DNA of 64,000 nt from Acidobacteriota bacterium (GTDB taxonomy: Bacteria > Acidobacteriota > Terriglobia > Acidiferrales > UBA7541): assembly GCA_003223245.1 (NCBI GenBank), contig QHYI01000121.1:1-64000 (forward strand), in the 5' to 3' direction. The notes beneath the pieces are model-generated. The model worked only from the letters and a program-made list of their open reading frames with translations, did not search any database and was not told where the DNA came from. The stretch's first letter is position 1. Each line of letters starts with the position of its first letter. The position numbers and the translations under genes are program-made. Below are positions 1-64,000 of the stretch, one piece after another.

Positions 1-1
1 T

Positions 2-913
2 GTGATGAGCAACGACCAACAAGCCGCCTGTCAAACGAACAATAATTTATGCAACCAGTTGGTCCCCAATCCACTTTATGGCGTAGTGCCGAGGAACACC
101 ACCCTTGGTTCATCGCCAAAGATTCAGGCATGGCACTTGATGCGAGCACCTTTCCCCCAGTTCGACGGCGTGACTGAGTTCACAAATCCCGGCGCGAGTT
201 CTCGATGGGATGCGCTGTTGGTAAAAGCAGAGAGGCGCGTTGGAGATAGCTTAACGTTCCTGAGCGCGTTCACCTATCAAAAGCAGTTCGAGCGGAATCA
301 TTGGCTAAACAATGGCTCTTTCCGCGACGTGAATCCGATCCGCGAAGTGGCCTATTTTGATCGCACGCTGGTTTGGCACTTCAGCGGCGTATGGGACGTT
401 CCTCTTGGTGCCGAGCGCCGTTTCCTGAGTGGTGCGCATGGGGCTTTGGAACAGATTATCAATGGATGGGGCCTGCATTGGATTTTTACGGAAGCGTCCG
501 GCGTACCGACTGGCGTGCCTGACGCTTATTTCGTTTGTTCGGGCGAGAGCATCTCTGTCCCGAATCGGACTTATGGCCAGTGGTTCAACAACAACCCGGC
601 TTGCTGGCAGGCTCGTCCGCAGTGGACGCGGCGGGTGATGCCCGACCGGGTGGGCTGGATACGCAATCCGTATGAGCCGCAACTGAACATGGCGCTGCAA
701 AAACGCTTTCATCTCTCAGAGCAGTTCACACTGCAGTTTCGGGCGGAGGCTTTCAACTTAACCAACACGCCCATTTTCCCCGGCCCGAGCACCGACATTT
801 TCACGCCGCCGCACCAGCTATCCAACGGCTCGTGGATCGGACTTGGCACGGTGCCATACAGCCAGCAGAACTTCCCGCGAAACATCCAATTTTCACTAAA
901 ACTGCTTTTCTAG
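2..913 (+). CDS. TonB-dependent receptor, Oar-like, C-terminal part (partial)
   Basis: This is the C-terminal 303 residues of an outer-membrane TonB-dependent receptor of the Oar type; the 5' part lies outside the window, so no start is assigned. The sequence shows alternating beta-strand segments such as SLTFLSAFTYQKQF and LQFRAEAFNLTNTPIF, the late-barrel FNLTN motif seen in this family, and a terminal aromatic residue (KLLF) expected for the last strand recognised by the BAM complex. By family knowledge these proteins form a 22-strand barrel for energised import; the substrate cannot be read. It is followed by about 110 bp without a gene and then by a transposase fragment. Confidence 0.85.
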   Translation: MMSNDQQAACQTNNNLCNQLVPNPLYGVVPRNTTLGSSPKIQAWHLMRAPFPQFDGVTEFTNPGASSRWDALLVKAERRVGDSLTFLSAFTYQKQFERNHWLNNGSFRDVNPIREVAYFDRTLVWHFSGVWDVPLGAERRFLSGAHGALEQIINGWGLHWIFTEASGVPTGVPDAYFVCSGESISVPNRTYGQWFNNNPACWQARPQWTRRVMPDRVGWIRNPYEPQLNMALQKRFHLSEQFTLQFRAEAFNLTNTPIFPGPSTDIFTPPHQLSNGSWIGLGTVPYSQQNFPRNIQFSLKLLF

Positions 914-1025
914 TGAACGCGGATCGGTGGATTCGTTCGCAGTGGGGCAAAGGCGAGTGACGATGGCTCATTGTCCGAGACAGCGGCACTAAGGCGATAC
1001 GGAACAATTAAGTGAACAACAAGAA

Positions 1026-1679
1026 TTACTCATTCCTGCAAAATATCGTGTAATTCCATGCGGGATTAATTTTGTGGCAGTGGAGCCGCAGCTTCTCTAT
1101 CTCTTCCGCGGAGGGTTTAACCCCGGCCTCGTACTTCTTGGTATCCAGCACCGCTTTCACTCGCAGACCGGTGCGGGTTCGTGTCGCGCCAGTCAGGTTG
1201 ATCACCGTTTCCAGGTTCCAGAGCGGCTGCCCCTTCCAGGTCAGACTGATAAACGAGAAGACCCGATGCTCGATCCGGTTCCACTTACTCGTACCAGGAG
1301 GATAGTGAGACACGGTGATGGGGATTCCGATCTCATCCACCAACTGCATCAGATTCGCTTTCCAAGCGTGGGTGCGACTGCTATTGCTGCCACCTCCATC
1401 GGCGCAAATCAACAGACGTCTCGCCGAGCGATAGCGCCGTCGCCCGTCCAACCGCCACCATCGTCGGATGCTTTCCGCCGCGAATTCTGCCGTGTCGTGG
1501 CTGATCCCCACGTTGACCACTGCTCGATCCCCGAAGACATCGTAGACCCCGTAGGGAATGGCCTTGCCCTTGGCCCCGCGAAGGCCAATCATGCACCTGA
1601 ACTTCGTACGGGTTCCCCCTTTCGGCCGCCACGTCCGACCCCCATTTTTAAAGGCTCCCACAAGCTCTTTTTTTGCCAT
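1026..1679 (-). pseudogene. ISAzo13-type transposase, C-terminal fragment
   Basis: 217 residues match the C-terminal half of ISAzo13-family DDE transposases: KKELVGAFKNGGRTW, the acidic CADGGGSNSSR segment, SHYPPGTSKWNRIEHR and the terminal HKINPAWNYTI. Intact members are about 400 residues, so roughly the N-terminal half is missing. The reading frame opens at an internal Met where the homology simply begins, and the base before it (position 1680) starts sequence of a different origin, an Oar receptor piece on the other strand. It is therefore an insertion-sequence remnant and unlikely to be active. Confidence 0.8.
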
Positions 1680-1783
1680 CGGCAGCTACAAAGTGACCGT
1701 CGCTCTGCAAGGCTTCCGGAGCGTGGAAAAGGACGGCGTGGTGGTGGAACTGAACAAGAATACCGTATCCGATTTTGTTCATG
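1678..1783 (+). pseudogene. Fragment of Oar receptor regulatory-like domain
   Basis: About 35 codons on the plus strand read GSYKVTVALQGFRSV, then EKDGVVVELNKNT. This is the end of the carboxypeptidase-regulatory-like domain found after the signal peptide of Oar-type receptors (compare YEVTVTSKGFKAF in the intact receptor at 18800-21721). There is no start and no downstream receptor sequence. It abuts the transposase fragment at 1679/1680 and runs into the 3' end of apbE, so it is debris from a receptor gene broken by mobile DNA. Confidence 0.65.
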
Positions 1784-1792
1784 GAAGGACGA

Positions 1793-3064
1793 TTAGCCAC
1801 AAAAGAAGCTTGAATGCGAGGCGCTTTTACGACCAAGTCCCGCTTGATGAAATAGACCCCGACTCTCGGCCCGCGACGTGCCTTCATGCGTGGGTTTGGA
1901 TCCACGGGATGCTACGAGATTAGTGGAGCAGATTCTTCCGAGGCTCAATGAGAAGCAGCGGTTTGTTCGAAGGCGTGAAATCTCTGAGGTTGCGTCGCAA
2001 ACCGGGGAGTCGTGTGACTGATCTCGCGTCGCCGGAAAGCGCCAGTCGGAGCACTGCAGTTCGCTATTCTTCGCTTGACAAATCAGCGCGCGAGTCTCTG
2101 GAATGGACTGGATCAACTTTAGGCCGCGTTCCAATCCAAGGACGCAGACCGCTGTGGCCAAAGCATCAGCCGTAGTGTCGTCCGGTGCGATCACTGTGAC
2201 GCTAACCCGCCCGGTGATCGCACGTCCGCTCTTAGGATCGACAATATGAGAGTAGCGCGTCCCGTTAATCTCGACGTGCTGCTCCAAATCTCCAGATGTC
2301 GAAATACCAGCATTGTGCAGGGCGACGTACCGCTTGGGCCTTTGCGTCGGCGAATCGAGTGAGGCCACCGCAATTGTCCAGCCGTTCCCTTCCATATCCG
2401 GCGGTGGCTCGCCGACCGCGATATCTCCACCCGCCGCGACTAGCGCGCGATCAATTCCGTATCCTTTCAGCACCCGCAGCGTTTCGTCGGCGGCATAACC
2501 TTTCGCGATCCCGCCCAAGTCGAGCAGCATGCCGGGTTTCAATAGCTGCGCCGTTCGCGCCTTGGCGTCGAGCCGCAGTTTCTCGTGCCCGACGAGTTCG
2601 AGCGCTTGCGCCAGCCGAGCCGGCTCAGGCAGTTCATGTTGACGTCGCGCCCTGCGCCAAAGCCGCACCACCGGGCCGATTGTGATGTCGAATGCCCCGT
2701 CCGACTTCTGCGCAATCTCCTGCGCTGTGCTCATGACTCCATACAGATCATCGCTGATCCTCGTCGGCGGGCCACCGGCGCGCTCGGAAAGTCGCATCAG
2801 CTCGCTGCTGGGCTGGTAGTCGCTCATGATATGATCCAGACCTGCGATGCGGTTGAACGCGGCGCGCGAGGCCTTCAGGGCACTGGACTCGTCCGAGGCG
2901 TAAAAAACAATCTTGAACATGGTCCCCATGTGAGGTTCTGTAAACTCGAAGCGGCGCAATCCCCGCTTCTGTTCTTTGAGAGCGCTGAGGCACTGCGTCG
3001 CCGCGAAAATGCAGAATCCCACCATGGCGAGGGAACAAAGTGTCGAGCCTCGAAACAATTTCAT
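1793..3064 (-). CDS. apbE: FAD:protein FMN transferase (ApbE family)
   Basis: ApbE transfers FMN from FAD to Thr/Ser of target proteins outside the cytoplasmic membrane (for example Rnf/Nqr subunits). Visible hallmarks are PHMGTMFKIVFY near the N-terminus, LDLGGIAKGYAAD, AAGGDIAVGEPP, STSGDLEQHVE and SHIVDPKSGRAI, and a Mg-site-like DDTTADALATA. The first 30 residues form an export signal. AAGG lies a few bases upstream of the ATG at 3064. The family normally ends near the DWRF segment (about residue 345). The remaining roughly 75 residues are Ser/Arg-rich and unlike ApbE, and they run towards the IS/Oar debris, so the original stop seems to have been lost by a rearrangement. Divergent from the SUMF1-like gene. 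Confidence 0.85.
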   Translation of the reverse strand: MKLFRGSTLCSLAMVGFCIFAATQCLSALKEQKRGLRRFEFTEPHMGTMFKIVFYASDESSALKASRAAFNRIAGLDHIMSDYQPSSELMRLSERAGGPPTRISDDLYGVMSTAQEIAQKSDGAFDITIGPVVRLWRRARRQHELPEPARLAQALELVGHEKLRLDAKARTAQLLKPGMLLDLGGIAKGYAADETLRVLKGYGIDRALVAAGGDIAVGEPPPDMEGNGWTIAVASLDSPTQRPKRYVALHNAGISTSGDLEQHVEINGTRYSHIVDPKSGRAITGRVSVTVIAPDDTTADALATAVCVLGLERGLKLIQSIPETRALICQAKNSELQCSDWRFPATRDQSHDSPVCDATSEISRLRTNRCFSLSLGRICSTNLVASRGSKPTHEGTSRAESRGLFHQAGLGRKSASHSSFFCG

Positions 3065-3132
3065 CTGCCTTCACTCTTTGCGACTTCGAGTGGGATCGTA
3101 GCAGAGCCAGCGCAAAAACCACATTGGAGATC

Positions 3133-4176
3133 ATGAACCGCGCACGAATGACACGTCACTCACGAATTTTCTTTTGCCTCGTCGCCACGTTTTCTTCTTC
3201 TCTTTTTTCAGCCCGCCTCTTCAGCCAAACTAAATCCGGCCGCCAGCCGGAAGTGAAGTCCTACACCGAGACAATTCCCGGAACGGACGTGAATTTCGAG
3301 ATGGTGCCCATTCCCGGCGGCACTTTCATGATGGGCAGCCCGGCCAGCGAAGGGAAGCGATCGGCCGACGAAGGGCCTCAGCATCTGGTCACCGTCCGCC
3401 CATTCTGGATGGAAAAAACCGAGACACGCTGGGAACAATACGATGTTTTTGCCTTCAGCCAGGACCTGCAGCGTTCTTCGTCGCCGGCGTCGCACAACAG
3501 CATCAGCAATAAGTTCGCCGATGCCGTCACGCGGCCAACGCCCCCTTATACCGATCCCACTTTCGGGTTCGGCCACGATGGCTATCCGGTCATCAATATC
3601 ACTCACCACGCCGCAATGGAGTACTGTCGCTGGCTCTCCGCCAAAACAGGAAAAACCTATCGCTTGCCCACCGAAGCCGAATGGGAGTACGCCGCGCGCG
3701 CGGGCTCAAAATCAGCTTACTTTTTCGGCGACGATCCGAAGCCGCTGGGCGACTATGCCTGGTATCTCGACAACTCCGACGCCCGCACCCACCCCGTCGG
3801 CAAGAAGAATCCCAATCCGTGGGGTCTTTATGATATTTTTGGCAACGTCGCCGAGTGGGTCCTCGACTATTACGACAAGGACTACTACGGCAGCTTCAAA
3901 CCGGACGCGCCCGTGTTAAGCCCTGTGCTGCTGATTCCAACCGAAAAGGAATATCCCTACATCGTGCGCGGCGGCTCATGGGACGATGACGCCGCACGCC
4001 TGCGTTCTGCCTCGCGCCGCGCCTCCACGCGCGAATGGAGCCAGCAGGACCCGCAGCTTCCCCAGAGCATTTGGTGGCACACCGACGCGCTGTTTGTCGG
4101 CTTCCGAGTAGTACGCCCGCTCGAGGAGCAAGACAATCTCAAAGGTTTGAAATCGAAGGTGACCAAACAGAATTAG
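3133..4176 (+). CDS. Exported SUMF1/FGE-fold protein, non-catalytic type
   Basis: A 347-residue protein with a signal peptide (hydrophobic RIFFCLVATFSSSLFSA) followed by a formylglycine-generating-enzyme fold: VPIPGGTFMMGS, YRLPTEAEWEYAAR, NPWGLYDIFGNVAEWV and the closing IVRGGSWDDDAARLRSASR. The start at 3133 is preferred because GGAG lies just upstream and the signal peptide follows directly. True formylglycine-generating enzymes carry two Cys in the segment after RGGS; here that stretch has none, so sulfatase activation is not expected and a binding or structural role is more likely. The TAT oxidoreductase follows 82 bp downstream on the same strand, suggesting a shared role. Confidence 0.8.
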   Translation: MNRARMTRHSRIFFCLVATFSSSLFSARLFSQTKSGRQPEVKSYTETIPGTDVNFEMVPIPGGTFMMGSPASEGKRSADEGPQHLVTVRPFWMEKTETRWEQYDVFAFSQDLQRSSSPASHNSISNKFADAVTRPTPPYTDPTFGFGHDGYPVINITHHAAMEYCRWLSAKTGKTYRLPTEAEWEYAARAGSKSAYFFGDDPKPLGDYAWYLDNSDARTHPVGKKNPNPWGLYDIFGNVAEWVLDYYDKDYYGSFKPDAPVLSPVLLIPTEKEYPYIVRGGSWDDDAARLRSASRRASTREWSQQDPQLPQSIWWHTDALFVGFRVVRPLEEQDNLKGLKSKVTKQN

Positions 4177-4258
4177 CCCGGGAATCAAACGCGCGCTGGC
4201 CCGCACGCAAAACGGCCGCGCCGCAACGGTTTTCAGCTTTCACAAGGAGGATAGAGCA

Positions 4259-5581
4259 ATGGCAAACCACGAGGAAGAAAACAAGGCTAAGTCATCGCGT
4301 CGCAATTTCCTGAAGCAATCGAGTGTGGCGCTGGTAGGCGGCGCGGTAGCTAGCCGATTCACTGGCCTGCCCGCCGTTCGCGCTGCGGGAAGCGACGTGA
4401 TCAAAGTAGGACTGATCGGCTGCGGTGGACGCGGCACGGGCGCCGCCAAAGACGTTCTGAGCTCCGCCCGCGGCGTCAAGCTCGTCGCCATGGGAGACGT
4501 CTTCAAGGATCATCTCGACAAGAGCCTCGACATGCTGACCCGTGTTGCCCAGAGCGACGAAACCATCCGCAATTTTGGCAACACCGTCGAAGTTCCCGAG
4601 GACCGGCGTTTCACCGGCTTCAATGCGTTTGAGAAGGTTCTCGCTTCGGACATCAACTACGTTATTCTCGCCACGCCGCCAGGCTTTCGGCCCGCGCATC
4701 TGAAGGCCTCCGTCGCCGCGGGCAAACACATCTTCACCGAAAAGCCCGTCGCGGTTGACGGCCCGGGGATTCGCTCGGTCCTTGAAATCGCCGAGCAAGC
4801 CAAGGCCAAGGGTCTCGCCGTTGGCGCTGGCACGCAGCGCAGACATCAGGCCGGCTATATCGAGACGATGAACCGTCTTCGCGACGGTGCCATCGGCAAT
4901 ATCGTCTCAGCGCGCGTCTACTGGAATCAGGGGCCCATCTGGGTTCATCCAAAGCAAGGAGGCTGGAGCGACATGGAGTGGCAGATGCGCAACTGGTATT
5001 ACTTCACTTGGCTCTGCGGCGACCACATCGTCGAACAGCATGTGCACAACCTCGACGTCGCGAATTGGGCTCTTGGCGCGCACCCCGTCAAAGCCACGGG
5101 CCACGGCGGCAGACAAGTCCGCACTGATTCTATCTACGGCAACATCTACGATCACTTCGCCGTGGATTACGAGTACCCCAACGACGTCCACGTGGCCAGC
5201 TTCTGCCGGCAGATGCCTAATTGCGCCAACAACGTTTCCGAGAGCCTCGCCGGAACGAAAGGCCTTTGCCAGGCCAACAAATACGCCATCACCGGCGAGA
5301 AGAGCTGGCGCTACACCGGCGCAAACAATCTGCCTTACGTCCAGGAGCACACCGATTTGATCGCCAGCGTCCGTGCCGGCAAGCCCTACAACGAGCTGAA
5401 GGAAGTTTCCGAGAGCACCATGACGGCGATCATGGGACGCATGGCCGCTTACACCGGGCAGGAAGTCACTTGGGAGCAGGCGTTGAACTCCACCGAGAGT
5501 CTCATGCCAGCAAAACTCGAGTGGGACGCTGCGCTCGCCGTCGCGCCCGTAGCCATGCCCGGCCAGACCAAGTTGGTATAA
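4259..5581 (+). CDS. Gfo/Idh/MocA family oxidoreductase with TAT signal
   Basis: 440 residues. The N-terminus carries a twin-arginine signal (SRRNFLKQSS followed by a hydrophobic stretch), so the protein is folded with its cofactor before export. A Rossmann NAD(P)-binding motif follows (KVGLIGCGGRGTGAA). The family signature EKPVAVDGPG contains the conserved E-K-P. The C-terminal half has the mixed sheet domain with HNLDVANWALGAHPV. Members oxidise or rearrange sugars and sugar derivatives; the substrate is not readable. A strong AAGGAGG is placed 11 bp before the ATG. It probably forms a transcription unit with the upstream SUMF1-fold gene. Confidence 0.9.
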   Translation: MANHEEENKAKSSRRNFLKQSSVALVGGAVASRFTGLPAVRAAGSDVIKVGLIGCGGRGTGAAKDVLSSARGVKLVAMGDVFKDHLDKSLDMLTRVAQSDETIRNFGNTVEVPEDRRFTGFNAFEKVLASDINYVILATPPGFRPAHLKASVAAGKHIFTEKPVAVDGPGIRSVLEIAEQAKAKGLAVGAGTQRRHQAGYIETMNRLRDGAIGNIVSARVYWNQGPIWVHPKQGGWSDMEWQMRNWYYFTWLCGDHIVEQHVHNLDVANWALGAHPVKATGHGGRQVRTDSIYGNIYDHFAVDYEYPNDVHVASFCRQMPNCANNVSESLAGTKGLCQANKYAITGEKSWRYTGANNLPYVQEHTDLIASVRAGKPYNELKEVSESTMTAIMGRMAAYTGQEVTWEQALNSTESLMPAKLEWDAALAVAPVAMPGQTKLV

Positions 5582-5799
5582 CTCGTCGCGCCGGCCTCGT
5601 CCAAAGCGACAGGTGACGAAAAATTGGCAATGGCCGCACAACACGCTATAGGGTGCGCATTGCGCAGTCTCGGTCGGAAAACTCTGGGTGGCGCGACTTT
5701 GTTGTGTGTCGTCGCTATTAGCCAGCCGACAGCTATTCAAGGCTCGCCGGCTTGCTCCTTGACTACGCTTCGAGGATTCTTGTCCTCGTGCACTCCGAA

Positions 5800-6321
5800 A
5801 AACCTTGAATGTCGCAACCTGTCTGCCGCGTAAAAAACTTGGAGATACAAACGGTTGCTGATCTGCGGCGAGTGGATTGTCCGACACTCGAAGGCCGCTT
5901 CGGTCTTTATGGCATGCGTGTCTACGAATTGGCCAGGGGAATCGACAAGAGCGAAGTAGTCCCTGACAGGCCAACTCAATCCATATCGGCAGAGGATACC
6001 TTTGAACGGGATGTCTTGCTGACCGAGATGGAGCCCATGATTCGGAAACTTGCCGAGCACACCTGGTCCGCATCGCGCAAGGAATCACGAATCGCCCGAA
6101 CCGTTGTACTGAAACTGAAGACCAGCGACTTCAAGATCCTCACTCGCAGTCAGACGCTAGGCTCTCCGCCTTCTTCTTGCGAGGAGTTGACCAGTATCGC
6201 CCTGTCGCTGCGGGAACGTGTTGGTCTTGGCCCGCAGCAGCGGTTCCGCCTGGTTGGCGTCGGCCTGAGCAACTTTCACGACCCAGAGGCTGTATCTGCC
6301 CAGCCCGCTCTTTTCGAGTAG
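5800..6321 (+). pseudogene. dinB: DNA polymerase IV (DinB), C-terminal remnant
   Basis: The readable frame (from about 5809) encodes only the C-terminal part of a Y-family polymerase: a helix-hairpin-helix-like NLEIQTVADLRRV, the linker LYELARG-type segment (here VYELARGIDKSEVV), SISAEDTFERDV, and the little-finger domain with ARTVVLKLKTSDFKILTRS ending in RLVGVGLSNF. The palm and finger domains with the catalytic Asp/Glu residues (about 200 residues) are missing and no frame upstream supplies them. It cannot be a working polymerase. No nearby repair operon explains it. Confidence 0.8.
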
Positions 6322-6752
6322 CCGAATGGCCAATCGCATTTTTTGCCTTGAAGGCTTGGACTATTCTTACTTTCGGCGACTCGTTTCAGCGAGATTTTCG
6401 CAGCCTCGTTTCTGCCTTCTCCACTTCGTTTTACTTGCCCTGTGATCTGATCTCCTTGGACTTGCAAATCAAAGTGCATCGAGCCTTCACCACCGAGTGA
6501 GACGTCAAACGTTAGTCTGTTGCCGTCGATCTTCCCGCCTTCAAATGAGTGCTGCTCACTCTCATTGGGCCCCGCACTTCCAGTCAGCCTGTTTCCATCT
6601 TGTTTGAGAATCACATATGCCGACTTGGAGTCGTTTTCCCCTTCCATTTGCAGAGTTCCCGACCACTTGCCGGTAACATCGGTGGCGCACAGCGCAGTGG
6701 CCGAAATTAGTACGCCCAGCAAAAGGCCCGTAAAGAAAGATGGCTTTCTCAT
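6276..6752 (-). CDS. Small secreted beta-rich protein of unknown function
   Basis: 158 residues with a clear signal peptide (RKPSFFTGLLLGVLISATALCA) and a beta-rich body: DVTGKWSGTLQMEG, YVILKQDGNRLTGSAG, GGKIDGNRLTFDV. This architecture resembles many short exported proteins annotated only as hypothetical in Acidobacteriota. The ATG at 6752 is chosen because AAGGAG lies 7 bp upstream and the signal peptide begins there. The last 35 residues are less convincing and overlap the end of the dinB remnant on the other strand by 46 bp, suggesting that the native stop was replaced. Function unknown. Confidence 0.65.
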   Translation of the reverse strand: MRKPSFFTGLLLGVLISATALCATDVTGKWSGTLQMEGENDSKSAYVILKQDGNRLTGSAGPNESEQHSFEGGKIDGNRLTFDVSLGGEGSMHFDLQVQGDQITGQVKRSGEGRNEAAKISLKRVAESKNSPSLQGKKCDWPFGYSKRAGWADTASGS

Positions 6753-6902
6753 CGATGCTCTCCTTGAGTTGAAGTTGTGAACTGCTCGCTCTCTCGGTTG
6801 CCAAATCCTGCTCCGGCAAAACGCAAATGCTGATCGTCTGCAAAGAAAAACAGATATGGTCAACGTTGCTCCCTGGATCTTTGCCGGCTGGGGTGCAAAT
6901 AT

Positions 6903-7787
6903 CTAGTGGCTCGCGGCTCCGCCGCGGACCTCCGTTAAGACCTCGCGGATCGCGCTAATGATGACTTCTCGGGGGATGGTACTGTGCGTGCCATTTGGGA
7001 CAACGATTTGGCGCCCTCGTGTAGAAAGTCTCACCAGCTTCGGTTGTATTTCCTGAATCCATACTTGTTGATACGCCGCAGCCTCCTTATTCAATTCCGC
7101 ATTTCGGAAATCGAACGACTGGCCGGCAGTCAGCACGATCAGGGGAAAATCTCCCAATTCTACGATCGACCTTGCCTCGGCATAGCTTTCAGGCAAAACA
7201 ATGCCGGCCGAGGCATTTCCGACAAACGACTTTGGTTGTCGTCTTAACGCCGCAATGATTTCTTCTCGGGTCATTTGTGACGAATCCTTGCTTTGCGCAG
7301 GAGAGGACTGCGTAAGACGGACCAGGCCAACAAAAGCAGCGGTCTCGAATGCAGCATAGAGAGGATGCCAGAGGAATCGTGGCACCGTGTGACCGAGATA
7401 GAACTTAGGGGCGCGCAGCGATTCGTCTTCGTGCGCCGAGTCGATCAAAACCATCCCCGCTACTTCTTTAGGGTAAAGGCCGCCGTACACTCGCGAATTC
7501 AAACCGCCAATGGACGCGCCGGCGAACACGTACGGCGCCGGTACACCTGCTCGCTTTAGGAGTTCATGAAGATCACTGACAATCGCGACGCTGGTTCGGG
7601 GGAAGGGACCCGGATCGCTCCAACCCTCGCCAGCCCGGTCGTACCAGCAGGCCTGTGTGAACTTGGCGACTTCCGTTTGTAAGGGCTCCCATTCGAGACC
7701 TGGGCCGGGTCCGCCAGACTCGAAGATAACGGGCGGCCCACCTGCTCCCGAGCAGGAAATATTGAGACTCCGACCACCGATGTCCAC
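6903..7787 (-). CDS. Alpha/beta hydrolase, probably N-terminally truncated
   Basis: 294 residues of an alpha/beta-hydrolase fold: oxyanion-loop region VIFESGGPGPGLEWEP, WYDRAGEGWSDPG, the nucleophile elbow FAGASIGG, an acidic residue after PLIVLTAGQSFD and the catalytic His in VPNGTHSTIP. Relatives carry an N-terminal membrane segment before the VDxGGR strand. Here the family-like sequence continues upstream of the GTG at 7787 for only about ten codons (PYGIPQVGRS) and then hits a stop at 7818-7820, so the anchor appears lost. Substrate unknown. It stands alone, facing away from the Oar stub. Confidence 0.7.
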   Translation of the reverse strand: MDIGGRSLNISCSGAGGPPVIFESGGPGPGLEWEPLQTEVAKFTQACWYDRAGEGWSDPGPFPRTSVAIVSDLHELLKRAGVPAPYVFAGASIGGLNSRVYGGLYPKEVAGMVLIDSAHEDESLRAPKFYLGHTVPRFLWHPLYAAFETAAFVGLVRLTQSSPAQSKDSSQMTREEIIAALRRQPKSFVGNASAGIVLPESYAEARSIVELGDFPLIVLTAGQSFDFRNAELNKEAAAYQQVWIQEIQPKLVRLSTRGRQIVVPNGTHSTIPREVIISAIREVLTEVRGGAASH

Positions 7788-8009
7788 TGACCTTCCGACC
7801 TGTGGAATCCCGTATGGTCAAAAATCTCAAACGCATTGAAAAGGCTTGTTTTCCGGTCTCGCGATTTCCTCGCACAGCTGGTTTCTGAAACGTCAAGAGC
7901 ATGTACAATCCGAGTTCGACGATCAAGTTAGGGAGGCTCTGGAATGCTTTGGGTGCGGCTGCTCGCCAAACGGGCCGTTAGGCGAAAGTCTTACGCTGGA
8001 GGTCTGCAA

Positions 8010-8144
8010 ATGAACCCTCGAAGCAAGTGCATTGCTGCAGTCGTCCTGCTCTTCGCTTTTCTTCTTGTTGCGCAAGCGCCTCCGGTGTGCGCGCAAACCG
8101 CCGCTACCGGGCAGATCGTTGGGACGGTCACCGATCAACTGGCT
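8010..8144 (+). pseudogene. Oar-like receptor, N-terminal stub
   Basis: A good ribosome-binding site (GGAGG at 7998-8002) precedes an ATG that opens a canonical Oar N-terminus: signal peptide NPRSKCIAAVVLLFAFLL, cleavage near PPVCAQ, and the first strand of the regulatory-like domain (TAATGQIVGTVTDQ). After about 45 codons the family resemblance stops abruptly; the frame stays open to 8618 but the translation is low-complexity, Arg/Ser-rich and unlike any receptor. This is the 5' end of a receptor gene whose body was deleted. Confidence 0.7.
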
Positions 8145-8644
8145 TCCGCTTCCGATGGCAAACCTGCGGCCAGCAAGGGTGTTGATGGGAGCAAAGACAC
8201 TCCGCCGGCTAAAGACAGAGAACGTATTGCTTCACGACGGTTCATATTGCTGCCCTCCATGAAACGGGTCGCAGAACGTCCCATAGCTTACGGCATTCCA
8301 CGACTCCGTTGCTTCCCAACATTGAATTTGCATAGGGCCCGCGTCCGCCGCAACCACGGGCGCCATGTCCAAACGGCCTTATCGAACGCGCGCAGAGCCC
8401 CGCGCCTCAGTTCAGCTCCTCGTGGAAACGAGCGTCAGATAAGGCAGGGTCGAAAGTCGCGATCCAGTGCTGAAAACAAAGCGGTTACTGACAGGACTTT
8501 CATGAAGTTTCGCGGGCCGCAGGCCCTAACTGACACTAGCGTTAATCAGGACTCGAAATCCGAAAACGACAATTGCCTCCGGTTGCCAGGTGCGCGTAAT
8601 GTGAGCAGAGATCGGTAATCGGCGGAAGATATCTACGGTGCGAG
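8145..8644. other. Gene-free stretch (debris)
   Basis: About 500 bases between the Oar stub and the first permease. One frame is open from 8010 to 8618, but beyond 8144 its translation has no recognisable motif or hydrophobic pattern. No promoter or terminator stands out. Confidence 0.4.
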
Positions 8645-11083
8645 ATGCGGACGGTAGTGCAGGATCTGCGATATTCGGTGAGACAGCTTGTCAGTAGGCC
8701 GGGGCTGACGCTGACGGCGTTGGTGTCATTGGCACTGGGCATCGGAGCGACCACCGCGGTCTTCAGCGTCATCTATGCGGCGCTGATCGACCCGTATCCT
8801 TTTGTGGGGGCGGACCGGATTGTGCGGCTCACGATGCAGAGCAAGGCTGGGCAGGGGGATTGGGTCAATCTCAATGGGCCGCAAATCCGGGAAGTGCGTC
8901 AGCTCGGCATTGTGGAAAGCCTGCTAGCGATGGATTATCACGCCATGATTCTGACCGGACATGAGATTCCGGAAAACGTCAACGCGATCGGTCTGATTGC
9001 CAATGGGTTTGCAGACTTGGGAGTGCCACCGTTATTGGGCCGCGGACTTCTGCCGTCGGACGCCATCGAGGGGCAGGATGCGCAAGCGGTGACCGTGGTG
9101 TCGTATAAGTTTTGGCAGACCCATTTCCTTTCGGACCCGGAAGTCGTGGGCAAGACGATTCAACTGGACCGGAAGAACTACACGATTGTGGGGGTGGCCG
9201 CGCCGCGATTCCGCTGGTACAGCGCGGATGTCTACCTGCCGCTGAAGCTTACGCAGGATCCGGGACCGACGTACATCATCAATCTGCGGCTGCGGAAGGG
9301 CGTGACGCGCGAAGCGGCGGACGCTGCATTACAACCCTTGGTAGACCAGTTTGCCATCGATATGCCGAAGCACTTCCCCGAGCACTTCCGGGTGAACGTG
9401 GAAGGGCTGAACGAATGGGTTGTGAGAAGCATCAGCGGAACCTTGTATCTGCTGTTTGGCGGCGTAGCTCTGCTGCTGGCGATCGGGTGCGGGAACGTGT
9501 CTATTCTGTTGCTGGCGCGTGGCACGGCCCGGCAGCACGAATTGGCTGTGCGGGCGGCCATTGGCGCGGGACGCGGCCGCATCGCGCGGCAGTTATTGAC
9601 GGAGTCGCTGTTTCTGGCGACGATTGGCGCGGCGCTAGGCGTTTTGGCGTCCTATGGCATTTTAGCGGGCATTCGAGTGCTGTTGCCTCCGTACGCGTTC
9701 GCGCCTGAAGTGGTAATCCGCATCAATCTTCCCGTTCTCTTCTTCAGCGTTGGCGTGGGACTCCTAACCGGAATTCTCTCCGGGTCGTGGCCAGCATGGC
9801 GGCTCTCGCGAACGCAAGCAGGACAATTGATGCAAGCGAACGTGAGGCGGCTAGCGGGAAGCGTGGCGGGGCGCAGAACGAACAACGTGCTGATCGCGGG
9901 CCAGATTGCGCTAACGCTGTTGCTGCTGGCCGGAGCGGGGGCGGCGATGGAGGCCTTCGAGGGGCTGATGCATAAGCCGCTGGGCTACGATCCACGTCAT
10001 GTGATGTCGGTAGGAATACCGCTTCACGACGGCGCGTACACAACATGGGCCGCGCGCGCAGCCTATTTCGAGCAAATGCGAGCAAAAGTGGCAGAGACGC
10101 CAGGAGTGACGATGGCGGCAATTTCGAGCAACGCCACGCCCCCGCGGAATGGAGGGAAGACGCAGTTTGAGATCCTCGAGAAGCCCTCGGCGGAAGAACA
10201 GATGACGTCCGTCAATCTGGTGAGTCCCGGGTATTTCGCGATCCTGAGGATTCCACTTCTTCAAGGACGAATATGGAACGAAACGGAGAATCAGAACGGC
10301 GCACACATCGCGGTCATCAATCGGACGCTGGCGCAGCGGTATTTCCCGAACGGCGATGCGATCGGTCACTCGGTGAAGTTGCCCAAGATTGAGGACAGGC
10401 CCCCGTCGATTCTGTCGGCGTCGAACATTGCTGATTCCTGGCTGCAGATTGTGGGCATCGTGGAAGATGCGCGAAACGACGGGTTGAGGGACCCCGTCAA
10501 ACCAGCGGTATATGTACCGAACACGCTGAGCATGTGGCAAGGAACGCAGATTTTGGTGAGGTCGGAGGCGCCGCCGCTGACGCTGGTGCACGCCGTGCAG
10601 AAACAGTTGGCCGCGGTAAATCCAGACCAGCAGACCTACAGCATCGTGAGGGACCTGGAGACCAGGATCAGCGATCTGCCGGAATGGCAGCAGGAGCATC
10701 TGGCGGCATGGATCTTTGGAATCCTGGCGTGGCTGGCATTAGCACTCGCGGCAATCGGATTGTATTGCGTGGTGTCCTATGTTGTGGCACAGCGCACGAA
10801 CGAATTTGGAATTCGCATGGCGTTGGGTGCCCAGCCCACGCAGGTCCTGCGGATCGTGTTTGCGTCGACGGTGGTGAGTGTGGGGAGCGGGATTGCGGCT
10901 GGACTGGCGCTTACCCTGATGATGAACAGGATTCTGGAGAGTTGGGTGGGAGGAAACGCGCGGGATCCGATAATTCTGGTTGGGGGAGCGCTGCTACTGA
11001 GCTTGGTGGCCATGCTTGCCTGTGCGATACCGGCGCGGCACGCGTCCCGGCTGGATCCGATGGTGGCGTTACGCAACGAGTGA
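8645..11083 (+). CDS. MacB/FtsX-type ABC transporter permease (ADOP family)
   Basis: 812 residues with the duplicated layout of acidobacterial orphan permeases. First half: N-terminal membrane helix in LTLTALVSLALGIGATTAVF, a MacB-type periplasmic domain (about residues 45-245), then three helices around residues 265-385 with ELAVRAAIGAGRGRIARQLL. The same layout repeats in the second half, ending in EFGIRMALGAQPTQVL, two more helices and RLDPMVALRNE. Family knowledge: such permeases lack their own ATPase gene nearby and may export peptides or lipids, or act in envelope stress. It has no N-terminal cytoplasmic prefix, unlike the permease at 12812. SD is weak (GGTGCGAG). Confidence 0.85.
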   Translation: MRTVVQDLRYSVRQLVSRPGLTLTALVSLALGIGATTAVFSVIYAALIDPYPFVGADRIVRLTMQSKAGQGDWVNLNGPQIREVRQLGIVESLLAMDYHAMILTGHEIPENVNAIGLIANGFADLGVPPLLGRGLLPSDAIEGQDAQAVTVVSYKFWQTHFLSDPEVVGKTIQLDRKNYTIVGVAAPRFRWYSADVYLPLKLTQDPGPTYIINLRLRKGVTREAADAALQPLVDQFAIDMPKHFPEHFRVNVEGLNEWVVRSISGTLYLLFGGVALLLAIGCGNVSILLLARGTARQHELAVRAAIGAGRGRIARQLLTESLFLATIGAALGVLASYGILAGIRVLLPPYAFAPEVVIRINLPVLFFSVGVGLLTGILSGSWPAWRLSRTQAGQLMQANVRRLAGSVAGRRTNNVLIAGQIALTLLLLAGAGAAMEAFEGLMHKPLGYDPRHVMSVGIPLHDGAYTTWAARAAYFEQMRAKVAETPGVTMAAISSNATPPRNGGKTQFEILEKPSAEEQMTSVNLVSPGYFAILRIPLLQGRIWNETENQNGAHIAVINRTLAQRYFPNGDAIGHSVKLPKIEDRPPSILSASNIADSWLQIVGIVEDARNDGLRDPVKPAVYVPNTLSMWQGTQILVRSEAPPLTLVHAVQKQLAAVNPDQQTYSIVRDLETRISDLPEWQQEHLAAWIFGILAWLALALAAIGLYCVVSYVVAQRTNEFGIRMALGAQPTQVLRIVFASTVVSVGSGIAAGLALTLMMNRILESWVGGNARDPIILVGGALLLSLVAMLACAIPARHASRLDPMVALRNE

Positions 11084-11109
11084 ATGACGCTGCGGGCCTA
11101 GGAGAGAGA

Positions 11110-11131
11110 TTCAGTTTCGAAAAAAACTGAA
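11110..11131 (+). terminator. Weak hairpin after the permease
   Basis: TTCAGTTT and AAACTGAA form an 8-bp stem around CGAAAA, 27 bp after the permease stop. There is no clear T-run on the plus strand, so intrinsic termination is doubtful. Confidence 0.3.
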
Positions 11132-11457
11132 GGGAAGCGAGTGCGACGAAGAGAAGATAGCGAAAATTGAATGCCGCGATTCAAGTGCCGCTAATAATCG
11201 GCAACCCTTCCTTTATCCGATTACGGAAGAGTTGCTCGTGACTCGGGAGGAATCGCGAACGCGGAGCAGGCGAAACCCAGCGTGTTCACCGTCACTGCCT
11301 GAGCAATTCACAAGCGCAAGGTTTAAGCGGCAACATCTCCCACCTTGCAACGGACATTATGCCTGTCCAAATCAGCCGGAGTGAAACGTGAACCGACGTA
11401 TCGACGTACTTTCTGTAGAGGATTGCATCATAGATTTATCCGCAGGGAGGCTAGTCT
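11132..11457. other. Intergenic region with no recognised feature
   Basis: About 325 bases between the first permease and the deletion pseudogene. No coding-like frame, repeat or convincing promoter was seen; the last bases hold the GGGAGG ribosome-binding site of the pseudogene. Confidence 0.4.
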
Positions 11458-12299
11458 ATGGAGAGCAGGCAACATCTCCGGTTTGCCGCGCGCCAGCTAA
11501 GGCGTAATCCTGCCTGTGCTTGCAGGCCGCGTCTTTTCCGATGCTGACGGACCCAATGCGCAGCACGTGGCCGTGGTGAACCAAGCCTTCGCGCGAAAGG
11601 TCTATGACGGAAGCAATCCCGTGGGCCACTACATCAACAAAGACACATTGATCGTGGGCGAGGTAGCCGACGTCCCCATTGCCTCCGGCTTGGACCCCGT
11701 CGCCCCGATTCAGACCGAGCAGACTATGTATATTCCCGCTGCCCAGATGGAGGGGCCGTCTCTCGCGCTGCTGGGTTGTGCGAACGGCAGGTCCAGTTGG
11801 GGGTTTAACCGCCGAAATGCAGCGCGCACTGGCCAAAGCAGATCCGAACCTGCCGGCCTCGGGCTTCTACAGCATGAAGGACCTGCTGGCTCGGACGCTG
11901 ACGACGCAGCGCATGGAAGTTGCTCTGCTCGGCGCCATGGCGGCGCTGGCGCTGCTGTTGAGCGCAGTCGGCATCTTTGCGCTGGTGGCCAACATGGTGG
12001 CCCAGAAGACGCGCGAGATCGGCATCCGCATGGCCTTGGGCTCCAGCCTCGGGCAGGTCATGATGCAGATCGGTAGCTCAGGGGTGGGCGCACCGCTGCT
12101 TGGCGTCGTACTGGGGCTCGCGCTTGCTGCGGGAGCGTTGCGCGTGATGAGCAGCGTAATTTACGGCGTGGGCGTATACGACACCGCGACGATTCTGGTT
12201 GTTGTGCTGACGCTCCTTGCCGTGGCCATTCTCGCTACCGTCCTGCCGGCCTTGAAGATTGCCAGGATCGACCCGGCCAGGACGCTCCGCGAGGAATAG
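11458..12299 (+). pseudogene. MacB/FtsX-type permease with large internal deletion
   Basis: GGGAGG with 7-bp spacing precedes an ATG opening the typical permease start ESRQHLRFAARQLRRNP. The sequence then jumps directly, near 11510, to the last periplasmic segment in another frame (LPVLAGRVFSDADG, HVAVVNQAFARKVYDG, QTMYIPAAQMEG). A second frame change at about 11760-11810 leads to the C-terminal membrane part (EMQRALAKADPNLP, REIGIRMALGSSLGQVMMQI) ending IDPARTLREE. Some 500 residues are missing and at least two frames are needed, so it is dead. It lies between two intact paralogues. Confidence 0.85.
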
Positions 12300-12355
12300 G
12301 TACCGCAACGGCGAAATGAATCCTTAGTTGCCTTCATACAGATAAGCCGCAAAAT

Positions 12356-12377
12356 GGGACGCGCTAAAGCGCGCCCC
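12356..12377. repeat. Palindrome with TAAA loop
   Basis: GGGACGCGC-TAAA-GCGCGCCCC forms a 9-position stem with one mismatch, just upstream of padR. It shares its loop type (T[A/G]A[A/C]) with the palindromes at 53075, 54353 and 60685 and may be one of a dispersed family. It could also end leftward or rightward transcription. Confidence 0.5.
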
Positions 12378-12477
12378 TCCGCGGACTGTGCGGCGGGGCA
12401 GATTCCTCCCTGAAAAAATCGCGTCGAGCTGAAATTTCCCCGCACCCGCCTGCGTACGATATGTGGGAGGCACATAT

Positions 12478-12819
12478 ATGGGCGCAAAAGTGGAGGAGGA
12501 GTGGAAGAAAGGAAGCGCGGAGCTCTTGGTTTTGTCCCTGTTGGAGGACCTGCCGCGGCATGGCTACGAAATCGCCAAGCTCATTGAAATCCGCTCGGCC
12601 GGTGCGCTCCACTTTCATGTGGCCTCGCTCTATCCCCTGCTTTACCGGCTCGAAAAGCGGGGCGGGATCCAAGGACGTTGGGTAGAGAAACCAAATCAGA
12701 GACGGCGGCGGTATTACCGGCTGACCACGGCGGGACGGCGCATCCTGGCGCTGCAACGCAAGAAGTGGCTGGAGTTCGCCGGAGCCGTGGGCCAAATCGC
12801 GGGAGTGCAACATGCCTGA
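12478..12819 (+). CDS. PadR-family transcriptional regulator
   Basis: 113 residues with the PadR winged-helix: KKGSAELLVLSLLEDLPRHG, YEIAKLIEIRS, FHVASLYPLLYRLEKRG, then the wing with RRRRYYRLTTAGRR. The start at 12478 is chosen because GGGAGG is 7 bp upstream; a GTG five codons earlier would overlap that site. The stop overlaps the ATG of the downstream permease by 8 bp, so the two are translationally coupled. PadR proteins usually repress the adjacent transport gene and respond to small molecules; this pairing is a recurrent acidobacterial arrangement. Confidence 0.9.
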   Translation: MGAKVEEEWKKGSAELLVLSLLEDLPRHGYEIAKLIEIRSAGALHFHVASLYPLLYRLEKRGGIQGRWVEKPNQRRRRYYRLTTAGRRILALQRKKWLEFAGAVGQIAGVQHA

Positions 12820-15544
12820 ATGGAACCTGGAAATTCGCAGACGTTTGGTGGGGCTCAATCTTCGGCCCGAGCGGGAAGCAGAAATCGTCGAGGAGCTCTC
12901 GGATCATCTTCAGCAGTGCTACGAAGAGGCGCGAGCGCGAGGCGCAGAGGAGGATGAGGCGTTTCGCCAAGTGATCGCGGAAATCGATTGGCGAGGGTTC
13001 GCTCCGGAACTTCAGGTTACGGAGCGGACGCCGCAGTCGAACGCGGTGCCTGAGGGAGCGGCAACGAGCGGACACTTCTTCGAGGACCTCTGGAAGGACG
13101 TGCGCTTTGCCCTGCGCATGCTGCGAAAAGGCCCTGGTTTCACGGCCGTGGCGGTGCTGACGCTGGCTCTGGGCATTGGCGCAAACACGGCGGTCTTCAC
13201 GGTGGTCGACTCGCTCATCTTGAATCCGCTGCCCGTCGAAAAAATCTCCACACTCGCCGCGCTCAACACGACAGAAGCCAGAAGGACGGCGCAATCCGGC
13301 GACTTGCAAGCCCTCTCTTACTTGAATCTCAAAGAGATTCGGGAGCGCACGCACGCTTTCCGGAGCCTTTCCGGTCATTCCTATCCCGTGGCGGTCACGA
13401 TGACCGATAAGGACCAGCCGCGCCGAATTTTCGCGGAAATCGTGACCACAAATTACTTCGAGACTCTTGGCATACATCCGTTCCTCGGAAGATTCTTCCT
13501 TCCGAGCGAAGATGCTATGCCTGGTGCTGCTCCCGTCGCGGTGCTGGGCTACACGGCGTGGCAAAGCCGGTTTGGCGGAACTCCCGACATCCTCGGGCGA
13601 ACCATCACGCTGAACGAAACTCAATTCATGATCATCGGCGTCGCGCCCAAGGGATTTAAAGGCGTGTACGCCGTTTTTGGGCCGGATCTTTGGGTGCCTT
13701 CGATGATGGCGGCCGAAGTCCTACCCGCCGAGCAGCGGAATGCCTTGAGCGATCGCGGCCTGCCGCTCTTCACGGGAATCGGCCGGCTCGCGCCAGGCGT
13801 TACCCTCGCGCAGGCTCGTGCAGAAATGAACATCGTGGGCGCGGCTCTGCAAAAAGAAGATCCGGACGCCAACGAGGGAAAGATTCTTACTGTGACGCCT
13901 TTGATCGAAGCTGCCTACGGACCGGAACGGCAACCGGTCGTGTTCGGCGGCATTTTGCTGATGACCATCGTGGGATTCGTTTTGCTCATCGCTTGCTCGA
14001 ATGTGGCGAATTTGCTTTTGGCGCGTGCGAGCGTTCGCCGGCAGGAGATTGCCGTTCGCATGGCGCTTGGCGCGGGGCGCCGTAGACTCATCCGCCAACT
14101 GCTCACCGAAAGCGTGCTGCTGGGTCTTTTTAGCGGTGTTCTCGGCTTCGTATTCGGCTATGGCGGATGCCGATTTCTCGAATCCTTGCGCCCCGCGGAG
14201 TACGCGCAGAACCTTCAAGACCTGAGGCTCGACGCGGGCGTGTTTGTCTTTGCGTTTGCTGTTGCCATTCTAACCGGACTGCTGTTCGGCATTGTGCCTG
14301 CGTTGCGGTCTTCGCGTGTTTCTGTTTCCGAAGTCCTTAAAGAGGAAACGCGCAGCCCAGGACGCGTCCGAAGCCGCGTAACCTTGGCGAACACACTCCT
14401 CGCTGGGCAGGTTGCAGTTTCGCTTGTTTTGCTCGTGGTTGCCGGTCTTTTCCTGCGAAGCATCGAGCGTGAGTACGTGATCGATCCTGGCTTCCAAACC
14501 AAGCACCTGGCGCTTTTCATGTTGTATCCGGGTCAGGCCGGATACGACCGCGTTCGCACAGGGCAGTTTTACAAACAGGTTCTGGACGGGATCGCCAGGA
14601 TTCCCGGCGTCGCGTCGGTCTCGTGGGCATCGAACCTGCCGTTGTGGGGTCACAAAGAGACGGGCATCGCGATTGAAGGGCAGGAAGCGCGCAAGAAATC
14701 CGAAGCTATCTCGGCCGTTGTGGACACGGTGGATCTCAACTATTTCTCCACCATGGATATCCCGCTCGTAATGGGTCGCGACTTTTCAGAGAACGATCGC
14801 GATGTTTCTACCCCCGTGGCCATCATCAATGAAACGATGGCCGCCAAGTATTGGCCAAACCAAGACCCGCTCGGGAAGCGCTTGCAATTGCCTCGCGGCA
14901 AACAGCTCCTGCAAGTAGTGGGCGTCGTGAAGACCGCGAATTATCAAACGCTGGGCGAGCCGCCGCAGCCGTGCGTCTACATTCCGTTGCGGCAGAATTA
15001 CGCCGACAGCATGATTCTTTACATCCGCAGTGAACGTGACCCCTCCACAGTTCTCGCCGCAGTTCAGGGAGAAATTCACAGCCTCGATCCCGGTTTGCCG
15101 ATGGAAGACATTCGCACCGGGACCAAAGTCATTGATCAAGCGCTCTGGTGGTCGAAGATTGGCGTGGGCTTGCTGGGCGCTTTCGGACTCCTGGCCCTGG
15201 GCCTCGCCTCGGTGGGCCTGTACGGAATCATGGCGTACTCGGTGAATCAGCGGCGGCGCGAAATCGGAGTGCGTATGGCTTTAGGGGCGAACCAGGGAAG
15301 CGTGTCCCTTCTGGTGCTTGGTCAAGGAATGACGGTAGTAGCCAGCGGTGTTGCCGTGGGAATGGCGCTCTCGCTTCTGCTCGGACGCGTGCTCTCGCGA
15401 TTCCTCTACGGCATCAGCGGAAGCGATCCGCTCAGCCTGGTGGGAGCTTCGCTCGCGCTGCTTGCCGTGGCTTTTTTCGCGTGCTACCTGCCGGCGCGAA
15501 GCGCGAGCCGCGTCGATCCTCTCGTGGCGTTGCGAGAAGCCTAA
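12812..15544 (+). CDS. MacB/FtsX-type permease with N-terminal prefix domain (ADOP)
   Basis: 910 residues. The first 80 form a cytoplasmic helical prefix (EWNLEIRRRLVGLNL, EAEIVEELSDHLQQCYEEA) typical of permeases encoded behind PadR genes. Then come two MacB-like periplasmic domains and two sets of membrane helices: GFTAVAVLTLALGIGANTAV, the first four-helix block with QEIAVRMALGAGRRRLIRQL, the second with REIGVRMALGANQGSVSLLV, ending SRVDPLVALREA. No ATPase is adjacent, so it is an orphan permease that may borrow one or act as a mechanotransmitter. It forms an operon with padR (8-bp overlap). Confidence 0.9.
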   Translation: MPEWNLEIRRRLVGLNLRPEREAEIVEELSDHLQQCYEEARARGAEEDEAFRQVIAEIDWRGFAPELQVTERTPQSNAVPEGAATSGHFFEDLWKDVRFALRMLRKGPGFTAVAVLTLALGIGANTAVFTVVDSLILNPLPVEKISTLAALNTTEARRTAQSGDLQALSYLNLKEIRERTHAFRSLSGHSYPVAVTMTDKDQPRRIFAEIVTTNYFETLGIHPFLGRFFLPSEDAMPGAAPVAVLGYTAWQSRFGGTPDILGRTITLNETQFMIIGVAPKGFKGVYAVFGPDLWVPSMMAAEVLPAEQRNALSDRGLPLFTGIGRLAPGVTLAQARAEMNIVGAALQKEDPDANEGKILTVTPLIEAAYGPERQPVVFGGILLMTIVGFVLLIACSNVANLLLARASVRRQEIAVRMALGAGRRRLIRQLLTESVLLGLFSGVLGFVFGYGGCRFLESLRPAEYAQNLQDLRLDAGVFVFAFAVAILTGLLFGIVPALRSSRVSVSEVLKEETRSPGRVRSRVTLANTLLAGQVAVSLVLLVVAGLFLRSIEREYVIDPGFQTKHLALFMLYPGQAGYDRVRTGQFYKQVLDGIARIPGVASVSWASNLPLWGHKETGIAIEGQEARKKSEAISAVVDTVDLNYFSTMDIPLVMGRDFSENDRDVSTPVAIINETMAAKYWPNQDPLGKRLQLPRGKQLLQVVGVVKTANYQTLGEPPQPCVYIPLRQNYADSMILYIRSERDPSTVLAAVQGEIHSLDPGLPMEDIRTGTKVIDQALWWSKIGVGLLGAFGLLALGLASVGLYGIMAYSVNQRRREIGVRMALGANQGSVSLLVLGQGMTVVASGVAVGMALSLLLGRVLSRFLYGISGSDPLSLVGASLALLAVAFFACYLPARSASRVDPLVALREA

Positions 15545-15582
15545 ACGCTAGGTTGAACGCCGCCTCAGGCCGCGCCCGATCG

Positions 15583-16644
15583 TTAGTTTCTAGGCACGGA
15601 TTGAGACAGGAGACGCTTAGCGGTGTCGCGCACACCACGCACGTACGCATTTCCAGGCGACGAAGGAACCAGCTTCAGGTAATTGTCCAGGTCCCGCACC
15701 TGAGATTGATAATCCTTCCTCTTTGCGTGGACGTCTGCGAGCACCAGATAAACATCCGGGTAGTCGGGTTTGCGGAGGAGCGCCTCGCGCAAACTTTTTT
15801 CCGCTTCGTCCGCGCGGTTCTGATCGAGCAGCGCAATTCCCAGGAACAGATGGCCCTGTGGGGAATCCGGATCGGTTTCCAGGCCGCGCTTAATCAAGTC
15901 CTCACCTTCCTTGGGTTTGCCCTGGTTGCACAAGATCAACCCATAAGCAAACTGCGCGCGGGCGTAATGGCCGTCGCTTAAATCGATGGCTTTTTGGAGG
16001 GCTTCCATGGCTTCCATCTGATGATGCAAACGCAATTCCGCAACACCGATTTGATAAAAAGCTTCGTAATAATCCGGGTACGCGGCCGCCGCCTTCTTAA
16101 AGTGCCCGAGACTTCCGGCGAAATCGTTTTTGGCCATGCGCTCGAGCCCGCGCTGGTACTCATCCTGGGCCTTCGAGGGAATTTTCAACTCCCGCACAGA
16201 GACGGTATAGGCGTTTGCGCTGGGCGGAGGCGCGCTCGAGGAACTGAGGCACAGTGTCACTTCCGCCGGAAAAAAGCTGACCTGCGTGATGGCGCTGGCA
16301 ATCCCATATCCCTGTTCCGCAGCGCTCACTTCGTAAGCGCCCGGGGGCACCTCGCGAAGTTCGAAATGACCGTCAAAATCCGTGCTGATGGTTTCGATCG
16401 TGCCGGCCGACAGAGAGCGAATGTTCACGAAAACTTGTGACGCAGGTTTCGCACCTCGGTTCAGATACACCGTTCCCTGGATTTCTCCCGTACGCTTCCC
16501 GAAGGGCCGGTTGGGAGGGCCATCAAAGAAATCCGCCTGGGCGAGAGCAGGGGGAATTTCTGCGAGCAAGGTGAGAATCAAAACGAGAAACCACACGGGA
16601 AAGAATGCCGTGCGCAGCTTGGACTTCCAAACTTGCAAAATCAT
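15583..16644 (-). CDS. Exported TPR protein with regulatory-like (Ig-fold) domain
   Basis: 353 residues: signal peptide (FFPVWFLVLILTLLAEIPPA, cleavage after ALAQ), a carboxypeptidase-regulatory-like domain (EIQGTVYLNRGAKPASQVFV to PPGAYEVSAAEQGYG), then five or so tetratricopeptide repeats (AQDEYQRGLERMAKNDF, FYQIGVAELRLHHQMEAM, GHLFLGIALLDQNRADEAEK). TPRs bind partner proteins; the Ig-like domain suggests a cell-surface scaffold. ATG 16644 has GAGGTG at a good distance; a GTG three codons earlier is possible. It converges with the permease gene at 15544. Confidence 0.8.
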   Translation of the reverse strand: MILQVWKSKLRTAFFPVWFLVLILTLLAEIPPALAQADFFDGPPNRPFGKRTGEIQGTVYLNRGAKPASQVFVNIRSLSAGTIETISTDFDGHFELREVPPGAYEVSAAEQGYGIASAITQVSFFPAEVTLCLSSSSAPPPSANAYTVSVRELKIPSKAQDEYQRGLERMAKNDFAGSLGHFKKAAAAYPDYYEAFYQIGVAELRLHHQMEAMEALQKAIDLSDGHYARAQFAYGLILCNQGKPKEGEDLIKRGLETDPDSPQGHLFLGIALLDQNRADEAEKSLREALLRKPDYPDVYLVLADVHAKRKDYQSQVRDLDNYLKLVPSSPGNAYVRGVRDTAKRLLSQSVPRN

Positions 16645-17458
16645 TTCAGACACCTCGACCTAATCTGAGCTCGCGAGAAAACTCTTTTTTGACGGGCTGC
16701 TGAAAAATCGCGAACGCTATCGTGGACGGAAGCTCGGGGCGAGCGAAACAATCGCGTGATTCGCCAACACAGGAAAGCCCTTGCGCGGCAAACTCCGCTG
16801 CTCGATCAAAGAAGCCTACAATCCGCAGTGCTCATGGGGTCTTTTCCGCGAGCAGAGATTCTTCAGCATCCTGCCGGGGACCAGGTGCGACTGGAGGGAG
16901 TAAATCTTCGGGGCGCTGATGGCCACTGCCGCCGTACTACTGCGGCAGAATTAGTGGCTTTACTTGCGCCGCCGTTGCACCGTTTTCTCCCAAGTGCCAG
17001 CCGTCGCGTGGGCGGACTATGGAGGAGAGAGGCAAGCCGTTTGCCAAAGCGGGGAAGAATCGTTTTGGCGATTTAAGTTCCCCGAAGCGAATTGGATGCG
17101 AAGGAGGAAAGGGCCAAGTACTTCTTTGCATACCGGCCGGCGATGGCAGACCAAGTGTAAATTTGACCAGCAACACGGCGATTTTGTTTCGGCGAATTTT
17201 TCATCGACCGGCAAATACCTGATGAATTTCCTGGGCGTTCACCTGCCAAGAAAATGCCGAGAATTCTTGGTCGATTCGGGATAGCTGGGGGGTTGTTGTG
17301 GACGCGAGGTCTTCGCGTGACTTTCGCGCATTGCGATTGCAGAGCGTCTGTGGAAACGCGTGCGACCGAACAATTCAGGACAAGCAAACGTTCCCGGCGG
17401 GACGCGTTACTGGTGAAAGCGGAGATATCCTGTAGAGCCCTGTAGAGCCCCGTAGAGC
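16645..17458. other. 814-bp region of degraded sequence
   Basis: No intact gene. An IS-end-like GGGCTGCTGAAAAA occurs at about 16692. Short coding-like stretches exist, for example LDAKEERAKYFFAYRPAM near 17090-17150 and GDFVSANFSSTGKYLM near 17180-17225, but no frame joins them. At about 17400-17425 one frame reads RRDALLVKAE, matching WDALLVKAE in the Oar receptor at 2-913, so another receptor scrap is likely here. Confidence 0.4.
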
Positions 17459-17460
17459 AT
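17431..17460. repeat. Three tandem 10-bp units
   Basis: The unit TGTAGAGCCC is repeated twice exactly and a third time as CGTAGAGCAT. It lies directly at the left border of the ABC ATPase fragment, so it may mark a slippage or recombination junction. Confidence 0.7.
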
Positions 17461-18290
17461 GTTGACTGCGGGGACGGACCCGGGCGCGCTTGGAGCTGAA
17501 GGAACTCCTTCGTCGGCTGAACCGCGAAGGCAAAACAGTGTTCATCACTTCGCATGTGCTGTCGGACCTGGAGGAAATCTGCACATCTCTGGGCGTTATG
17601 GAAAAGGGGAAACTGCTGCGTGTAGGCAAAATCGGCGACGTGATGCGCGGAGCGGGGCACACCAAGCGCGTGCGGATCAAGCTGGCGGCCGCAGGATTTG
17701 CACTCGGGGCATGGCTGGCAGCGCGCCCGGGCGTGAGTGAAGCGCGAGAAGAAGGACTGGAAGCGGAAATGGTGTTTCCAGGAACGGACGGGGAACTGGC
17801 GGCGTTGCTGGCTCTGAACATCGCGGTATTCTTCGCTCTGGGCCTGGCGGCAATTCGAAACCAGGAGGGCGTCGGAAGAATTCTACGGACTCAGGAGGGC
17901 GGAGGAGCGGGTTGGCTCGACTTGGCCTGGCCGGCGCCCCTATTGGTGGCTGGAGCGGCTGCCGCAAGCTTGATCGTCGTCGCGGGAGTGGCTTCGGGGG
18001 CACTCTTCCTGATCATTTTCTACGTATGCATCATGATCTTGATGGCTCCGCTCGGAATTTTTTCAAAACCCGAGCGAGCGGCTTTCTCGGCGTTTTTGAT
18101 TCCCTCCGGCGCGTTTATGCTAGACCACGCGAATTGCATTTTGCGGCCCGCCATTTGGATCGCAGCTTTCCTGGCGCAGTGCTTGTTGATCGCCGTGTTT
18201 ATCGGCCTGCAGACGAAAGCCATTGACGAATTGAACCCGCCGGCAAGTGCCCCCGCTGCACCTCCCAAGCGCCGCTCAAATCGAGTTTGA
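17459..18290 (+). pseudogene. ABC ATPase tail fused to permease tail (relic)
   Basis: The relic opens with LTAGTDPGA in one frame, then continues in another as RLELKELLRRLNREGKTVF, ITSHVLSDLEEICTSLGVM and EKGKLLRVGKIGDVM: the part of an ABC-2-type ATPase from just after Walker B, including the H-loop His. Walker A and the signature motif are absent. After the ATPase C-terminal region (to about 17805) the same frame passes into four or so hydrophobic segments resembling an ABC-2 permease end (PAPLLVAGAAAASLIVVAG, FLIIFYVCIMILMAPLGIF). A deletion between adjacent ATPase and permease genes explains this in-frame fusion. From 17490 on it is a 266-codon open frame but cannot hydrolyse ATP. Confidence 0.7.
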
Positions 18291-18799
18291 TCGCAAAACT
18301 TTAGCTTAATTTCTGCGTTGGCCTGCGGAATTTAGAAACAGGTGTTGGCCTTTTGACGCGTGGTTTACCGGCAAGGGGCCGCGCCTTTTTCGGTCAATTG
18401 CCTTGCGGACGGCAAATCTTCCGGCACCCCCTTTCGCGCGGTTTTTTTTCAGAAGCCATGACGCCACAAAGTCAGCGCCCAACCCATTAAACAAAAACGA
18501 CTTGCGTCCTCTCTGAAAGCGTTATCAAAAATTTTGCCTGCTGCTTTCTCTTGACTTACGTTTGGCTGGCTCGGGCCTCTGACTCGAACGCGGAGTCTCG
18601 GGGGCGAGTCCTGGAGGGATCAAGTTTTGAGGTGTTTCATCTTTCCCGTTGACTTAGCGCCCTTTTGTTGCAACATACGTTGCTGCATCTTGGGAGCTCG
18701 CTCGGCCCGAACGGGGCTTCCTCGTTCGCAAGCGGGTCCTCGCCTCGCGTCAAAGAAAAAAGACCAGGAGTTGTGAGCGGAAGCGGTGAAGGAGGAGAA
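18291..18799. other. Intergenic region upstream of Oar receptor
   Basis: About 500 bases. A T-run follows CGCGCGG near 18440, but no clear stem was seen. A possible sigma70 promoter is TTGACT (18649-18654), 17 bp, AACATA (18672-18677), which would give a leader of about 115 bases before the receptor ATG. Nothing else recognised. Confidence 0.3.
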
Positions 18800-21721
18800 A
18801 TGAGAAAGCGCAGACTATTGGTGTTTGTTCTCGTCATTCTCATGCTGGGGCTCATGCCGGCCTTGACTCTGGGGCAAGTCGCAACCACAGGCAAAATCGC
18901 GGGCGTAGTAACCGATGCTTCCGGCGCCGCGGTACCGAATGCCGCCGTGACCGTCAAAAGCACCGCGCTCATGGCCGAGCGTACGACAATTTCAGGGGCC
19001 GACGGCGCCTACCTTTTCGACCTTTTGCCGCCCGGCGCCTATGAGGTCACGGTTACCTCCAAAGGATTTAAGGCCTTCACCGAAGCAGGAGTTGTTCTCA
19101 CCGCAGGCTTCACCGCAACGGTGAATGCAAAGCTCCAAGTGGGAGAACTAACCGACGTCGTGCGCGTCGAAGGGGAAAATGTAATAGACCTGCAAAACGT
19201 CCAGGCTTCCACCACATTTGATCAAACGCTGCTGCAAGACATCCCCAGCGGGCGCGATCCGTGGTCAACGGTTGCGCAGATGCCGGGAGCCACCGTCGGA
19301 ACATTCGATGTGGCCGGCAACAACAGCTATCAGCAGTCCGCAATGCAGGTCCATGGAAGCACGCAAGCCGAGCAAATTTATAGCTTCAATGGTCTAGATT
19401 TGAATTGGCCCGGCGCGAACGGCGGTTATACGCAGTTTTACACCAACCACGACTCTTTCGATGAGTTTCAGGTCGTAGCTGACAATGCTCCTGCCTCCGT
19501 GCCCATCGGCGGCATTTACATGAATATGGTGACGAAATCCGGGTCGAATGAGCTCCACGGCCAAGCAGCCGCGTATTATCTAACCGCAGCTTTCCAGGCT
19601 GGCGTAAAGCAGCCTAAAAACGCTGTTGTGAACACCGGTTCTCCCTTTGACATGACTCTGGACGCTTCGGCGAGCCTCGGTGGACCCGTCATTCGAGACC
19701 GGTGGTGGCTGTTTGGTTCTTACCGGCGTTATGACCTCCGCCAGCGGATTCTGGCGGTGACAGACCAGAATAACGTACCTGTGCATGATGTGAATCACCA
19801 GACCAATACCGACCTGCGCAGCGATTGGCAAATCAATCCAAAAAACAAATTTAGTCTTGTGTGGCTTTACAACGAGCAGAATCGCTTCTTCCGGCGTGAC
19901 ACCGCTTTTCAGTTTGTCACTCAGGACGCCAGTTGGCGGCAAATCGAGCCCGCCTATATCCTCCAGGGACTGTGGACCAGCCAGGTGACCAATAATTTCC
20001 TGTTGGATTTCCGCATCGGCTGGAACAAAATTGTGTTCCCGCTTAGCTATCAGCCGGGGGCAACCGGTCTCAATAAGCAAGATTTTGGCTATTCCCTCGA
20101 AACTGGTGCGGCGCCCAATGAATTCATAAATCCTGCATGGGTGCTCAAATGGACCGCGAGCGGTTCTTGGTACAAGCCCAATTGGGCCGGAAACCACAAT
20201 TTCCAATTCGGGTTCGAATGGGGTGATAGCTACAACTCCTATCTCTATCAAGTAAGTCAGGGAATCAACGCTCTGTACGATAGCAACCCCGACCCTAAGG
20301 CGAACCAGCCAGCTTTCTCCGTGCCGTTGGACGTTGTGGCTTATAATACGCCGACCACGCAAAAAAACTATTTCCGCGATACCAGCTTCTATCTCCAGGA
20401 CACTTGGAATCTCAAACGTCGATTCACTTTGAACCTCGGGATGCGCTACGACCGCTTCACGACCTACTATCCCGCGCAGACAACGGCCTCCAACCTCACT
20501 TTCCCTCAGCTCTTCAGTGCTGGTTTTACGTTCCCCGCTTCGGGAAACCTAGTGGACTGGAACACCGTTTCGCCGCGGATTGGAGTCGCATTTGACCCTA
20601 CCGGGAAAGGCAACTCCGTCATTCGCTTTGGCTACGGGATCTATTACATCATGCAAGGCACAGGCCTTGCCGAGTCGCAGAACCCCAATGGCTTGATTAC
20701 GCTGACTTTCCCTTGGGGCCCCTTCCAGCCTGGTTGCACCCAATGTGACGCGAACAACGACGGTATTCCGCAACTGAGCGAATGGCTTCCCGCCAATGCG
20801 ACGCCGGTGGCTTCGTCGGGCGGAGCGCAAATCAATTCCAAAATGAGCCGTCCCTACTCCGAGGAGATTAGTGCAGGGTACGAAAAACAATTGTGGCGGG
20901 ACCTCCGTGTAGGAGCCACTTACTACTACCGCACAAAGAAGAACCTGTTTGGGACAGAGAACGCGGCGGTTTCGAAATCGGACTATGTGCCCATCACCAC
21001 GCTGAACGGCACTCCGATCATCAATCCCCTTACAAATCAGCCGATGACTCTATATAGCTTTCAACCATCAGATCCCAGCAAGTACGGCGCCTTCAGCAAC
21101 CTCGTGACGAACTTTCCGCAACTCGATAACAACTCCTATCATGCGGTCGAGTTCACAGCGGTGAAGCGCCTGTCTCATAAATGGCAGATTCTTGGTGGCT
21201 TCACCATTCAGCGCCAAAAAGGCGTCTATGGCCGCGGCTTCTCTGACCAGGCCACCGGCGACAATTTCACCGACCCAAACCTCGACATCAACCGCAACGG
21301 CAACTACTTGAACCTCGACTCCACCTATGTGTTCAAAGTCGACAGCACCTACGAGCTTCCCTGGAAATTCGGCACCAGCGTGAACTTCCAGCATTACACG
21401 GGTTTTCCGATTCAGCCAACAGAGACCTTCAACGTTCCAAATGGACGGGGCACTCTCGTACCCGAAACCATCATCCTTCAACCGGCCGGAATCCAGCGCC
21501 TGCCGGGCGTCAACCAGCTGAACCTGCGCCTCTCGCGCGAACTCGTCTTCAATGACCGCTGGCACCTCACGCCGACGGTTGATTTTTTCAACCTGACCAA
21601 CTCTCAAACGGTTATCGCGGAAGTCGCGCAGTGGACCGCACCGAATGGGGGAGCGTACTTGGAACCGGCTTTGGCCATCAATCCGTTTGTGACGCGGTTT
21701 GGTCTGCGTTTCACGTTCTAG
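18800..21721 (+). CDS. Oar-type TonB-dependent receptor
   Basis: 973 residues, complete. Signal peptide (RKRRLLVFVLVILMLGLMPA, cleavage near TLGQ), regulatory-like domain (KIAGVVTDASGAAVPNAAV to YEVTVTSKGFKAFTEAGVV), a plug-like region (RVEGENVIDLQNVQ to GGIYMNMVTKSGSNELHG) and a long barrel ending in FGLRFTF with the terminal Phe. The ATG at 18800 is chosen for GGAGG just upstream and for the signal peptide; an ATG 45 codons earlier gives a non-signal N-terminus. Located in the outer membrane; substrate unknown. An S9 peptidase follows 155 bp downstream on the same strand, which hints at peptide uptake. Confidence 0.9.
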   Translation: MRKRRLLVFVLVILMLGLMPALTLGQVATTGKIAGVVTDASGAAVPNAAVTVKSTALMAERTTISGADGAYLFDLLPPGAYEVTVTSKGFKAFTEAGVVLTAGFTATVNAKLQVGELTDVVRVEGENVIDLQNVQASTTFDQTLLQDIPSGRDPWSTVAQMPGATVGTFDVAGNNSYQQSAMQVHGSTQAEQIYSFNGLDLNWPGANGGYTQFYTNHDSFDEFQVVADNAPASVPIGGIYMNMVTKSGSNELHGQAAAYYLTAAFQAGVKQPKNAVVNTGSPFDMTLDASASLGGPVIRDRWWLFGSYRRYDLRQRILAVTDQNNVPVHDVNHQTNTDLRSDWQINPKNKFSLVWLYNEQNRFFRRDTAFQFVTQDASWRQIEPAYILQGLWTSQVTNNFLLDFRIGWNKIVFPLSYQPGATGLNKQDFGYSLETGAAPNEFINPAWVLKWTASGSWYKPNWAGNHNFQFGFEWGDSYNSYLYQVSQGINALYDSNPDPKANQPAFSVPLDVVAYNTPTTQKNYFRDTSFYLQDTWNLKRRFTLNLGMRYDRFTTYYPAQTTASNLTFPQLFSAGFTFPASGNLVDWNTVSPRIGVAFDPTGKGNSVIRFGYGIYYIMQGTGLAESQNPNGLITLTFPWGPFQPGCTQCDANNDGIPQLSEWLPANATPVASSGGAQINSKMSRPYSEEISAGYEKQLWRDLRVGATYYYRTKKNLFGTENAAVSKSDYVPITTLNGTPIINPLTNQPMTLYSFQPSDPSKYGAFSNLVTNFPQLDNNSYHAVEFTAVKRLSHKWQILGGFTIQRQKGVYGRGFSDQATGDNFTDPNLDINRNGNYLNLDSTYVFKVDSTYELPWKFGTSVNFQHYTGFPIQPTETFNVPNGRGTLVPETIILQPAGIQRLPGVNQLNLRLSRELVFNDRWHLTPTVDFFNLTNSQTVIAEVAQWTAPNGGAYLEPALAINPFVTRFGLRFTF

Positions 21722-21876
21722 CGCAGCGCGGCAACGCGACCCATCTCATCAGAAAGTTCCCAAACGGCGGGTTGGGCGAGAAAAACGCCGGCCCGCCGAT
21801 TTCTTTGGGTGCAGCCAAACGGCACTTCACATAGACTCCGTTTCACCCAAGCTCCGCGAGCAATAGGAGGCGCGAT

Positions 21877-24066
21877 ATGTCCAGAGGCAAGTATGTGCTG
21901 TGGCTAGCAATACCGATCACGGCGATGGTATGCGCGAGCTACGCGCAGGCGCAAACGGCCAGCCGCAAGTCTGCTCTCACCATCGAACAGTTGATTGAAA
22001 TTAAGCATCCGTCGGATCCCGTTTGGTCGCCGGACAACAAGCATGTGGTGTTCACCTGGGACCGCGCGGACATCAAAAATCTCTACGCGGCGAACGCGGA
22101 CGGCAGCGGCGCGCCCGTCGCGCTGACCACTTTTCCCGAAGGCGCGGTTGCCGATTCCTTCTGGAGCGACGACGGCGAAAGCGTTTACTTCGTTCACGAA
22201 GGAAATCTTTGGAAAGTTCCGGCAGGCGGAGGCGAAGCCAAGCCTGCTTGGAGCACGCAGGACCGCGGCGGCGGATTTAGACCGTCGCCTGACGCCAAGC
22301 GCATTGCGTTCGTCCGCAGCAACCGCGCCGATGACCAAGGCGCGCGCAAAGGAAGCGACCTTATCATTCGCTGGCTTACCGACGGCACGGAATCCACGGT
22401 CGCGCATGACGACATAAGTATTCGCGGCATCGTTTGGGCCCCCGACGGAAATTCTCTCGCTTATATCGCCGGCTCCAAAATCATCCAGCACGACGAATCC
22501 CCGGCGTACTCCGGCGCGAAACTCATCTATCGCGTCTCGGAATACGTTCCCGGCCAAATCTACGCGCTGAAGTTGAACGGCGGAAAACCCGTGGCCATCA
22601 GCACGCCCGGCGAGTACGGCGGCTTGGCGTGGGTTGACGCCAACCGTCTGGTCTTTGACGGCCAGTCCAAAGACTTCAAGAAATATTCCATCTATGTCGC
22701 CGACGCCACCACCGGCTCCGTAAAAACCAGTCACGAAGTCGACGAAGAAAAATTCTGGAGCATTCCTGATTGGGGCGAAGCCGGCGCGCAGCCGTGGCCC
22801 TCGCCCAACGGCAAGTGGATCGCGTTCCTCAGCGACCAGGACGGCTGGGATCATCTTTATGTCACACCATCAAAAGGCGGCGATGCGGTGCAAATCACCA
22901 AAGGCCGCTTCGAAGCCTGGCGTCCGGCGTGGTCCCACGACAGCACGCGCATCGCGTTCGACGCCAACCTCGAAGATCATCCCGGCGACCGCCGGATTGG
23001 CATCGCGACAATCGCCGATGATCCCGCGCAAGCCACAGTTACATACATCACCGAAGCCGCCGGAACGAACATCGCGCCGAACTGGTCGGAAAGCGATGCC
23101 AGGCTCGTCTACCAGCACACGGACACGCACAACAGCGCCGATCTCTACACCATCGCCGCGCGCGAAGGCGCGCAACCGGCCCGTCTGACTGATTCCATGC
23201 CTGCGGACATCGACCATTCGCGTTTCGTCGAGCCCCAGTTCGTGCACTATCCGGGGCCGGATGGACAGCAGGTGCCCGCATGGCTTTTTGTCCCCAAAAA
23301 TCTGGACCGCAGCAAAAAGCATCCGGCCATCCTTTGGATTCACGGCGACGGCGTGAATCAGAATTACGACGGCTGGCACGTGCAACGCAACTACGCCGTG
23401 TACTACAGCATTCATCAGTATTTTCTGCAGAAAGGCTACGTCGTCCTGGCTCCCGACTATCGCGGCAGCATCGGCTACGGACGCGATTGGCGCACCGGCG
23501 TGTACATGGACGTGGGCGGGAAAGACGCGAAAGATGCGTGGTTGGGCGGGAATTACTTAAAGACGCTGCCCTATGTCGATGCGAACCGCATGGGCGTGTG
23601 GGGACTAAGCTACGGCGGCTTTTTCACGCTCATCGCCATGACCGATCAGCCGACGCTTTTCCGCGCCGGCGTCGACGTCGCGGGCGTCGTCGATTACGTG
23701 ATGTATTACTCCGATCCCTACCACGGCGACTGGACCGCCAGCCGCATCGGAACTCCCGAAGAGCACCCCGACGTTTACAAAAACGCGTCGCCGATCTCGC
23801 ACATTGATAGTCTTGAGCGCCCCTTGCTCGTATTGCACGGCACGGCGGACGTGAACGTGCCCTTCCTGGAATCCGTCTGGCTCATCGACGAAGCCCTCAA
23901 AAAACACAAGGGCGACCTGGTTTCCTTCATGATGTACCCTGGGGAATTTCATTATTTCAGCCGCGAGCACGTGCTACGCGATGCGTGGCACCGCGTGGAC
24001 CAGTTTTTCGACACGTACTTGCGAGCGCCCGCGGCAACGGCCGGCGCTACTTCGAAAGCACACTGA
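21877..24066 (+). CDS. Exported S9 family peptidase (DPP IV / acylaminoacyl-peptidase type)
   Basis: 729 residues. Signal peptide (KYVLWLAIPITAMVCASYA, cleavage near AQAQ), a beta-propeller of TolB/WD40-like blades (HPSDPVWSPDNKHVVFTWD, GGGFRPSPDAKRIAFVRS, AWRPAWSHDSTRIAFD), then the catalytic alpha/beta-hydrolase domain from about residue 470. Triad: Ser578 in WGLSYGGFF, Asp658 in HGTADVNVPF, His692 in YPGEFHYF. It cleaves short peptides, probably in the periplasm. GGAGG precedes the ATG. It lies behind an Oar-type receptor in the same orientation. Confidence 0.92.
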   Translation: MSRGKYVLWLAIPITAMVCASYAQAQTASRKSALTIEQLIEIKHPSDPVWSPDNKHVVFTWDRADIKNLYAANADGSGAPVALTTFPEGAVADSFWSDDGESVYFVHEGNLWKVPAGGGEAKPAWSTQDRGGGFRPSPDAKRIAFVRSNRADDQGARKGSDLIIRWLTDGTESTVAHDDISIRGIVWAPDGNSLAYIAGSKIIQHDESPAYSGAKLIYRVSEYVPGQIYALKLNGGKPVAISTPGEYGGLAWVDANRLVFDGQSKDFKKYSIYVADATTGSVKTSHEVDEEKFWSIPDWGEAGAQPWPSPNGKWIAFLSDQDGWDHLYVTPSKGGDAVQITKGRFEAWRPAWSHDSTRIAFDANLEDHPGDRRIGIATIADDPAQATVTYITEAAGTNIAPNWSESDARLVYQHTDTHNSADLYTIAAREGAQPARLTDSMPADIDHSRFVEPQFVHYPGPDGQQVPAWLFVPKNLDRSKKHPAILWIHGDGVNQNYDGWHVQRNYAVYYSIHQYFLQKGYVVLAPDYRGSIGYGRDWRTGVYMDVGGKDAKDAWLGGNYLKTLPYVDANRMGVWGLSYGGFFTLIAMTDQPTLFRAGVDVAGVVDYVMYYSDPYHGDWTASRIGTPEEHPDVYKNASPISHIDSLERPLLVLHGTADVNVPFLESVWLIDEALKKHKGDLVSFMMYPGEFHYFSREHVLRDAWHRVDQFFDTYLRAPAATAGATSKAH

Positions 24067-24110
24067 GAGACCCCTTGGTTCGCTCTCTGGACGGCCGGGA
24101 GTGGGTCCTC

Positions 24111-24200
24111 TTAGCACTGGATCGTCAGGGGCAGCGACAAGACCATGAACAGGATCATGAGGAGCGACACGAAGAAGTTCAGCGTCAATAGGAACTTCAT
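24111..24200 (-). CDS. Candidate 29-residue hydrophobic membrane peptide
   Basis: A short frame encodes a very hydrophobic peptide that begins KFLLTLNFFVSLLMIL and ends LPLTIQC, long enough for one membrane span. AGGGAG lies 10 bp upstream of the ATG, with a strong hairpin (24261-24279) further upstream. It has no homologue I can name and sits in a 629-bp gap; composition alone makes it notable. It could be a small membrane protein or chance. Confidence 0.35.
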   Translation of the reverse strand: MKFLLTLNFFVSLLMILFMVLSLPLTIQC

Positions 24201-24260
24201 CGAGGACACACTCCCTGCCGTCCGCATCCCTGGAGCGACGAACCACAGGCACGCGGGACC

Positions 24261-24279
24261 GGCATCCTTCGAGGATGCC
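24261..24279. terminator. Perfect hairpin GGCATCCT-TCG-AGGATGCC
   Basis: An 8-bp perfect stem with a 3-base loop about 195 bp after the S9 peptidase stop. No T-run follows on either strand, so it may be a dispersed palindrome rather than an intrinsic terminator. Confidence 0.4.
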
Positions 24280-24468
24280 CGCAGTCTAGGCCTCCGGCGC
24301 GCCGCGAGAAACTGGACGAAAGTCGTGAATTCAGGCAGCTGGCGCGAAGGCTACACGCCCTGCCCGGAAGGGCAGCAGGGATTCAGAAGTGGCAAACTCC
24401 AGGCGACTGGTCGCTCCCCGGAAGAGCAAACTTCCGTGCCAATAAAGTTTTAGATTCCGGAGGAGATT

Positions 24469-24626
24469 ATGACCTTTCGTCAACTCACCACACTTGCTGC
24501 TTTGCTTCTCGCCGCTTGTGTTGTGGGCACCCAAGAGAAGCCGGTCGAAACCTGAACGAATATCTCGTGTCGATTCAAGCCAAGTACTAGCAGCTAGCCA
24601 AGCGGGTGGAGCAGCCGTGGGGCTTG
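24469..24626 (+). pseudogene. Small lipoprotein gene, frameshifted remnant
   Basis: CCGGAGGAGATT precedes an ATG that opens a lipoprotein signal (TFRQLTTLAALLLAACVVG, lipobox LLAAC, Cys17). The frame ends at a TGA (24553-24555) after 28 codons. From 24549 the next frame continues plausibly as NLNEYLVSIQAKY, a stop, then QLAKRVEQPW. The strong ribosome-binding site and lipobox suggest a genuine small lipoprotein gene that has acquired a frameshift and a nonsense codon. Confidence 0.45.
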
Positions 24627-24695
24627 GAAGCCTGCCTATGTCTCCCGGCCAGCTCACTTCGCGTTCACGCGCCCGCTCCATTCCGTGCGGCGCGC

Positions 24696-26072
24696 TCAAG
24701 CTTGCACCTTGGCCGGCGTCTGAGCCGCCGCGGGGAACTCGTGTTCCCAGCGCGCCACCACCACGCTTGCGAGGCAGTTGCCCACAACATTGACGGCTGT
24801 ACGTCCCATGTCCATGAGCTGATCAATCCCGAACAGCAGAAAAAGCGGCTCGGTCGGCAGATGAAACGACGCGGCCGCTGCCATCACGATCACCAGTGAC
24901 GCGCGCGCCACGCCGGCCGTGCCTTTGCTGCTCACGAGCAGCGTCAGGAGCATAACGGCCTGCTGCCCCAGCGTGAGGTGCATTCCCGCCGCCTGCGCGA
25001 TAAACAGTAAAGCCAGCGATTGGTAGAGGCTCGAGCCATCCAGATTGAAGCTGTAGCCCGTGGGCAGAACGAACGCGACCGTTTCCCGAGGAACACCAAA
25101 CGCCTCCATCTGCTCCATGGCGCGCGGGAGAGCCGCTTCGGAACTGGCCGTTGCAAACGCAATCGTCACCGGCTCGGTGACCGCGCGAACAAACTGCTTC
25201 ACCGGAACGCGCGCGAGCAGCGCGATGGGAAACAACGCGCAGGTGATGAAAACGACGAGCGCAACGTACATCGTTGCGAGCAATTTCAACAGCGGCAGAA
25301 GCACCCCCAACCCGAGATGCCCGACCGTGTACGCTACCGCACCAAAAACTCCGGCCGGAGCGGTGTACATCACGATGTTGGTGAACTTGAACATCGTCTC
25401 CGAGAGGCTCTCGGCAAAGGACACCATGGGGCGGCGCTTCGCTTCGGGAACCAGAATCAGCGCCATGGCAAACAGGATGCTGAAGACCACTACCTGCAGC
25501 ACCTGGCCTTCGGCTACGGACTTCGCGAGGTTTTCCGGGAAAATGTCGGTAATGAGCTGCGCCGCGGTGTGCGGCGTGGCATTTAGCGACTCGGCTGCTG
25601 CCGAAGGTGGCAGGCGCACACCCTCGCCCGCCCGGCTGAGAGTGATGGCCGCCCAACCGATGAGCAGCGCGATCGTCGAGACAATCTCGAAATAGACCAG
25701 CGACTTGATCCCCAGCCGGCCGACTTTTTTCAGGTCCGCGTGGCCGGCGATGCCCACCACCAGCGTGCCGAAAAGCAGCGGCGCGATGATCACCTTGATC
25801 AGCCGCAGAAAAATCGTTCCAAGGAACTGCAGCTTCGCGGCGAAGCCTGGCGCGTCGTGGCCCAACTCCGCCCCGGCAAGCAAACCCACCAGGATCCACG
25901 CCGTCAGCGACCGTCGCGACGTCGCATATGCCGCGATCGTCGCGATCGCCACCCAGCGCAACACCGTGGCAGCGAGGGCCAAGTTCGCCCAAATGCCCAT
26001 CCCGGCCAGCAGCGAAGCCGCGATCGCAATCGTCGAGGCAACAATGGCCGCCAGAAGAAGCCTGTTTTTCAT
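24696..26072 (-). CDS. Dicarboxylate/amino acid:cation symporter (SDF family)
   Basis: 458 residues of the GltP/DctA type: about eight membrane helices plus two re-entrant loops. Diagnostic motifs: the serine-rich loop ATASSEAALPRA, SFNLDGSSLYQSLA (substrate/cation site), LLVSSKGTAGV for the second hairpin and IDQLMDMGRTAVNVVGNCLA in the last helix. It imports C4-dicarboxylates or acidic amino acids with Na+ or H+. ATG 26072 begins directly at the first helix and is preferred; a TTG 20 codons earlier is possible. The C-terminus overlaps no neighbour. Confidence 0.92.
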   Translation of the reverse strand: MKNRLLLAAIVASTIAIAASLLAGMGIWANLALAATVLRWVAIATIAAYATSRRSLTAWILVGLLAGAELGHDAPGFAAKLQFLGTIFLRLIKVIIAPLLFGTLVVGIAGHADLKKVGRLGIKSLVYFEIVSTIALLIGWAAITLSRAGEGVRLPPSAAAESLNATPHTAAQLITDIFPENLAKSVAEGQVLQVVVFSILFAMALILVPEAKRRPMVSFAESLSETMFKFTNIVMYTAPAGVFGAVAYTVGHLGLGVLLPLLKLLATMYVALVVFITCALFPIALLARVPVKQFVRAVTEPVTIAFATASSEAALPRAMEQMEAFGVPRETVAFVLPTGYSFNLDGSSLYQSLALLFIAQAAGMHLTLGQQAVMLLTLLVSSKGTAGVARASLVIVMAAAASFHLPTEPLFLLFGIDQLMDMGRTAVNVVGNCLASVVVARWEHEFPAAAQTPAKVQA

Positions 26073-26424
26073 GGAAGCTGGATTCCGGAGAGCATGGTTC
26101 GGCAAGGTATGCGGGATAGGGACGGTTGTCAATGGCGTGGAAAGCGGCTGACACGCTAGGGAAACAAAGGGCTTACGCGGCTAAGTCGTTAGGCTCGTAC
26201 GCTGGCTTGCGCTGACGTGCGCTCACATGCGCTCACTTGAGCAGAAGAACGTGCACACAAACTTGCATACGGATTTTCCTTAACTAACGCTGCCTGGGCG
26301 TCAGCTAACCCTGGTTCCGGGTGGCACACCGCCAGCACCTGGGTTGCCATCCTTGAACACTGCGAAGTTACAAGCATTGCCACTGCCGCCGTTTTCTGCT
26401 GTATTGGCGACGATGGAGCGCGTG
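26073..26424. other. Intergenic, with short tandem repeats
   Basis: At about 26214-26240 a 10-bp unit of the form TGCGCTCAC(A/T) occurs three times in tandem (first copy TGCGCTGACG). On the minus strand a short frame ending near 26301 reads ITRSIVANTAENGGSG, reminiscent of beta-helix surface proteins, but it overlaps the start of the next gene and has no continuation. No promoter recognised. Confidence 0.35.
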
Positions 26425-26820
26425 ATGATGACCTTGTTGCCCTTCGTCGTGAGCCGCGTGCTGTCACTGCTGTTCTTGTCACTCGCGTTCTGCGCCGCGC
26501 CAGCTGCTGTTTGCGCCCCCAAAAATGTTTACCCGGTTGAGGGTTGTTCGAAAGAAAGCGTGCTGCTGGTCGTAAGTGCCTTTCAACAAGCAAAGTCGCC
26601 AATCGCCTTTGATCTTTACGTCATCTGTACCGAGAAGGCTTGGCAAGATTTTCTCAAGGCGCACCGCTTTCCAGCCTCGGTTGTGGCCTTAACCGACTGG
26701 AAGGCTGGTCGCATCTTCGTCGGGCCTCATCCGATCAATGACGAGGCCAACTTACATCGCACCGCAGTTCACGAGCTCAAGCACCTTACGTGCCACTGTA
26801 ACTTGGGAGAAAACCTCTAA
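26425..26820 (+). CDS. Small exported protein with HExxH motif
   Basis: 131 residues: signal peptide (TLLPFVVSRVLSLLFLSLA, cleavage near APAAVCA), a short mixed domain (VLLVVSAFQQAKSPIAFDLY, EKAWQDFLKAHRFP) and, close to the C-terminus, AVHELKHLTCHCNLGE. HELKH fits the zinc-binding HExxH of zincin peptidases, with further His/Cys and Glu just behind. GGAG lies 6 bp before the ATG at 26425. The domain is much shorter than known secreted metallopeptidases, so it may be truncated or only metal-binding. No neighbour suggests a role. Confidence 0.55.
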   Translation: MMTLLPFVVSRVLSLLFLSLAFCAAPAAVCAPKNVYPVEGCSKESVLLVVSAFQQAKSPIAFDLYVICTEKAWQDFLKAHRFPASVVALTDWKAGRIFVGPHPINDEANLHRTAVHELKHLTCHCNLGENL

Positions 26821-27381
26821 GCCCCAATCGTTCCCGGCGGTAGCTGATCGGCCATCAACTTCAAAATTGCTTCCTCGAAGCCCTCAAGCGCCGACTAATC
26901 GCCGCCCACTCATCACTGCCCGCCTTTGACAAATTTAGCCCGCCATTAGTGGCCTTTGTGATGTTTCCTGGGTGATCCTCACGCAGGACTACGTTGTGTG
27001 TCGAGCCGCTGGGCATATGTTGCGAGACGGTCGCCACCGGTACGGGGTGGAAAACCCGTGGAAAGCAGAGATGAGCGATGAGAGGCGAGTGCCCTCGAAA
27101 CCAGACTACCTAACGTGCTTGGAAAATTAGGAAGTCAGAATCCGCAGGGGCACCCTGATTTTTCAAGGCCCACACGTCACTCTAAGGCTGCGGCCCAGAG
27201 GCGAAATAAACTCCCAAAGTACCTGCAACTAATGACGTGTCGCTAGAGGGACGCAATACAAAGGGGCGCCCGTTTGGAGTTGATTTTGACCGTGGTAGCC
27301 TCCGCTGGTTTCTCCGGAACTGTCAACTGTGAAGCGAAGATTCCGAACTTGTCGGGACGGTCGACTGTTAACCGCCGTCAA
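26821..27381. other. 561-bp gap with no recognised gene
   Basis: Both strands were read. One plus-strand frame gives a short hydrophobic run near 27275-27310 (ELILTVVASAGFSGTV), without start signals or continuation. No hairpin, repeat or promoter could be supported. Confidence 0.35.
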
Positions 27382-28074
27382 TTACTCCGAGGCGCCGAGG
27401 GGGAGGAAGTACTGCGTGCCTTTGACGGGATCCTGGAGGCGGCGCAGAAGCTGCTGCAAATCGTCGCTGCGCTCGACGAAATCAATTTCCGACGTGTTGA
27501 TCACCAGGAGGTCGGAGGCGGAATAGCGGAAAAAGAAATGCTCGTAGGCGCGGGCGACTTCTTCGATATATTCGAGCGAGATTTGCGACTCCTCGCGCGA
27601 AGCTTTTTTGGCGATGCGCGCGCGCAGGACTTCCGGCTTGGCTTGCAGGTAAATGACGAGGTCCGGCGCGGGAAGGTCGGCGGAAAGCAATTCGTAGTAG
27701 CGCTCGTAGACCTTGAGCTCCTGGTCGTCGAGATTGACGTTGGCGAAGATGCGGTCTTTTTCGAGGAGAAAGTCGGAAAGCAGGAGCCCGGGAGCTTCGA
27801 CCGCGAGACCTTCGCGCAGATGCTTTTGGCGCTCCATGAGGAAGTACATCTGCGCGCGGAAGGCGGCGCCGGGCTTGGCTTTGTAAAAGTCGGCGAGAAA
27901 GGGATTGTCTTCACAATCGTAAATGCGGCGAGCGTGCAGGCGCTCGGCGAGGACGCGGGCGAGCGTGCTTTTGCCAACGCGCAGCGGGCCTTCAATGGCG
28001 ATGAAGCGGGGGGGCTGCGGGCCGCGCTGGGGAACCAGCGCGCGCTTGGCGGCCGAGGAGTCGTTGCCAGGCAT
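27382..28074 (-). CDS. Deoxynucleoside kinase family protein
   Basis: 230 residues. P-loop FIAIEGPLRVGKSTLARVLA, a substrate-binding region DCEDNPFLADFYK with the catalytic acidic residue, FRAQMYFLMERQKHL, then a DRIF-type segment (LLEKDRIFANVN), APDLVIYLQAKPEVLRARI and the Arg-rich lid region KKASREESQISLEYIEEV. It phosphorylates deoxynucleosides for salvage and is of the short dNK/dGK type. ATG 28074 is chosen because the -10 element at 28115-28120 lies upstream of it and inside the longer alternative frame. Transcribed away from the adjacent IS110 remnant. Confidence 0.9.
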   Translation of the reverse strand: MPGNDSSAAKRALVPQRGPQPPRFIAIEGPLRVGKSTLARVLAERLHARRIYDCEDNPFLADFYKAKPGAAFRAQMYFLMERQKHLREGLAVEAPGLLLSDFLLEKDRIFANVNLDDQELKVYERYYELLSADLPAPDLVIYLQAKPEVLRARIAKKASREESQISLEYIEEVARAYEHFFFRYSASDLLVINTSEIDFVERSDDLQQLLRRLQDPVKGTQYFLPLGASE

Positions 28075-28083
28075 CGTGAGGCG

Positions 28084-28105
28084 CGCCCCGATCCGATTCG
28101 GGGCG
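28084..28105 (-). promoter_or_regulatory. Perfect inverted repeat in the dNK leader
   Basis: CGCCCCGA and TCGGGGCG are perfect 8-bp arms around TCCGAT. It lies at or just after the transcription start predicted from the -10 box and 10 bp before the ATG. It could be an operator or a 5' stem-loop that sequesters the ribosome-binding region, which otherwise has no evident SD. Confidence 0.5.
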
Positions 28106-28114
28106 ACGCCGCGA

Positions 28115-28123
28115 ATTATAGCA
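28115..28123 (-). promoter_or_regulatory. Extended -10 promoter of the dNK gene
   Basis: On the minus strand the sequence reads TGCTATAAT, a consensus TATAAT with an extended TG motif, which can work without a good -35 box (none is evident 17 bp upstream). The predicted start lies about 7 bp downstream, close to 28108. Confidence 0.6.
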
Positions 28124-28129
28124 AACCTC

Positions 28130-28686
28130 ATGCGCCTTCGTGGTTGTGGACTGGATGTGCATCAGACTGCGCTGGCTTGCTTGTTGATAGTGTTGAAGAA
28201 CGGGCAAGTCCACAAGCAGGTGCGGACCTTCGGCACCGCTACGCGCGAACTGTTGAGCTTGCGCGAATGGCTGCTCTCGCAAGGCTGTACCCATGTGGCC
28301 ATGGAAAATACTGGAGTCGATTGGACCGCTCTGGTGGAGGCGGCCAACGCAGCGGCTCGTGCCAAGGGCACTTATCTGCGCGACAAATTTTCCCGTCTTA
28401 AAGCCCGACGCGGATACAAGCGTGCGGCGGTGGCCCACAAAATCTTGGTGGCCATCGATCACATGTTTTCTCACCAAGTCGTCAGTAGAGACTCTTGAAG
28501 CTAACTTCTTTGAATTCAGCAAGACTTGGTTTGAGACCCAAGTTTTTTCGACTCTGCTACAACGAGCTGGGAGACCTCTACCTGGATAAACTCAACAAAC
28601 ACCGCCTCACGCGAAACCTGGTGCATCGGCTAGCGCGCTTAGGGTATACGGTGACACTCGAGCAAAAAGCGGCGCTGGCGGCGTAA
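28130..28686 (+). mobile_element. IS110-family transposase, internally deleted remnant
   Basis: From the ATG at 28130 the frame gives the IS110 N-terminus (CGLDVHQTALACLLI, QVRTFGTATRELLSLREWL, HVAMENTGVDWTAL). It then jumps directly to the C-terminal Transposase_20 region (AANAAARAKGTYLRDKFSRL, RRGYKRAAVAHKILVAIDHM) and stops at 28498. After about 60 bp the very C-terminus continues in another frame (YNELGDLYLDKLNKHRLTR, LGYTVTLEQKAALAA). The DEDD and Ser catalytic parts are thus mostly gone. It abuts the dNK promoter, and its ATG overlaps the leader region of that gene on the other strand. Confidence 0.8.
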
Positions 28687-29151
28687 TCTGCACATCCGTC
28701 CGCTGAACCCTATTTTCACAGCAGCAGAGTTGCCGTCGTGGCAGGTGCTGCAAGAAGGCGGAACAAACCCGCCGCTACACATTCTGCGCTTTGCCGGGCG
28801 GAGCAGCGGCCGTGAGCCGTTGCGCGCGAGCGATGCTCGGTGAACTATTTCTGTGCTTCCGAGTCCAGGAGGCGTGTCCTTTTGCGTTGCGGGCTGGAAG
28901 ACTCAGCACGGGCCACTTGCCGGGCTCTTAGGACGACGCTTGGAGTGATACGGAATTGGTGCAAAATGAGAAACTCTTTCTCAAAAATAGTCTAGTACTC
29001 GCGTTTCATGAACGTTAAACGGACGGTCTAAGGCGTTGTACTAGCGCAAATGTGACCAGAGGGCCGGTGTTCGCAGCACTTTTCGCCACCAGCGTGGCCT
29101 CATCGCAAGTGGGGCTAGACGTGCAAGACCTACTGGCAAGGTGGGTGGTGA
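28687..29151. other. 465-bp gap; one coding-like scrap
   Basis: Just after the IS110 remnant a plus-strand frame ending at about 28840 reads RPLNPIFTAAELPSWQVL and LHILRFAGRSSG, coding-like but without start or identifiable family. The rest shows nothing recognisable. Confidence 0.3.
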
Positions 29152-29715
29152 ATGCTCCTCGCAACGCTGGTTTTGCTGTGTGCCGTTCCGCAGGCTGACG
29201 ACGCAACGAGAGTTGCCGCTACCAAGCAGCAGACCCTGTTGGCTAAGGTGGCGGACAACAGCTCGAACGATGCGATCGCCGCAGCGGCTTTACCCGCTGC
29301 TCCGGAGTCGAAAGTAAGGCCGGATGCTGAGCCGGTGGCGCTGCGCTCCGCAGCACAGCCTTTTGAGCCGGTGCGGCCATCGCCGCGGCGGCCCAGCGAG
29401 GCGCCTAGGCAGCGGGTGATGTGGTATGGGCTGGCGGTCGTGGGACACGGTGCAGCTGGGTTTGATGCATGGACCACGCGCCTTGCCATTACCAGCGGAA
29501 ACGGGCGGGAAGCGAATCCGTTTATGAAGCCGTTCGCTTATTCCAATGCGATTTATGCAGCCACGCAAGTGAGCCCGGCGTTCATGGATTTTCTGGGGAA
29601 GCGCATGATGGTCAGCCAGAACCCGTGGGTTAGAAAGTTGTGGTGGGTTCCGCAAACTGCGGGAGCGAGCGTGTCGTTCCTGGCCGGCGCGCACAACCTG
29701 GGAGTCGCGCGATAG
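29152..29715 (+). CDS. Conserved hypothetical exported/membrane protein
   Basis: 187 residues. A hydrophobic N-terminus (LLATLVLLCAVPQA) is followed by an Ala/Pro-rich linker to about residue 90 and a conserved-looking C-terminal domain: YGLAVVGHGAAGFDAWTTR, GREANPFMKPFAYSNAIYAA, AFMDFLGKRMM, QTAGASVSFLAGAHNLG. The D-A-W-T-T-R and N-P-F-M motifs recur in small acidobacterial proteins annotated as hypothetical; function unknown. A strong hairpin lies about 90 bp after the stop. Confidence 0.6.
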   Translation: MLLATLVLLCAVPQADDATRVAATKQQTLLAKVADNSSNDAIAAAALPAAPESKVRPDAEPVALRSAAQPFEPVRPSPRRPSEAPRQRVMWYGLAVVGHGAAGFDAWTTRLAITSGNGREANPFMKPFAYSNAIYAATQVSPAFMDFLGKRMMVSQNPWVRKLWWVPQTAGASVSFLAGAHNLGVAR

Positions 29716-29802
29716 AGTTTGCGCTCGAAAAGATTTTGGAGGCGAATAGTCGAAAAAGTTTTCCCTGGGCCCAGCGTTGAGTTCCCTCAACCCCCCAATA
29801 CG

Positions 29803-29833
29803 AAGCGTCCCGGCTCCCCTCGCCGGGACGCTT
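29803..29833 (+). terminator. Strong intrinsic terminator hairpin
   Basis: AAGCGTCCCGGC and GCCGGGACGCTT form a perfect 12-bp stem around a 7-base loop, followed by TGCTTTT. It probably terminates the 29152-29715 gene; it is symmetrical enough to act also for the opposite strand. Confidence 0.75.
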
Positions 29834-30083
29834 TGCTTTTGGAGCAGCTTGGTCGCGTCCGGGTTCTTGCCCAAAAAAACGTTGCACCGGAAACCGAGAA
29901 GCGGACGGCACAATGCCTCGGACCAGGAATATTTCACGTCAGTGCCAGGCAGCACCAGGCAAAATCCCTTGGCAGAGATGAAACACGGGAGAGCTTGTAT
30001 GCTCTCCCCCTCAGCCGTTGCTAAAAGTAGGTTAGAAGTCGATGCGCAAGCAAAGCTGAATCCAGCGGACTTGACCAGAAACG

Positions 30084-33000
30084 CTAAAACGTGAACCGCA
30101 AGCCGAGTTGCAAGTAGCGAGCGGAGGAATTGTGTCCAGAAAGGATGCGGCTCGCGCTGACCACTCCAAAGTTGGCTGGATTGGTGATGTCCATACCGGA
30201 AAGGAGCCCGTTGCTGCTTTCCGGTCCCGGCGTAAGGAAGTTAACGTTATTGAATACGTTGAGGGCGTCGAGCGATATGTCCATCTTTACGCGCTCGGTA
30301 ATCGCGGTCTCCTTGCCCAAGCGCATATCCGCGTTCCAATAGCTGAACCCGTTGAGCACTTTTCCCAGCCCCGTATGGCCTTGCGCGAAATTAGATAGCA
30401 GAATGGGGCCGAAGGAAGTCGAGGCCGTTGCCGGATCGGCGAAGAAATTGATTCCCGTGCCGCAATCGAATTTCACGCCGTTCGGATCGGTGGTGCAGTT
30501 GGCCGGATTGCCGAGAGTCCCGACGCCGTTGGAGCCGGCGACCCCGCGATTGACTCCGGTGCTGACGCCGGCTGTCTCAGGCAATCCAAGGGAATCGCTA
30601 TTCAGGCTGCCATAGTTGCCGCCTCCGCTGTAAACGAAATTTGGCAGCCCACTGGCGATGCTCACGATGGCGGTGGTGTACCACCCAGCGATGATTTTGT
30701 TAACCGCGGCGTTGCTGCTTCCAAGGAGGTGGCCCGCGCCAAAGGGCAGTTCGTAGTCGAACGTCCCATTGAAGATGTGTGTTCGGTTAAACGAGGACGG
30801 CCCATATTCCAGGCTGCGGTTAAACGGGTCGATTCCGGCGACGCCATTCTGATTTATCCCAGGACTATTGCCCAGCGATTTAGAGAAGGTGTAATTCAGA
30901 TCGAACTGCAACCCGTGGGACGTGCGCTTGTGCAAGGTCACAAAGCCGGCATTGTAGTTCGAGACTCCGAAGTCGTTGCGCAGGGTGTTTACCACTTCGG
31001 TTTGGCGGTTACTGAACTGCGGGCCCGGAACCAGACCGAGCCCTTTGAGGAAATCGATAATGAGAAATACGGTGGCAGGATCGGTGTTCGCAAAACTGGT
31101 ACCGAGGCCCAATCCATTCACAAGGAACGAACCGGCCCCGGGGAAGAGTTGGTTATCCCACCACGCCTGGTCCAGCGAACCTTTTCCGGTGCGCACCGCG
31201 TTAGCCGTGGCGTCAAAGGCCTGGGCAAAGGTTTGCCCGCTTTGGGAATCCTTGAAAAAGATATCGGGCGTTTCCAGGTCAGTATCCAAAGGAAGATGCC
31301 GGGCAAACCGGCCGATGTAGCCCACTTCCAGAATCATATCGTGCCCGAGATCGCGCTGAACGGTGAAGTCGGCGGTGTAATTCCGGCCCTCTTTATGGTT
31401 CGGGTCGTTGGTTATCGCCAGAAGCTCAAACCCTGGATTCGGGAAGGAGGGAAGAATAATAGGCGATGTCAGGGGACTAGCAACGGGCAGAGCAATGGTT
31501 CCATCCTGCCCAACTCGGAAGGAGCTGAGCGCAAAATTATTCGAAGCCGGATTGCAACCCGCGGCAGGCGTTCCCGAACCGTTGCACAACGGGAGGGCGG
31601 CCGAAAGGGCCTGAGAGAACCCCACCGACAAATCCGAGGCCAGGAAGTTGCTCACCTGATTGGTGCGGTCGTAGATGATTCCAAAGCCCCCGCGCAGGAC
31701 GGTTTTCCGGTTGCCGAACAACGCTCCAAGCACTCCGTTCGATAGAGAAGGATTCCAAGCCGCCGCGACACGTGGCCCGACATCGCCGAAGTCCGTGCTG
31801 TAAATCTTACCGGACTTGGTCTTCCGCACCGGAATGAAGCCGAAGGTCGGATTAAAGATCTGGCCCATTGCGGCTGCCGTTTGCCGAGATTCGAAATAAC
31901 TCGCCGAGGATATGGGAGCGCCGGTCGCAGGGTCGGACAGAATACTGACCAGCCCGTTTTCCTCGGTCGGTCCGCTTTGCCAACCGTAGTTCAAGCCGTA
32001 AGTCAGGGTCAAGGACGGCGTGATTCGCCAGGTGTCCTGCGCGTAGAATTGCGGCGCTGACGATTTGAAAAACCCAATCAGCAGAGAGTTAGGAGGCAGC
32101 GGGTTCAGGTTGGCGTCGCGGGCGGCGACCAAGGCCGTACTATTCAGCAAGCCTAGCGTGGATGCATAAAGGCTATCGTAGTTCGTGACCAGCGAGGATG
32201 GGATGCAGTTTGTGGCAATGGTTCCGCCGCAGGTGGGCGGCCGATCATCGGCGGAAACCGTCAGCCCATTCCCCACTCCCAAGGTTGACGTGGGAGAAGT
32301 TACCGCAATGAGGCGGTCGTTGTGCTTGATACCGAAAGGCAGCAAGAAGTCGCTGCCTCCGAAAGCCAGGTTGTGCTTACCTTTGGTCCAGAAAAAATCA
32401 TCGCCAAACTGCTTGGCCGGGTTGCCGAAAATCTGGGTCCGTGCCTGATTGATGTCATCGTCGATCGGCGTTTGAGTGATATGAGGGCTGCCGAGGCCGA
32501 TCAAGGCTTGCAAGCCGGCTTCGGAGGTGGCGCTTCCCGGAACGTTGAGCATGGCGGCAGCTCCAGCCGGCGTTTCGGCGGAAACATTATTGTGGGATTG
32601 GATATAACCGAATCGAACGGTGTTCACCATGGTGGGCGATATGGTGTAGTCCAGGACGCCGCCGGCAAAGACGCCAATGGTGGTAAGAGTCTGCACCGAC
32701 TGGAATTTGCCGCCGATCACACTGATGGCGCCGCCGCGATCCTGTTTGTCCTTCAGATACGCATAGCGCCCCATGAAATGCAGCTTCTTGGTGAAGTTGT
32801 GGTCCAAGCGAAAACTGGCGTCATCATCCCGGACCGGCTCAGAAAGGGGCGCGGTGAAGCCGGTGGTGTTCAGCCCGTCACCCGCGGTGGCGTTGTTGCC
32901 CACTTGCGGTAGGAAGCTCCAGAGGGCCTGCACGGTCGGAGATATGCCCAATCCTCGCGGGTCACACGGCAGGTTCTGCGTGGCGCCACAAACTGCGGCT

Positions 33001-34085
33001 GCGCCCAGATTGTATGGTGTTGGCGTGCCGTTGGCATCCGGGAACGTGAGAATCCCAGCTCTCAGTGACGGAGTAGGGATGGTAATCGTTACGGGAAAGT
33101 TGGATTGAAAGATGTGGTTCTCATAGCGCCCAAAGAAAAAGGTCTTGTCCTTCCGGATGGGGCCTCCAATCGCGCCGCCCTGCCGGTTGTCATGGAGCGG
33201 GAGAAGAGGAGTGCTTTGGGATATAACATCGCCTTGACCATTTAATAGCGCGGTATGCCCTTGTTCCCAGGGCCGAGCATTAAAACCGGCCTCCTGATGG
33301 TACCAATACGCGTCCCCATGCAAGGTATTCGATCCAGAGCGGCTCACCAAAGCGACTGCCGCGCCCGGTGAACGTCCGAAGGAAGCCGTGGGATTGGCTA
33401 CGTCAATGCGGAACTCCTGGACACCTTCGACGCTGGTGCTGGCTGCTACTTCTTTGGTTCCCAACTGCCCTCCCGTCGTGTTGTCGGTGATGTCAAACCC
33501 GTCAAGCGTCACCGTGTTCTGGTCGTTGCGCGCTCCAGCGGTATTGCCGGGATCTTGATTAAGTCCTGAGCCAGGCCCAGGTGTGGTGGCAGGTTGCAGT
33601 CCTTGCAGATTCAAGGCGTCGCGTTGCAAAGTGGGCAGCCTATCCAGTTCGCGCGAGGACACGACGTTACCGACTTGCGAGTCGGTGGTCTGTAATTCCA
33701 CTTGCGCGGAGGCCGCGACTTCCACGGTTTCGGTGTTCTGTCCGACTTCCACCTGCACGTTAACGGTGTAACTCTTGTTTACGTCCACCTTCAAGTTGGC
33801 AATCTCCTCTTTCTTGAAGCCCGTAGCCATGACGACGATTTTGTAGGTGCCCGGGACTACCTCAGGAAAAACGTATTGGCCGTTGTTGTTGGTGACCGCC
33901 TGCGCCGTCGCGTTGGTGGCGGTATTGGTCAAACGCACCTCTGCTTTGGCCACCACCGCCCCCGTCTGGTCGGTGACCATCCCTAACACACTTCCTGAGC
34001 TCGCGTTTTGTGCCCAGGCTGGCGCGGACCAAGGAATCGCAACCAGCAAGACAAACGCGATCGCCATGCTCTTAAAGATTTTCAT
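30084..34085 (-). CDS. Large Oar-type TonB-dependent receptor
   Basis: 1333 residues. Signal peptide (KIFKSMAIAFVLLVAIPW, cleavage after APAWAQ), regulatory-like domain (SVLGMVTDQTGAVVAKAEV to YKIVVMATGFKKEEIANLKV), plug region (VELQTTDSQVGNVVSSREL, DGFDITDNTTGGQLG, AAVALVSRSGSNTLHGDAYW) and a long barrel with late FNNVNFLTPG and terminal LGLRFTF. The ATG at 34085 has AAAGGA 4 bp upstream and starts the signal peptide; the 85 codons that could precede it are not family-like. The YVTN propeller and S9 peptidase genes lie upstream on the same strand, a likely functional cluster. Confidence 0.9.
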   Translation of the reverse strand: MKIFKSMAIAFVLLVAIPWSAPAWAQNASSGSVLGMVTDQTGAVVAKAEVRLTNTATNATAQAVTNNNGQYVFPEVVPGTYKIVVMATGFKKEEIANLKVDVNKSYTVNVQVEVGQNTETVEVAASAQVELQTTDSQVGNVVSSRELDRLPTLQRDALNLQGLQPATTPGPGSGLNQDPGNTAGARNDQNTVTLDGFDITDNTTGGQLGTKEVAASTSVEGVQEFRIDVANPTASFGRSPGAAVALVSRSGSNTLHGDAYWYHQEAGFNARPWEQGHTALLNGQGDVISQSTPLLPLHDNRQGGAIGGPIRKDKTFFFGRYENHIFQSNFPVTITIPTPSLRAGILTFPDANGTPTPYNLGAAAVCGATQNLPCDPRGLGISPTVQALWSFLPQVGNNATAGDGLNTTGFTAPLSEPVRDDDASFRLDHNFTKKLHFMGRYAYLKDKQDRGGAISVIGGKFQSVQTLTTIGVFAGGVLDYTISPTMVNTVRFGYIQSHNNVSAETPAGAAAMLNVPGSATSEAGLQALIGLGSPHITQTPIDDDINQARTQIFGNPAKQFGDDFFWTKGKHNLAFGGSDFLLPFGIKHNDRLIAVTSPTSTLGVGNGLTVSADDRPPTCGGTIATNCIPSSLVTNYDSLYASTLGLLNSTALVAARDANLNPLPPNSLLIGFFKSSAPQFYAQDTWRITPSLTLTYGLNYGWQSGPTEENGLVSILSDPATGAPISSASYFESRQTAAAMGQIFNPTFGFIPVRKTKSGKIYSTDFGDVGPRVAAAWNPSLSNGVLGALFGNRKTVLRGGFGIIYDRTNQVSNFLASDLSVGFSQALSAALPLCNGSGTPAAGCNPASNNFALSSFRVGQDGTIALPVASPLTSPIILPSFPNPGFELLAITNDPNHKEGRNYTADFTVQRDLGHDMILEVGYIGRFARHLPLDTDLETPDIFFKDSQSGQTFAQAFDATANAVRTGKGSLDQAWWDNQLFPGAGSFLVNGLGLGTSFANTDPATVFLIIDFLKGLGLVPGPQFSNRQTEVVNTLRNDFGVSNYNAGFVTLHKRTSHGLQFDLNYTFSKSLGNSPGINQNGVAGIDPFNRSLEYGPSSFNRTHIFNGTFDYELPFGAGHLLGSSNAAVNKIIAGWYTTAIVSIASGLPNFVYSGGGNYGSLNSDSLGLPETAGVSTGVNRGVAGSNGVGTLGNPANCTTDPNGVKFDCGTGINFFADPATASTSFGPILLSNFAQGHTGLGKVLNGFSYWNADMRLGKETAITERVKMDISLDALNVFNNVNFLTPGPESSNGLLSGMDITNPANFGVVSASRILSGHNSSARYLQLGLRFTF

Positions 34086-34332
34086 GCTGTCCTTTCCCCT
34101 TACGTGAATTGGCGAAAATGGGATGAAGTTCTGACCGCCGTGCGCCCTGAAACGCAAGACCCGTGGGAAGCGCACGCACCGAGGCACTGCTGCGGTACAG
34201 GCCAAAGAAATTGTCTCCAGAGACACACCCGAATTAGAGACAAGGATGAACTGGCAACCGCGGAGCGACGGTGTTGTTGTGCCACTCGCTTCCCCACTCG
34301 CACGTCCTGTGGCTGTGCCAATACACCGAGTC

Positions 34333-34348
34333 GTTGACAACTGTCAAC
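34333..34348. promoter_or_regulatory. Palindromic TTGACA element upstream of the receptor
   Basis: GTTGACA-AC-TGTCAAC is a perfect 7-bp inverted repeat. On the minus strand it supplies TTGACA (34342-34347) with TATTGG 18 bp further (34318-34323), a possible sigma70 promoter for the receptor with a leader of about 230 bases. The symmetry may instead be an operator. The rest of 34086-34583 shows no gene. Confidence 0.4.
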
Positions 34349-34583
34349 AACTAATTTGCTTTGTCCAAAGGACGGAAACGTTTGTTGGCGACTCCGATAG
34401 AACACGAAAACGTTTGCAGAAAAAGGTCAAGCTGCAAACCTGACAGGCGCCGCGACTTGCGGCGTGGCGGGCATGCAGGAGGTAGCTGTCGCCTGAAACG
34501 GCTGTTTCACCGGACGGTGAAGCGAAAAAGGGGTGGCCGTTTTGCCTGACATCCCCTCGCGCCAAACTTCGCCGCGAACAATC

Positions 34584-35627
34584 CTATTTCCCTACGACGA
34601 CGATCAGGAATGAATCGGGCTTCATTTTGCCGCGGCGTTCTCCCGGAGCCGGCGGATCAAAATCCGCGGCCGGCAGGAAGAGGTTATGGGTCTTCAAATC
34701 CAGGCCCATGGTGCGCGCACTGCGCTTCGTCGGAACATTTTCGACGACCGTGTATTTGTCGGGCGAATCTTCGTGAATGACCGTGAGGATGCCTTCCCCG
34801 CAGGAAGCGAAAAAGTCATCCGTTTCCGGATCAAAGGCGGCGGCATCCGGGCCGTTGCCGATTTCGGGCGTCGCTACAACTTTGCCCGTGTCGGCATTCA
34901 CAACCACAGAAACTTTGTCATCGCAAACGGAGTACAAGCGACGATTCCGCGTGTCCATCGCGAGGCCGGAAGGCGATTTGCACGGCGCCAAAGGCCAGCG
35001 ATGCGTTTCTGTGATCTTCTTGGCGTCGATCTCGATAAGCTCGGAAGTGTCTTCGTTGTTGACGAAAATATTTCCCTTGCCGTCCACGGCGGCGAATTCC
35101 GGCTTGCCGCCAAGCGCGAGGGTGCCGGCGACGGTGCCGTCCGCCGCGTTGATGCCAGTGGTGTTCTTTCCGCGCCCATTAAACGTGAACACGCGCTTGC
35201 TCACTGGGTCGTACACAATCGCGTCAGGATTGGCGTCGGTCTTGACGGTGCCGATGGGCTTTAGCGTTTTCAGGTCGAAGATGGTGACGTCGTTGCCGCG
35301 GCCGTTGCTAGTGAAGCCGCGACCCAGGTCAGTCGCAATGGCGATGCCGTGCACGCCTTGCGTATCGGGAATGTCGCCCACCACCGCGTAGGTGTCCGCG
35401 TCCATTACGACGGTGTGCGTGCCGCGCGAGATGTACACGCGACGCGCGCCGCTGTCTACGTACACGTAATCCCACCCGCCCTCGCCGCCAAGCGGGACGG
35501 TCTTGATCACCTTGTAGCCGGAAGTGCCGGGCGAAGGCGCTGCGAAAAGCGATTGCGGTTCGAAAAAAAAGACCGCTGCCAGGAAAGCGAAGCTGATGAG
35601 TCCGATGAAACCGATTCTTTTGCACAT
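34584..35627 (-). CDS. Exported YVTN/YncE-like beta-propeller protein
   Basis: 347 residues: signal peptide (IGFIGLISFAFLAAVFFF) then about seven blades of the YVTN type, each with a YDP/VD strand and a turn: DYVYVDSGARRVYISRGT, TLKPIGTVKTDANPDAIVYD, RVFTFNGRGKNTTGINA, GNIFVNNEDTSELIEID, RRLYSVCDDKVSVVVNADTG. Such propellers usually bind proteins or ligands at the cell surface. AAAGGA precedes the ATG at 35627. It lies between an S9 peptidase gene (upstream) and a large receptor gene (downstream), all on the minus strand. Confidence 0.85.
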   Translation of the reverse strand: MCKRIGFIGLISFAFLAAVFFFEPQSLFAAPSPGTSGYKVIKTVPLGGEGGWDYVYVDSGARRVYISRGTHTVVMDADTYAVVGDIPDTQGVHGIAIATDLGRGFTSNGRGNDVTIFDLKTLKPIGTVKTDANPDAIVYDPVSKRVFTFNGRGKNTTGINAADGTVAGTLALGGKPEFAAVDGKGNIFVNNEDTSELIEIDAKKITETHRWPLAPCKSPSGLAMDTRNRRLYSVCDDKVSVVVNADTGKVVATPEIGNGPDAAAFDPETDDFFASCGEGILTVIHEDSPDKYTVVENVPTKRSARTMGLDLKTHNLFLPAADFDPPAPGERRGKMKPDSFLIVVVGK

Positions 35628-35870
35628 AATTGGTTTTCCTTTGGGGCTTGGGAGTTTTTGCCGTAGGTTGTGAAGCCAATTACTTCTAAACCGCAGAACC
35701 TAAACGCAACATAAACGCAGGTGGCTTAGAAAATTCTACCTGCTCTGCAACTCATGCGTTCAGAGATCCTTCGGGCATCCTCATCTTGGCTATCTGCCGA
35801 ACCCTTCCGTTGACGCTGAGCTCGCGAATACCGGCCCTGGTCGCGGTTTTGTCGGCTGCGCGTTTCCGCA

Positions 35871-37958
35871 TTATTTTGCTTTGTGCTGCTCAAACCACCC
35901 CGCGACGTACAGCATTTTGGCGATGTGATGGCTGGGGCGGCGGCTGATGCCGTGCGGCTCTTCCGGAACGCGCACCAGCACGGCGTCGATATTCAGCAGC
36001 TTCAGTGCCTCGTAGAACTGCTCCGCTTCGGAAATCGGCGTACGGTAGTCCGCCTCGCCGGTCATTACCATTGTAGGCGTTTTGACTTTGGCGACGAGAT
36101 TGGTCAGCGAGCGCTGCATGTATTGCTCGGTATTGTCCCAGGGGTTTCCGGGGAACCAGTATTGCGTGACCCACGGGATGTCCGAAGTCAACACAAAGCT
36201 GTACCAGTTAATGACTGGATAAAGAGAAGCCGCCGCGCGGAAGCGGTCCGTGTGCTCGATGGTCCAGCAGGTGAGCACGCCACCCCCGCTGCCGCCGGTT
36301 ACAAAAAGATTGTTGGTGTCGATGTAGCCTTTCGCCACGGCCGCGTCGACGCCGCTGTCCAGATCATAGAAGTCGTCGCCAGGATAGCCGTGGTGAATCA
36401 GATTGGCGAACTCTTCGCCGTAGCTCGTGCTGCCGCGCGGGTTGACGTAGAGCACCACATAACCCATCGAGGCCCACACCTGCTTTTCAAAATCGAAGCG
36501 GTCGCCGTAATCCGCGAACGGGCCGCCGTGAATCTCCAGGATGAGCGGGTATTTTTTCGAAGCCTCGAAATCCGGCGGATGCACGATCCAGCCCTGAATC
36601 TTGCGCTTGTCTTTCGATGATTCGAACGAAATTTCTTCCACCTGGCCGGGCTTCTTTTGCGCCAGCAGCTCTTCGTTCAAAGAAGTGAGCACTTTCATCG
36701 CGCCGTTGTTCAGAATGGCGATGTTGCCGGGATCATCCGTGCGGCCGTAGGTCATGGCGATCAGCCCGGTGCGAGCAATCGAAAACGAACCGCCGCCGTA
36801 CGCGCTCGTCGTGGAGGCAAGATGGTCGCTGATTTTCTTGCAGTTCCCATCGTTGGAGCAGAAGCCGATCTTCGTGTCGCCTTGATCGGCGTATTCGAAA
36901 TATACGCCGCTCGTGTCGGGCGCCCATTGCGGATTCTGGATGTCGCGGTCAAGCTTGTCGGAAAGCGAGTGCGAGCCCGTGCCGTCGCGATTCATCAGGT
37001 AGAGCTTCGTCGTTTGGTGGCCTTGCAGGCGATCGTCAAAGCCGGTGTAGGCGATCCATTTTCCATTGGGCGAAACTTCCGGGGAATTGTCCGGGCCTTT
37101 GCGGTTGGTGAGGGCGCGCAGTGCGCCACCCGAGACGCTGAATTCGTACACTTCGGTATCAAAATAGGCGTGATCCGACTCTGGATGGCGATTGGCGGAA
37201 ATAATCAGAAACCTGCCATCGGGAGTCCAATCCGCGCGCGTTGGTCCCCATTCATTGCCGCCATTCGCAAAATTTCCGTTGGTGACTTGCCGCGGTGCGC
37301 CGCCGTCCGCGCTCACAACGAACACCTGCATAAAGCCGGGCTTGAGATAGCCCGCACCGTTGAAGCGATACACGAGGCGATCGTAGGCCTTCGGCGGATC
37401 GGCCCACTTTGCGCCAGCGGGCGGCATCGGCAAATCCGCAAGGTGCGGCCCTTTGCCGGGAACCAGCGCGGAGAAGGAAAGCATCTTCCCATCGGGCGAC
37501 CAGGCCATAGCGTCCGGCGAATCCTCGAGATTGGTGATGCGCGCGGTCTGGCCGGTGTCCATCCAGCGGATGTAAATCTGCGGTTTGCCGTCGGCATCGG
37601 AGAGATAGGCGATGCGCGTACCGTCGGGCGACCAGCGCGGGGAAGAATCGCCGCGGTTGCCCGTGGTCAACGCGCGGTGATCGGTGCCATCGGTGTTGAT
37701 GATCCACAGATTCGAATAGCGTTTGTCGGTCTGCTCGTCGGCAAATCGCCGCACGTAGACAATTTTCTTCCCGTCGGGAGAAACTTGCGGATCCCCGGCC
37801 GTTTGGATCTGAAACTCATCCATGGCCGTGAGCTTGTGCGAAATCTCTTGCGCCCGCAGGAATGGAGCGGAGCAAAGAATCGTTGCCGCCGATGCAGCCA
37901 GAGGAATTGCTACGGTCTGTGTGGCAAGCAAGCGCGCTTTTGATGTCATCGGTTTCAT
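35871..37958 (-). CDS. Exported S9 family peptidase (acylaminoacyl-peptidase type)
   Basis: 695 residues. Signal peptide followed by a TolB-like propeller (GDPQVSPDGKKIVYVRRF, DSSPRWSPDGTRIAYLSDAD, DNSPEVSPNGKWIAYTGFDD). The catalytic domain begins near residue 455 (GWIVHPPDFEASKKYPLIL, IHGGPFADYGDRF). Triad: Ser557 in VTGGSGGGVLT, Asp637 in TGEADYRTPI, His669 in EEPHGISR. It hydrolyses oligopeptides in the periplasm. GAGGAGG lies upstream of the ATG. First gene of an apparent minus-strand cluster with the YVTN protein and the large Oar receptor. Confidence 0.93.
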   Translation of the reverse strand: MKPMTSKARLLATQTVAIPLAASAATILCSAPFLRAQEISHKLTAMDEFQIQTAGDPQVSPDGKKIVYVRRFADEQTDKRYSNLWIINTDGTDHRALTTGNRGDSSPRWSPDGTRIAYLSDADGKPQIYIRWMDTGQTARITNLEDSPDAMAWSPDGKMLSFSALVPGKGPHLADLPMPPAGAKWADPPKAYDRLVYRFNGAGYLKPGFMQVFVVSADGGAPRQVTNGNFANGGNEWGPTRADWTPDGRFLIISANRHPESDHAYFDTEVYEFSVSGGALRALTNRKGPDNSPEVSPNGKWIAYTGFDDRLQGHQTTKLYLMNRDGTGSHSLSDKLDRDIQNPQWAPDTSGVYFEYADQGDTKIGFCSNDGNCKKISDHLASTTSAYGGGSFSIARTGLIAMTYGRTDDPGNIAILNNGAMKVLTSLNEELLAQKKPGQVEEISFESSKDKRKIQGWIVHPPDFEASKKYPLILEIHGGPFADYGDRFDFEKQVWASMGYVVLYVNPRGSTSYGEEFANLIHHGYPGDDFYDLDSGVDAAVAKGYIDTNNLFVTGGSGGGVLTCWTIEHTDRFRAAASLYPVINWYSFVLTSDIPWVTQYWFPGNPWDNTEQYMQRSLTNLVAKVKTPTMVMTGEADYRTPISEAEQFYEALKLLNIDAVLVRVPEEPHGISRRPSHHIAKMLYVAGWFEQHKAK

Positions 37959-38140
37959 CAGAGGAACCTCCTCGCGGAGGCAGAGTTAACAACGCGAATT
38001 TCCTTGTGTCAAGACAGCGCAACCAGAAGAACCAGAAGATGCTCTTAACCCTTGGTTCGGCAGCCTCCCGTTTGTCGTCAAATAACGGATTGTACGGCGC
38101 TGGCATCCATCGATATGCTGTTCCCGGGCGGAATTCTTGT

Positions 38141-38698
38141 ATGAAGAAAACTTCCTACTGCCTGTTTGAAACGGCGCTCGGCACGTGTGGAATCGCGTGG
38201 CGCGAAGCGGCGGATTCTGCTTCTCAACCTGCCGTGACTGCAGTTCAGCTTCCCGAAGCTAGTTCGCAAGCGACGGAATCGCGCATCGCGCGAAAGGCCG
38301 GCTCCAGCCGGCCGGGCGCGCCTCCGCACAACATTGCCGAACTCATCGAGAAAATTCGCAGGCATCTTCACGGAGAAGTACAGGACTTTGGCGACGTCGC
38401 CATTGACTTGAACGGCGTCGCGCCGTTTTTCCGTGAAATTTATGCAGCCGCGCGCGAAATCCCCGCGGGACAAACCCGCACTTATGGCGAAATCGCGAAA
38501 GCCCTAGGGCAGCCCAATGCCACCCAAGAAGTTGGCCTGGCTATGGCAAACAATCCTGTGCCCATCATCATTCCGTGCCACCGGGTTGCGGCTGCTGGCG
38601 GCAAACCCGGAGGATTTTCTGCGCACGGCGGCCGCGCCAGCAAAGCAAAACTCCTGGCCCTCGAAGGGGCACCTGTCAATCTCCAGCTTTTCTCCTGA
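38141..38698 (+). CDS. ogt: Methylated-DNA--protein-cysteine methyltransferase
   Basis: 185 residues. The active-site motif IIIPCHRVAAAGG contains the acceptor Cys146; the DNA-recognition helix lies before it (TRTYGEIAKALGQPNATQEV) and the closing GGFSAHGG...KAKLLALEG behind it. It removes alkyl groups from O6-alkylguanine in one suicidal step. The N-terminal domain (KKTSYCLFETALGTCGIAW) follows the ATG at 38141; an upstream extension of the frame has no family character. The usual RAVG of the recognition region is here QEVGLAMANNP. A MutS-like gene follows after 59 bp, so a shared DNA-repair context is likely. Confidence 0.9.
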   Translation: MKKTSYCLFETALGTCGIAWREAADSASQPAVTAVQLPEASSQATESRIARKAGSSRPGAPPHNIAELIEKIRRHLHGEVQDFGDVAIDLNGVAPFFREIYAAAREIPAGQTRTYGEIAKALGQPNATQEVGLAMANNPVPIIIPCHRVAAAGGKPGGFSAHGGRASKAKLLALEGAPVNLQLFS

Positions 38699-38757
38699 TC
38701 CTCTGCGCAGCGGGAAAGAACGGGTAAACTCTTTCTGTTCTTTTGAGAGCGTGAAGC

Positions 38758-40542
38758 ATGCTCGACCCGCGTCAAGAATACTCGAATCGCCTGGCCTTGC
38801 GGCTGCAGACTCTTGCCGCCAAGGATCGCCTTCACGCAAGAATCGGGAACCTGAAATTGGTTGTTGTGCTGACGGGGATTCTGCTTGCGTATCTGTCTTT
38901 GTCGAAGGATTTGTTTTCTGGATACTGGGTAGTTGCCTTGCTGGGCGTGTATTTGGCTTTGGCGCTGGCGCACGAACTTGTCATTCGTGCGAAAACGCGC
39001 GCGTCGGCCGCAGCAGGCTATTACCGTCAGGGAATTGCACGCATAGAAGACCGCTGGCCTGGAACTGGGCAAAGCGGCGACCGGTTTCGCACCGAAGATC
39101 ATGTTTACGCCGAGGATCTCGACCTTTTTGGCAAAGGCAGCTTGTTCGAGCTGCTTTCGACCGCGCGGCTTCCCATGGGCGAGAATCGCCTGGCGGACTG
39201 GCTGCGACGGCCGTCTCCCAAACCGGTGGTTCTAGCCCGCCAGGAATTGCTTGCGGAACTCCGGGAAAAACTGGATCTTCGGGAAGACTTGGCTATCGCT
39301 GGAGAAAATCTACGTGTTCGTTTAGATCCGGAATCCTTGATAGGTTGGGCCGAGCGCGCGCCTGAACTTCCTGGAAGCGTTTGGCGGGGCGTTGTCCTTG
39401 CGTTGGCGATGGCGGCGATAGCGACGGGCGTCTACTACTTTCTGACCTCGATCGTCTGGCCTGTGCTTCTCGTGCTGGTACTCGAAGGATTCCTTCGTTG
39501 GCGATTGCGAAAAAAGGCCAAAGCCGTGATTGAGGGAGTTTCTTGCAACGCCGAGGGCTTGGTCCTTTTTTCGAGCATTCTGGAACTCTTCGAAAAAGAA
39601 CCGTTCACTTCCTCTGAGCTGCAGAAACTCTGTCGACCGCTCAAGCAGAGCCCCATGCCGGCGTCCCCAGTGATTCGACGATTGGCGCGTATCGTCTACT
39701 GGATAGATGCGCGGCACAGCCTGCTGGCGCACCTCGTTGATCTTCCCTTCCTCTACACTCTCCAGGTTGCATTCGCCGCCGAAGCTTGGCGCCGGCGCTG
39801 GGGCGCCAGGATGCGCGCTTGGGTTGACATTACGGCGGAAATGGAGGCTTTGCTCTCTCTAGCAACCTATTCGTTCGAACATCCTGCCGACCCGTTTCCG
39901 GAGCTCGCCGAAGAATCGTCTTTAGCCTTCATCGGAGAGGACCTCGGGCACCCCCTCATCCCTAACGCCAAGTGCGTACGAAACAGCGTGCGCCTCGACC
40001 GGGACACGCGCGTGATGCTGGTGAGCGGTTCGAACATGTCTGGAAAGAGCACGTTGCTTCGCACCATGGGCATCAATGCGGTCCTGGCCATGGCCGGCGC
40101 GCCCATCCGGGGAAAAACGCTTCGTCTTTCGCCGCTCTCTGTGGGCACAAGCATTCGCAGAACCGATTCTCTCAAACAAGGCCGCTCTGGCTTTTACACC
40201 GAGATCCTGCAGATTCGCCGGGTGTGCAAACTCGCCGTCAATTCGACGGCCCTCTTGTTTCTTTTCGATGAGTTGTTGGAAGGAACGAATAGCAAGGATC
40301 GCAGAATCGGGGCTGAGGGCTTGTTGAAGACCTTATTGAATCGGCGTGCGATTGGTGTCGTTACGACGCACGATCTGGCCCTGACCGAAATCACCGTTTC
40401 CGCTAACGGTCTGGTGCGCAACATGCACTTCGAAGATCAGGTCAAAGACGGGAAAATGCATTTCGACTATCGCTTGCGGGAGGGACTTATCGCCAAGAGC
40501 AACGCTTTGGAGCTAATGCGCCTTATGGGCTTCGAAATCTAG
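38758..40542 (+). CDS. Membrane-anchored MutS-like ATPase
   Basis: 594 residues. The C-terminal third is a MutS domain V ATPase: Walker A LVSGSNMSGKSTLLRTMG (about residues 421-438), Walker B LFLFDELLEGTNSKDR and the ABC-like THDLALTE. The clamp/lever region (about 270-400) is present in reduced form. The mismatch-binding domain I is missing. Instead there are two predicted helices near the N-terminus (LVVVLTGILLAYLSL, YWVVALLGVYLALALAHEL) and two around residues 215-250. Such MutS-related proteins are known but uncharacterised; membrane anchoring argues against classical mismatch repair. Located 59 bp behind ogt. Confidence 0.85.
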   Translation: MLDPRQEYSNRLALRLQTLAAKDRLHARIGNLKLVVVLTGILLAYLSLSKDLFSGYWVVALLGVYLALALAHELVIRAKTRASAAAGYYRQGIARIEDRWPGTGQSGDRFRTEDHVYAEDLDLFGKGSLFELLSTARLPMGENRLADWLRRPSPKPVVLARQELLAELREKLDLREDLAIAGENLRVRLDPESLIGWAERAPELPGSVWRGVVLALAMAAIATGVYYFLTSIVWPVLLVLVLEGFLRWRLRKKAKAVIEGVSCNAEGLVLFSSILELFEKEPFTSSELQKLCRPLKQSPMPASPVIRRLARIVYWIDARHSLLAHLVDLPFLYTLQVAFAAEAWRRRWGARMRAWVDITAEMEALLSLATYSFEHPADPFPELAEESSLAFIGEDLGHPLIPNAKCVRNSVRLDRDTRVMLVSGSNMSGKSTLLRTMGINAVLAMAGAPIRGKTLRLSPLSVGTSIRRTDSLKQGRSGFYTEILQIRRVCKLAVNSTALLFLFDELLEGTNSKDRRIGAEGLLKTLLNRRAIGVVTTHDLALTEITVSANGLVRNMHFEDQVKDGKMHFDYRLREGLIAKSNALELMRLMGFEI

Positions 40543-40583
40543 CGCGTTATGGTGGTCAAGAGGAATGCGGAAGGGTCACTGCT

Positions 40584-42374
40584 TCACGGCACGAGGGGAA
40601 GAATCAGCGCCGAGGGATGCGCCTTGTCGTGATAAATCACGTTTGTCGCTTTGATCATGCGCGTGGCGCGCGCTTGCTCTTCGCCGGTGTTCAGGTTGCG
40701 GTCAAAGCGCGGGAAATTGCTGCTGGAAACCTCCAGCCGCAGCTTGTGCCCCGCAAGAAACACGTTACTCGTGGCCCACAAATCCACGTTGGTGTGATAG
40801 GTCTCGCCAGGATTGGCCAGCTCCGGTTTTTCCTGTGAATTGCGATAGCGAAGCCGCAGGATGCCCTCGGCCAAGTTTTGCGCGAATCCATTGGGCCACA
40901 CATCCACGAGCTTTCCCGTAAAATCCGTGTCGACCGCCGAGGTGCTCACGTAGAGGTCCAGGGAAACCGGCCCGGTCACTTCGGTATCTCTCGCGAACGC
41001 CGCCGTGGTGTATACCAACACGTCCTGGCGTTCTTCCGCGGGGCGCTGATCCTGCGGACCGATTCCCGTTGGCAAAGCCTGGCAGCATAGGGGGCCGCCA
41101 ATTGTCGGCACGGCATCGCTCGGATCGTAAACGTACTGGTCGGCCTTTTCCTCACTCGGCACCGTACCATTGAGCGAGCCATTTCCGCTCAAGGTGTTCG
41201 CGGATCCCGCCGAGTGCAGGTAATAACGCGTGTTTCTCGCGCGCGCCAGCGGCCAGTCGTCTTCCTCGCGCCACTCATTTTTCCCCATGACGAAAATCCT
41301 TACCGACTTCTCTTTCTCGACCCCATTGGCCTCGCCTTTCAGCAGCCAGTCGTACCAGCGCAGCATCACCTCTTCGTCATCCAATTGCAGTTTTTCTCCA
41401 AAGTCCACGGCGCCGACTTTCCTGCCGCCTCCGGAATGTCCACCAACCGCAACCTCCAGTCTTTGCCCCCTTCTGGCCTCTTCCGTGCCTGCTTCGCTTT
41501 TCAGCCGAATGTAATTGCGCAGCGTTCCGCCCAGAAAAATGTCATACCACGCGCCAATGCCGAACACTGGCACCTGGATGTCTGCGTAATGGTCCTCAAT
41601 TGAAATCGGCTTCCAATAATTGTCGTAGTTCGGATGCGCCAGCCAGTCTGTGAAATAGGGCGCGATCCCCGCTGCAGAAGGCGCTTCGAGCACCGGGTAG
41701 GAAACCAGCGGCAATACTTTGCTTCCCTCCAGAGCGTTCATGCCCTTCTCCGCGCGCCGCCGCATCGTATCCAGCGCTAATCCGCTGGACCACGACTCGT
41801 TGAACCACTGCTCGAACGCGCCCCCTTGATAAGTCCAGCCATCGTGATAATTCGAAGCCGTCACCGTGGGGCAAATTCCCTTCAGATGTGGCGGTTTGGA
41901 AATCGCGGCGAGGTATTGCGTCGCGCCCACGTACGACCCGCCAAACATTCCCACTTTCCCGTTCGAATAGGAAAGCGCCGCCGCCCACTCCACGGTGTCG
42001 TGGCCATCCAGCGATTCGTTCTTGAACGGGTACCATTCGCCCTCTGAAGTGAACCGCCCGCGCACGTCCTGCGCGACCACCACGTAGCCATGCTCCGCGG
42101 CCCGCAGTCCAACATTCATGATCCCCTGCTTGTCGTAGGGAGTTCTTACGAGCAACACCGGGAATTTCCCGTCGGCTTTCGGCCGGTAGATATCCGCACG
42201 CAACGTCACGCCATCGCGCATCTTGGCCTCGACGTTTCGTTGCACCGTCACTTCGTATTTCTCGCTGTCCGCGCGGCTTACCGGCAGGAACAGCGACGCA
42301 ACCACAGCAAAAAAGAGAGCAACCAGAACTGCCTGCGCTGCTTTTCTTGAGATTCTTCGGTTCGTTCGGTTCAT
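40584..42374 (-). CDS. Exported CocE/NonD family hydrolase (X-Pro peptidase type)
   Basis: 596 residues: signal peptide (AAQAVLVALFFAVVASLFL), alpha/beta-hydrolase S15 domain (TLRADIYRPKADGKFPVLLV, VAQDVRGRFTSEGEWYPF) with the nucleophile Ser in MFGGSYVGATQYLA, and the C-terminal jelly-roll domain of this family (TGPVSLDLYVSTSAVDTDF to TNVIYHDKAHPSALILPLVP), which supplies the late His region. Family members cleave X-Pro dipeptides, cocaine-type esters or glutaryl-cephalosporins; here a peptidase or esterase in the periplasm. GGGGGAG precedes the ATG. Converges with the MutS-like gene. Confidence 0.9.
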   Translation of the reverse strand: MNRTNRRISRKAAQAVLVALFFAVVASLFLPVSRADSEKYEVTVQRNVEAKMRDGVTLRADIYRPKADGKFPVLLVRTPYDKQGIMNVGLRAAEHGYVVVAQDVRGRFTSEGEWYPFKNESLDGHDTVEWAAALSYSNGKVGMFGGSYVGATQYLAAISKPPHLKGICPTVTASNYHDGWTYQGGAFEQWFNESWSSGLALDTMRRRAEKGMNALEGSKVLPLVSYPVLEAPSAAGIAPYFTDWLAHPNYDNYWKPISIEDHYADIQVPVFGIGAWYDIFLGGTLRNYIRLKSEAGTEEARRGQRLEVAVGGHSGGGRKVGAVDFGEKLQLDDEEVMLRWYDWLLKGEANGVEKEKSVRIFVMGKNEWREEDDWPLARARNTRYYLHSAGSANTLSGNGSLNGTVPSEEKADQYVYDPSDAVPTIGGPLCCQALPTGIGPQDQRPAEERQDVLVYTTAAFARDTEVTGPVSLDLYVSTSAVDTDFTGKLVDVWPNGFAQNLAEGILRLRYRNSQEKPELANPGETYHTNVDLWATSNVFLAGHKLRLEVSSSNFPRFDRNLNTGEEQARATRMIKATNVIYHDKAHPSALILPLVP

Positions 42375-42869
42375 AAATCTCCCCCGCGCATCTCGACGTT
42401 TTTCAGCAGGTTTTGCAGCCTAGGTCCTATCCTACGCTCTGTCAAGACGCGCTCATGCGCTTGTCAAAGCCATTTAGAAATGTCCCCTTTCTTACCCCAT
42501 TAGAAATGTCCCCTTTTTTGTGTTCTGGTTCTTGGCTCTTTTTCTTTCCCGTAAGAGCTCATGCGGCGCGCTCATGCGGTGCAATCCTTCCTTGCCACAA
42601 AAAGGTTCCTAAATTTAACAAAGTTACCGTCTTTTGTTTTCCCGGACAAAGGCCCGTTCCCTGGCTAGTTCCGCCTCTTCGCCGTTTGAGGCTCCGCTCA
42701 GAATCTTTCTAGAAACGTTTAAGGTGATTCTTTCCCGGCCGCTTCGTCTTTCCCAACAGTCCCGGATCGAGGTTCAACCGCTCCTTGAGCAGCCTCCGGT
42801 TGACGGCCATCAGGAGTCACGCGAGGAAAGCGGTCTGTGGTGAGTTACACGTCCGGGCGGGAGACTCAC
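42375..42869. other. 495-bp gap with IS-end-like repeats
   Basis: Contains the exact 17-bp direct repeat listed at 42474-42516 and three copies of GCTCATGCG (about 42451, 42557, 42569). No gene recognised. The last 20 bases include GGGAG, the ribosome-binding site for the next gene. Confidence 0.4.
42474..42516. repeat. Two exact 17-bp direct repeats (IS-end-like)
   Basis: TTAGAAATGTCCCCTTT occurs at 42474-42490 and 42500-42516, 9 bp apart. From memory, this type of sequence resembles terminal multiple repeats of IS21-like or IS481-like elements; no transposase is present, so it would be an IS scar. Confidence 0.5.
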
Positions 42870-43772
42870 ATGTACACCGCTCGCAGGAGCGTTCCGGCCG
42901 TCGTTGGTCTTTTTGCCGCGAGCTTTTGCAGTTTGCCTATGTTTTCGCAATCGACACGGTTCCTTAGCGCGGAAGCACAGCGCTTTCCTTCGCCGGGCCT
43001 TTCTCTGTCCGCCAACCCCTGCTCAGACAATGCGCATCGCGATGTAGATGCACTTCCTAAAGAAGCGTGGCAGACCGATAGCCCGTTCTCATCCTGCAAT
43101 CGTCCAGTTCGGAAAGCATCGGCCGATCTGCCCGCTGCCCCCTGCAATCCATCTACTCAGGAGACCACTCCGTGCTCAGCCTCCAGTGACCCTGTTCGCG
43201 ATGACCTGAAGGCCAGGGGGAAGCAAGGTCAAGTGATTCTTCGCGCCCGCGACAAAGTCCTCGAGATTTTGCAAACCGAGAACGCTTGCACGGCCTGGTA
43301 TCGCACCAAGGATCCCGATCCCGCCTTTACGTTTCGGACCGTCACCTATGCGCTCGACCGCGACGGCAATGCTTTTGTCCGGAAGACCCAGGAAAGCGGT
43401 GGCATCGCGCTGATCCACAACCCGTACGTCGCAAGCGTCCTGCAAGGCCAAGGTTGGAACGCCACGGTCACCATCAACGTGAACGGCGCCTTTTTCTTCC
43501 CGGCGGCAAATATGCTAGACGATCATTCCGAAGGCGGACCTTTAACTGTTGAAGGAACGCGTCTCATCCAGGTCGGACCTTATGCTGGCGGCACTTTTCG
43601 CGCCCAAGTCCTCGCGCTTCTCCACGAATTTGGCCACGTGATTGATCTTCTCCCGGAGGATCATGACGACCACGACGGCAAATCCAGGCAAAACACTTTC
43701 GCCGTGCTGCGCGCTTGCCGCGCCGAAGTGGAGTCCAAGGAACGGCCGCGCACCTTTCTGGTTTCTCGCTGA
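42870..43772 (+). CDS. Exported protein with C-terminal HEFGH metal motif
   Basis: 300 residues: signal peptide (YTARRSVPAVVGLFAASF), a Cys/Ser/Pro-rich variable region to about residue 110, then a folded domain: QVILRARDKVLEILQTENAC, FRTVTYALDRDGNAFVRKT, WNATVTINVNGAFFFPAAN and FRAQVLALLHEFGHVIDLLP. HEFGH fits the zincin HExxH consensus; a third ligand could be in the following acidic/His-rich EDHDDHDGKSRQNT. ATG 42870 has GGGAG 8 bp upstream and begins the signal peptide. Similar acidobacterial proteins are hypothetical; protease activity is inferred from one motif only. Confidence 0.65.
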   Translation: MYTARRSVPAVVGLFAASFCSLPMFSQSTRFLSAEAQRFPSPGLSLSANPCSDNAHRDVDALPKEAWQTDSPFSSCNRPVRKASADLPAAPCNPSTQETTPCSASSDPVRDDLKARGKQGQVILRARDKVLEILQTENACTAWYRTKDPDPAFTFRTVTYALDRDGNAFVRKTQESGGIALIHNPYVASVLQGQGWNATVTINVNGAFFFPAANMLDDHSEGGPLTVEGTRLIQVGPYAGGTFRAQVLALLHEFGHVIDLLPEDHDDHDGKSRQNTFAVLRACRAEVESKERPRTFLVSR

Positions 43773-43828
43773 CGCACCACCACGATTCTCCGAGCAAATG
43801 CACTGCCGCCAGCCTCTCGGAGTGACCG

Positions 43829-44125
43829 CTAAGACTCTTTTGCAGCGCGGTGCGTAAGGAAGTTTCTGAGCAAGGCAAAGACGGCGTAATAAAACGCCGC
43901 GTTACTCAGAATCGCGATGCGCAGGAACCAGCCAAACGTCCAGGCCAGCGAGCCTTGGGTATCCGGCATAATCAGCTCGGCGATTTTCAAGCCCGGGGAA
44001 AGCAAAACCAGCAGCGGCACGGGGATCAGCGGTTCCAAGGGCACCGCGACCGCCAAGGCCAGAAATCCCGCCAGCAGTCCCAGCCCCAGGAAAAGCAGGT
44101 TGCGCAATAGCCGCTTTTGCCGCAT
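43829..44125 (-). CDS. Small membrane protein of unknown function
   Basis: 98 residues with three hydrophobic segments (LLFLGLGLLAGFLALAVAV, LIPVPLLVLLSPGLKIAEL, RIAILSNAAFYYAVFALL) and a basic N-terminus (RQKRLLRN), which predicts N-in topology. No family recognised. It lies between two plus-strand genes and overlaps neither. Confidence 0.55.
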   Translation of the reverse strand: MRQKRLLRNLLFLGLGLLAGFLALAVAVPLEPLIPVPLLVLLSPGLKIAELIMPDTQGSLAWTFGWFLRIAILSNAAFYYAVFALLRNFLTHRAAKES

Positions 44126-44320
44126 GGCATCATTCTAATGCGGTTCGCTGTGCTTCACCCGGAGAAATCCGGCAGGTTGCCCGACAACAAAAGGCTCGGA
44201 TTCGGACACTCAGATGAATGTGCCGGGTCCGGAAAAAACCGCGTGTAAACGATTCCTCTCCGCCCGCTAACCTTCCTGTGGGAAGATGAGTCTTTAAATT
44301 TGTGACCTCTGGGAAGCCCC

Positions 44321-45469
44321 GTGAAACTCGAGCGCACCTCCATCTTTGCTCTCGCGACCGCTGTCCCGGCCTTCGTCTTGCTGCTGACCTGCGTGCACGC
44401 CGGAGCGCCGCAGCAGGACCAGGCCGCGCAAAAATACTCGCGGACGCCGACCATCGAGGAGTATCAGCCCAAGTCCACGCTGGTCACTAAAGAACACAAA
44501 ATCGAGCGCGCCAAGTTTCCGTTCATTGATATTCACAGCCATCACTGGAACCCCACGCCCGAGCACGTGGATCAACTCGTGAAAGAAATGGACACCATCA
44601 ACCTGCGCGTGATCGTGAACCTGAGCGGCGGCACCGGAGACCAGTTGCGCCAAACCGTTGCGACCATGAAAGGCCGCCATCCCGACCGCTTTGTGGTCTT
44701 CGCTAATTTGAGTTACGACGATCTCAATACGCCCGGGTACGGCAAGCGCGCGGCGGCGCGGCTCGAACAAGACGTTAAGAGCGGTGGCGCGCAAGGATTG
44801 AAAATCTTCAAGAATTTCGGGATGGACCTGAAATACGCCAATGGTCAGCGCGTGCACGTGGACGACCCGGAATTAGATCCCGTCTGGGACAAGTGCGCGG
44901 AGTTGGGCATCCCAGTGCTCATCCACATCGCGGAGCCCTCCGCGTTTTTTGATCCCTGGGATTACCACAACGAGCGCTGGCTCGAGCTGAAGCAATTTCC
45001 GGGACGCGCGCGTCCGCCGGATAAATATCCGCCGTTCGAAACGCTGATTGCCGAACGCAACCACCTCTTCGCCAAACATCCGAGGACGAATTTCATCGCC
45101 GCGCACCTCGCCTTTCACGGCAACGACCTCGAACGCCTTGGCGAAACGCTCGACGAGTTGCCGAATATGTATGTGGACATTGCCGCAGTCCTTGCCGAAC
45201 TCGGCCGCCAACCCTATTCGGCCCACGATTTCCTGGTGAAATATCAGGATCGCGTCCTGATGGGCAAAGACATTTACGACGTGAATGAATACAAATGGTA
45301 TTTTCGCGCGCTCGAAACGCGCGACGAGTATTTCGAATATTACCGCCCGCGCCATGCCTTCTGGCGCATTTACGGATTCCAAGTGCCCGACGAAGTGTTG
45401 AAGAAGGTTTATTACCAGAATGCGTTGAACCTCGTTCCGGGCATCGACCGCAAGGCATTCCCGGATTAG
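44321..45469 (+). CDS. Exported amidohydrolase family protein (PF04909 type)
   Basis: 382 residues from a GTG with GGGAAG upstream. Signal peptide (SIFALATAVPAFVLLLTC), then a TIM-barrel amidohydrolase: FPFIDIHSHHWNPTPEH supplies the metal-binding HxH, GGAQGLKIFKNFGMD, PVLIHIAEPSAFFDPWD, FIAAHLAFHGNDLERL with a further His, and the late Asp in RVLMGKDIYD. Members hydrolyse or decarboxylate cyclic or aromatic acids; the substrate cannot be read. The same frame continues past the stop as a coding-like ghost (see 45470). Confidence 0.85.
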   Translation: MKLERTSIFALATAVPAFVLLLTCVHAGAPQQDQAAQKYSRTPTIEEYQPKSTLVTKEHKIERAKFPFIDIHSHHWNPTPEHVDQLVKEMDTINLRVIVNLSGGTGDQLRQTVATMKGRHPDRFVVFANLSYDDLNTPGYGKRAAARLEQDVKSGGAQGLKIFKNFGMDLKYANGQRVHVDDPELDPVWDKCAELGIPVLIHIAEPSAFFDPWDYHNERWLELKQFPGRARPPDKYPPFETLIAERNHLFAKHPRTNFIAAHLAFHGNDLERLGETLDELPNMYVDIAAVLAELGRQPYSAHDFLVKYQDRVLMGKDIYDVNEYKWYFRALETRDEYFEYYRPRHAFWRIYGFQVPDEVLKKVYYQNALNLVPGIDRKAFPD

Positions 45470-45676
45470 CGAGGCGTAAAAGACCGGGGCGAACTGGGTT
45501 TTGTAATTCTTCCGGAGGACTTCCACGCAGATGGGATTTGTTCTCCAAAACCTGCGTACTCGGCCGGCCCACAGCTGAAAATCGAGGAAGTGGAATAAGA
45601 ATCGAATCCCTTCTACAAAGGCGTGTTCTTCCGCCACGAGGAACTCAGCTCGATCCACAGACAGGGGCGGGAGTAA
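45470..45676 (+). pseudogene. Coding-like ghost frame behind the amidohydrolase
   Basis: In the same frame as the amidohydrolase and directly after its TAG, the sequence reads GELGFVILPEDFHADGI, SAGPQLKIEEVE, a TAA at 45596, then ESNPFYKGVFFRHEELSSIH and a final TAA at 45674. Composition and codon pattern look coding and the single internal TAA could come from GAA. No start and no recognised family; likely the 3' end of another gene fused by deletion. Confidence 0.4.
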
Positions 45677-45751
45677 CTGGCGGAAAGGAGTCGCCGTTTC
45701 TTCCGTTTTGGTTCTTCGTCGTTCCGTTGTACATTCCACGGTGCAACTTCC

Positions 45752-46156
45752 ATGATCGCGCCTGTTATCCACGCTGAAGCTCTCAGCAAGCGTTACCGCC
45801 GCGGCTTCGAGGGGGACCCCGGCCTCCGCCACGCCCTGGAGAATTTCTTGCGTTCCCCGCTTGCGGCTCTTCGTCGCCCCAAAGCAGAGATGTTCTGGGC
45901 TCTCCAACACGTCTCGCTCGACGTTCACGAACCGAGCTCCAGAAGAGCTTTTTGCTGGCAGGCCGCCGCTGGGACCTGGATATCCGAGTGCCTTTGGATT
46001 TCCAACGCTCCCGGCTGGGAAGAGGCGGTCCGTCATCTTGCGCTCCAGACCAACCGGCAACGCCCCGCGCAATGGATCGACTACTTTGTCTTCTCCAAAG
46101 GCCTGTATTACCAGAAAATCCCAGAGTTCGTCATCGGCCGCCCCGGTTGGCAGTGA
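45752..46156 (+). pseudogene. Polysaccharide ABC ATPase start joined to glycosyltransferase-like piece
   Basis: The frame opens with the N-terminus of a Wzt/TagH-type ATPase (IHAEALSKRYRRGFEGDPGL, FLRSPLAALRRPKAEMFWAL, QHVSLDVHE) and breaks off before Walker A. It continues, after a frame change, with SFLLAGRRWDLDIRVPLDF, and after a second change at about 46010 with GWEEAVRHLALQTN and IDYFVFSKGLYYQKIPEF, typical of a conserved protein in polysaccharide gene clusters that carries DYFVF and IGRPGW motifs. It is a deletion fusion of two genes from a surface-polysaccharide locus; neither part can work. Confidence 0.65.
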
Positions 46157-46361
46157 GGGTTTTCGTCCCAGCAGAAACCCCGAGCAAAAGTGCCAGGAAA
46201 GAAAGGATTGAGCAGGGGTGCGCTCGGCTTTAGGTTATTCCTGCGCAGAGGTTGTTGCACTCAAGAAGTTATCACCAGCACCCTAACTTCAGGTAGACCC
46301 GGACGCCACACCCAACACCTCGCAGGGTTATCTGCACATTTTCTAATCTGGAGTTAAGCTC

Positions 46362-48116
46362 ATGAGAGTCGTACCAAAAACCACTCGACGCACATTCCTG
46401 AAGGTCGGCACCGTAGCCGGAGCCGGTCTGATTGCCGGCGATTTCCTGGTCGGGAAAAAAGGCAAGCACGCACTGCAGACTGCGGCTACTCGCCCAAAAT
46501 GGCGCACCACCCCTTCCCACCACGTGAGCGCGCTGCAATCCACCCCGACTCTGAAGCCCTACGTGGATGCGCTGCCCATTCCGCCGGTGATCGCGCTCCA
46601 AAGCGGCGTCGTCACGCGAATAGGCATGTCGCAATTCCAACAGAAACTGCACCGCGACTTGCCGCCAACGACCGTTTGGGGCTTCCAAGGCAGCTACCCC
46701 GGGCCAACGCTGGAAGCGCGGCAAGGCTCGCCCGTGCAAGTGCAGTGGATTAATAACCTGCCCACTACCCACTTCCTGCCGATTGACAACACCATTCATG
46801 GCGCCGAGAGCACCCAGCCGCAAGTGCGCAATGTGGTTCATCTCCACGGGCACAAAATAATGCCTCCGAACGACGGCTACCCGGAGGCTTGGTTCAGCCC
46901 TGATGGAAAAACCGGTCCTTATTACAATCCGAATCCATATCTCTACCCGAACGACCAGCCCGCAACGACGCTTTGGTATCATGATCACGCTCTAGGCATC
47001 ACGCGGCTGAACAACTACGCCGGGCTTTCCGGCTTTTACATCATCCGCAGCAGCGCGGAGGATGCGCTCAACCTGCCGCAAGGCCCATACGAAATTCCGC
47101 TGGTGCTCCACGACCGCATGTTCAATTCCGACGGCTCGCTCCTCTATCCGGTGGCTGTAGGAGGCACGCATCCCGTGTGGATGCCTGAGTTCTTCGGGGA
47201 CACCGTGTTAGTCAACGGAATGGTGTGGCCGTACCTGGAGGTGGAACCGCGCAAGTATCGTTTTCGCTTGTTGAACGGCTCGAATTCGCGCTTCTACCAT
47301 TTGACCCTTCAAGGGAGCGACGGCAACGGCACGCCGAATGGCACTTCCGGGCCGCCCATGTTTCAGATTGGCACCGACGGCGGACTGCTTCCCGCTCCCG
47401 TAAAGCTTGCCGATATCCTCATTGCTACCGCAGAGCGCTTTGACTTCGTCATTGATTTTACCGGCATGAAAGGAAAGTTTTTTGTCTTTCAAAACGACGC
47501 GCCAGCGCCCTATCCCGGCGGGGGCGAGGTCGTTCCGACGAACGTGATGATGTTCCGAGTCACCAGAGCGCTCTCCGGACTCGACACAAGTGCACTGCCC
47601 TCGAAATTAGCCGATATCCCGTTGTACGACCCGGCGCTGGCTGTCAGGGAGCGCAATCTGGCACTCAGTGAGAGTGACCGGGCCTCAGACGGCTTCCCCG
47701 AGATCAGCGAGCTTGACGAATTGGATTGGTCGGCCCCCGTTACTGAAGATCCCCAAGCCGGCACCCTCGAATTGTGGAACCTGGTCAATACGACAGGGGA
47801 TGCGCATCCAATTCATGTCCACCTGGTGCAATTTCAAGCGCTGGAGCGCCGGCCATTCGACACGCAAACATTCCTGAGTTCCGGCCAGGTAGTCTTCACG
47901 GGTCCGCCCGTTCCGCCCGATGCCAACGAACGTCCGGCGTGGAAGGACACCATCAAGGCGTATCCGGGAATGGTCACCCGCATCCTGGCAAAGTTCGATC
48001 TCCCGACGGGGGCACAGGTCACCTCCGGGCAGAGGCTTCGTTATGTCTGGCACTGCCACATCCTGGAACACGAAGACAACGAAATGATGCGGCCGTTTGA
48101 CGTGGTGGTGCCTTGA
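46362..48116 (+). CDS. TAT-exported multicopper oxidase (CotA/bilirubin oxidase-like)
   Basis: 584 residues. TAT signal TRRTFLKVGTVAGAGLIAG. All four copper-binding motifs are present: HLHGHK (about residue 162), WYHDHA (about 206), HPIHVHLVQF (about 485) and the C-terminal HCHILEHEDNEMM, whose Cys and downstream Met mark the type 1 site. Three cupredoxin domains fit the length. It oxidises phenolics, bilirubin-like compounds or metal ions with reduction of O2 to water in the periplasm. No copper-resistance genes are adjacent; rpmH lies about 400 bp downstream. Confidence 0.92.
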   Translation: MRVVPKTTRRTFLKVGTVAGAGLIAGDFLVGKKGKHALQTAATRPKWRTTPSHHVSALQSTPTLKPYVDALPIPPVIALQSGVVTRIGMSQFQQKLHRDLPPTTVWGFQGSYPGPTLEARQGSPVQVQWINNLPTTHFLPIDNTIHGAESTQPQVRNVVHLHGHKIMPPNDGYPEAWFSPDGKTGPYYNPNPYLYPNDQPATTLWYHDHALGITRLNNYAGLSGFYIIRSSAEDALNLPQGPYEIPLVLHDRMFNSDGSLLYPVAVGGTHPVWMPEFFGDTVLVNGMVWPYLEVEPRKYRFRLLNGSNSRFYHLTLQGSDGNGTPNGTSGPPMFQIGTDGGLLPAPVKLADILIATAERFDFVIDFTGMKGKFFVFQNDAPAPYPGGGEVVPTNVMMFRVTRALSGLDTSALPSKLADIPLYDPALAVRERNLALSESDRASDGFPEISELDELDWSAPVTEDPQAGTLELWNLVNTTGDAHPIHVHLVQFQALERRPFDTQTFLSSGQVVFTGPPVPPDANERPAWKDTIKAYPGMVTRILAKFDLPTGAQVTSGQRLRYVWHCHILEHEDNEMMRPFDVVVP

Positions 48117-48133
48117 AGCTAACTTGAAGCTAA
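48112..48133. repeat. 11-bp tandem duplication at the oxidase stop
   Basis: CTTGAAGCTAA occurs twice in tandem; the first copy contains the TGA stop of the oxidase gene. Confidence 0.6.
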
Positions 48134-48287
48134 GGCAAACCGGAAGAGGTTCGAGACTCTAGTCGACCAAGGAAATTGCCGATTTGCGGCGAAGGGCACC
48201 TCCTATTTGACGCGGCATCGAGAACACGAGGACCCAGTGTGCCTGTGCCTGCTTCTACCTTTCTGCTTCATTCTGCTTCTGCCTTTC
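48134..48287. other. Left part of the gap before rpmH
   Basis: With the bases up to 48516 this is a 383-bp gap without a gene. It contains pyrimidine-rich repeats of TTCTGCTT (about 48260-48280). No dnaA gene or DnaA-box cluster is present, although this is where they often lie. Confidence 0.4.
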
Positions 48288-48317
48288 TTGACCCTTTGCG
48301 CAAGGGTCGCATACACT
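48288..48317 (+). promoter_or_regulatory. Candidate promoter of the rpmH operon
   Basis: TTGACC (48288-48293), 18-bp spacer, TACACT (48312-48317). The spacer holds the near-palindrome CCCTTTGCGCAAGGG. The leader to rpmH would be about 190 bases. Confidence 0.45.
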
Positions 48318-48516
48318 AAGAAATTCGAAATCAGCCCAAGGAACGGCTAGTGCCGTTCCGACTGTATTCGAACCCTAGGGTCACGCGGGAGCTGGAAACA
48401 GGACACATGCAGCAACTGCGGGGCTCCGGTTGCGGCTGGAATGGTACGAGTGAGGTTGTTCGCATCGCGGGTGAAACCGACCACCACCCAATTGCGTACT
48501 ACCAAGGGGGATTGCT

Positions 48517-48657
48517 TTGCCAAAGCGCACCTATCAACCGCGCCGACGACGCCGCGCCAAGACGCACGGTTTCCGCGCACGCATGAAGTCCAAAGGCGGC
48601 CGCAAAGTGCTGGCGGCGCGCCGCAGGAAGGGGCGCCATCGACTCACCCCGGAATAG
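48517..48657 (+). CDS. rpmH: 50S ribosomal protein L34
   Basis: 46 residues from a TTG start: [38 protein letters not shown], then RHRLTPE. This matches L34 over its full length. AAGGGGG is 6 bp upstream of the TTG, which decides the start. L34 is a late-assembling large-subunit protein. First gene of the conserved rpmH-rnpA-yidD-yidC-khpB string; it overlaps longer spurious frames and is easily missed. Confidence 0.95.
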
Positions 48658-48673
48658 GGCCGGGAACCCGCCC

Positions 48674-49045
48674 ATGCCCGGCCATGCGGGCCAAGAAGGG
48701 ATGACGTTTCCGCGTGTGGCGCGGTTGGTCAGGCGCGGCGAATTTGACGCCGTCTATCGCGCCGGCAAGCGCCGCTCGAGTTCCCACTTCACAGTTTTCT
48801 TACGCGCCAACGAATTGCCACAGAGCCGCTTTGGCGTCAGCATTAAGAAAGCCCTCGGCGGCGCGGTGGTGCGCAATCGCATCCGGCGGCGCTTGCGAGA
48901 AATCGTGCGCCACCACCGGAGGGAAATTCCGGCGGGATGGGACATCGTGATTCACCCGAAAAGCGTGGCGGCCAAAGCGCCGTTTGCGGCATTGACCGCG
49001 GATTTGCTGCAACTGCTGCAAAGCGCAGCGCAGGCAGGGAAGTGA
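48674..49045 (+). CDS. rnpA: Ribonuclease P protein component
   Basis: 123 residues. FPRVARLVRRGEFDAVYRAG, FTVFLRANELPQSRFGVSI and the signature RNRIRRRLREIVRHH, the basic helix that binds P RNA. It assists the catalytic RNA in 5' maturation of tRNAs. The ATG at 48674 has GGGAA about 9 bp upstream; ATG 48701 (TFPRVARLV) is the alternative. It lies 16 bp behind rpmH and overlaps yidD by 4 bp (GTGA). Confidence 0.92.
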   Translation: MPGHAGQEGMTFPRVARLVRRGEFDAVYRAGKRRSSSHFTVFLRANELPQSRFGVSIKKALGGAVVRNRIRRRLREIVRHHRREIPAGWDIVIHPKSVAAKAPFAALTADLLQLLQSAAQAGK

Positions 49046-49416
49046 AAGTAGAAAAGATGACTTTGTCCCAGAAAGAAGAGGACACGCTAAAGCCTGTCCC
49101 TGTGAGCCTCCCGGTGCGAATCGCGCTCTTGGCACTGCGAATTTACAAAGCGTATTTGTCCCTCCTGTTTGCGGGGAACTGCCGGTTTCACCCCACCTGC
49201 TCGCAGTATGCCTACGAGGCGATTGAGCGCTTCGGAGTGGGGCGGGGGATTTGGCTGGGAATGAAGCGTCTTCTGCGGTGCCATCCGCTGTCGCGGAAGT
49301 TTGGTTACGACCCCGTCCCCGAGAGTTGGGACGAAACCGTCGACACGGCGAATCGCACCGCGACCGCAAGCCTCGCGACGCGCTCCTCTGAGATTCCGCG
49401 TGAGGTGCATTTTTGA
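49042..49416 (+). CDS. yidD: Membrane protein insertion efficiency factor
   Basis: 124 residues from a GTG overlapping the rnpA stop. Core motifs ALRIYKAYLSLLFAGNCRF, HPTCSQYAYEAIERFG and RLLRCHPLSRKFGYDPVP define YidD, with the conserved Cys residues. It is a small amphipathic membrane-associated helper of YidC. An ATG at 49057 is an alternative start. The C-terminal 35 residues are a low-complexity extension. The stop overlaps the TTG of yidC (TTGA). Confidence 0.9.
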   Translation: MKVEKMTLSQKEEDTLKPVPVSLPVRIALLALRIYKAYLSLLFAGNCRFHPTCSQYAYEAIERFGVGRGIWLGMKRLLRCHPLSRKFGYDPVPESWDETVDTANRTATASLATRSSEIPREVHF

Positions 49417-51191
49417 ACGTTCCGGGACAAAAGGACAAGTTCACGCCAGAATTGCGGATTCTGGTGGCGTCGCTTCTGTCGATTTTAGTGATCCTGGTTT
49501 GGGCGAAATATTATGGGCCGAAGCCGCCGGTTCAGCGGCCACACGCGAACCGGCCCGCCGAGACCGCTCCCGCCACTTCTGGTCCCGCCGTGGCCACTTC
49601 CCCCACGGAAAAGGGTTCGCAAGCTCCTTCACCTCCGACCACCGTCGCTGCTGCACCGCCCATGAACGTTCCGCGCATTAGCGATTCTCAAGAACGCACA
49701 ATAACCATCGAGAACAACCTCTATCGCGTGGAAATCTCCAATCAAGGCGCGGTGGTCGAAAGCTGGAAGCTCAAGAGATATCTGGATGATGCCAAGCCGC
49801 CGCGCGTCCTGGACGTGGTGCACCCGGAGGCTTCGCAGCAAACCGGCGGCTGGCCGTTTGCGTTGATCCTCGATGACGAGCAGCTGCAAAACGCGGCGAA
49901 CGGCGGGCTCTATCAAGTTTCTGCTACAGCAAGCAGTTTGCAGGCCCCCGCCGACTTGCAATTCGTCTGGAGCAACGGCCAACTCGAAGTCACAAAACAC
50001 TTTCACTTCGATCACAGCTACGTGGTCCGCGTGGAAACGTCCGCGAAGCTGAACGGGAGCCCCATAAGGGCAGGGCTTGCCTGGCTGGGCGGATTTGGGG
50101 ATTGCACGGTGGCGAATCCCGCTCCGATCGAAACGGTGACCACCTATTATGGCGAAGGCGGAAAGATCACGAACTACTCGTACAAGAAACTCGAAGGCCT
50201 GGACAAGTGGGGCCCCGGCTTGTGGCAAGGTGGAAAAGATTTTGTGGGCATCGAGGACCGTTATTTTACGGCCGCATTCTTGCCGCCGAACGGCGCGGCC
50301 CCGGGGACCCTCGAGACGCGCTACTGGAAGGCTCCGCAGACCGTTAAGGTCTGCGAGCAAGCCACTCCCGAAGCCGTGCCGGAAGTCGCCGTGGCCTCCT
50401 CCGCAAGCCCGCTCGTAGTGCGCGCCTACGTTGGGCCAAAAGATTACGACGATTTGAAAAAGATGAACCCGCCGCTGCAGGGGCTGGTCAATTTCGGATG
50501 GCTGGAGTTCATCGCCGAGCCGCTGTTCCACGGCTTGAAGTGGCTGCACAACTACATTCCGAATTGGGGCTGGGCGATTGTCGTACTCACGCTGGTCTTG
50601 AACATGCTGCTTTTCCCGCTGCGCATCTCCGGCTACAAAACGACCCTGAAAATGCAGCGCGTAGCGCCGGAAATCAAAGCCATCCAGGAAAAATACAAGA
50701 AATATTCCATGCGCGATCCGCGCAAGGCGGAGATGAACAAGGAAGTGATGGCCATTTACAGCCGCGAGGGCATCAATCCCGTGGGCGGCTGTGTCCCGCA
50801 GTTGCTGCAACTTCCGATTTGGTACGGGCTGTACCGCGCGCTGCAAGGCACGATTGAATTGCGCCATGCACCATGGTTCGGCTGGATTACCGATTTGTCG
50901 GCAAAGGATCCTTATTACATTCTGCCTCTGGCGATGGGCTTGTCCATGTACCTGGTGTCCAAGATGACGCCCATGACTGCTGCTACCGACCCGCAACAGC
51001 AAGCCATGATGAAAATCATGCCCATCGGTATGGCCGCGTTGTTTATGGTTATTCCCTATCCCAGCGGCCTGGCGGTGTATATTCTCACCAGTAGCTTGGT
51101 CGGGATCGGGCAGCAGTGGTATTTGAACCGGAAGCATCCGCTGCCGCCTCCGGGCAAGCCCGCGCGCGCGAAGAGTGGGAAGAAGCCGTAG
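49413..51191 (+). CDS. yidC: Membrane protein insertase YidC
   Basis: 592 residues from a TTG coupled to yidD. N-terminal anchor (LRILVASLLSILVILVWA), Pro/Ala-rich linker, periplasmic P1 beta-supersandwich (RTITIENNLYRVEISNQGA to about residue 340), then the five-helix insertase core: WAIVVLTLVLNMLLFPLRI with the conserved groove Arg, EINPVGGC-like INPVGGCVPQLLQLPIWYG, YILPLAMGLSMYLVSKM and PYPSGLAVYILTSSLVG. A basic C-terminus follows. It inserts and folds inner-membrane proteins with or without SecYEG. Confidence 0.95.
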   Translation: MNVPGQKDKFTPELRILVASLLSILVILVWAKYYGPKPPVQRPHANRPAETAPATSGPAVATSPTEKGSQAPSPPTTVAAAPPMNVPRISDSQERTITIENNLYRVEISNQGAVVESWKLKRYLDDAKPPRVLDVVHPEASQQTGGWPFALILDDEQLQNAANGGLYQVSATASSLQAPADLQFVWSNGQLEVTKHFHFDHSYVVRVETSAKLNGSPIRAGLAWLGGFGDCTVANPAPIETVTTYYGEGGKITNYSYKKLEGLDKWGPGLWQGGKDFVGIEDRYFTAAFLPPNGAAPGTLETRYWKAPQTVKVCEQATPEAVPEVAVASSASPLVVRAYVGPKDYDDLKKMNPPLQGLVNFGWLEFIAEPLFHGLKWLHNYIPNWGWAIVVLTLVLNMLLFPLRISGYKTTLKMQRVAPEIKAIQEKYKKYSMRDPRKAEMNKEVMAIYSREGINPVGGCVPQLLQLPIWYGLYRALQGTIELRHAPWFGWITDLSAKDPYYILPLAMGLSMYLVSKMTPMTAATDPQQQAMMKIMPIGMAALFMVIPYPSGLAVYILTSSLVGIGQQWYLNRKHPLPPPGKPARAKSGKKP

Positions 51192-51347
51192 TCTTCGCGT
51201 TTTGGCATTTTTGATTCGAACCCGCAGTGGTTATAGCGCGGGGCGAAGTCTCCGGGAGCCCTGCGGTTTTTTCTGTAACCGATTTTTCTGTACGCTGCTC
51301 GCTCGAAGTTGCCGTAACGTAGTTTTGAGTCTTAAATTAATTGCCCT

Positions 51348-51878
51348 ATGCCCCTGGAACTCATCCGAGACGGCAAGCTCGACCGGCAGGCCACCGCCGA
51401 CGCGCTGCGGCAATTTCTCGAAAACATCGTGCGCTCTTCCGGCCTCGAATTGAAAGTGAACGTGCGCGCGGTTCCAACCGATGGCTCTGCAACCGAAGGC
51501 CAAGCAGAAGTGCTCGCCGACCTCGACGGACGCGACAAAGAAATCCTGTTGGAACGTGGCGCCGAGGTTTTGAAAGCGTTAGAACATCTCGCCTTCAAGG
51601 CCTTGCGGTTGGAGCCTGTGTATCACGAAAAAATTCATATCGACTGCGGCGGCTACCGCGCGCTGCGTTTCGAGGAATTAAAAATGACCGCGCGCGTCGC
51701 CGCGGAACGCGTGCAGCAAACCAAACAACCGTTCCCCTTGAATCCCATGTCCTCACGCGAACGTCGCATCGTGCACTTAGCTGTAAAAGACATTCCTGGC
51801 GTGCGCACGCAAAGCGTGGGCCTGGGCGAGGAGCGCCAAGTCGTTATTCATCCGGCCGACTCCCAGCCCAAGAAATAG
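51348..51878 (+). CDS. khpB: RNA-binding protein KhpB/Jag (KH and R3H domains)
   Basis: 176 residues. KH-like domain around residues 20-100 (RQFLENIVRSSGLELKVNV, LLERGAEVLKALEHLAFKAL, IHIDCGGYRALRFEELK) and a C-terminal R3H domain (PLNPMSSRERRIVHLAV, with Arg-x3-His, then VRTQSVGLGEERQVVI). The Jag-N domain is absent. With KhpA it binds RNA and affects cell division in other bacteria. Last gene of the rpmH operon, 156 bp after yidC; a terminator follows. Confidence 0.92.
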   Translation: MPLELIRDGKLDRQATADALRQFLENIVRSSGLELKVNVRAVPTDGSATEGQAEVLADLDGRDKEILLERGAEVLKALEHLAFKALRLEPVYHEKIHIDCGGYRALRFEELKMTARVAAERVQQTKQPFPLNPMSSRERRIVHLAVKDIPGVRTQSVGLGEERQVVIHPADSQPKK

Positions 51879-51917
51879 ATGCACTAGATGGATTCATTGC
51901 CGGTGGCGTGCACCTAT

Positions 51918-51946
51918 GGGGTCCGCCATCTGGGGCGGCCCCTTTT
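51918..51946 (+). terminator. Intrinsic terminator of the rpmH-khpB operon
   Basis: GGGG-T-CCGCC pairs with GGCGGCCCC (one bulged T) and is followed by TTTT, 40 bp after the khpB stop. Confidence 0.75.
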
Positions 51947-51952
51947 GCCCGT

Positions 51953-53188
51953 CTAGTGTGTCGCCCAGCCTTGCGAAAGCACGGCGCCAGTCGCGCTAAA
52001 GCGCACGCGATAGGTAAACGCCGGAGGGCGGCCGGTCGTGGTGCGCAAGAAGCGCACGTCGGAAATCTCCACCACAGCTTCCCGGCCTTCTGTGTGAAAG
52101 CGCGTCACGGGAAACCGCGCGAACCACAACACTTTCTGCACTTCCGGCAAGCGCCTGGCTTCTTCAATGTAGGAATTCGGCGCCGCATCGGGATAAAAGC
52201 GATGCTCATGCGCCAGCAACTCCGTGTCACTTGCCGACCTATCGCCCAGATCCATGCGCAGCTCGTAGACACCATGCTCGCCCCGCACCAACCCATCCCA
52301 ATGCCAAAGCGACGGGGGAAGCGGGAGCGCGCCAATTGCTTCCACTTGTAAATGATCGAGTTGCGCAAACTTCTCGATGCGCACAAGCGCCACGCGATGG
52401 GCAAACAACGTCAGCGCCACGTACACCAGTGAAGCGGCAAAGCCCGCGCGATTCCATCTGCGGTACGGAATCTTCAGGCCCCAGCCGCGAAGAGCCGGCA
52501 AGAAAAAAATTGCCGTGAAAATAATCATCCCTGCTAGCACGGTGGGCCCTGAAATTGGCGCGCCGGCCGCCTCGCCGATGCGGGCAACGAGTACTGGCAC
52601 GGGCAAGAACACCAGCCACACACCTGCCACCCGGTTTTTCATTTTCTCCGGACGTGAATAGACCCACGCAAGCAATTGCGGCACAAGCAGAATCGCGGTA
52701 AACGTGAAATCCACGATGAACAGCAGGTCCCAGGCGGGGCGTGACCATTGGATCGGTGACCAGATCATGGTCCCAAACGAAGTGGCCAGATCAAGCAAAA
52801 TGTGGCTCAGGATGCCCACTCCGTAGATCGCGCTCAACATGGCGAACGATGGCGCCTCCCATTTGCGCCACTTACACAATGCCTGAGTGATTCCGGCAAG
52901 TAACAGCGCCCACAGGGGCAGCATCACCAGCGAATGCGTGATGCTGCGGTGCCAGGTGACGATGAGCAGCCGGTCGTGCGAAAAAATGTCGCGAAGCACG
53001 TCGGAGTCCGGAAAAATCGCGCCCAGCATCAGCGCCCACGTGACGATCCGTCCACGCGAGGGTTTAAACCTAACGCCGGGCTTCAGCCCGGCATCTGGGC
53101 TTGTCGCTTGCAAGCCAAACATGTCCGCACCACGAAAAACCGCCTTGCCGACCAGCGCGCCCGCGATGCCGTGTGTGATGGTGTCCAT
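51953..53188 (-). CDS. YdjM-type membrane-bound metal-dependent hydrolase
   Basis: 411 residues. The N-terminal domain is typical of the family (DTITHGIAGALVGKAVF, GAIFPDSDVLRDIFSHDRL, TWHRSITHSLVMLPLWALLL, YGVGILSHILLDLATSFG), with the His/Asp residues thought to bind metal. Seven or so membrane helices reach to about residue 265, and a soluble C-terminal domain follows. Between residues 25 and 45 (FGLQATSPDAGLKPGVRF) the protein carries a stretch encoded by a palindromic repeat (53075-53092), absent from the family as I know it. Function is unproven; relatives are linked to phospholipid or LexA-regulated processes. Confidence 0.85.
   Translation of the reverse strand: MDTITHGIAGALVGKAVFRGADMFGLQATSPDAGLKPGVRFKPSRGRIVTWALMLGAIFPDSDVLRDIFSHDRLLIVTWHRSITHSLVMLPLWALLLAGITQALCKWRKWEAPSFAMLSAIYGVGILSHILLDLATSFGTMIWSPIQWSRPAWDLLFIVDFTFTAILLVPQLLAWVYSRPEKMKNRVAGVWLVFLPVPVLVARIGEAAGAPISGPTVLAGMIIFTAIFFLPALRGWGLKIPYRRWNRAGFAASLVYVALTLFAHRVALVRIEKFAQLDHLQVEAIGALPLPPSLWHWDGLVRGEHGVYELRMDLGDRSASDTELLAHEHRFYPDAAPNSYIEEARRLPEVQKVLWFARFPVTRFHTEGREAVVEISDVRFLRTTTGRPPAFTYRVRFSATGAVLSQGWATH
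53075..53092. repeat. Palindrome with TTCA (TGAA) loop inside ydjM
   Basis: GCCGGGC-TTCA-GCCCGGC, a 7-bp perfect stem, lies in frame inside the ydjM coding sequence and encodes part of DAGLKPGV. The flanks (TTTAAACCTAAC) look like part of the inserted unit. Confidence 0.65.
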
Positions 53189-53253
53189 GCTCAGAGTTTA
53201 CCGGAAACCGCGGACACTCCTTGGTCTGTCCGAGGGAGTCTCATTGCGACGAA

Positions 53254-54333
53254 TCATTGCACGAAGATGAGGGGTTTGCCCTTGGGAATGGCCACGCCGA
53301 TGCGGCGTGCGGCAACGCCGTGCTTATCCAAAACCGCTAGAGCCTCGTTGCCAAACTCGGGTGCCACGGCGATCAGCAAACCGCCGGAGGTTTGCGGATC
53401 GAAGAGCAGGTCGCGAAACTCCTGAGGCACGGCTTCCGCGAAGCCGACGCAATCGCCCAGAAATTCGCGATTATTTTTCAGGCCGCCGGGGAGGAAGCCT
53501 TCGCGCGCGGCTTTTTCTGCACCGGGCAAGTAGCGGATCGCGGTGTAATCGATTTGCATGGACACCGCTTCGACGCCTCGCTTGCGATCTCCCAGCGCCA
53601 TTTCCCGCGCATGCCCGAGCAGCCCAAATCCGGTAATGTCTGTAACCGCGTAAATCGGTTCGGCCGATGCTGCTTTGTCCTGCAGTTCCAGCAGCGCTTC
53701 CGACGCGGCGCGGTTCAGCTCCGACATGGAAGCCACTGCCGCAGCGAGGTCCCTGGCCGACGCAGCTTCTTTCTTGAGCGCCGTCGAGAGCACTCCGGTC
53801 CCCAGCGCTTTCGTCAGCAGCAGCACGTCGCCCGTATGCACGCCCACATTGCGCCAAACGCGCTGCGGATGAATCAGTCCGGTGACCGCGTAGCCGAATT
53901 GAATGTCGTCGTTGCGAATTGAGTGCCCGCCGATGACGCTGCATTGGGCTTCGGCCATTTTGGAATGGCCGCCGCTAAGAATCTGCTCGAGGATTTCTGG
54001 TTCGCCTTTGTCGGGAAAGCCCACAATGGACAACGCGGAAATTGGCTTGCCGCCCATGGCGTAAATGTCGCTCAAAGAATTGGCCGCGGCGATTTGACCG
54101 AAGGTGTGCGGATCATCGACGATCGGCGTGAAGAAATCGACACTCTGCACTAGCGCCATTTCCGGGGCGAGTTGATACACCCCGGCGTCGTCGTTGGTTT
54201 CGAATCCAACGAGCACGTTAGGATCATTGGCTCGCGGCAAGCCGCGCAAAACGGAGTCCAGCAAACTGGGACTGAGCTTCGCCGCTCAACCCGCTGCCTT
54301 GACCATCGCCGTCAGTTTCACGGTATGCGTCAA
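53254..54333 (-). CDS. selD: Selenide, water dikinase, probably a selenoprotein
   Basis: SelD makes selenophosphate from selenide and ATP. Reading from TTG 54333 (AGAGGTG just upstream) gives 359 residues: THTVKLTAMVKAAG, then TGA at 54286-54288 (residue 16), then AAKLSPSLLDSVLRGLP. Canonical SelD has Cys or Sec exactly here, with the catalytic Lys three residues on (here Lys19). The body is complete: VGFETNDDAGVYQL, VQSVDFFTPIVDDP, ANSLSDIYAMGG, GGHSIRNDDIQFGYAVTGL, TDITGFGLLGHAREMA and DPQTSGGLLIAV. A stem-loop begins 12 bases after the TGA (54255-54273). A start at TTG 54264 would remove the active site. Divergent from the CPBP gene, with a hydrolase relic between them. Confidence 0.9.
54255..54273 (-). 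promoter_or_regulatory. Candidate bacterial SECIS hairpin
   Basis: In the mRNA, AGUCC-C-AG and CU-GGACU form a 7-bp stem with one bulged C and a UUUG loop, starting 12 bases after the UGA. Bacterial SECIS elements place such an apical hairpin at about this distance, inside the coding region. The fold was made by eye. Confidence 0.55.
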
Positions 54334-54352
54334 GCCGCACCTCTGCTTTCCC

Positions 54353-54372
54353 GGGCAGGCGTCAGCCTGTCC
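54353..54372. repeat. Palindrome with GTCA (TGAC) loop
   Basis: GGGCAGGC-GTCA-GCCTGTCC: 8-bp stem with one G-T pair, immediately upstream of selD on its coding strand. Same loop type as the other dispersed palindromes. Confidence 0.55.
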
Positions 54373-54422
54373 GTATCGCGCCTCGATTATAGCGAGGCTC
54401 AGCGCTTTGCGCTTGCAATTGG

Positions 54423-54735
54423 ATCACTTTACGGTAAGGAAGCAATGGACAGATCGGCTGCCGCTGCTCCTCCCATACTGCTCCCAACCACCGACACTTT
54501 TGCGCCCGTCTTTCGCAGATAGCGGAGGGCCGCCAATACATCTAAATGCAATGGCGCGTCCATAGCATCGGAGCCGCCCGGGCCTTTTCGACTTGGCACT
54601 TGGCATAACCGCGGAAATCGAGCGCGGGCGTACGCACGCTGCAACTGCACCATCGCTGGCCGCAAAAGCGTGTCGGTCGTAGAGAACAATAAGGAACAAG
54701 AGGCTTGGCGGTCGCCCTACTTGCGCGTTGCATAA
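54423..54735 (-). pseudogene. Alpha/beta hydrolase, multiply frameshifted remnant
   Basis: Three frames must be joined to follow one protein: FLIVLYDRHAFAASDG, then VRTPALDFRGYAKCQV (compare the DFRGYGKS strand of serine hydrolases), then DAPLHLDVLAALRYLRKTG and VSVVGSSMGGAAAADLSI with the nucleophile elbow GSSMGG. Sequence ends shortly after the nucleophile, so the Asp and His are lost. It lies between selD and the CPBP gene. Confidence 0.6.
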
Positions 54736-54756
54736 GGAAAGTGTTCTTATCTGCGG

Positions 54757-55488
54757 ATGCCCTGGGACTTCTGGCTGATCTTCTTTGCTCTAGGCGTGCT
54801 CTTGCCCTGGCGCGGCCGGGCGCACATGAAGAAGCTGCTCGGTATGCCGCACGTCAGCTCAATGGAGCGGCTGGTGCTCTACGCCTCAACCATCGCCTTC
54901 CAATGGCTTTCTGTCGCCGTCGTCGGGTGGCGCGCCTGGGTCCACGGTTACACCCCTCCACAATTGGGCTTGGTATTTCACAGCCGAACCAGCTTGCTTG
55001 TTGCCGGCGTCGTCGGAGCAGTGGTCATTGGTTTTCTCCAGTGGCTCATCCTGCGCCGCGTGTCGCGCATCCCGGTCGGGTCTCGCGGCCCACTGCAAGC
55101 CATCGCCGAGCGCATCTTTCCCCGATCCACCGTCGAGTTGCTTCCTTACCTGGCCCTTGCCTTTACAGCGGGTCTTTGCGAAGAATTTCTCTATCGCGGA
55201 TTTGTCATGGCTGCTCTTGCCCGTGCAGGCCTGGGAGCTTGGCTCGTCGTTCTGGTCTCTTCGGTCCTTTTTGGGCTGGCCCATAGCTATCAAGGGCGGG
55301 GTGGCATGGTGATGACATTCCTGGCTGGCTTGGTCCTCGGGGTGAGCCGCCTGACGTACAATAGTTTAGTGCCCGCCATTTTCTGGCATAGCGCCCTTGA
55401 CGTCGTGGCGGGAGTGGCGGGGAGCCGGTATCTAAAGCGCAACACGGTGGGGCCCCGGCAGAACGCTTTGCATTTTCATAGCGATTAA
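54757..55488 (+). CDS. CPBP family intramembrane metalloprotease
   Basis: 243 residues, about seven membrane helices. The glutamic-type/CAAX protease motifs are all visible: motif 1 GLCEEFLYRGF (EExxxR), motif 2 FGLAHSYQG (FxxxH) and motif 3 FWHSALDVV (HxxxD). Bacterial members cleave or protect membrane proteins and some give bacteriocin self-immunity. rsmG starts 12 bp after its stop, so the two are probably cotranscribed. Confidence 0.88.
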   Translation: MPWDFWLIFFALGVLLPWRGRAHMKKLLGMPHVSSMERLVLYASTIAFQWLSVAVVGWRAWVHGYTPPQLGLVFHSRTSLLVAGVVGAVVIGFLQWLILRRVSRIPVGSRGPLQAIAERIFPRSTVELLPYLALAFTAGLCEEFLYRGFVMAALARAGLGAWLVVLVSSVLFGLAHSYQGRGGMVMTFLAGLVLGVSRLTYNSLVPAIFWHSALDVVAGVAGSRYLKRNTVGPRQNALHFHSD

Positions 55489-55499
55489 CAGTAACTATA

Positions 55500-56141
55500 A
55501 TGACAACACCCAGTCCAACTCTTCCCATGGCGGTGATTCGCCGTGCCCTCGAAGAGTTCCAATTGCCGGCCTATGACGACCAAGTCCTGCAGATTCAGCA
55601 GTATATAAAGATCTTGGCGGCTTGGAATGACAAAGTGAACCTGACCGCCATTCGTGATCCGCTGGATATCCTCTACCGGCACTTCGGCGAGAGCATGTTT
55701 GCGGGCATCTCGGTGCCGATCGAGCGAGGTCGGCTGGCCGACGCGGGTACTGGTGCCGGCTTTCCAGGCCTTCCGCTTAAAATCATGCGTCCAGGACTGC
55801 AAGTCTTTCTCATTGAATCGAGCATCAAGAAGGCGACGTTTCTTGCCGAGGTCATTCGGGAATTGGGCCTTAAAGAAGCTCAAGTCCTCGTTCGTCGCTA
55901 CGAAGAGCTGGGCGAGGAGATTGCGCCCCTCGATTATGTTTGCTCGCGCGCTTTGGGGGAATATAGCAAGTTCCTTGAGTGGGCGCATTGCGAGGCGCTT
56001 GCGGCAAAAGAAGTTGTCTTGTGGATAAGCGCAAACGATCTCGAAGAAGTCCAGAAGATCCAAACGTGGGAATGGCGCGAACCCATTCCGGTGCCTAATT
56101 CTATGCGCCGCGTTCTACTCATGGGCACAAAGAAGCCTTAG
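55500..56141 (+). CDS. rsmG: 16S rRNA (guanine-N7) methyltransferase G
   Basis: 213 residues. SAM-binding motif LADAGTGAGFPGLPLKI, upstream KVNLTAIRDPLDILYRHFGE typical of RsmG, then QVFLIESSIKKATFLAEVI and VCSRALGEYSKFLEWA. It methylates N7 of G527 of 16S rRNA (E. coli numbering); loss gives low-level streptomycin resistance in other bacteria. It stands in the usual place before parA-parB, but the mnmE and mnmG genes that often precede it are missing here. Confidence 0.93.
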   Translation: MTTPSPTLPMAVIRRALEEFQLPAYDDQVLQIQQYIKILAAWNDKVNLTAIRDPLDILYRHFGESMFAGISVPIERGRLADAGTGAGFPGLPLKIMRPGLQVFLIESSIKKATFLAEVIRELGLKEAQVLVRRYEELGEEIAPLDYVCSRALGEYSKFLEWAHCEALAAKEVVLWISANDLEEVQKIQTWEWREPIPVPNSMRRVLLMGTKKP

Positions 56142-56225
56142 TTTAAATTGGCGCGTGATTTGGGTTCTTTGTAATCCAGGAATCCACGGCAAGCGTTTCT
56201 CTCAGGGAGCGGTTATTCGGGACCA

Positions 56226-56241
56226 TGTTCCACGTGGAACA
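56226..56241. promoter_or_regulatory. parS site 1
   Basis: TGTTCCACGTGGAACA, a perfect 16-bp palindrome (18 bp with flanking A and T), matching the near-universal chromosomal parS recognised by ParB. Confidence 0.92.
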
Positions 56242-56298
56242 TTGTCTTCGGTTCGACTCCTCGATCCGTCGGCGAGTTCGTCCCCCTGGACGCGGTTG

Positions 56299-56314
56299 TG
56301 TTCCACGTGGAACA
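56299..56314. promoter_or_regulatory. parS site 2
   Basis: TGTTCCACGTGGAACA, identical to site 1 and 73 bp from it. Confidence 0.92.
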
Positions 56315-56418
56315 TTCACGCCACGCTATCGAACCACAACCCGGAACTGAGCAAGCCCAGGCCGCTCGCAAGATTCGTGGGGCCGACTTTTCGTTTGACC
56401 ATCGAGTCCCTGGGCAAG

Positions 56419-56434
56419 TGTTCCACGTGGAACA
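56419..56434. promoter_or_regulatory. parS site 3
   Basis: TGTTCCACGTGGAACA; symmetry extends to 20 bp (56417-56436). Confidence 0.92.
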
Positions 56435-56540
56435 CTCGCACTTGTCAAGGTCTCCCGTAGCACGCACTTTTCAGGTGGCACAAGCGGAAACTTCCGGAGG
56501 CAACCGCTCCTCACAGACGGTCGACGCTAGCGGCGGAACC

Positions 56541-56590
56541 TGTCATTCCGGGGAGCGCAGCCGCAGCGAGGCCAAGCGACGAGGAATCCC
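56541..56590. repeat. Possible dispersed repeat of the GTCATTCC...GAGGAATCCC type
   Basis: GTCATTCCGGGGAGCGCAGC through GAGGAATCCC has inverted ends (CATTCC / GGAATC) and resembles a widespread intergenic repeat. A related start GTCATTCCGAATCG occurs at about 60669, beside the palindrome after purD. Confidence 0.4.
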
Positions 56591-56635
56591 GGTTTGATGG
56601 TTAAAGCTGGAGGCTCCCTTAAGACTCGTCCGCAG

Positions 56636-56651
56636 TGTTCCACGTGAAACA
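56636..56651. promoter_or_regulatory. parS site 4
   Basis: TGTTCCACGTGAAACA, one half-site base different from sites 1-3 and closer to the TGTTTCACGTGAAACA consensus. Confidence 0.9.
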
Positions 56652-56751
56652 ATCGAAGAGCCCGTCAAGCTTTCCTAACTCACTTGGCGTGCCTCCCGAA
56701 AAGCGTCTGCCTCTCTTGTCAAATGTCAAAGGTTTTTCACCCTGGCTGTTT

Positions 56752-56767
56752 TGTTCCACGTGAAACA
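56752..56767. promoter_or_regulatory. parS site 5
   Basis: TGTTCCACGTGAAACA, 50 bp before the parA start; a ParB complex here could affect parAB expression. An ATG overlapping its end (56767) is not the parA start. Confidence 0.9.
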
Positions 56768-56817
56768 TGTTGCAACGCAGATCATCCTTTGTTAGATTTT
56801 CGACTAACGGGGGCTCC

Positions 56818-57624
56818 GTGGCACGAATCATCGCGATTGCCAATCAAAAAGGGGGCGTAGGAAAAACCACCACGGCTGTCAATCTCTCTGCATGCCTCGC
56901 CGCTGCTGGCCAACCCACTCTGCTTGTTGACTGCGACTCCCAAGCCAACACAACAGCCGCCATTGGCTTCGCCAAAGACCCCTCACGCCGCACGCTCTAT
57001 CACGCGCTGATTCTCAGCGAGCCTTTTGAAAGGATCATCCAGAAATCCCAAGTGGAAGGACTCGACCTTATCCCTGCCGACAAAAATCTTGCCGGTGCGG
57101 CCGTCGAACTAGTCAATGCGCAAGAGCGCGAGTACCGCCTGCGAGGCGCACTCAAGCTTTTGGAAGAGAAATACAACTTCATTATACTAGACTGTCCTCC
57201 CGCCCTCGATTTGCTGACGTTGAATGCCTTGGTTGCTGCAGGCTCGGTGTTGGTTCCGATTCAGTGCGAATATCTGGCCTTGGAAGGCGTCTCCGAATTG
57301 CTGGATACGCTGATGCGCATTCGCCGTACGCTGAACCCCACCCTCGAAATCGAAGGCATTCTCCTCACGATGTTCGACGAACGCACAACGCTTTCGCGGC
57401 AAGTGGCGAATGACCTGCGCACCTTCTTTGGGCAGCAGGTTTTCAAGAGCATCATTCCGCGCAATGTTCGATTGGCAGAAGCACCCAGTTTCGGCAAACC
57501 CATCATTCTTTACGACCCCAACAGCAGAGGGGCAGAGGGCTACACGCATCTTGCAAAAGAGGTGATCCAAAATGGCGAGAAACGCACTGGGACGGGGACT
57601 CGGAGCGCTCATTCGGGAGCTTGA
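56818..57624 (+). CDS. parA: Chromosome partitioning ATPase ParA (Soj)
   Basis: 268 residues from a GTG with GGGGG 5 bp upstream. ARIIAIANQKGGVGKTTTAV contains the deviant Walker A (residues 11-18), followed by LLVDCDSQANTTAAIG (Walker A'), FIILDCPPALDLLTLNAL (Walker B) and KSIIPRNVRLAEAPSFGKP. ParA forms ATP-dependent dimers on DNA and moves ParB-parS complexes. An upstream ATG (56767) lies in parS site 5 and adds 17 residues foreign to the family. Its 3' end overlaps parB by 53 bp. Confidence 0.95.
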   Translation: MARIIAIANQKGGVGKTTTAVNLSACLAAAGQPTLLVDCDSQANTTAAIGFAKDPSRRTLYHALILSEPFERIIQKSQVEGLDLIPADKNLAGAAVELVNAQEREYRLRGALKLLEEKYNFIILDCPPALDLLTLNALVAAGSVLVPIQCEYLALEGVSELLDTLMRIRRTLNPTLEIEGILLTMFDERTTLSRQVANDLRTFFGQQVFKSIIPRNVRLAEAPSFGKPIILYDPNSRGAEGYTHLAKEVIQNGEKRTGTGTRSAHSGA

Positions 57625-58507
57625 AGGCAAGAAGTCCGAACCAGCCCCGGCATCCGTGCAACCCCAACCTGTCACGACCGGCGGCTCTGCAGCGGCCGCC
57701 ATGCCCGCGCGCCAACCCATGCAGGCCGGTCCGCAGGAGCTTGACATCGACCTGATTGAGCCCAGTCCTTATCAGCCGCGCACGAAGTTTCATGAACAGG
57801 GACTCGATGAACTGGCGCGCTCGATCAAAACCAGCGGCATCATCCAACCTTTGGTGGTTCGCCCCATCGGTTCGCGGTTCCAACTGATCGCTGGCGAGCG
57901 CCGTTGGCGCGCCGCGCAGCGTGCCGGCCTGAACAAAGTTTCGGCCATCGTCAAACAGGTTCCCGATGAGCTCGCGCTCGAGATGACGTTGGTTGAAAAC
58001 ATCCAGCGCGAAGACCTGAATGCCATCGAAGCCGCGCGAGCCTTCGAGCGCTTGATGGACGAATTTCACATGACCCAGGAGCAGGTTGCCGAACGCACAG
58101 GCAAGGTCCGCGCTACAGTAGCCAACGCCGTTCGGCTGCTTAAACTTGAGAAACAAATTCAAGACTGGATTGAGGAGGGGAAGCTCACGGCTGGCCACGG
58201 CCGCGCCCTCCTTGCTGTTCCGGAGCAGCAGTTGCGCATGCGCTATGCACATCGCGCCTCCCGCGGAGCTTTGACCGTCCGCCAAATCGAGAAACTGGCG
58301 GCGCGCCGACTCCAGGGAAAATCGCCTCAACCCCCGCCTACCGCCCATCTGGATCCCAACATCCGCTCTGCCGTCGAGGATTTGCAGCGGCACCTTGGAA
58401 CCAAGATTACCTTGCGCATGAAGACCAAGATGCGCCCTGGACAACTGGTGCTCGAGTATTACGACGACAAGCAGCTGATGGGTCTTTACGATCGTTTAAT
58501 GAAGTAG
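57572..58507 (+). CDS. parB: Chromosome partitioning protein ParB (Spo0J)
   Basis: 311 residues. N-terminal ParA-interaction tail ARNALGRGLGALIREL, CTPase/clamp domain with PYQPRTKFHEQGLDELARSI and GERRWRAAQRAGL, ENIQREDLNAIEAARAF, a helix-turn-helix (MTQEQVAERTGKVRATVANA) that reads parS, and a C-terminal dimer domain (GTKITLRMKTKMRPG). The start lies inside parA, preceded by GAGGTGATC, a long match to the anti-SD of 16S rRNA, which should give strong reinitiation. Confidence 0.95.
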   Translation: MARNALGRGLGALIRELEGKKSEPAPASVQPQPVTTGGSAAAAMPARQPMQAGPQELDIDLIEPSPYQPRTKFHEQGLDELARSIKTSGIIQPLVVRPIGSRFQLIAGERRWRAAQRAGLNKVSAIVKQVPDELALEMTLVENIQREDLNAIEAARAFERLMDEFHMTQEQVAERTGKVRATVANAVRLLKLEKQIQDWIEEGKLTAGHGRALLAVPEQQLRMRYAHRASRGALTVRQIEKLAARRLQGKSPQPPPTAHLDPNIRSAVEDLQRHLGTKITLRMKTKMRPGQLVLEYYDDKQLMGLYDRLMK

Positions 58508-58691
58508 TAGCTTGTTGCAGCCATGCACAATACCTAGGATGAAGTAGGCTTGGGAGATCGCTCGAAAGATTGCCTGCGCAACACTGTCCGTTCGAGCAGC
58601 TAATCGTTCGACACCACAATTTTCTGTTGCGTTTGACTTGTTTGCGTGCCCGACTCAAAGTAGAAGTGTCTCAAAATTGGGAGAGCTCGCT

Positions 58692-59114
58692 ATGTCCTGG
58701 AAGTGGCCCGCCGCCGACAATAATGGCGCGACAAACAGTGAAGAATGGACCGGCTTCATCGATCAGGGCGTCACCCTGGAAGGAACCCTAACGGTCAAGG
58801 GCACTTTCCGTATCGATGGCAACGTCAAGGGCAACATCATTTCCGAGCAGACCGTGATTCTCGGAGACGGCGCAAAGGTCGAAGGCCAGATCGAAGGCAA
58901 CCGCGTGGTGATTTCGGGCCGCTTCGATGGCGTTATCTTCGCCAGAGGCCGCGTCGAGATTCAAGCCAAAGGCGTTGTAACCGGCGAAGTCCATGCGCCC
59001 TGCATGGTGATTGATCCCGGCGGCATCTTCGACGGGCGCTGCCACATGCTGGCGTCGTCTGACACCACATCTGCTTCTATCACCATTCCGATTCGTGCCG
59101 CCAGCGGTTCCTGA
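58692..59114 (+). CDS. Bactofilin
   Basis: 140 residues. The central part is a right-handed beta-helix of the bactofilin type: GTLTVKGTFRIDGNVKGNI, SEQTVILGDGAKVEGQIEGN, VVISGRFDGVIFARGRVEIQ, KGVVTGEVHAPCMVIDPGG, with short unordered tails. ATG 58692 has GGGAGAG upstream. Bactofilins polymerise without nucleotides into cytoskeletal filaments; in Myxococcus they hold ParABS components at the poles, which fits the position right behind parAB. Confidence 0.92.
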   Translation: MSWKWPAADNNGATNSEEWTGFIDQGVTLEGTLTVKGTFRIDGNVKGNIISEQTVILGDGAKVEGQIEGNRVVISGRFDGVIFARGRVEIQAKGVVTGEVHAPCMVIDPGGIFDGRCHMLASSDTTSASITIPIRAASGS

Positions 59115-59297
59115 TTTGCCTTCGAAGCTTGCTCTTACTCCCGGCTTACCTTCCTGGCGCGCCTAAGGATATTACCGCCCGTTCCACGCCTACTCCTAAA
59201 TAAGTTAGGGGTGCGTGCGCTTCAGGGACCTTTCTCCGTACTGGTCTTCTCGGGCTGATTTGACCGCTACAACTGGCGCCTCAATTTTCTCCTCGCA

Positions 59298-59326
59298 TTG
59301 ACACAGGCGGCAGCGCCGTCTATCGT
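59298..59326 (+). promoter_or_regulatory. Promoter of purD
   Basis: Consensus -35 TTGACA (59298-59303), 17-bp spacer, -10 TATCGT (59321-59326); start predicted near 59333, about 22 bases before the purD ATG. Confidence 0.65.
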
Positions 59327-59354
59327 TCCAAAGTCATTGCCACGAGGATGGGGG

Positions 59355-60644
59355 ATGAAGATCTTAGTGATTGGCGGCGGCGGGCGTGAGCACGCGCTGG
59401 TGTGGAAGCTGAGGCAAAGCCCGCGCGCACAGAAAATCTGGTGCGCCCCCGGGAACGGCGGCATCGCCGCGGACGCCGAATGCGTGCCGGTCGCAGCGGC
59501 CGACGTGGGTGCGCTTGTGTCGTTCGCAGAAAAGGTTCAGCCCGACTTGACCGTCGTAGGACCGGAACTGCCGCTCGTGAATGGTATCGGCGACGCCTTC
59601 CGCGAGCGCCGTTGGGCCATCGTGGGGCCAGCCGAGCACGCGGCTCAGCTCGAAGGCAGCAAGATTTTCTCGAAAGAATTCCTGCAGCGGCACGGCATCC
59701 CGACAGCGAAACCCTATGGCTCCTTTGACTCTGCAGAAGGTGCATACAGCGCGCTTCCGAACGTCACTCTTCCCGTGGTCCTCAAAGCGGATGGCTTGTG
59801 TGGCGGCAAGGGCGTCCTGGTCGCGCAGGATTTCAACGAGGCGCACGATTTCCTCAACCGCGTCATGGAGAAAAACGAACTCGGCACCGCCGGAAACCGC
59901 ATCCTGTTCGAAGAGGCCCTGGAAGGCGAAGAGTTGTCGTTCATCATTGTGACGGACGGAAAGACTTACGCGCCCTTGGTCCCGACCCGGGATCACAAGC
60001 GAGTGTATGACGGAAACCAGGGCCCGAACACTGGAGGCATGGGCGCCTATTCGACCGATGATCTTCTGCCCGAGCCGCTTCGCAATGCCATCATCTCGAC
60101 CATCGTGGAACCGACCCTGGCAGGTCTCGCCGCGGACGGAATTCCCTACCAAGGTTTTCTCTACATCGGCTTGATGCTGACGCCCTCCGGCCCCCAGGTC
60201 CTGGAGTTCAATTGTCGCCTTGGCGATCCCGAGACGCAGGCCATTGTGGCGCGAATGGACTTCGACCTAGCCGAAGTGCTCCAGGACGTGGCGTCGGGCA
60301 GTTTGAAACCGTCCAAATTGCATTGGAAGCCCGGCGCGAGCGTCTGCGTGGTGCTGGCGTCCGGAGGCTACCCGCGGAAGTTCGAATCGGGAAAACGCAT
60401 CGAAGGACTACCTGCTGCGGAGCAAATCACCGGCGTGAAGGTTCTCCACGCTGGGACCAAGCGCGTCGGCGATGAGCTTCTGACGGGCGGCGGGCGCGTG
60501 CTCGGAGTGACAGCGACGGGTCCAACGCTCGGTGCGGCTCTTGGCTCAGCCTATGCGGCCGCCGAAAAGATTCACTTCGAACGGCTGCACTACCGCAAAG
60601 ACATCGGCCGCCACAGTAACACCCTGCGGGCAAGCGGCCACTGA
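59355..60644 (+). CDS. purD: Phosphoribosylamine--glycine ligase
   Basis: 429 residues. KILVIGGGGREHALVWKL (N-domain), VVGPELPLVNGIGDAF, the ATP-grasp part with LPVVLKADGLCGGKGVLVA and LFEEALEGEELSFIIVTDG, DHKRVYDGNQGPNTGGMGAY, VLEFNCRLGDPETQAIVARM and the C-domain LTGGGRVLGVTATG. It makes GAR in step 2 of purine synthesis. ATG 59355 is preferred over the longer frame because the promoter overlaps the latter and the family starts with KILVIG. Stands alone; a palindrome follows. Confidence 0.95.
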   Translation: MKILVIGGGGREHALVWKLRQSPRAQKIWCAPGNGGIAADAECVPVAAADVGALVSFAEKVQPDLTVVGPELPLVNGIGDAFRERRWAIVGPAEHAAQLEGSKIFSKEFLQRHGIPTAKPYGSFDSAEGAYSALPNVTLPVVLKADGLCGGKGVLVAQDFNEAHDFLNRVMEKNELGTAGNRILFEEALEGEELSFIIVTDGKTYAPLVPTRDHKRVYDGNQGPNTGGMGAYSTDDLLPEPLRNAIISTIVEPTLAGLAADGIPYQGFLYIGLMLTPSGPQVLEFNCRLGDPETQAIVARMDFDLAEVLQDVASGSLKPSKLHWKPGASVCVVLASGGYPRKFESGKRIEGLPAAEQITGVKVLHAGTKRVGDELLTGGGRVLGVTATGPTLGAALGSAYAAAEKIHFERLHYRKDIGRHSNTLRASGH

Positions 60645-60684
60645 GTGTTTGTTGGAAGCGCGTGACCGTCATTCCGAATCGTAG

Positions 60685-60704
60685 CTCAGGCCTTTAGGCC
60701 TGAG
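60685..60704. repeat. Palindrome with TTTA (TAAA) loop after purD
   Basis: CTCAGGCC-TTTA-GGCCTGAG, perfect 8-bp stem, 40 bp after the purD stop. It belongs to the same loop class as 12356, 53075 and 54353; without a T-run it is a poor intrinsic terminator. Confidence 0.65.
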
Positions 60705-60765
60705 GAATTCTGGCTTCATAATGCCGGCACCGCAGCGGCCAACAAGCCAGACGGGCTCCAAAGAT

Positions 60766-61185
60766 ATGGCTAGTGTCCACAAACTGTTCCGCGCCCCAAA
60801 GAAGCACGTGCCCATGGAAGAGCTTCAGGAAGCGCGAATCCTCTCTGGCATTGGCTTGGAAGGCTGCAGGCACGCGCACCGCGGAGGAGACCGTCAAATC
60901 TTGCTCGTGGACCGCGAAACCCTGGACGCTATGGAGCTGCCGCCCGGCATCCTGCGCGAAAATATCACCAGCGACGGCTTGAACGTGAACAGCTTGGAGA
61001 TGGGCCGGCACCTCCGGATTGGCCAAGCGCTCCTGGAAGTCGCCCTAGTGTGCACCCCTTGTAATCAGATGGAACGCATCCGGCCGGGCTTGCGCAAAGA
61101 GCTCTGGGGCCGTCGCGGAATGCTGTGCCGTGTGCTCGAAGGCGGCCTCATCCGCCCCGGCGACCCGATCGAAAAGCTGTGGTGA
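60766..61185 (+). CDS. MOSC domain protein
   Basis: 139 residues. ASVHKLFRAPKKHVPMEELQ, GLEGCRHAHRGGDRQILLVD, LPPGILRENITSDGLNVN, the Cys-containing LVCTPCNQMERIRPGLR and RRGMLCRVLEGGLIRPGD fit the stand-alone MOSC fold, related to the C-terminal sulfur-carrier/molybdenum-cofactor-binding domain of MoCo sulfurases. Likely binds sulfur or molybdopterin; no moa/moe genes are adjacent. ATG 60766 is preferred since the family starts near SVHKLF; ATG 60721 would add 15 residues. Confidence 0.85.
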   Translation: MASVHKLFRAPKKHVPMEELQEARILSGIGLEGCRHAHRGGDRQILLVDRETLDAMELPPGILRENITSDGLNVNSLEMGRHLRIGQALLEVALVCTPCNQMERIRPGLRKELWGRRGMLCRVLEGGLIRPGDPIEKLW

Positions 61186-61192
61186 AGGCTTC

Positions 61193-62245
61193 TTACGGCT
61201 TGATGGGGTGCCGCAGGGTCGGCGCCCCCGGCGGACGGTTCTTGTCCTCCTCCGCCTTTTCGACCGGCTCGGCAGGCGGGACCACCCACTCCAAGCCGCG
61301 CTCTCGTTCCATTGTTCCGAGCACGAACGAAGAATTCCCCGCAATCAGCGGCACGACCGCGCGCAGAAAATCCACGGACTCGGCCGGTGGCGCTTTCTGG
61401 GCCGAGCCGCCGCGCAGATTTTCCAGCACTTTTCCGAAGCTCCCATTTTGCAGCACCGAAGCAATGCGCGGGTCATTGCTTTTGATCATTTCTTCGAGCG
61501 TAGGCCCCTTCAACGTCGCGGGATAACGGCTCTCGACTAAAAAGTGCGGCGCGTGTTTTTCCGGTGGGTAGAGCTGCGTGAAGTGCGGACGGAGAACATT
61601 CGTCTGCCAGTATTCCTCCCCGCGCGTAGCGATTTCTTCCTGCTCCATGTGATATTCCACGACCCACACTTCCGGGCCGTAATCTTCCGGAGCAAAGCCA
61701 ATAAGCACCACTTCGAAAATGGGCTGGTCGGAGGGAAAGTCGATTTTGTGATGCAATTCGCCCACCAGCGGGCGGAGCTTCTCGAGGAAAGCCGTGCCGA
61801 TGAGCTCGAGGTCCGGCTCGGCTTCTCCGGGCGCGTACTGGTCGCGCGGTTGTATGCCGCTTACCCGCTGAAAGTTGCGGTCCAAGCGGATGGGCTTCGG
61901 GTCTGCGGGCAGGCGCCACTCGGAAGCGCCAAAGAGCACCCCGATGTGCCCCGAATCGACGCCCACCACGCGCGGCGGAATGGCGTGCGGCTCGATAGGC
62001 TGGTCGCTAGCGGCAAAAATGATGGTGTCCTTGGCCACGTGCACGATGACGCGCCCGCCCGCAAGATTCGCGACAATTTCTTCTTCGCGATCCTGCTCCT
62101 CGGCCAGCGTCGAAGCTGCGCTCATTTCCAAAAGGACAAAGAGAAAAAGCCCAAGCGTCAGCAAACGAAATACGCAAACTCTAACAACCAGCCGCCGGAA
62201 CCCACGGCCTCTTTGCCTTGTCCGAGTTGAAACTCCGCCGAACAC
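61193..62245 (-). CDS. Exported protein of unknown function
   Basis: 350 residues. After a basic start (RTRQRGRGFRRLVVR) comes a hydrophobic signal (VCVFRLLTLGLFLFVLLEM) and a mature part beginning near TLAEEQ: GGRVIVHVAKDTIIFAASD, VGVDSGHIGVLFGASEWRLP, FEVVLIGFAPEDYGPEVWVV, PLIAGNSSFVLGTMERERG, and a Pro/Glu-rich tail. No catalytic motif or named family seen; the length and composition match acidobacterial hypotheticals. An internal Met (MSAASTLAEE) is too late to keep the signal. Convergent with the MOSC gene, 7 bp apart. Confidence 0.65.
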   Translation of the reverse strand: MFGGVSTRTRQRGRGFRRLVVRVCVFRLLTLGLFLFVLLEMSAASTLAEEQDREEEIVANLAGGRVIVHVAKDTIIFAASDQPIEPHAIPPRVVGVDSGHIGVLFGASEWRLPADPKPIRLDRNFQRVSGIQPRDQYAPGEAEPDLELIGTAFLEKLRPLVGELHHKIDFPSDQPIFEVVLIGFAPEDYGPEVWVVEYHMEQEEIATRGEEYWQTNVLRPHFTQLYPPEKHAPHFLVESRYPATLKGPTLEEMIKSNDPRIASVLQNGSFGKVLENLRGGSAQKAPPAESVDFLRAVVPLIAGNSSFVLGTMERERGLEWVVPPAEPVEKAEEDKNRPPGAPTLRHPIKP

Positions 62246-62410
62246 CTCGCCTCAAATTGTTGCTTCTCAAATCTTACGAGCCTTCCTCGCTTTTTTCACG
62301 GGGAAACCCTTGCCGGTTCCGCTCGCCCCCTCGCACGCTGACCGCTTCGCCGCAGGGCGCGATTCCTTCATCGCCTCCCTCTTGGTAGCTTCCGGCCGAC
62401 TGCTTTGCCC

Positions 62411-62438
62411 CTCAGGGACAGGCACCCCTGCCTGTCTC
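62411..62438. repeat. Inverted repeat GACAGGC-N6-GCCTGTC
   Basis: A 7-bp perfect stem around ACCCCT. Similar ACAGGC/GCCTGT palindromes (see 54353) suggest a second dispersed repeat type. Confidence 0.4.
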
Positions 62439-62538
62439 GGGTAGAGGTCATGCACACCGAACAGTTTTCCCGGGCGCGCCAGTTCCAGTAAAATTGAACG
62501 ATATAAATTCCGGCGCATTCATTCGAACGGAACTGAGC

Positions 62539-63102
62539 ATGGGACTGAGAAAACCGAAGAGCATCAAACACAACGGCAAGAAATTAACGGAAATTTTGCA
62601 AGCGCATGAAATGTTTTTTCGCGGGAAAGACGGCGGGGCCCGCGCCGACCTGGCTGGCGCGGACCTTTCGCACGCGGATTTGTCCGGCCTGAATTTCAGC
62701 GGAGCCATTTTGCGCAACGCGAATTTGCAAGGAAGCGATTTGCGAACCGCCCGGCTTCCCGGAGCGGACTTGACCGAAGCGTGCCTGCGAAACGCGGATT
62801 TAAGAAACACGGACATGACGGAGGCGATTCTTGCGGGAGCGGACCTGACCGGAGCCCAGGCGAGCGGCGTGGAATTTTTTCGGTGCGACCTTTCGAACGT
62901 CTGTTTCGAACGCGCCCAGTTGCGCAACGTAAATCTAAGAGGAGCCAACGTGAAGGGCGCCCGATTTTCGGGCGCGGACATGGGCGTCGCGATTTTGCGA
63001 GAAACGGATTTGACCGGAGCTGACCTTTCCGGCGTGGACCTTTCCACCGCGCTGCTGCCCAAAGGCTTTTCACGGGCGCAGGCGGCAAAGAAAAGCGCGT
63101 AG
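62539..63102 (+). CDS. Pentapeptide repeat protein
   Basis: 187 residues. From about residue 40 the sequence is a continuous run of A(D/N)LxX repeats: ARADLAGADLSHADLSGLNF, LRNANLQGSDLRTARLPGAD, LRNADLRNTDMTEAILAGAD, then one irregular turn (GVEFFRCDLSNVCFE) and further turns to DLTGADLSGVDLSTALL. They form a right-handed quadrilateral beta-helix of about seven coils. The N-terminal 35 residues (KSIKHNGKKLTEILQAHEM) form a short helix-rich cap. Some such proteins mimic DNA and protect gyrase; most are uncharacterised. ATG 62539 has GGAA upstream. Confidence 0.9.
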   Translation: MGLRKPKSIKHNGKKLTEILQAHEMFFRGKDGGARADLAGADLSHADLSGLNFSGAILRNANLQGSDLRTARLPGADLTEACLRNADLRNTDMTEAILAGADLTGAQASGVEFFRCDLSNVCFERAQLRNVNLRGANVKGARFSGADMGVAILRETDLTGADLSGVDLSTALLPKGFSRAQAAKKSA

Positions 63103-63322
63103 CTAGCTGGGGCGATGCAGTTGGGATTTCTCATTTCTTCATGCAACCAATCACGAGTAACTCTGGCTATCGAAGTTTGCCAAACGCAGGTAAAGCGATA
63201 GCGAAGCAAAGCGGCAGCTAGGCGAACTTCACCCCTCCATGAGTCAAACCGACTGCCCGGCTGTTGGCCCTCGTGCCGGGCAAGAAATTTACACAAGCGC
63301 CGGCAGACGGGGCTGCGAGGGT

Positions 63323-63670
63323 TCAGTCTTCGACGAAGGTGCGGAGACGAGCGAGAGCGTCATCCCACTGCTGCGAAATGATTTCCACATAGCGGCGGGC
63401 GTCTTGCAGGCGACGCTGATTTAATCGCCAGATGCGTTCCCGTCCGCGGCGTGTGCTGTCGACCAGACCGGAGTTGTGCATCACGCGCAAATGTTTGCTG
63501 ATGGCTTGGCGCGTGACGCCGGTACCTGCGGTCAGCCTGCTGATCGAAGCAGCCCCTTGCTCACAAAGGCGGGAGACGAGCCGCAGGCGCATCTGGTCGC
63601 CCAACGCGGCAAACAGGGGCGCCGAGTCGAGCAGTTCGAAGGCCGTCCTGCGATTAGGCCTCTTTCGCAA
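63323..63670 (-). CDS. ArsR-family transcriptional regulator
   Basis: 115 residues from a TTG that overlaps the end of the SRPBCC gene by 17 bp. Winged-helix: LLDSAPLFAALGDQMRLRLV, SISRLTAGTGVTRQAISKHL (recognition helix), RVMHNSGLVDSTRRGRERIW (wing). No metal-binding Cys of the ArsR type is visible in the recognition region (only CEQG), so it belongs to the non-metal branch commonly coupled to AHSA1/SRPBCC genes. No better start exists between the TTG and the folded domain. Confidence 0.85.
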   Translation of the reverse strand: MRKRPNRRTAFELLDSAPLFAALGDQMRLRLVSRLCEQGAASISRLTAGTGVTRQAISKHLRVMHNSGLVDSTRRGRERIWRLNQRRLQDARRYVEIISQQWDDALARLRTFVED

Positions 63671-64000
63671 GATATTTCTCGATGAGTTGGATGACCATGC
63701 CCCAGCCTTGCTCATTCGCGGTGAAGGCCTTCGCGCGGCGCGCCAGCGGGATCTGATCAAAGCCCGATTCCGTGACGGTGAGCATTACGCCGTTGGCTAC
63801 TTCCTTGAGCGTGAAGCTGATGAGCGTGGTAGGCTCTTTTGAATAATCCACGCCCGGCTCGACCGCGTTGGGATGCCAGCGAAAGGAAAACAGGCGTTCA
63901 GGTTCGATTCGGTCGATGGTGATTTCGAAGGGGATGTGTTCGTACTGCTTCTGGGCCTTGGCAACATCCGCGTCGACAGTGGTTCCCACTATTTTTCCGG
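63654..64000 (-). CDS. SRPBCC/AHSA1-like protein (partial, 5' end outside window)
   Basis: About 115 codons visible; the frame runs off the right edge (PEKIVGTTVDADVAKAQKQY), so the N-terminal strands are outside. Motifs of the AHSA1 group: FEITIDRIEPERLFSFRWHP, LISFTLKEVANGVMLTVTES, and the C-terminal long helix ANEQGWGMVIQLIEKYLAKEA, which closes the hydrophobic pocket. It binds small hydrophobic ligands or acts in stress; coupled with the downstream ArsR gene, with which it overlaps. Confidence 0.85.
   Translation of the reverse strand, partial: GKIVGTTVDADVAKAQKQYEHIPFEITIDRIEPERLFSFRWHPNAVEPGVDYSKEPTTLISFTLKEVANGVMLTVTESGFDQIPLARRAKAFTANEQGWGMVIQLIEKYLAKEA

Follow-up and report, generated by a model that had tools for sequence, protein, structure and literature searches.

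Does a TGA codon that crosses the selD frame of an uncultured acidobacterium, at a place that corresponds to a cysteine (Cys) of a solved SelD, encode selenocysteine (Sec), or is it a stop or an error? We addressed this question for one window (the whole stretch of DNA analysed here, 64,000 nucleotides, from contig QHYI01000121.1 of assembly GCA_003223245.1). An initial annotation, made from the letters alone, had proposed that selD is probably a selenoprotein whose catalytic residue is encoded by the in-frame TGA; family assignment, alignment, genome machinery, and the hairpins of relatives all support this proposal.

SelD and FdhA are given as the most widespread bacterial selenoproteins in one survey (PMC1794560), which further states that FdhA and SelD account for most of the Sec-to-Cys conversions detected, that SECIS-like structures persist downstream of Cys codons, that Acidobacteria had three selenoprotein families and four selenoproteins in the 2006 count, and that the selenouridine trait was absent from the Acidobacteria sequenced by then. 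SelD is also listed among the main bacterial selenoproteins in two reviews (PMC9312934, PMC13188914). Sec and Cys forms of SelD across prokaryotes are treated in PMC4561486, and PMC12013277 describes a predictor tried on an acidobacterium with three known selenoproteins. In a literature search on acidobacteria and selenium, no paper among the titles listed concerned SelD of this acidobacterial group.

Materials and methods

The window's own assembly comprises 6.3 Mb in 237 contigs and is 95.8% complete. Relatives were searched in 101 genomes, own included; 17 of these had no covered SelD site and were kept apart. A bacterial SECIS element is described in PMC13188914 as having a small apical loop with G (often then G or U) in one of its first two positions, located 16-37 nt after the UGA. 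As applied here, the rule carried two additions of our own choosing, namely an energy limit of -5 kcal/mol and a looser reading of the loop in which the closing pair is counted. Hairpins were compared across 98 acidobacterial loci (L021-L061, L131-L187), 97 of which cover the site; once identical and short rows were dropped, 83 distinct full stretches of 66 nt remained (58 TGA and 25 Cys). A quick, unrooted tree was computed from 79 rows, L035, L170, L185, and L187 being left out of the 83 as too short.

Results and discussion

The selD gene and its in-frame TGA

The features considered at this locus are as follows.

53254..54333, minus strand: selD, encoding a selenide, water dikinase (selenophosphate synthetase) of 359 residues, with Sec as residue 16; TTG start, TGA stop; assigned through TIGR00476, PRK00943, and solved SelD 3u0o
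54286..54288, minus strand: in-frame TGA (UGA), codon 16, read as selenocysteine on the basis of the aligned codons of relatives
54277..54279, minus strand: Lys19, three residues past Sec, facing the GCGCK Lys of 3u0o
54255..54273, minus strand: bacterial SECIS-like hairpin, starting 12 nt past the UGA, with a bulged C and its loop at 54265-54262 (20 nt past the UGA)
54331..54333, minus strand: TTG start codon of selD, aligned with TTG in 17/17 close TGA rows
54338..54344, minus strand: Shine-Dalgarno sequence AGAGGTG, four bases ahead of TTG 54333

Translation from 54333 down to 53254 (minus strand) gives LTHTVKLTAMVKAAG-TGA-AAKLSP and onward to the terminal TGA, with a single internal TGA. 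The initial annotation had reported VKLTAMVKAAG, TGA, and AAKLSP in one frame upstream of an apparent start at TTG 54264, and re-reading of the strand returned the same. The mechanical standard-code open reading frame (ORF) does begin at TTG 54264 and encodes 336 aa, 23 residues fewer than full selD; as anticipated, standard calling truncates the gene, and the reading of selD is corrected by restoring these 23 codons and with them the Sec residue.

The read-through product is a member of the SelD family along its entire length, with profile matches to TIGR00476 (351.9 bits; cut-off 125) and PRK00943 (327.8 bits; cut-off 299) and an alignment to 3u0o, which we take to be the SelD of E. coli, over residues 3-351 (E 5.6e-76). 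In this alignment the TGA codon faces the first Cys of GCGCK, a residue that, together with the Lys that follows, we assume to be catalytic in SelD. A Lys three residues after the Sec/Cys site, as found in Sec-containing SelD, is present in the product, and the expectation that this is the Cys/Sec place of SelD with Lys three residues on was borne out by the TGA opposite the 3u0o Cys and by the aligned Lys19.

A good Shine-Dalgarno sequence, AGAGGTG, had been proposed ahead of TTG 54333 and lies at 54344-54338. Both the start and its AGAGGTG are supported by conservation: every one of the close TGA rows (at least 66% identical; 17 distinct) has an aligned TTG that is preceded by a GAGG-like motif (loose pattern, 15-nt stretch).

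The surroundings of selD (window positions 48674-60644) comprise RNase P protein, YidC, GidB, ParA-like, ParB, and GARS (purD-like) genes. Such a set of genes is often found near the replication origin. A family scan of the nine neighbouring ORFs of selD detected no sel genes.

Codon usage at the Sec site in relatives

A selD match was found in 92 of the 101 genomes (own included). The site was covered in 84, with TGA in 61, a Cys codon in 23, and nothing else, as tallied by hand; of the eight matched genomes without a covered site, four have only weak matches (E between about 2.5e-4 and 4.5e-4) and the other four only partial matches missing the site. Counted locus by locus, the codon at the site is TGA in 55, TGC in 44, and TGT in 10 rows of a first set (109 covered of 110 loci, L027 being left out because its site is not covered), and TGA in 42, TGC in 12, and TGT in 3 rows of a further set (57/57 covered); the two sets overlap partly, some genes being represented in both through different collections. 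No codon other than TGA, TGC, or TGT was present in these 109 + 57 covered rows, as expected if relatives carry a Cys or Sec codon at the site, and relatives lacking such a codon, which would have spoken against the proposal, did not occur in the rows examined. Among the best 80 of 565 loci, the five nearest named ones are Acidobacteria assemblies that are 75-88% identical, four of them labelled gp2.

These rows bear directly on a rival reading in which the TGA is a genuine stop or results from a sequencing error, and selD either encodes just the 336-aa protein that begins at TTG 54264 or is a pseudogene. The standard code does yield that ORF, but the shorter form is without the segment that holds the Cys/Sec site and Lys19, the residues ahead of the TGA are conserved among relatives, as is the start signal, and the 84 covered genomes have only TGA or a Cys codon at the site. 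Recurrence of the same TGA in 61 of the 84 genomes makes a sequencing error very unlikely, and we regard this explanation as a whole as highly improbable.

Three loci, L169 (G007:C56), L168 (G039:C20), and L183 (G084:C258), represent a second, divergent lineage of SelD with about 40-42% identity. In G039 and G084, tRNA-Sec and SelB matches lie no more than about 2 kb from the divergent selD, and G007 carries the divergent L169 plus an ordinary TGA selD.

Selenocysteine machinery in the genome

The proposal entails that the organism makes Sec, and its own genome encodes the Sec-decoding trait: tRNA-Sec (selC), SelA, and SelB, the three components that had been named for checking, were all located, so the absence of selB or tRNA-Sec that could have overturned the proposal did not occur. 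The tRNA-Sec at C156 scores 64.4 bits (family cut-off 47; next match 46.3) and was confirmed by ARAGORN with anticodon TCA. A match to the tRNA-Sec model is weak evidence when taken alone, because the model also matched in 14/14 control genomes and exceeded its cut-off in 5/14; the assignment therefore rests on the score gap and on ARAGORN, which detected no tRNA within the window. The other tRNA-Sec matches in this genome (30.8-46.3 bits) were discounted, as the model responds to ordinary tRNAs in all 14 controls. SelB at C180 (641-aa ORF) scores 356.9 bits (cut-off 242.25), its match spanning positions 1-578 of 581, and SelA at C22 scores 563.8 bits (cut-off 267.9); these cut-offs were exceeded in 2/14 and 1/14 controls, respectively. 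A second SelB match (C48:31-1161; 196.8 bits, below cut-off) was rejected as a second Sec elongation factor, the ORF being EF-Tu followed by ribosomal protein genes, as we name them from their translations. Taken together, the machinery indicates that this acidobacterium makes selenocysteine. Since its genome has no match to TIGR03167, the tRNA 2-selenouridine synthase (ybbB/SelU), SelD most likely serves selenocysteine synthesis.

Reading of the UGA through a general reassignment or a suppressor (e.g. as Trp), and not as Sec, would suit a frame that is open under any code with TGA as a residue, but is the least probable explanation, outweighed by a selD that itself ends in TGA, neighbours that are ordinary table-11 ORFs with family matches, a site that in the rows of relatives examined is Cys and never Trp, and the presence of tRNA-Sec, SelA, and SelB together in the genome.

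About 1.6 kb downstream of the tRNA-Sec at C156 (L189) lie a cysteine-synthase-like and then an ornithine-cyclodeaminase-like gene, names that we presume from the translations. Paired tRNA-Sec matches above 60 bits lie close together in two relatives (G032:C465:6472-6566 and 6731-6825; G010:C2:1112064-1112158 and 1115713-1115807).

A SECIS-like hairpin downstream of the UGA

The initial annotation had also described a bulged hairpin starting 12 bases after the UGA, as in bacterial SECIS elements. Its position and its bulged C are upheld, but taken alone the hairpin is no better than chance. Folded by itself and compared with shuffles, the hairpin sequence is not significantly stable (z of -0.67, -1.39, and -0.88 for lengths of 50, 76, and 31 nt); 38 of 200 synonymous recodings are equally or more stable (energy at -0.91 standard deviations), and 172 of 1000 satisfy the SECIS rule. 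The predicted loop is UUUG, and the G of the rule is present only as GUUUGC, with the closing G-C pair counted in. This weakness of the single hairpin is a point in favour of a genuine stop or an error. A scan with Rfam at gathering thresholds returned no match in the window, a result that says little on the hairpin.

The acidobacterial rows considered as a set give a different picture. The rule is satisfied by 52/58 TGA rows (37 strictly and 15, window selD among them, with the closing pair counted), compared to a mean of 13.1 and a maximum of 21 when the set was recoded synonymously 100 times. The Cys rows satisfy it in 1/25 cases loosely and 0/25 strictly, versus a mean of 2.8 and a maximum of 7 in 100 recoded sets. 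All four core pairs are formed in 50/58 TGA rows but in only 4/25 Cys rows, and at 60% identity or more to the window SelD in 29/29 TGA versus 3/19 Cys rows. Fold energy is more than one standard deviation below that of synonymous recodings in 51/58 TGA rows, window selD not being among the 51, versus 4/25 Cys rows. The six TGA rows of 58 that fail the rule (L163, L164, L165, L167, L168, and L169) are divergent without exception, none being more than 45% identical. When the rule was applied unchanged, and at an unchanged position, to rows from outside Acidobacteria, only 9/24 TGA rows and 3/44 Cys rows satisfied it; the rule is thus not a general detector. These comparisons argue that the hairpin is kept in TGA genes beyond coding constraint as a set, not for the window gene alone; the window hairpin thus appears convincing only through its relatives.

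Exchange of Sec and Cys among acidobacterial SelD

The tree requires at least eight Sec/Cys changes, six of them forced by well-supported branches, although the tree tool warned of long branches (L158, L166, L169, and L182) and of a doubtful join (L183 with L169). One change falls between close relatives of the same genus, L047 and L050. Direction cannot be read from these changes because the tree is unrooted. In four of the six Sec/Cys pairs that are independent and supported, the hairpin goes with Sec; no pair shows the opposite, and the other two show no difference (sign test p 0.125, with too few pairs).

Machinery in relatives was scored with a tRNA-Sec limit of 58 bits, set after seeing the list, which 80/101 genomes pass (83/101 by the Rfam cut-off). 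At this limit tRNA-Sec is present in 54/61 TGA-selD genomes and 19/23 Cys-SelD genomes, and SelB exceeds its cut-off in 60/61 and 21/23, respectively. The TGA-selD genomes without tRNA-Sec at this limit are G029, G040, G046, G052, G064, G087, and G099, two of which are 97% complete; assembly gaps or divergent tRNAs are likely, because 6/7 keep a SelB over cut-off. A formate-dehydrogenase-like match with one internal TGA, located anywhere in the match, was counted by hand in at least 16 of the 23 Cys-SelD genomes, and TGA-bearing formate dehydrogenases of this kind would explain why the machinery is kept.

We lean towards the view that, among these acidobacterial relatives, SelD has switched between Sec and Cys on six or more occasions, including within one genus; that tRNA-Sec and SelB are retained in the majority of genomes with a Cys-SelD, where they presumably serve further selenoproteins (e.g. 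formate dehydrogenases); and that the hairpin is gone from most Cys versions, with a few relics (e.g. L050, L181). On this view, the clade would form a natural series of SECIS decay after exchange. The comparison yields a group of close relatives, some with Sec-SelD and others with Cys-SelD, in which the machinery is mostly retained.

Formate-dehydrogenase-like selenoprotein candidates

Two formate-dehydrogenase-like genes of the genome carry one in-frame TGA each, NRT-U-HAPS at C123 and ARV-U-HGPT at C189, at what we take to be the usual Sec places of formate dehydrogenases. Both matches are below the curated cut-off of 666.25 (649.1 at C123, without positions 1-49, and 180.6 at C189). These two proteins most likely also receive Sec.

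The C123 gene (L191, from 1396 on the plus strand; C123:4806-6674) encodes a TGA-bearing catalytic subunit without the N-terminal iron-sulphur segment (family positions 1-49). A 377-aa protein downstream (L196:526-1656; C123:8351-9481), presumably NuoG/HoxU-like, carries the segment TICPYCGVGC...GNLCIKGRFG at its C-terminal end, after sequence that we take to be NuoE- and NuoF-like. The split formate dehydrogenase is recurring among the genomes compared: a match starting at family positions 41-53 and extending to 672 with one TGA was counted by hand in at least 20 of 101 genomes plus two partial cases, and an unbroken match to almost the whole 377-aa protein was present in 10/61 genomes (own included), two with internal stops. 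A literature search for a split formate dehydrogenase found no paper on such an arrangement, as judged by title. The C189 gene (L192; C189:26700-) encodes a long formate-dehydrogenase-like subunit in a 1076-residue frame with its TGA in ARV-U-HGPTVSSLGPTFGR, and many relatives among the matches listed have a comparably long frame that contains one TGA.

Proposed function and comparison with known SelD systems

The selD of this uncultured acidobacterium, whose named close relatives are labelled gp2 (subdivision 2), is almost certainly a normal selenoprotein-type SelD with UGA codon 16 read as Sec; Sec insertion and enzyme activity are what we infer from sequence, homology, alignment, genome machinery, and the comparative hairpin signal. 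Translation would begin at TTG 54333, and when the ribosome reaches the UGA at codon 16, hairpin-bound SelB would bring Sec-tRNA-Sec, a delivery by which the UGA is proposed to be read as selenocysteine. Sec would take the place of the Cys of E. coli SelD that we presume to be catalytic. The enzyme would form selenophosphate from selenide and ATP, and SelA would turn selenophosphate into Sec on tRNA-Sec, the resulting Sec-tRNA-Sec feeding SelD itself and, most likely, the two formate-dehydrogenase-like proteins.

At the Sec/Cys segment, the window selD has Sec-Ala-Ala-Lys where E. coli SelD (3u0o) has Cys-Gly-Cys-Lys. The Cys-SelD of close acidobacterial relatives (e.g. L036, L041, L050) is about 67-68% identical with the same protein start, but has TGC/TGT where the window selD has TGA, and the non-acidobacterial SelD loci among the best 80 of 565 confirmed are 42-51% identical (best segment). 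Compared to Sec-containing SelD (SPS2), the family, the UGA at the Cys-equivalent site, the hairpin directly downstream, and the Sec machinery in the genome are all the same, with no substantial difference; a Sec-containing SelD accompanied by Sec machinery is well known, so the finding, although correct, is an ordinary one.
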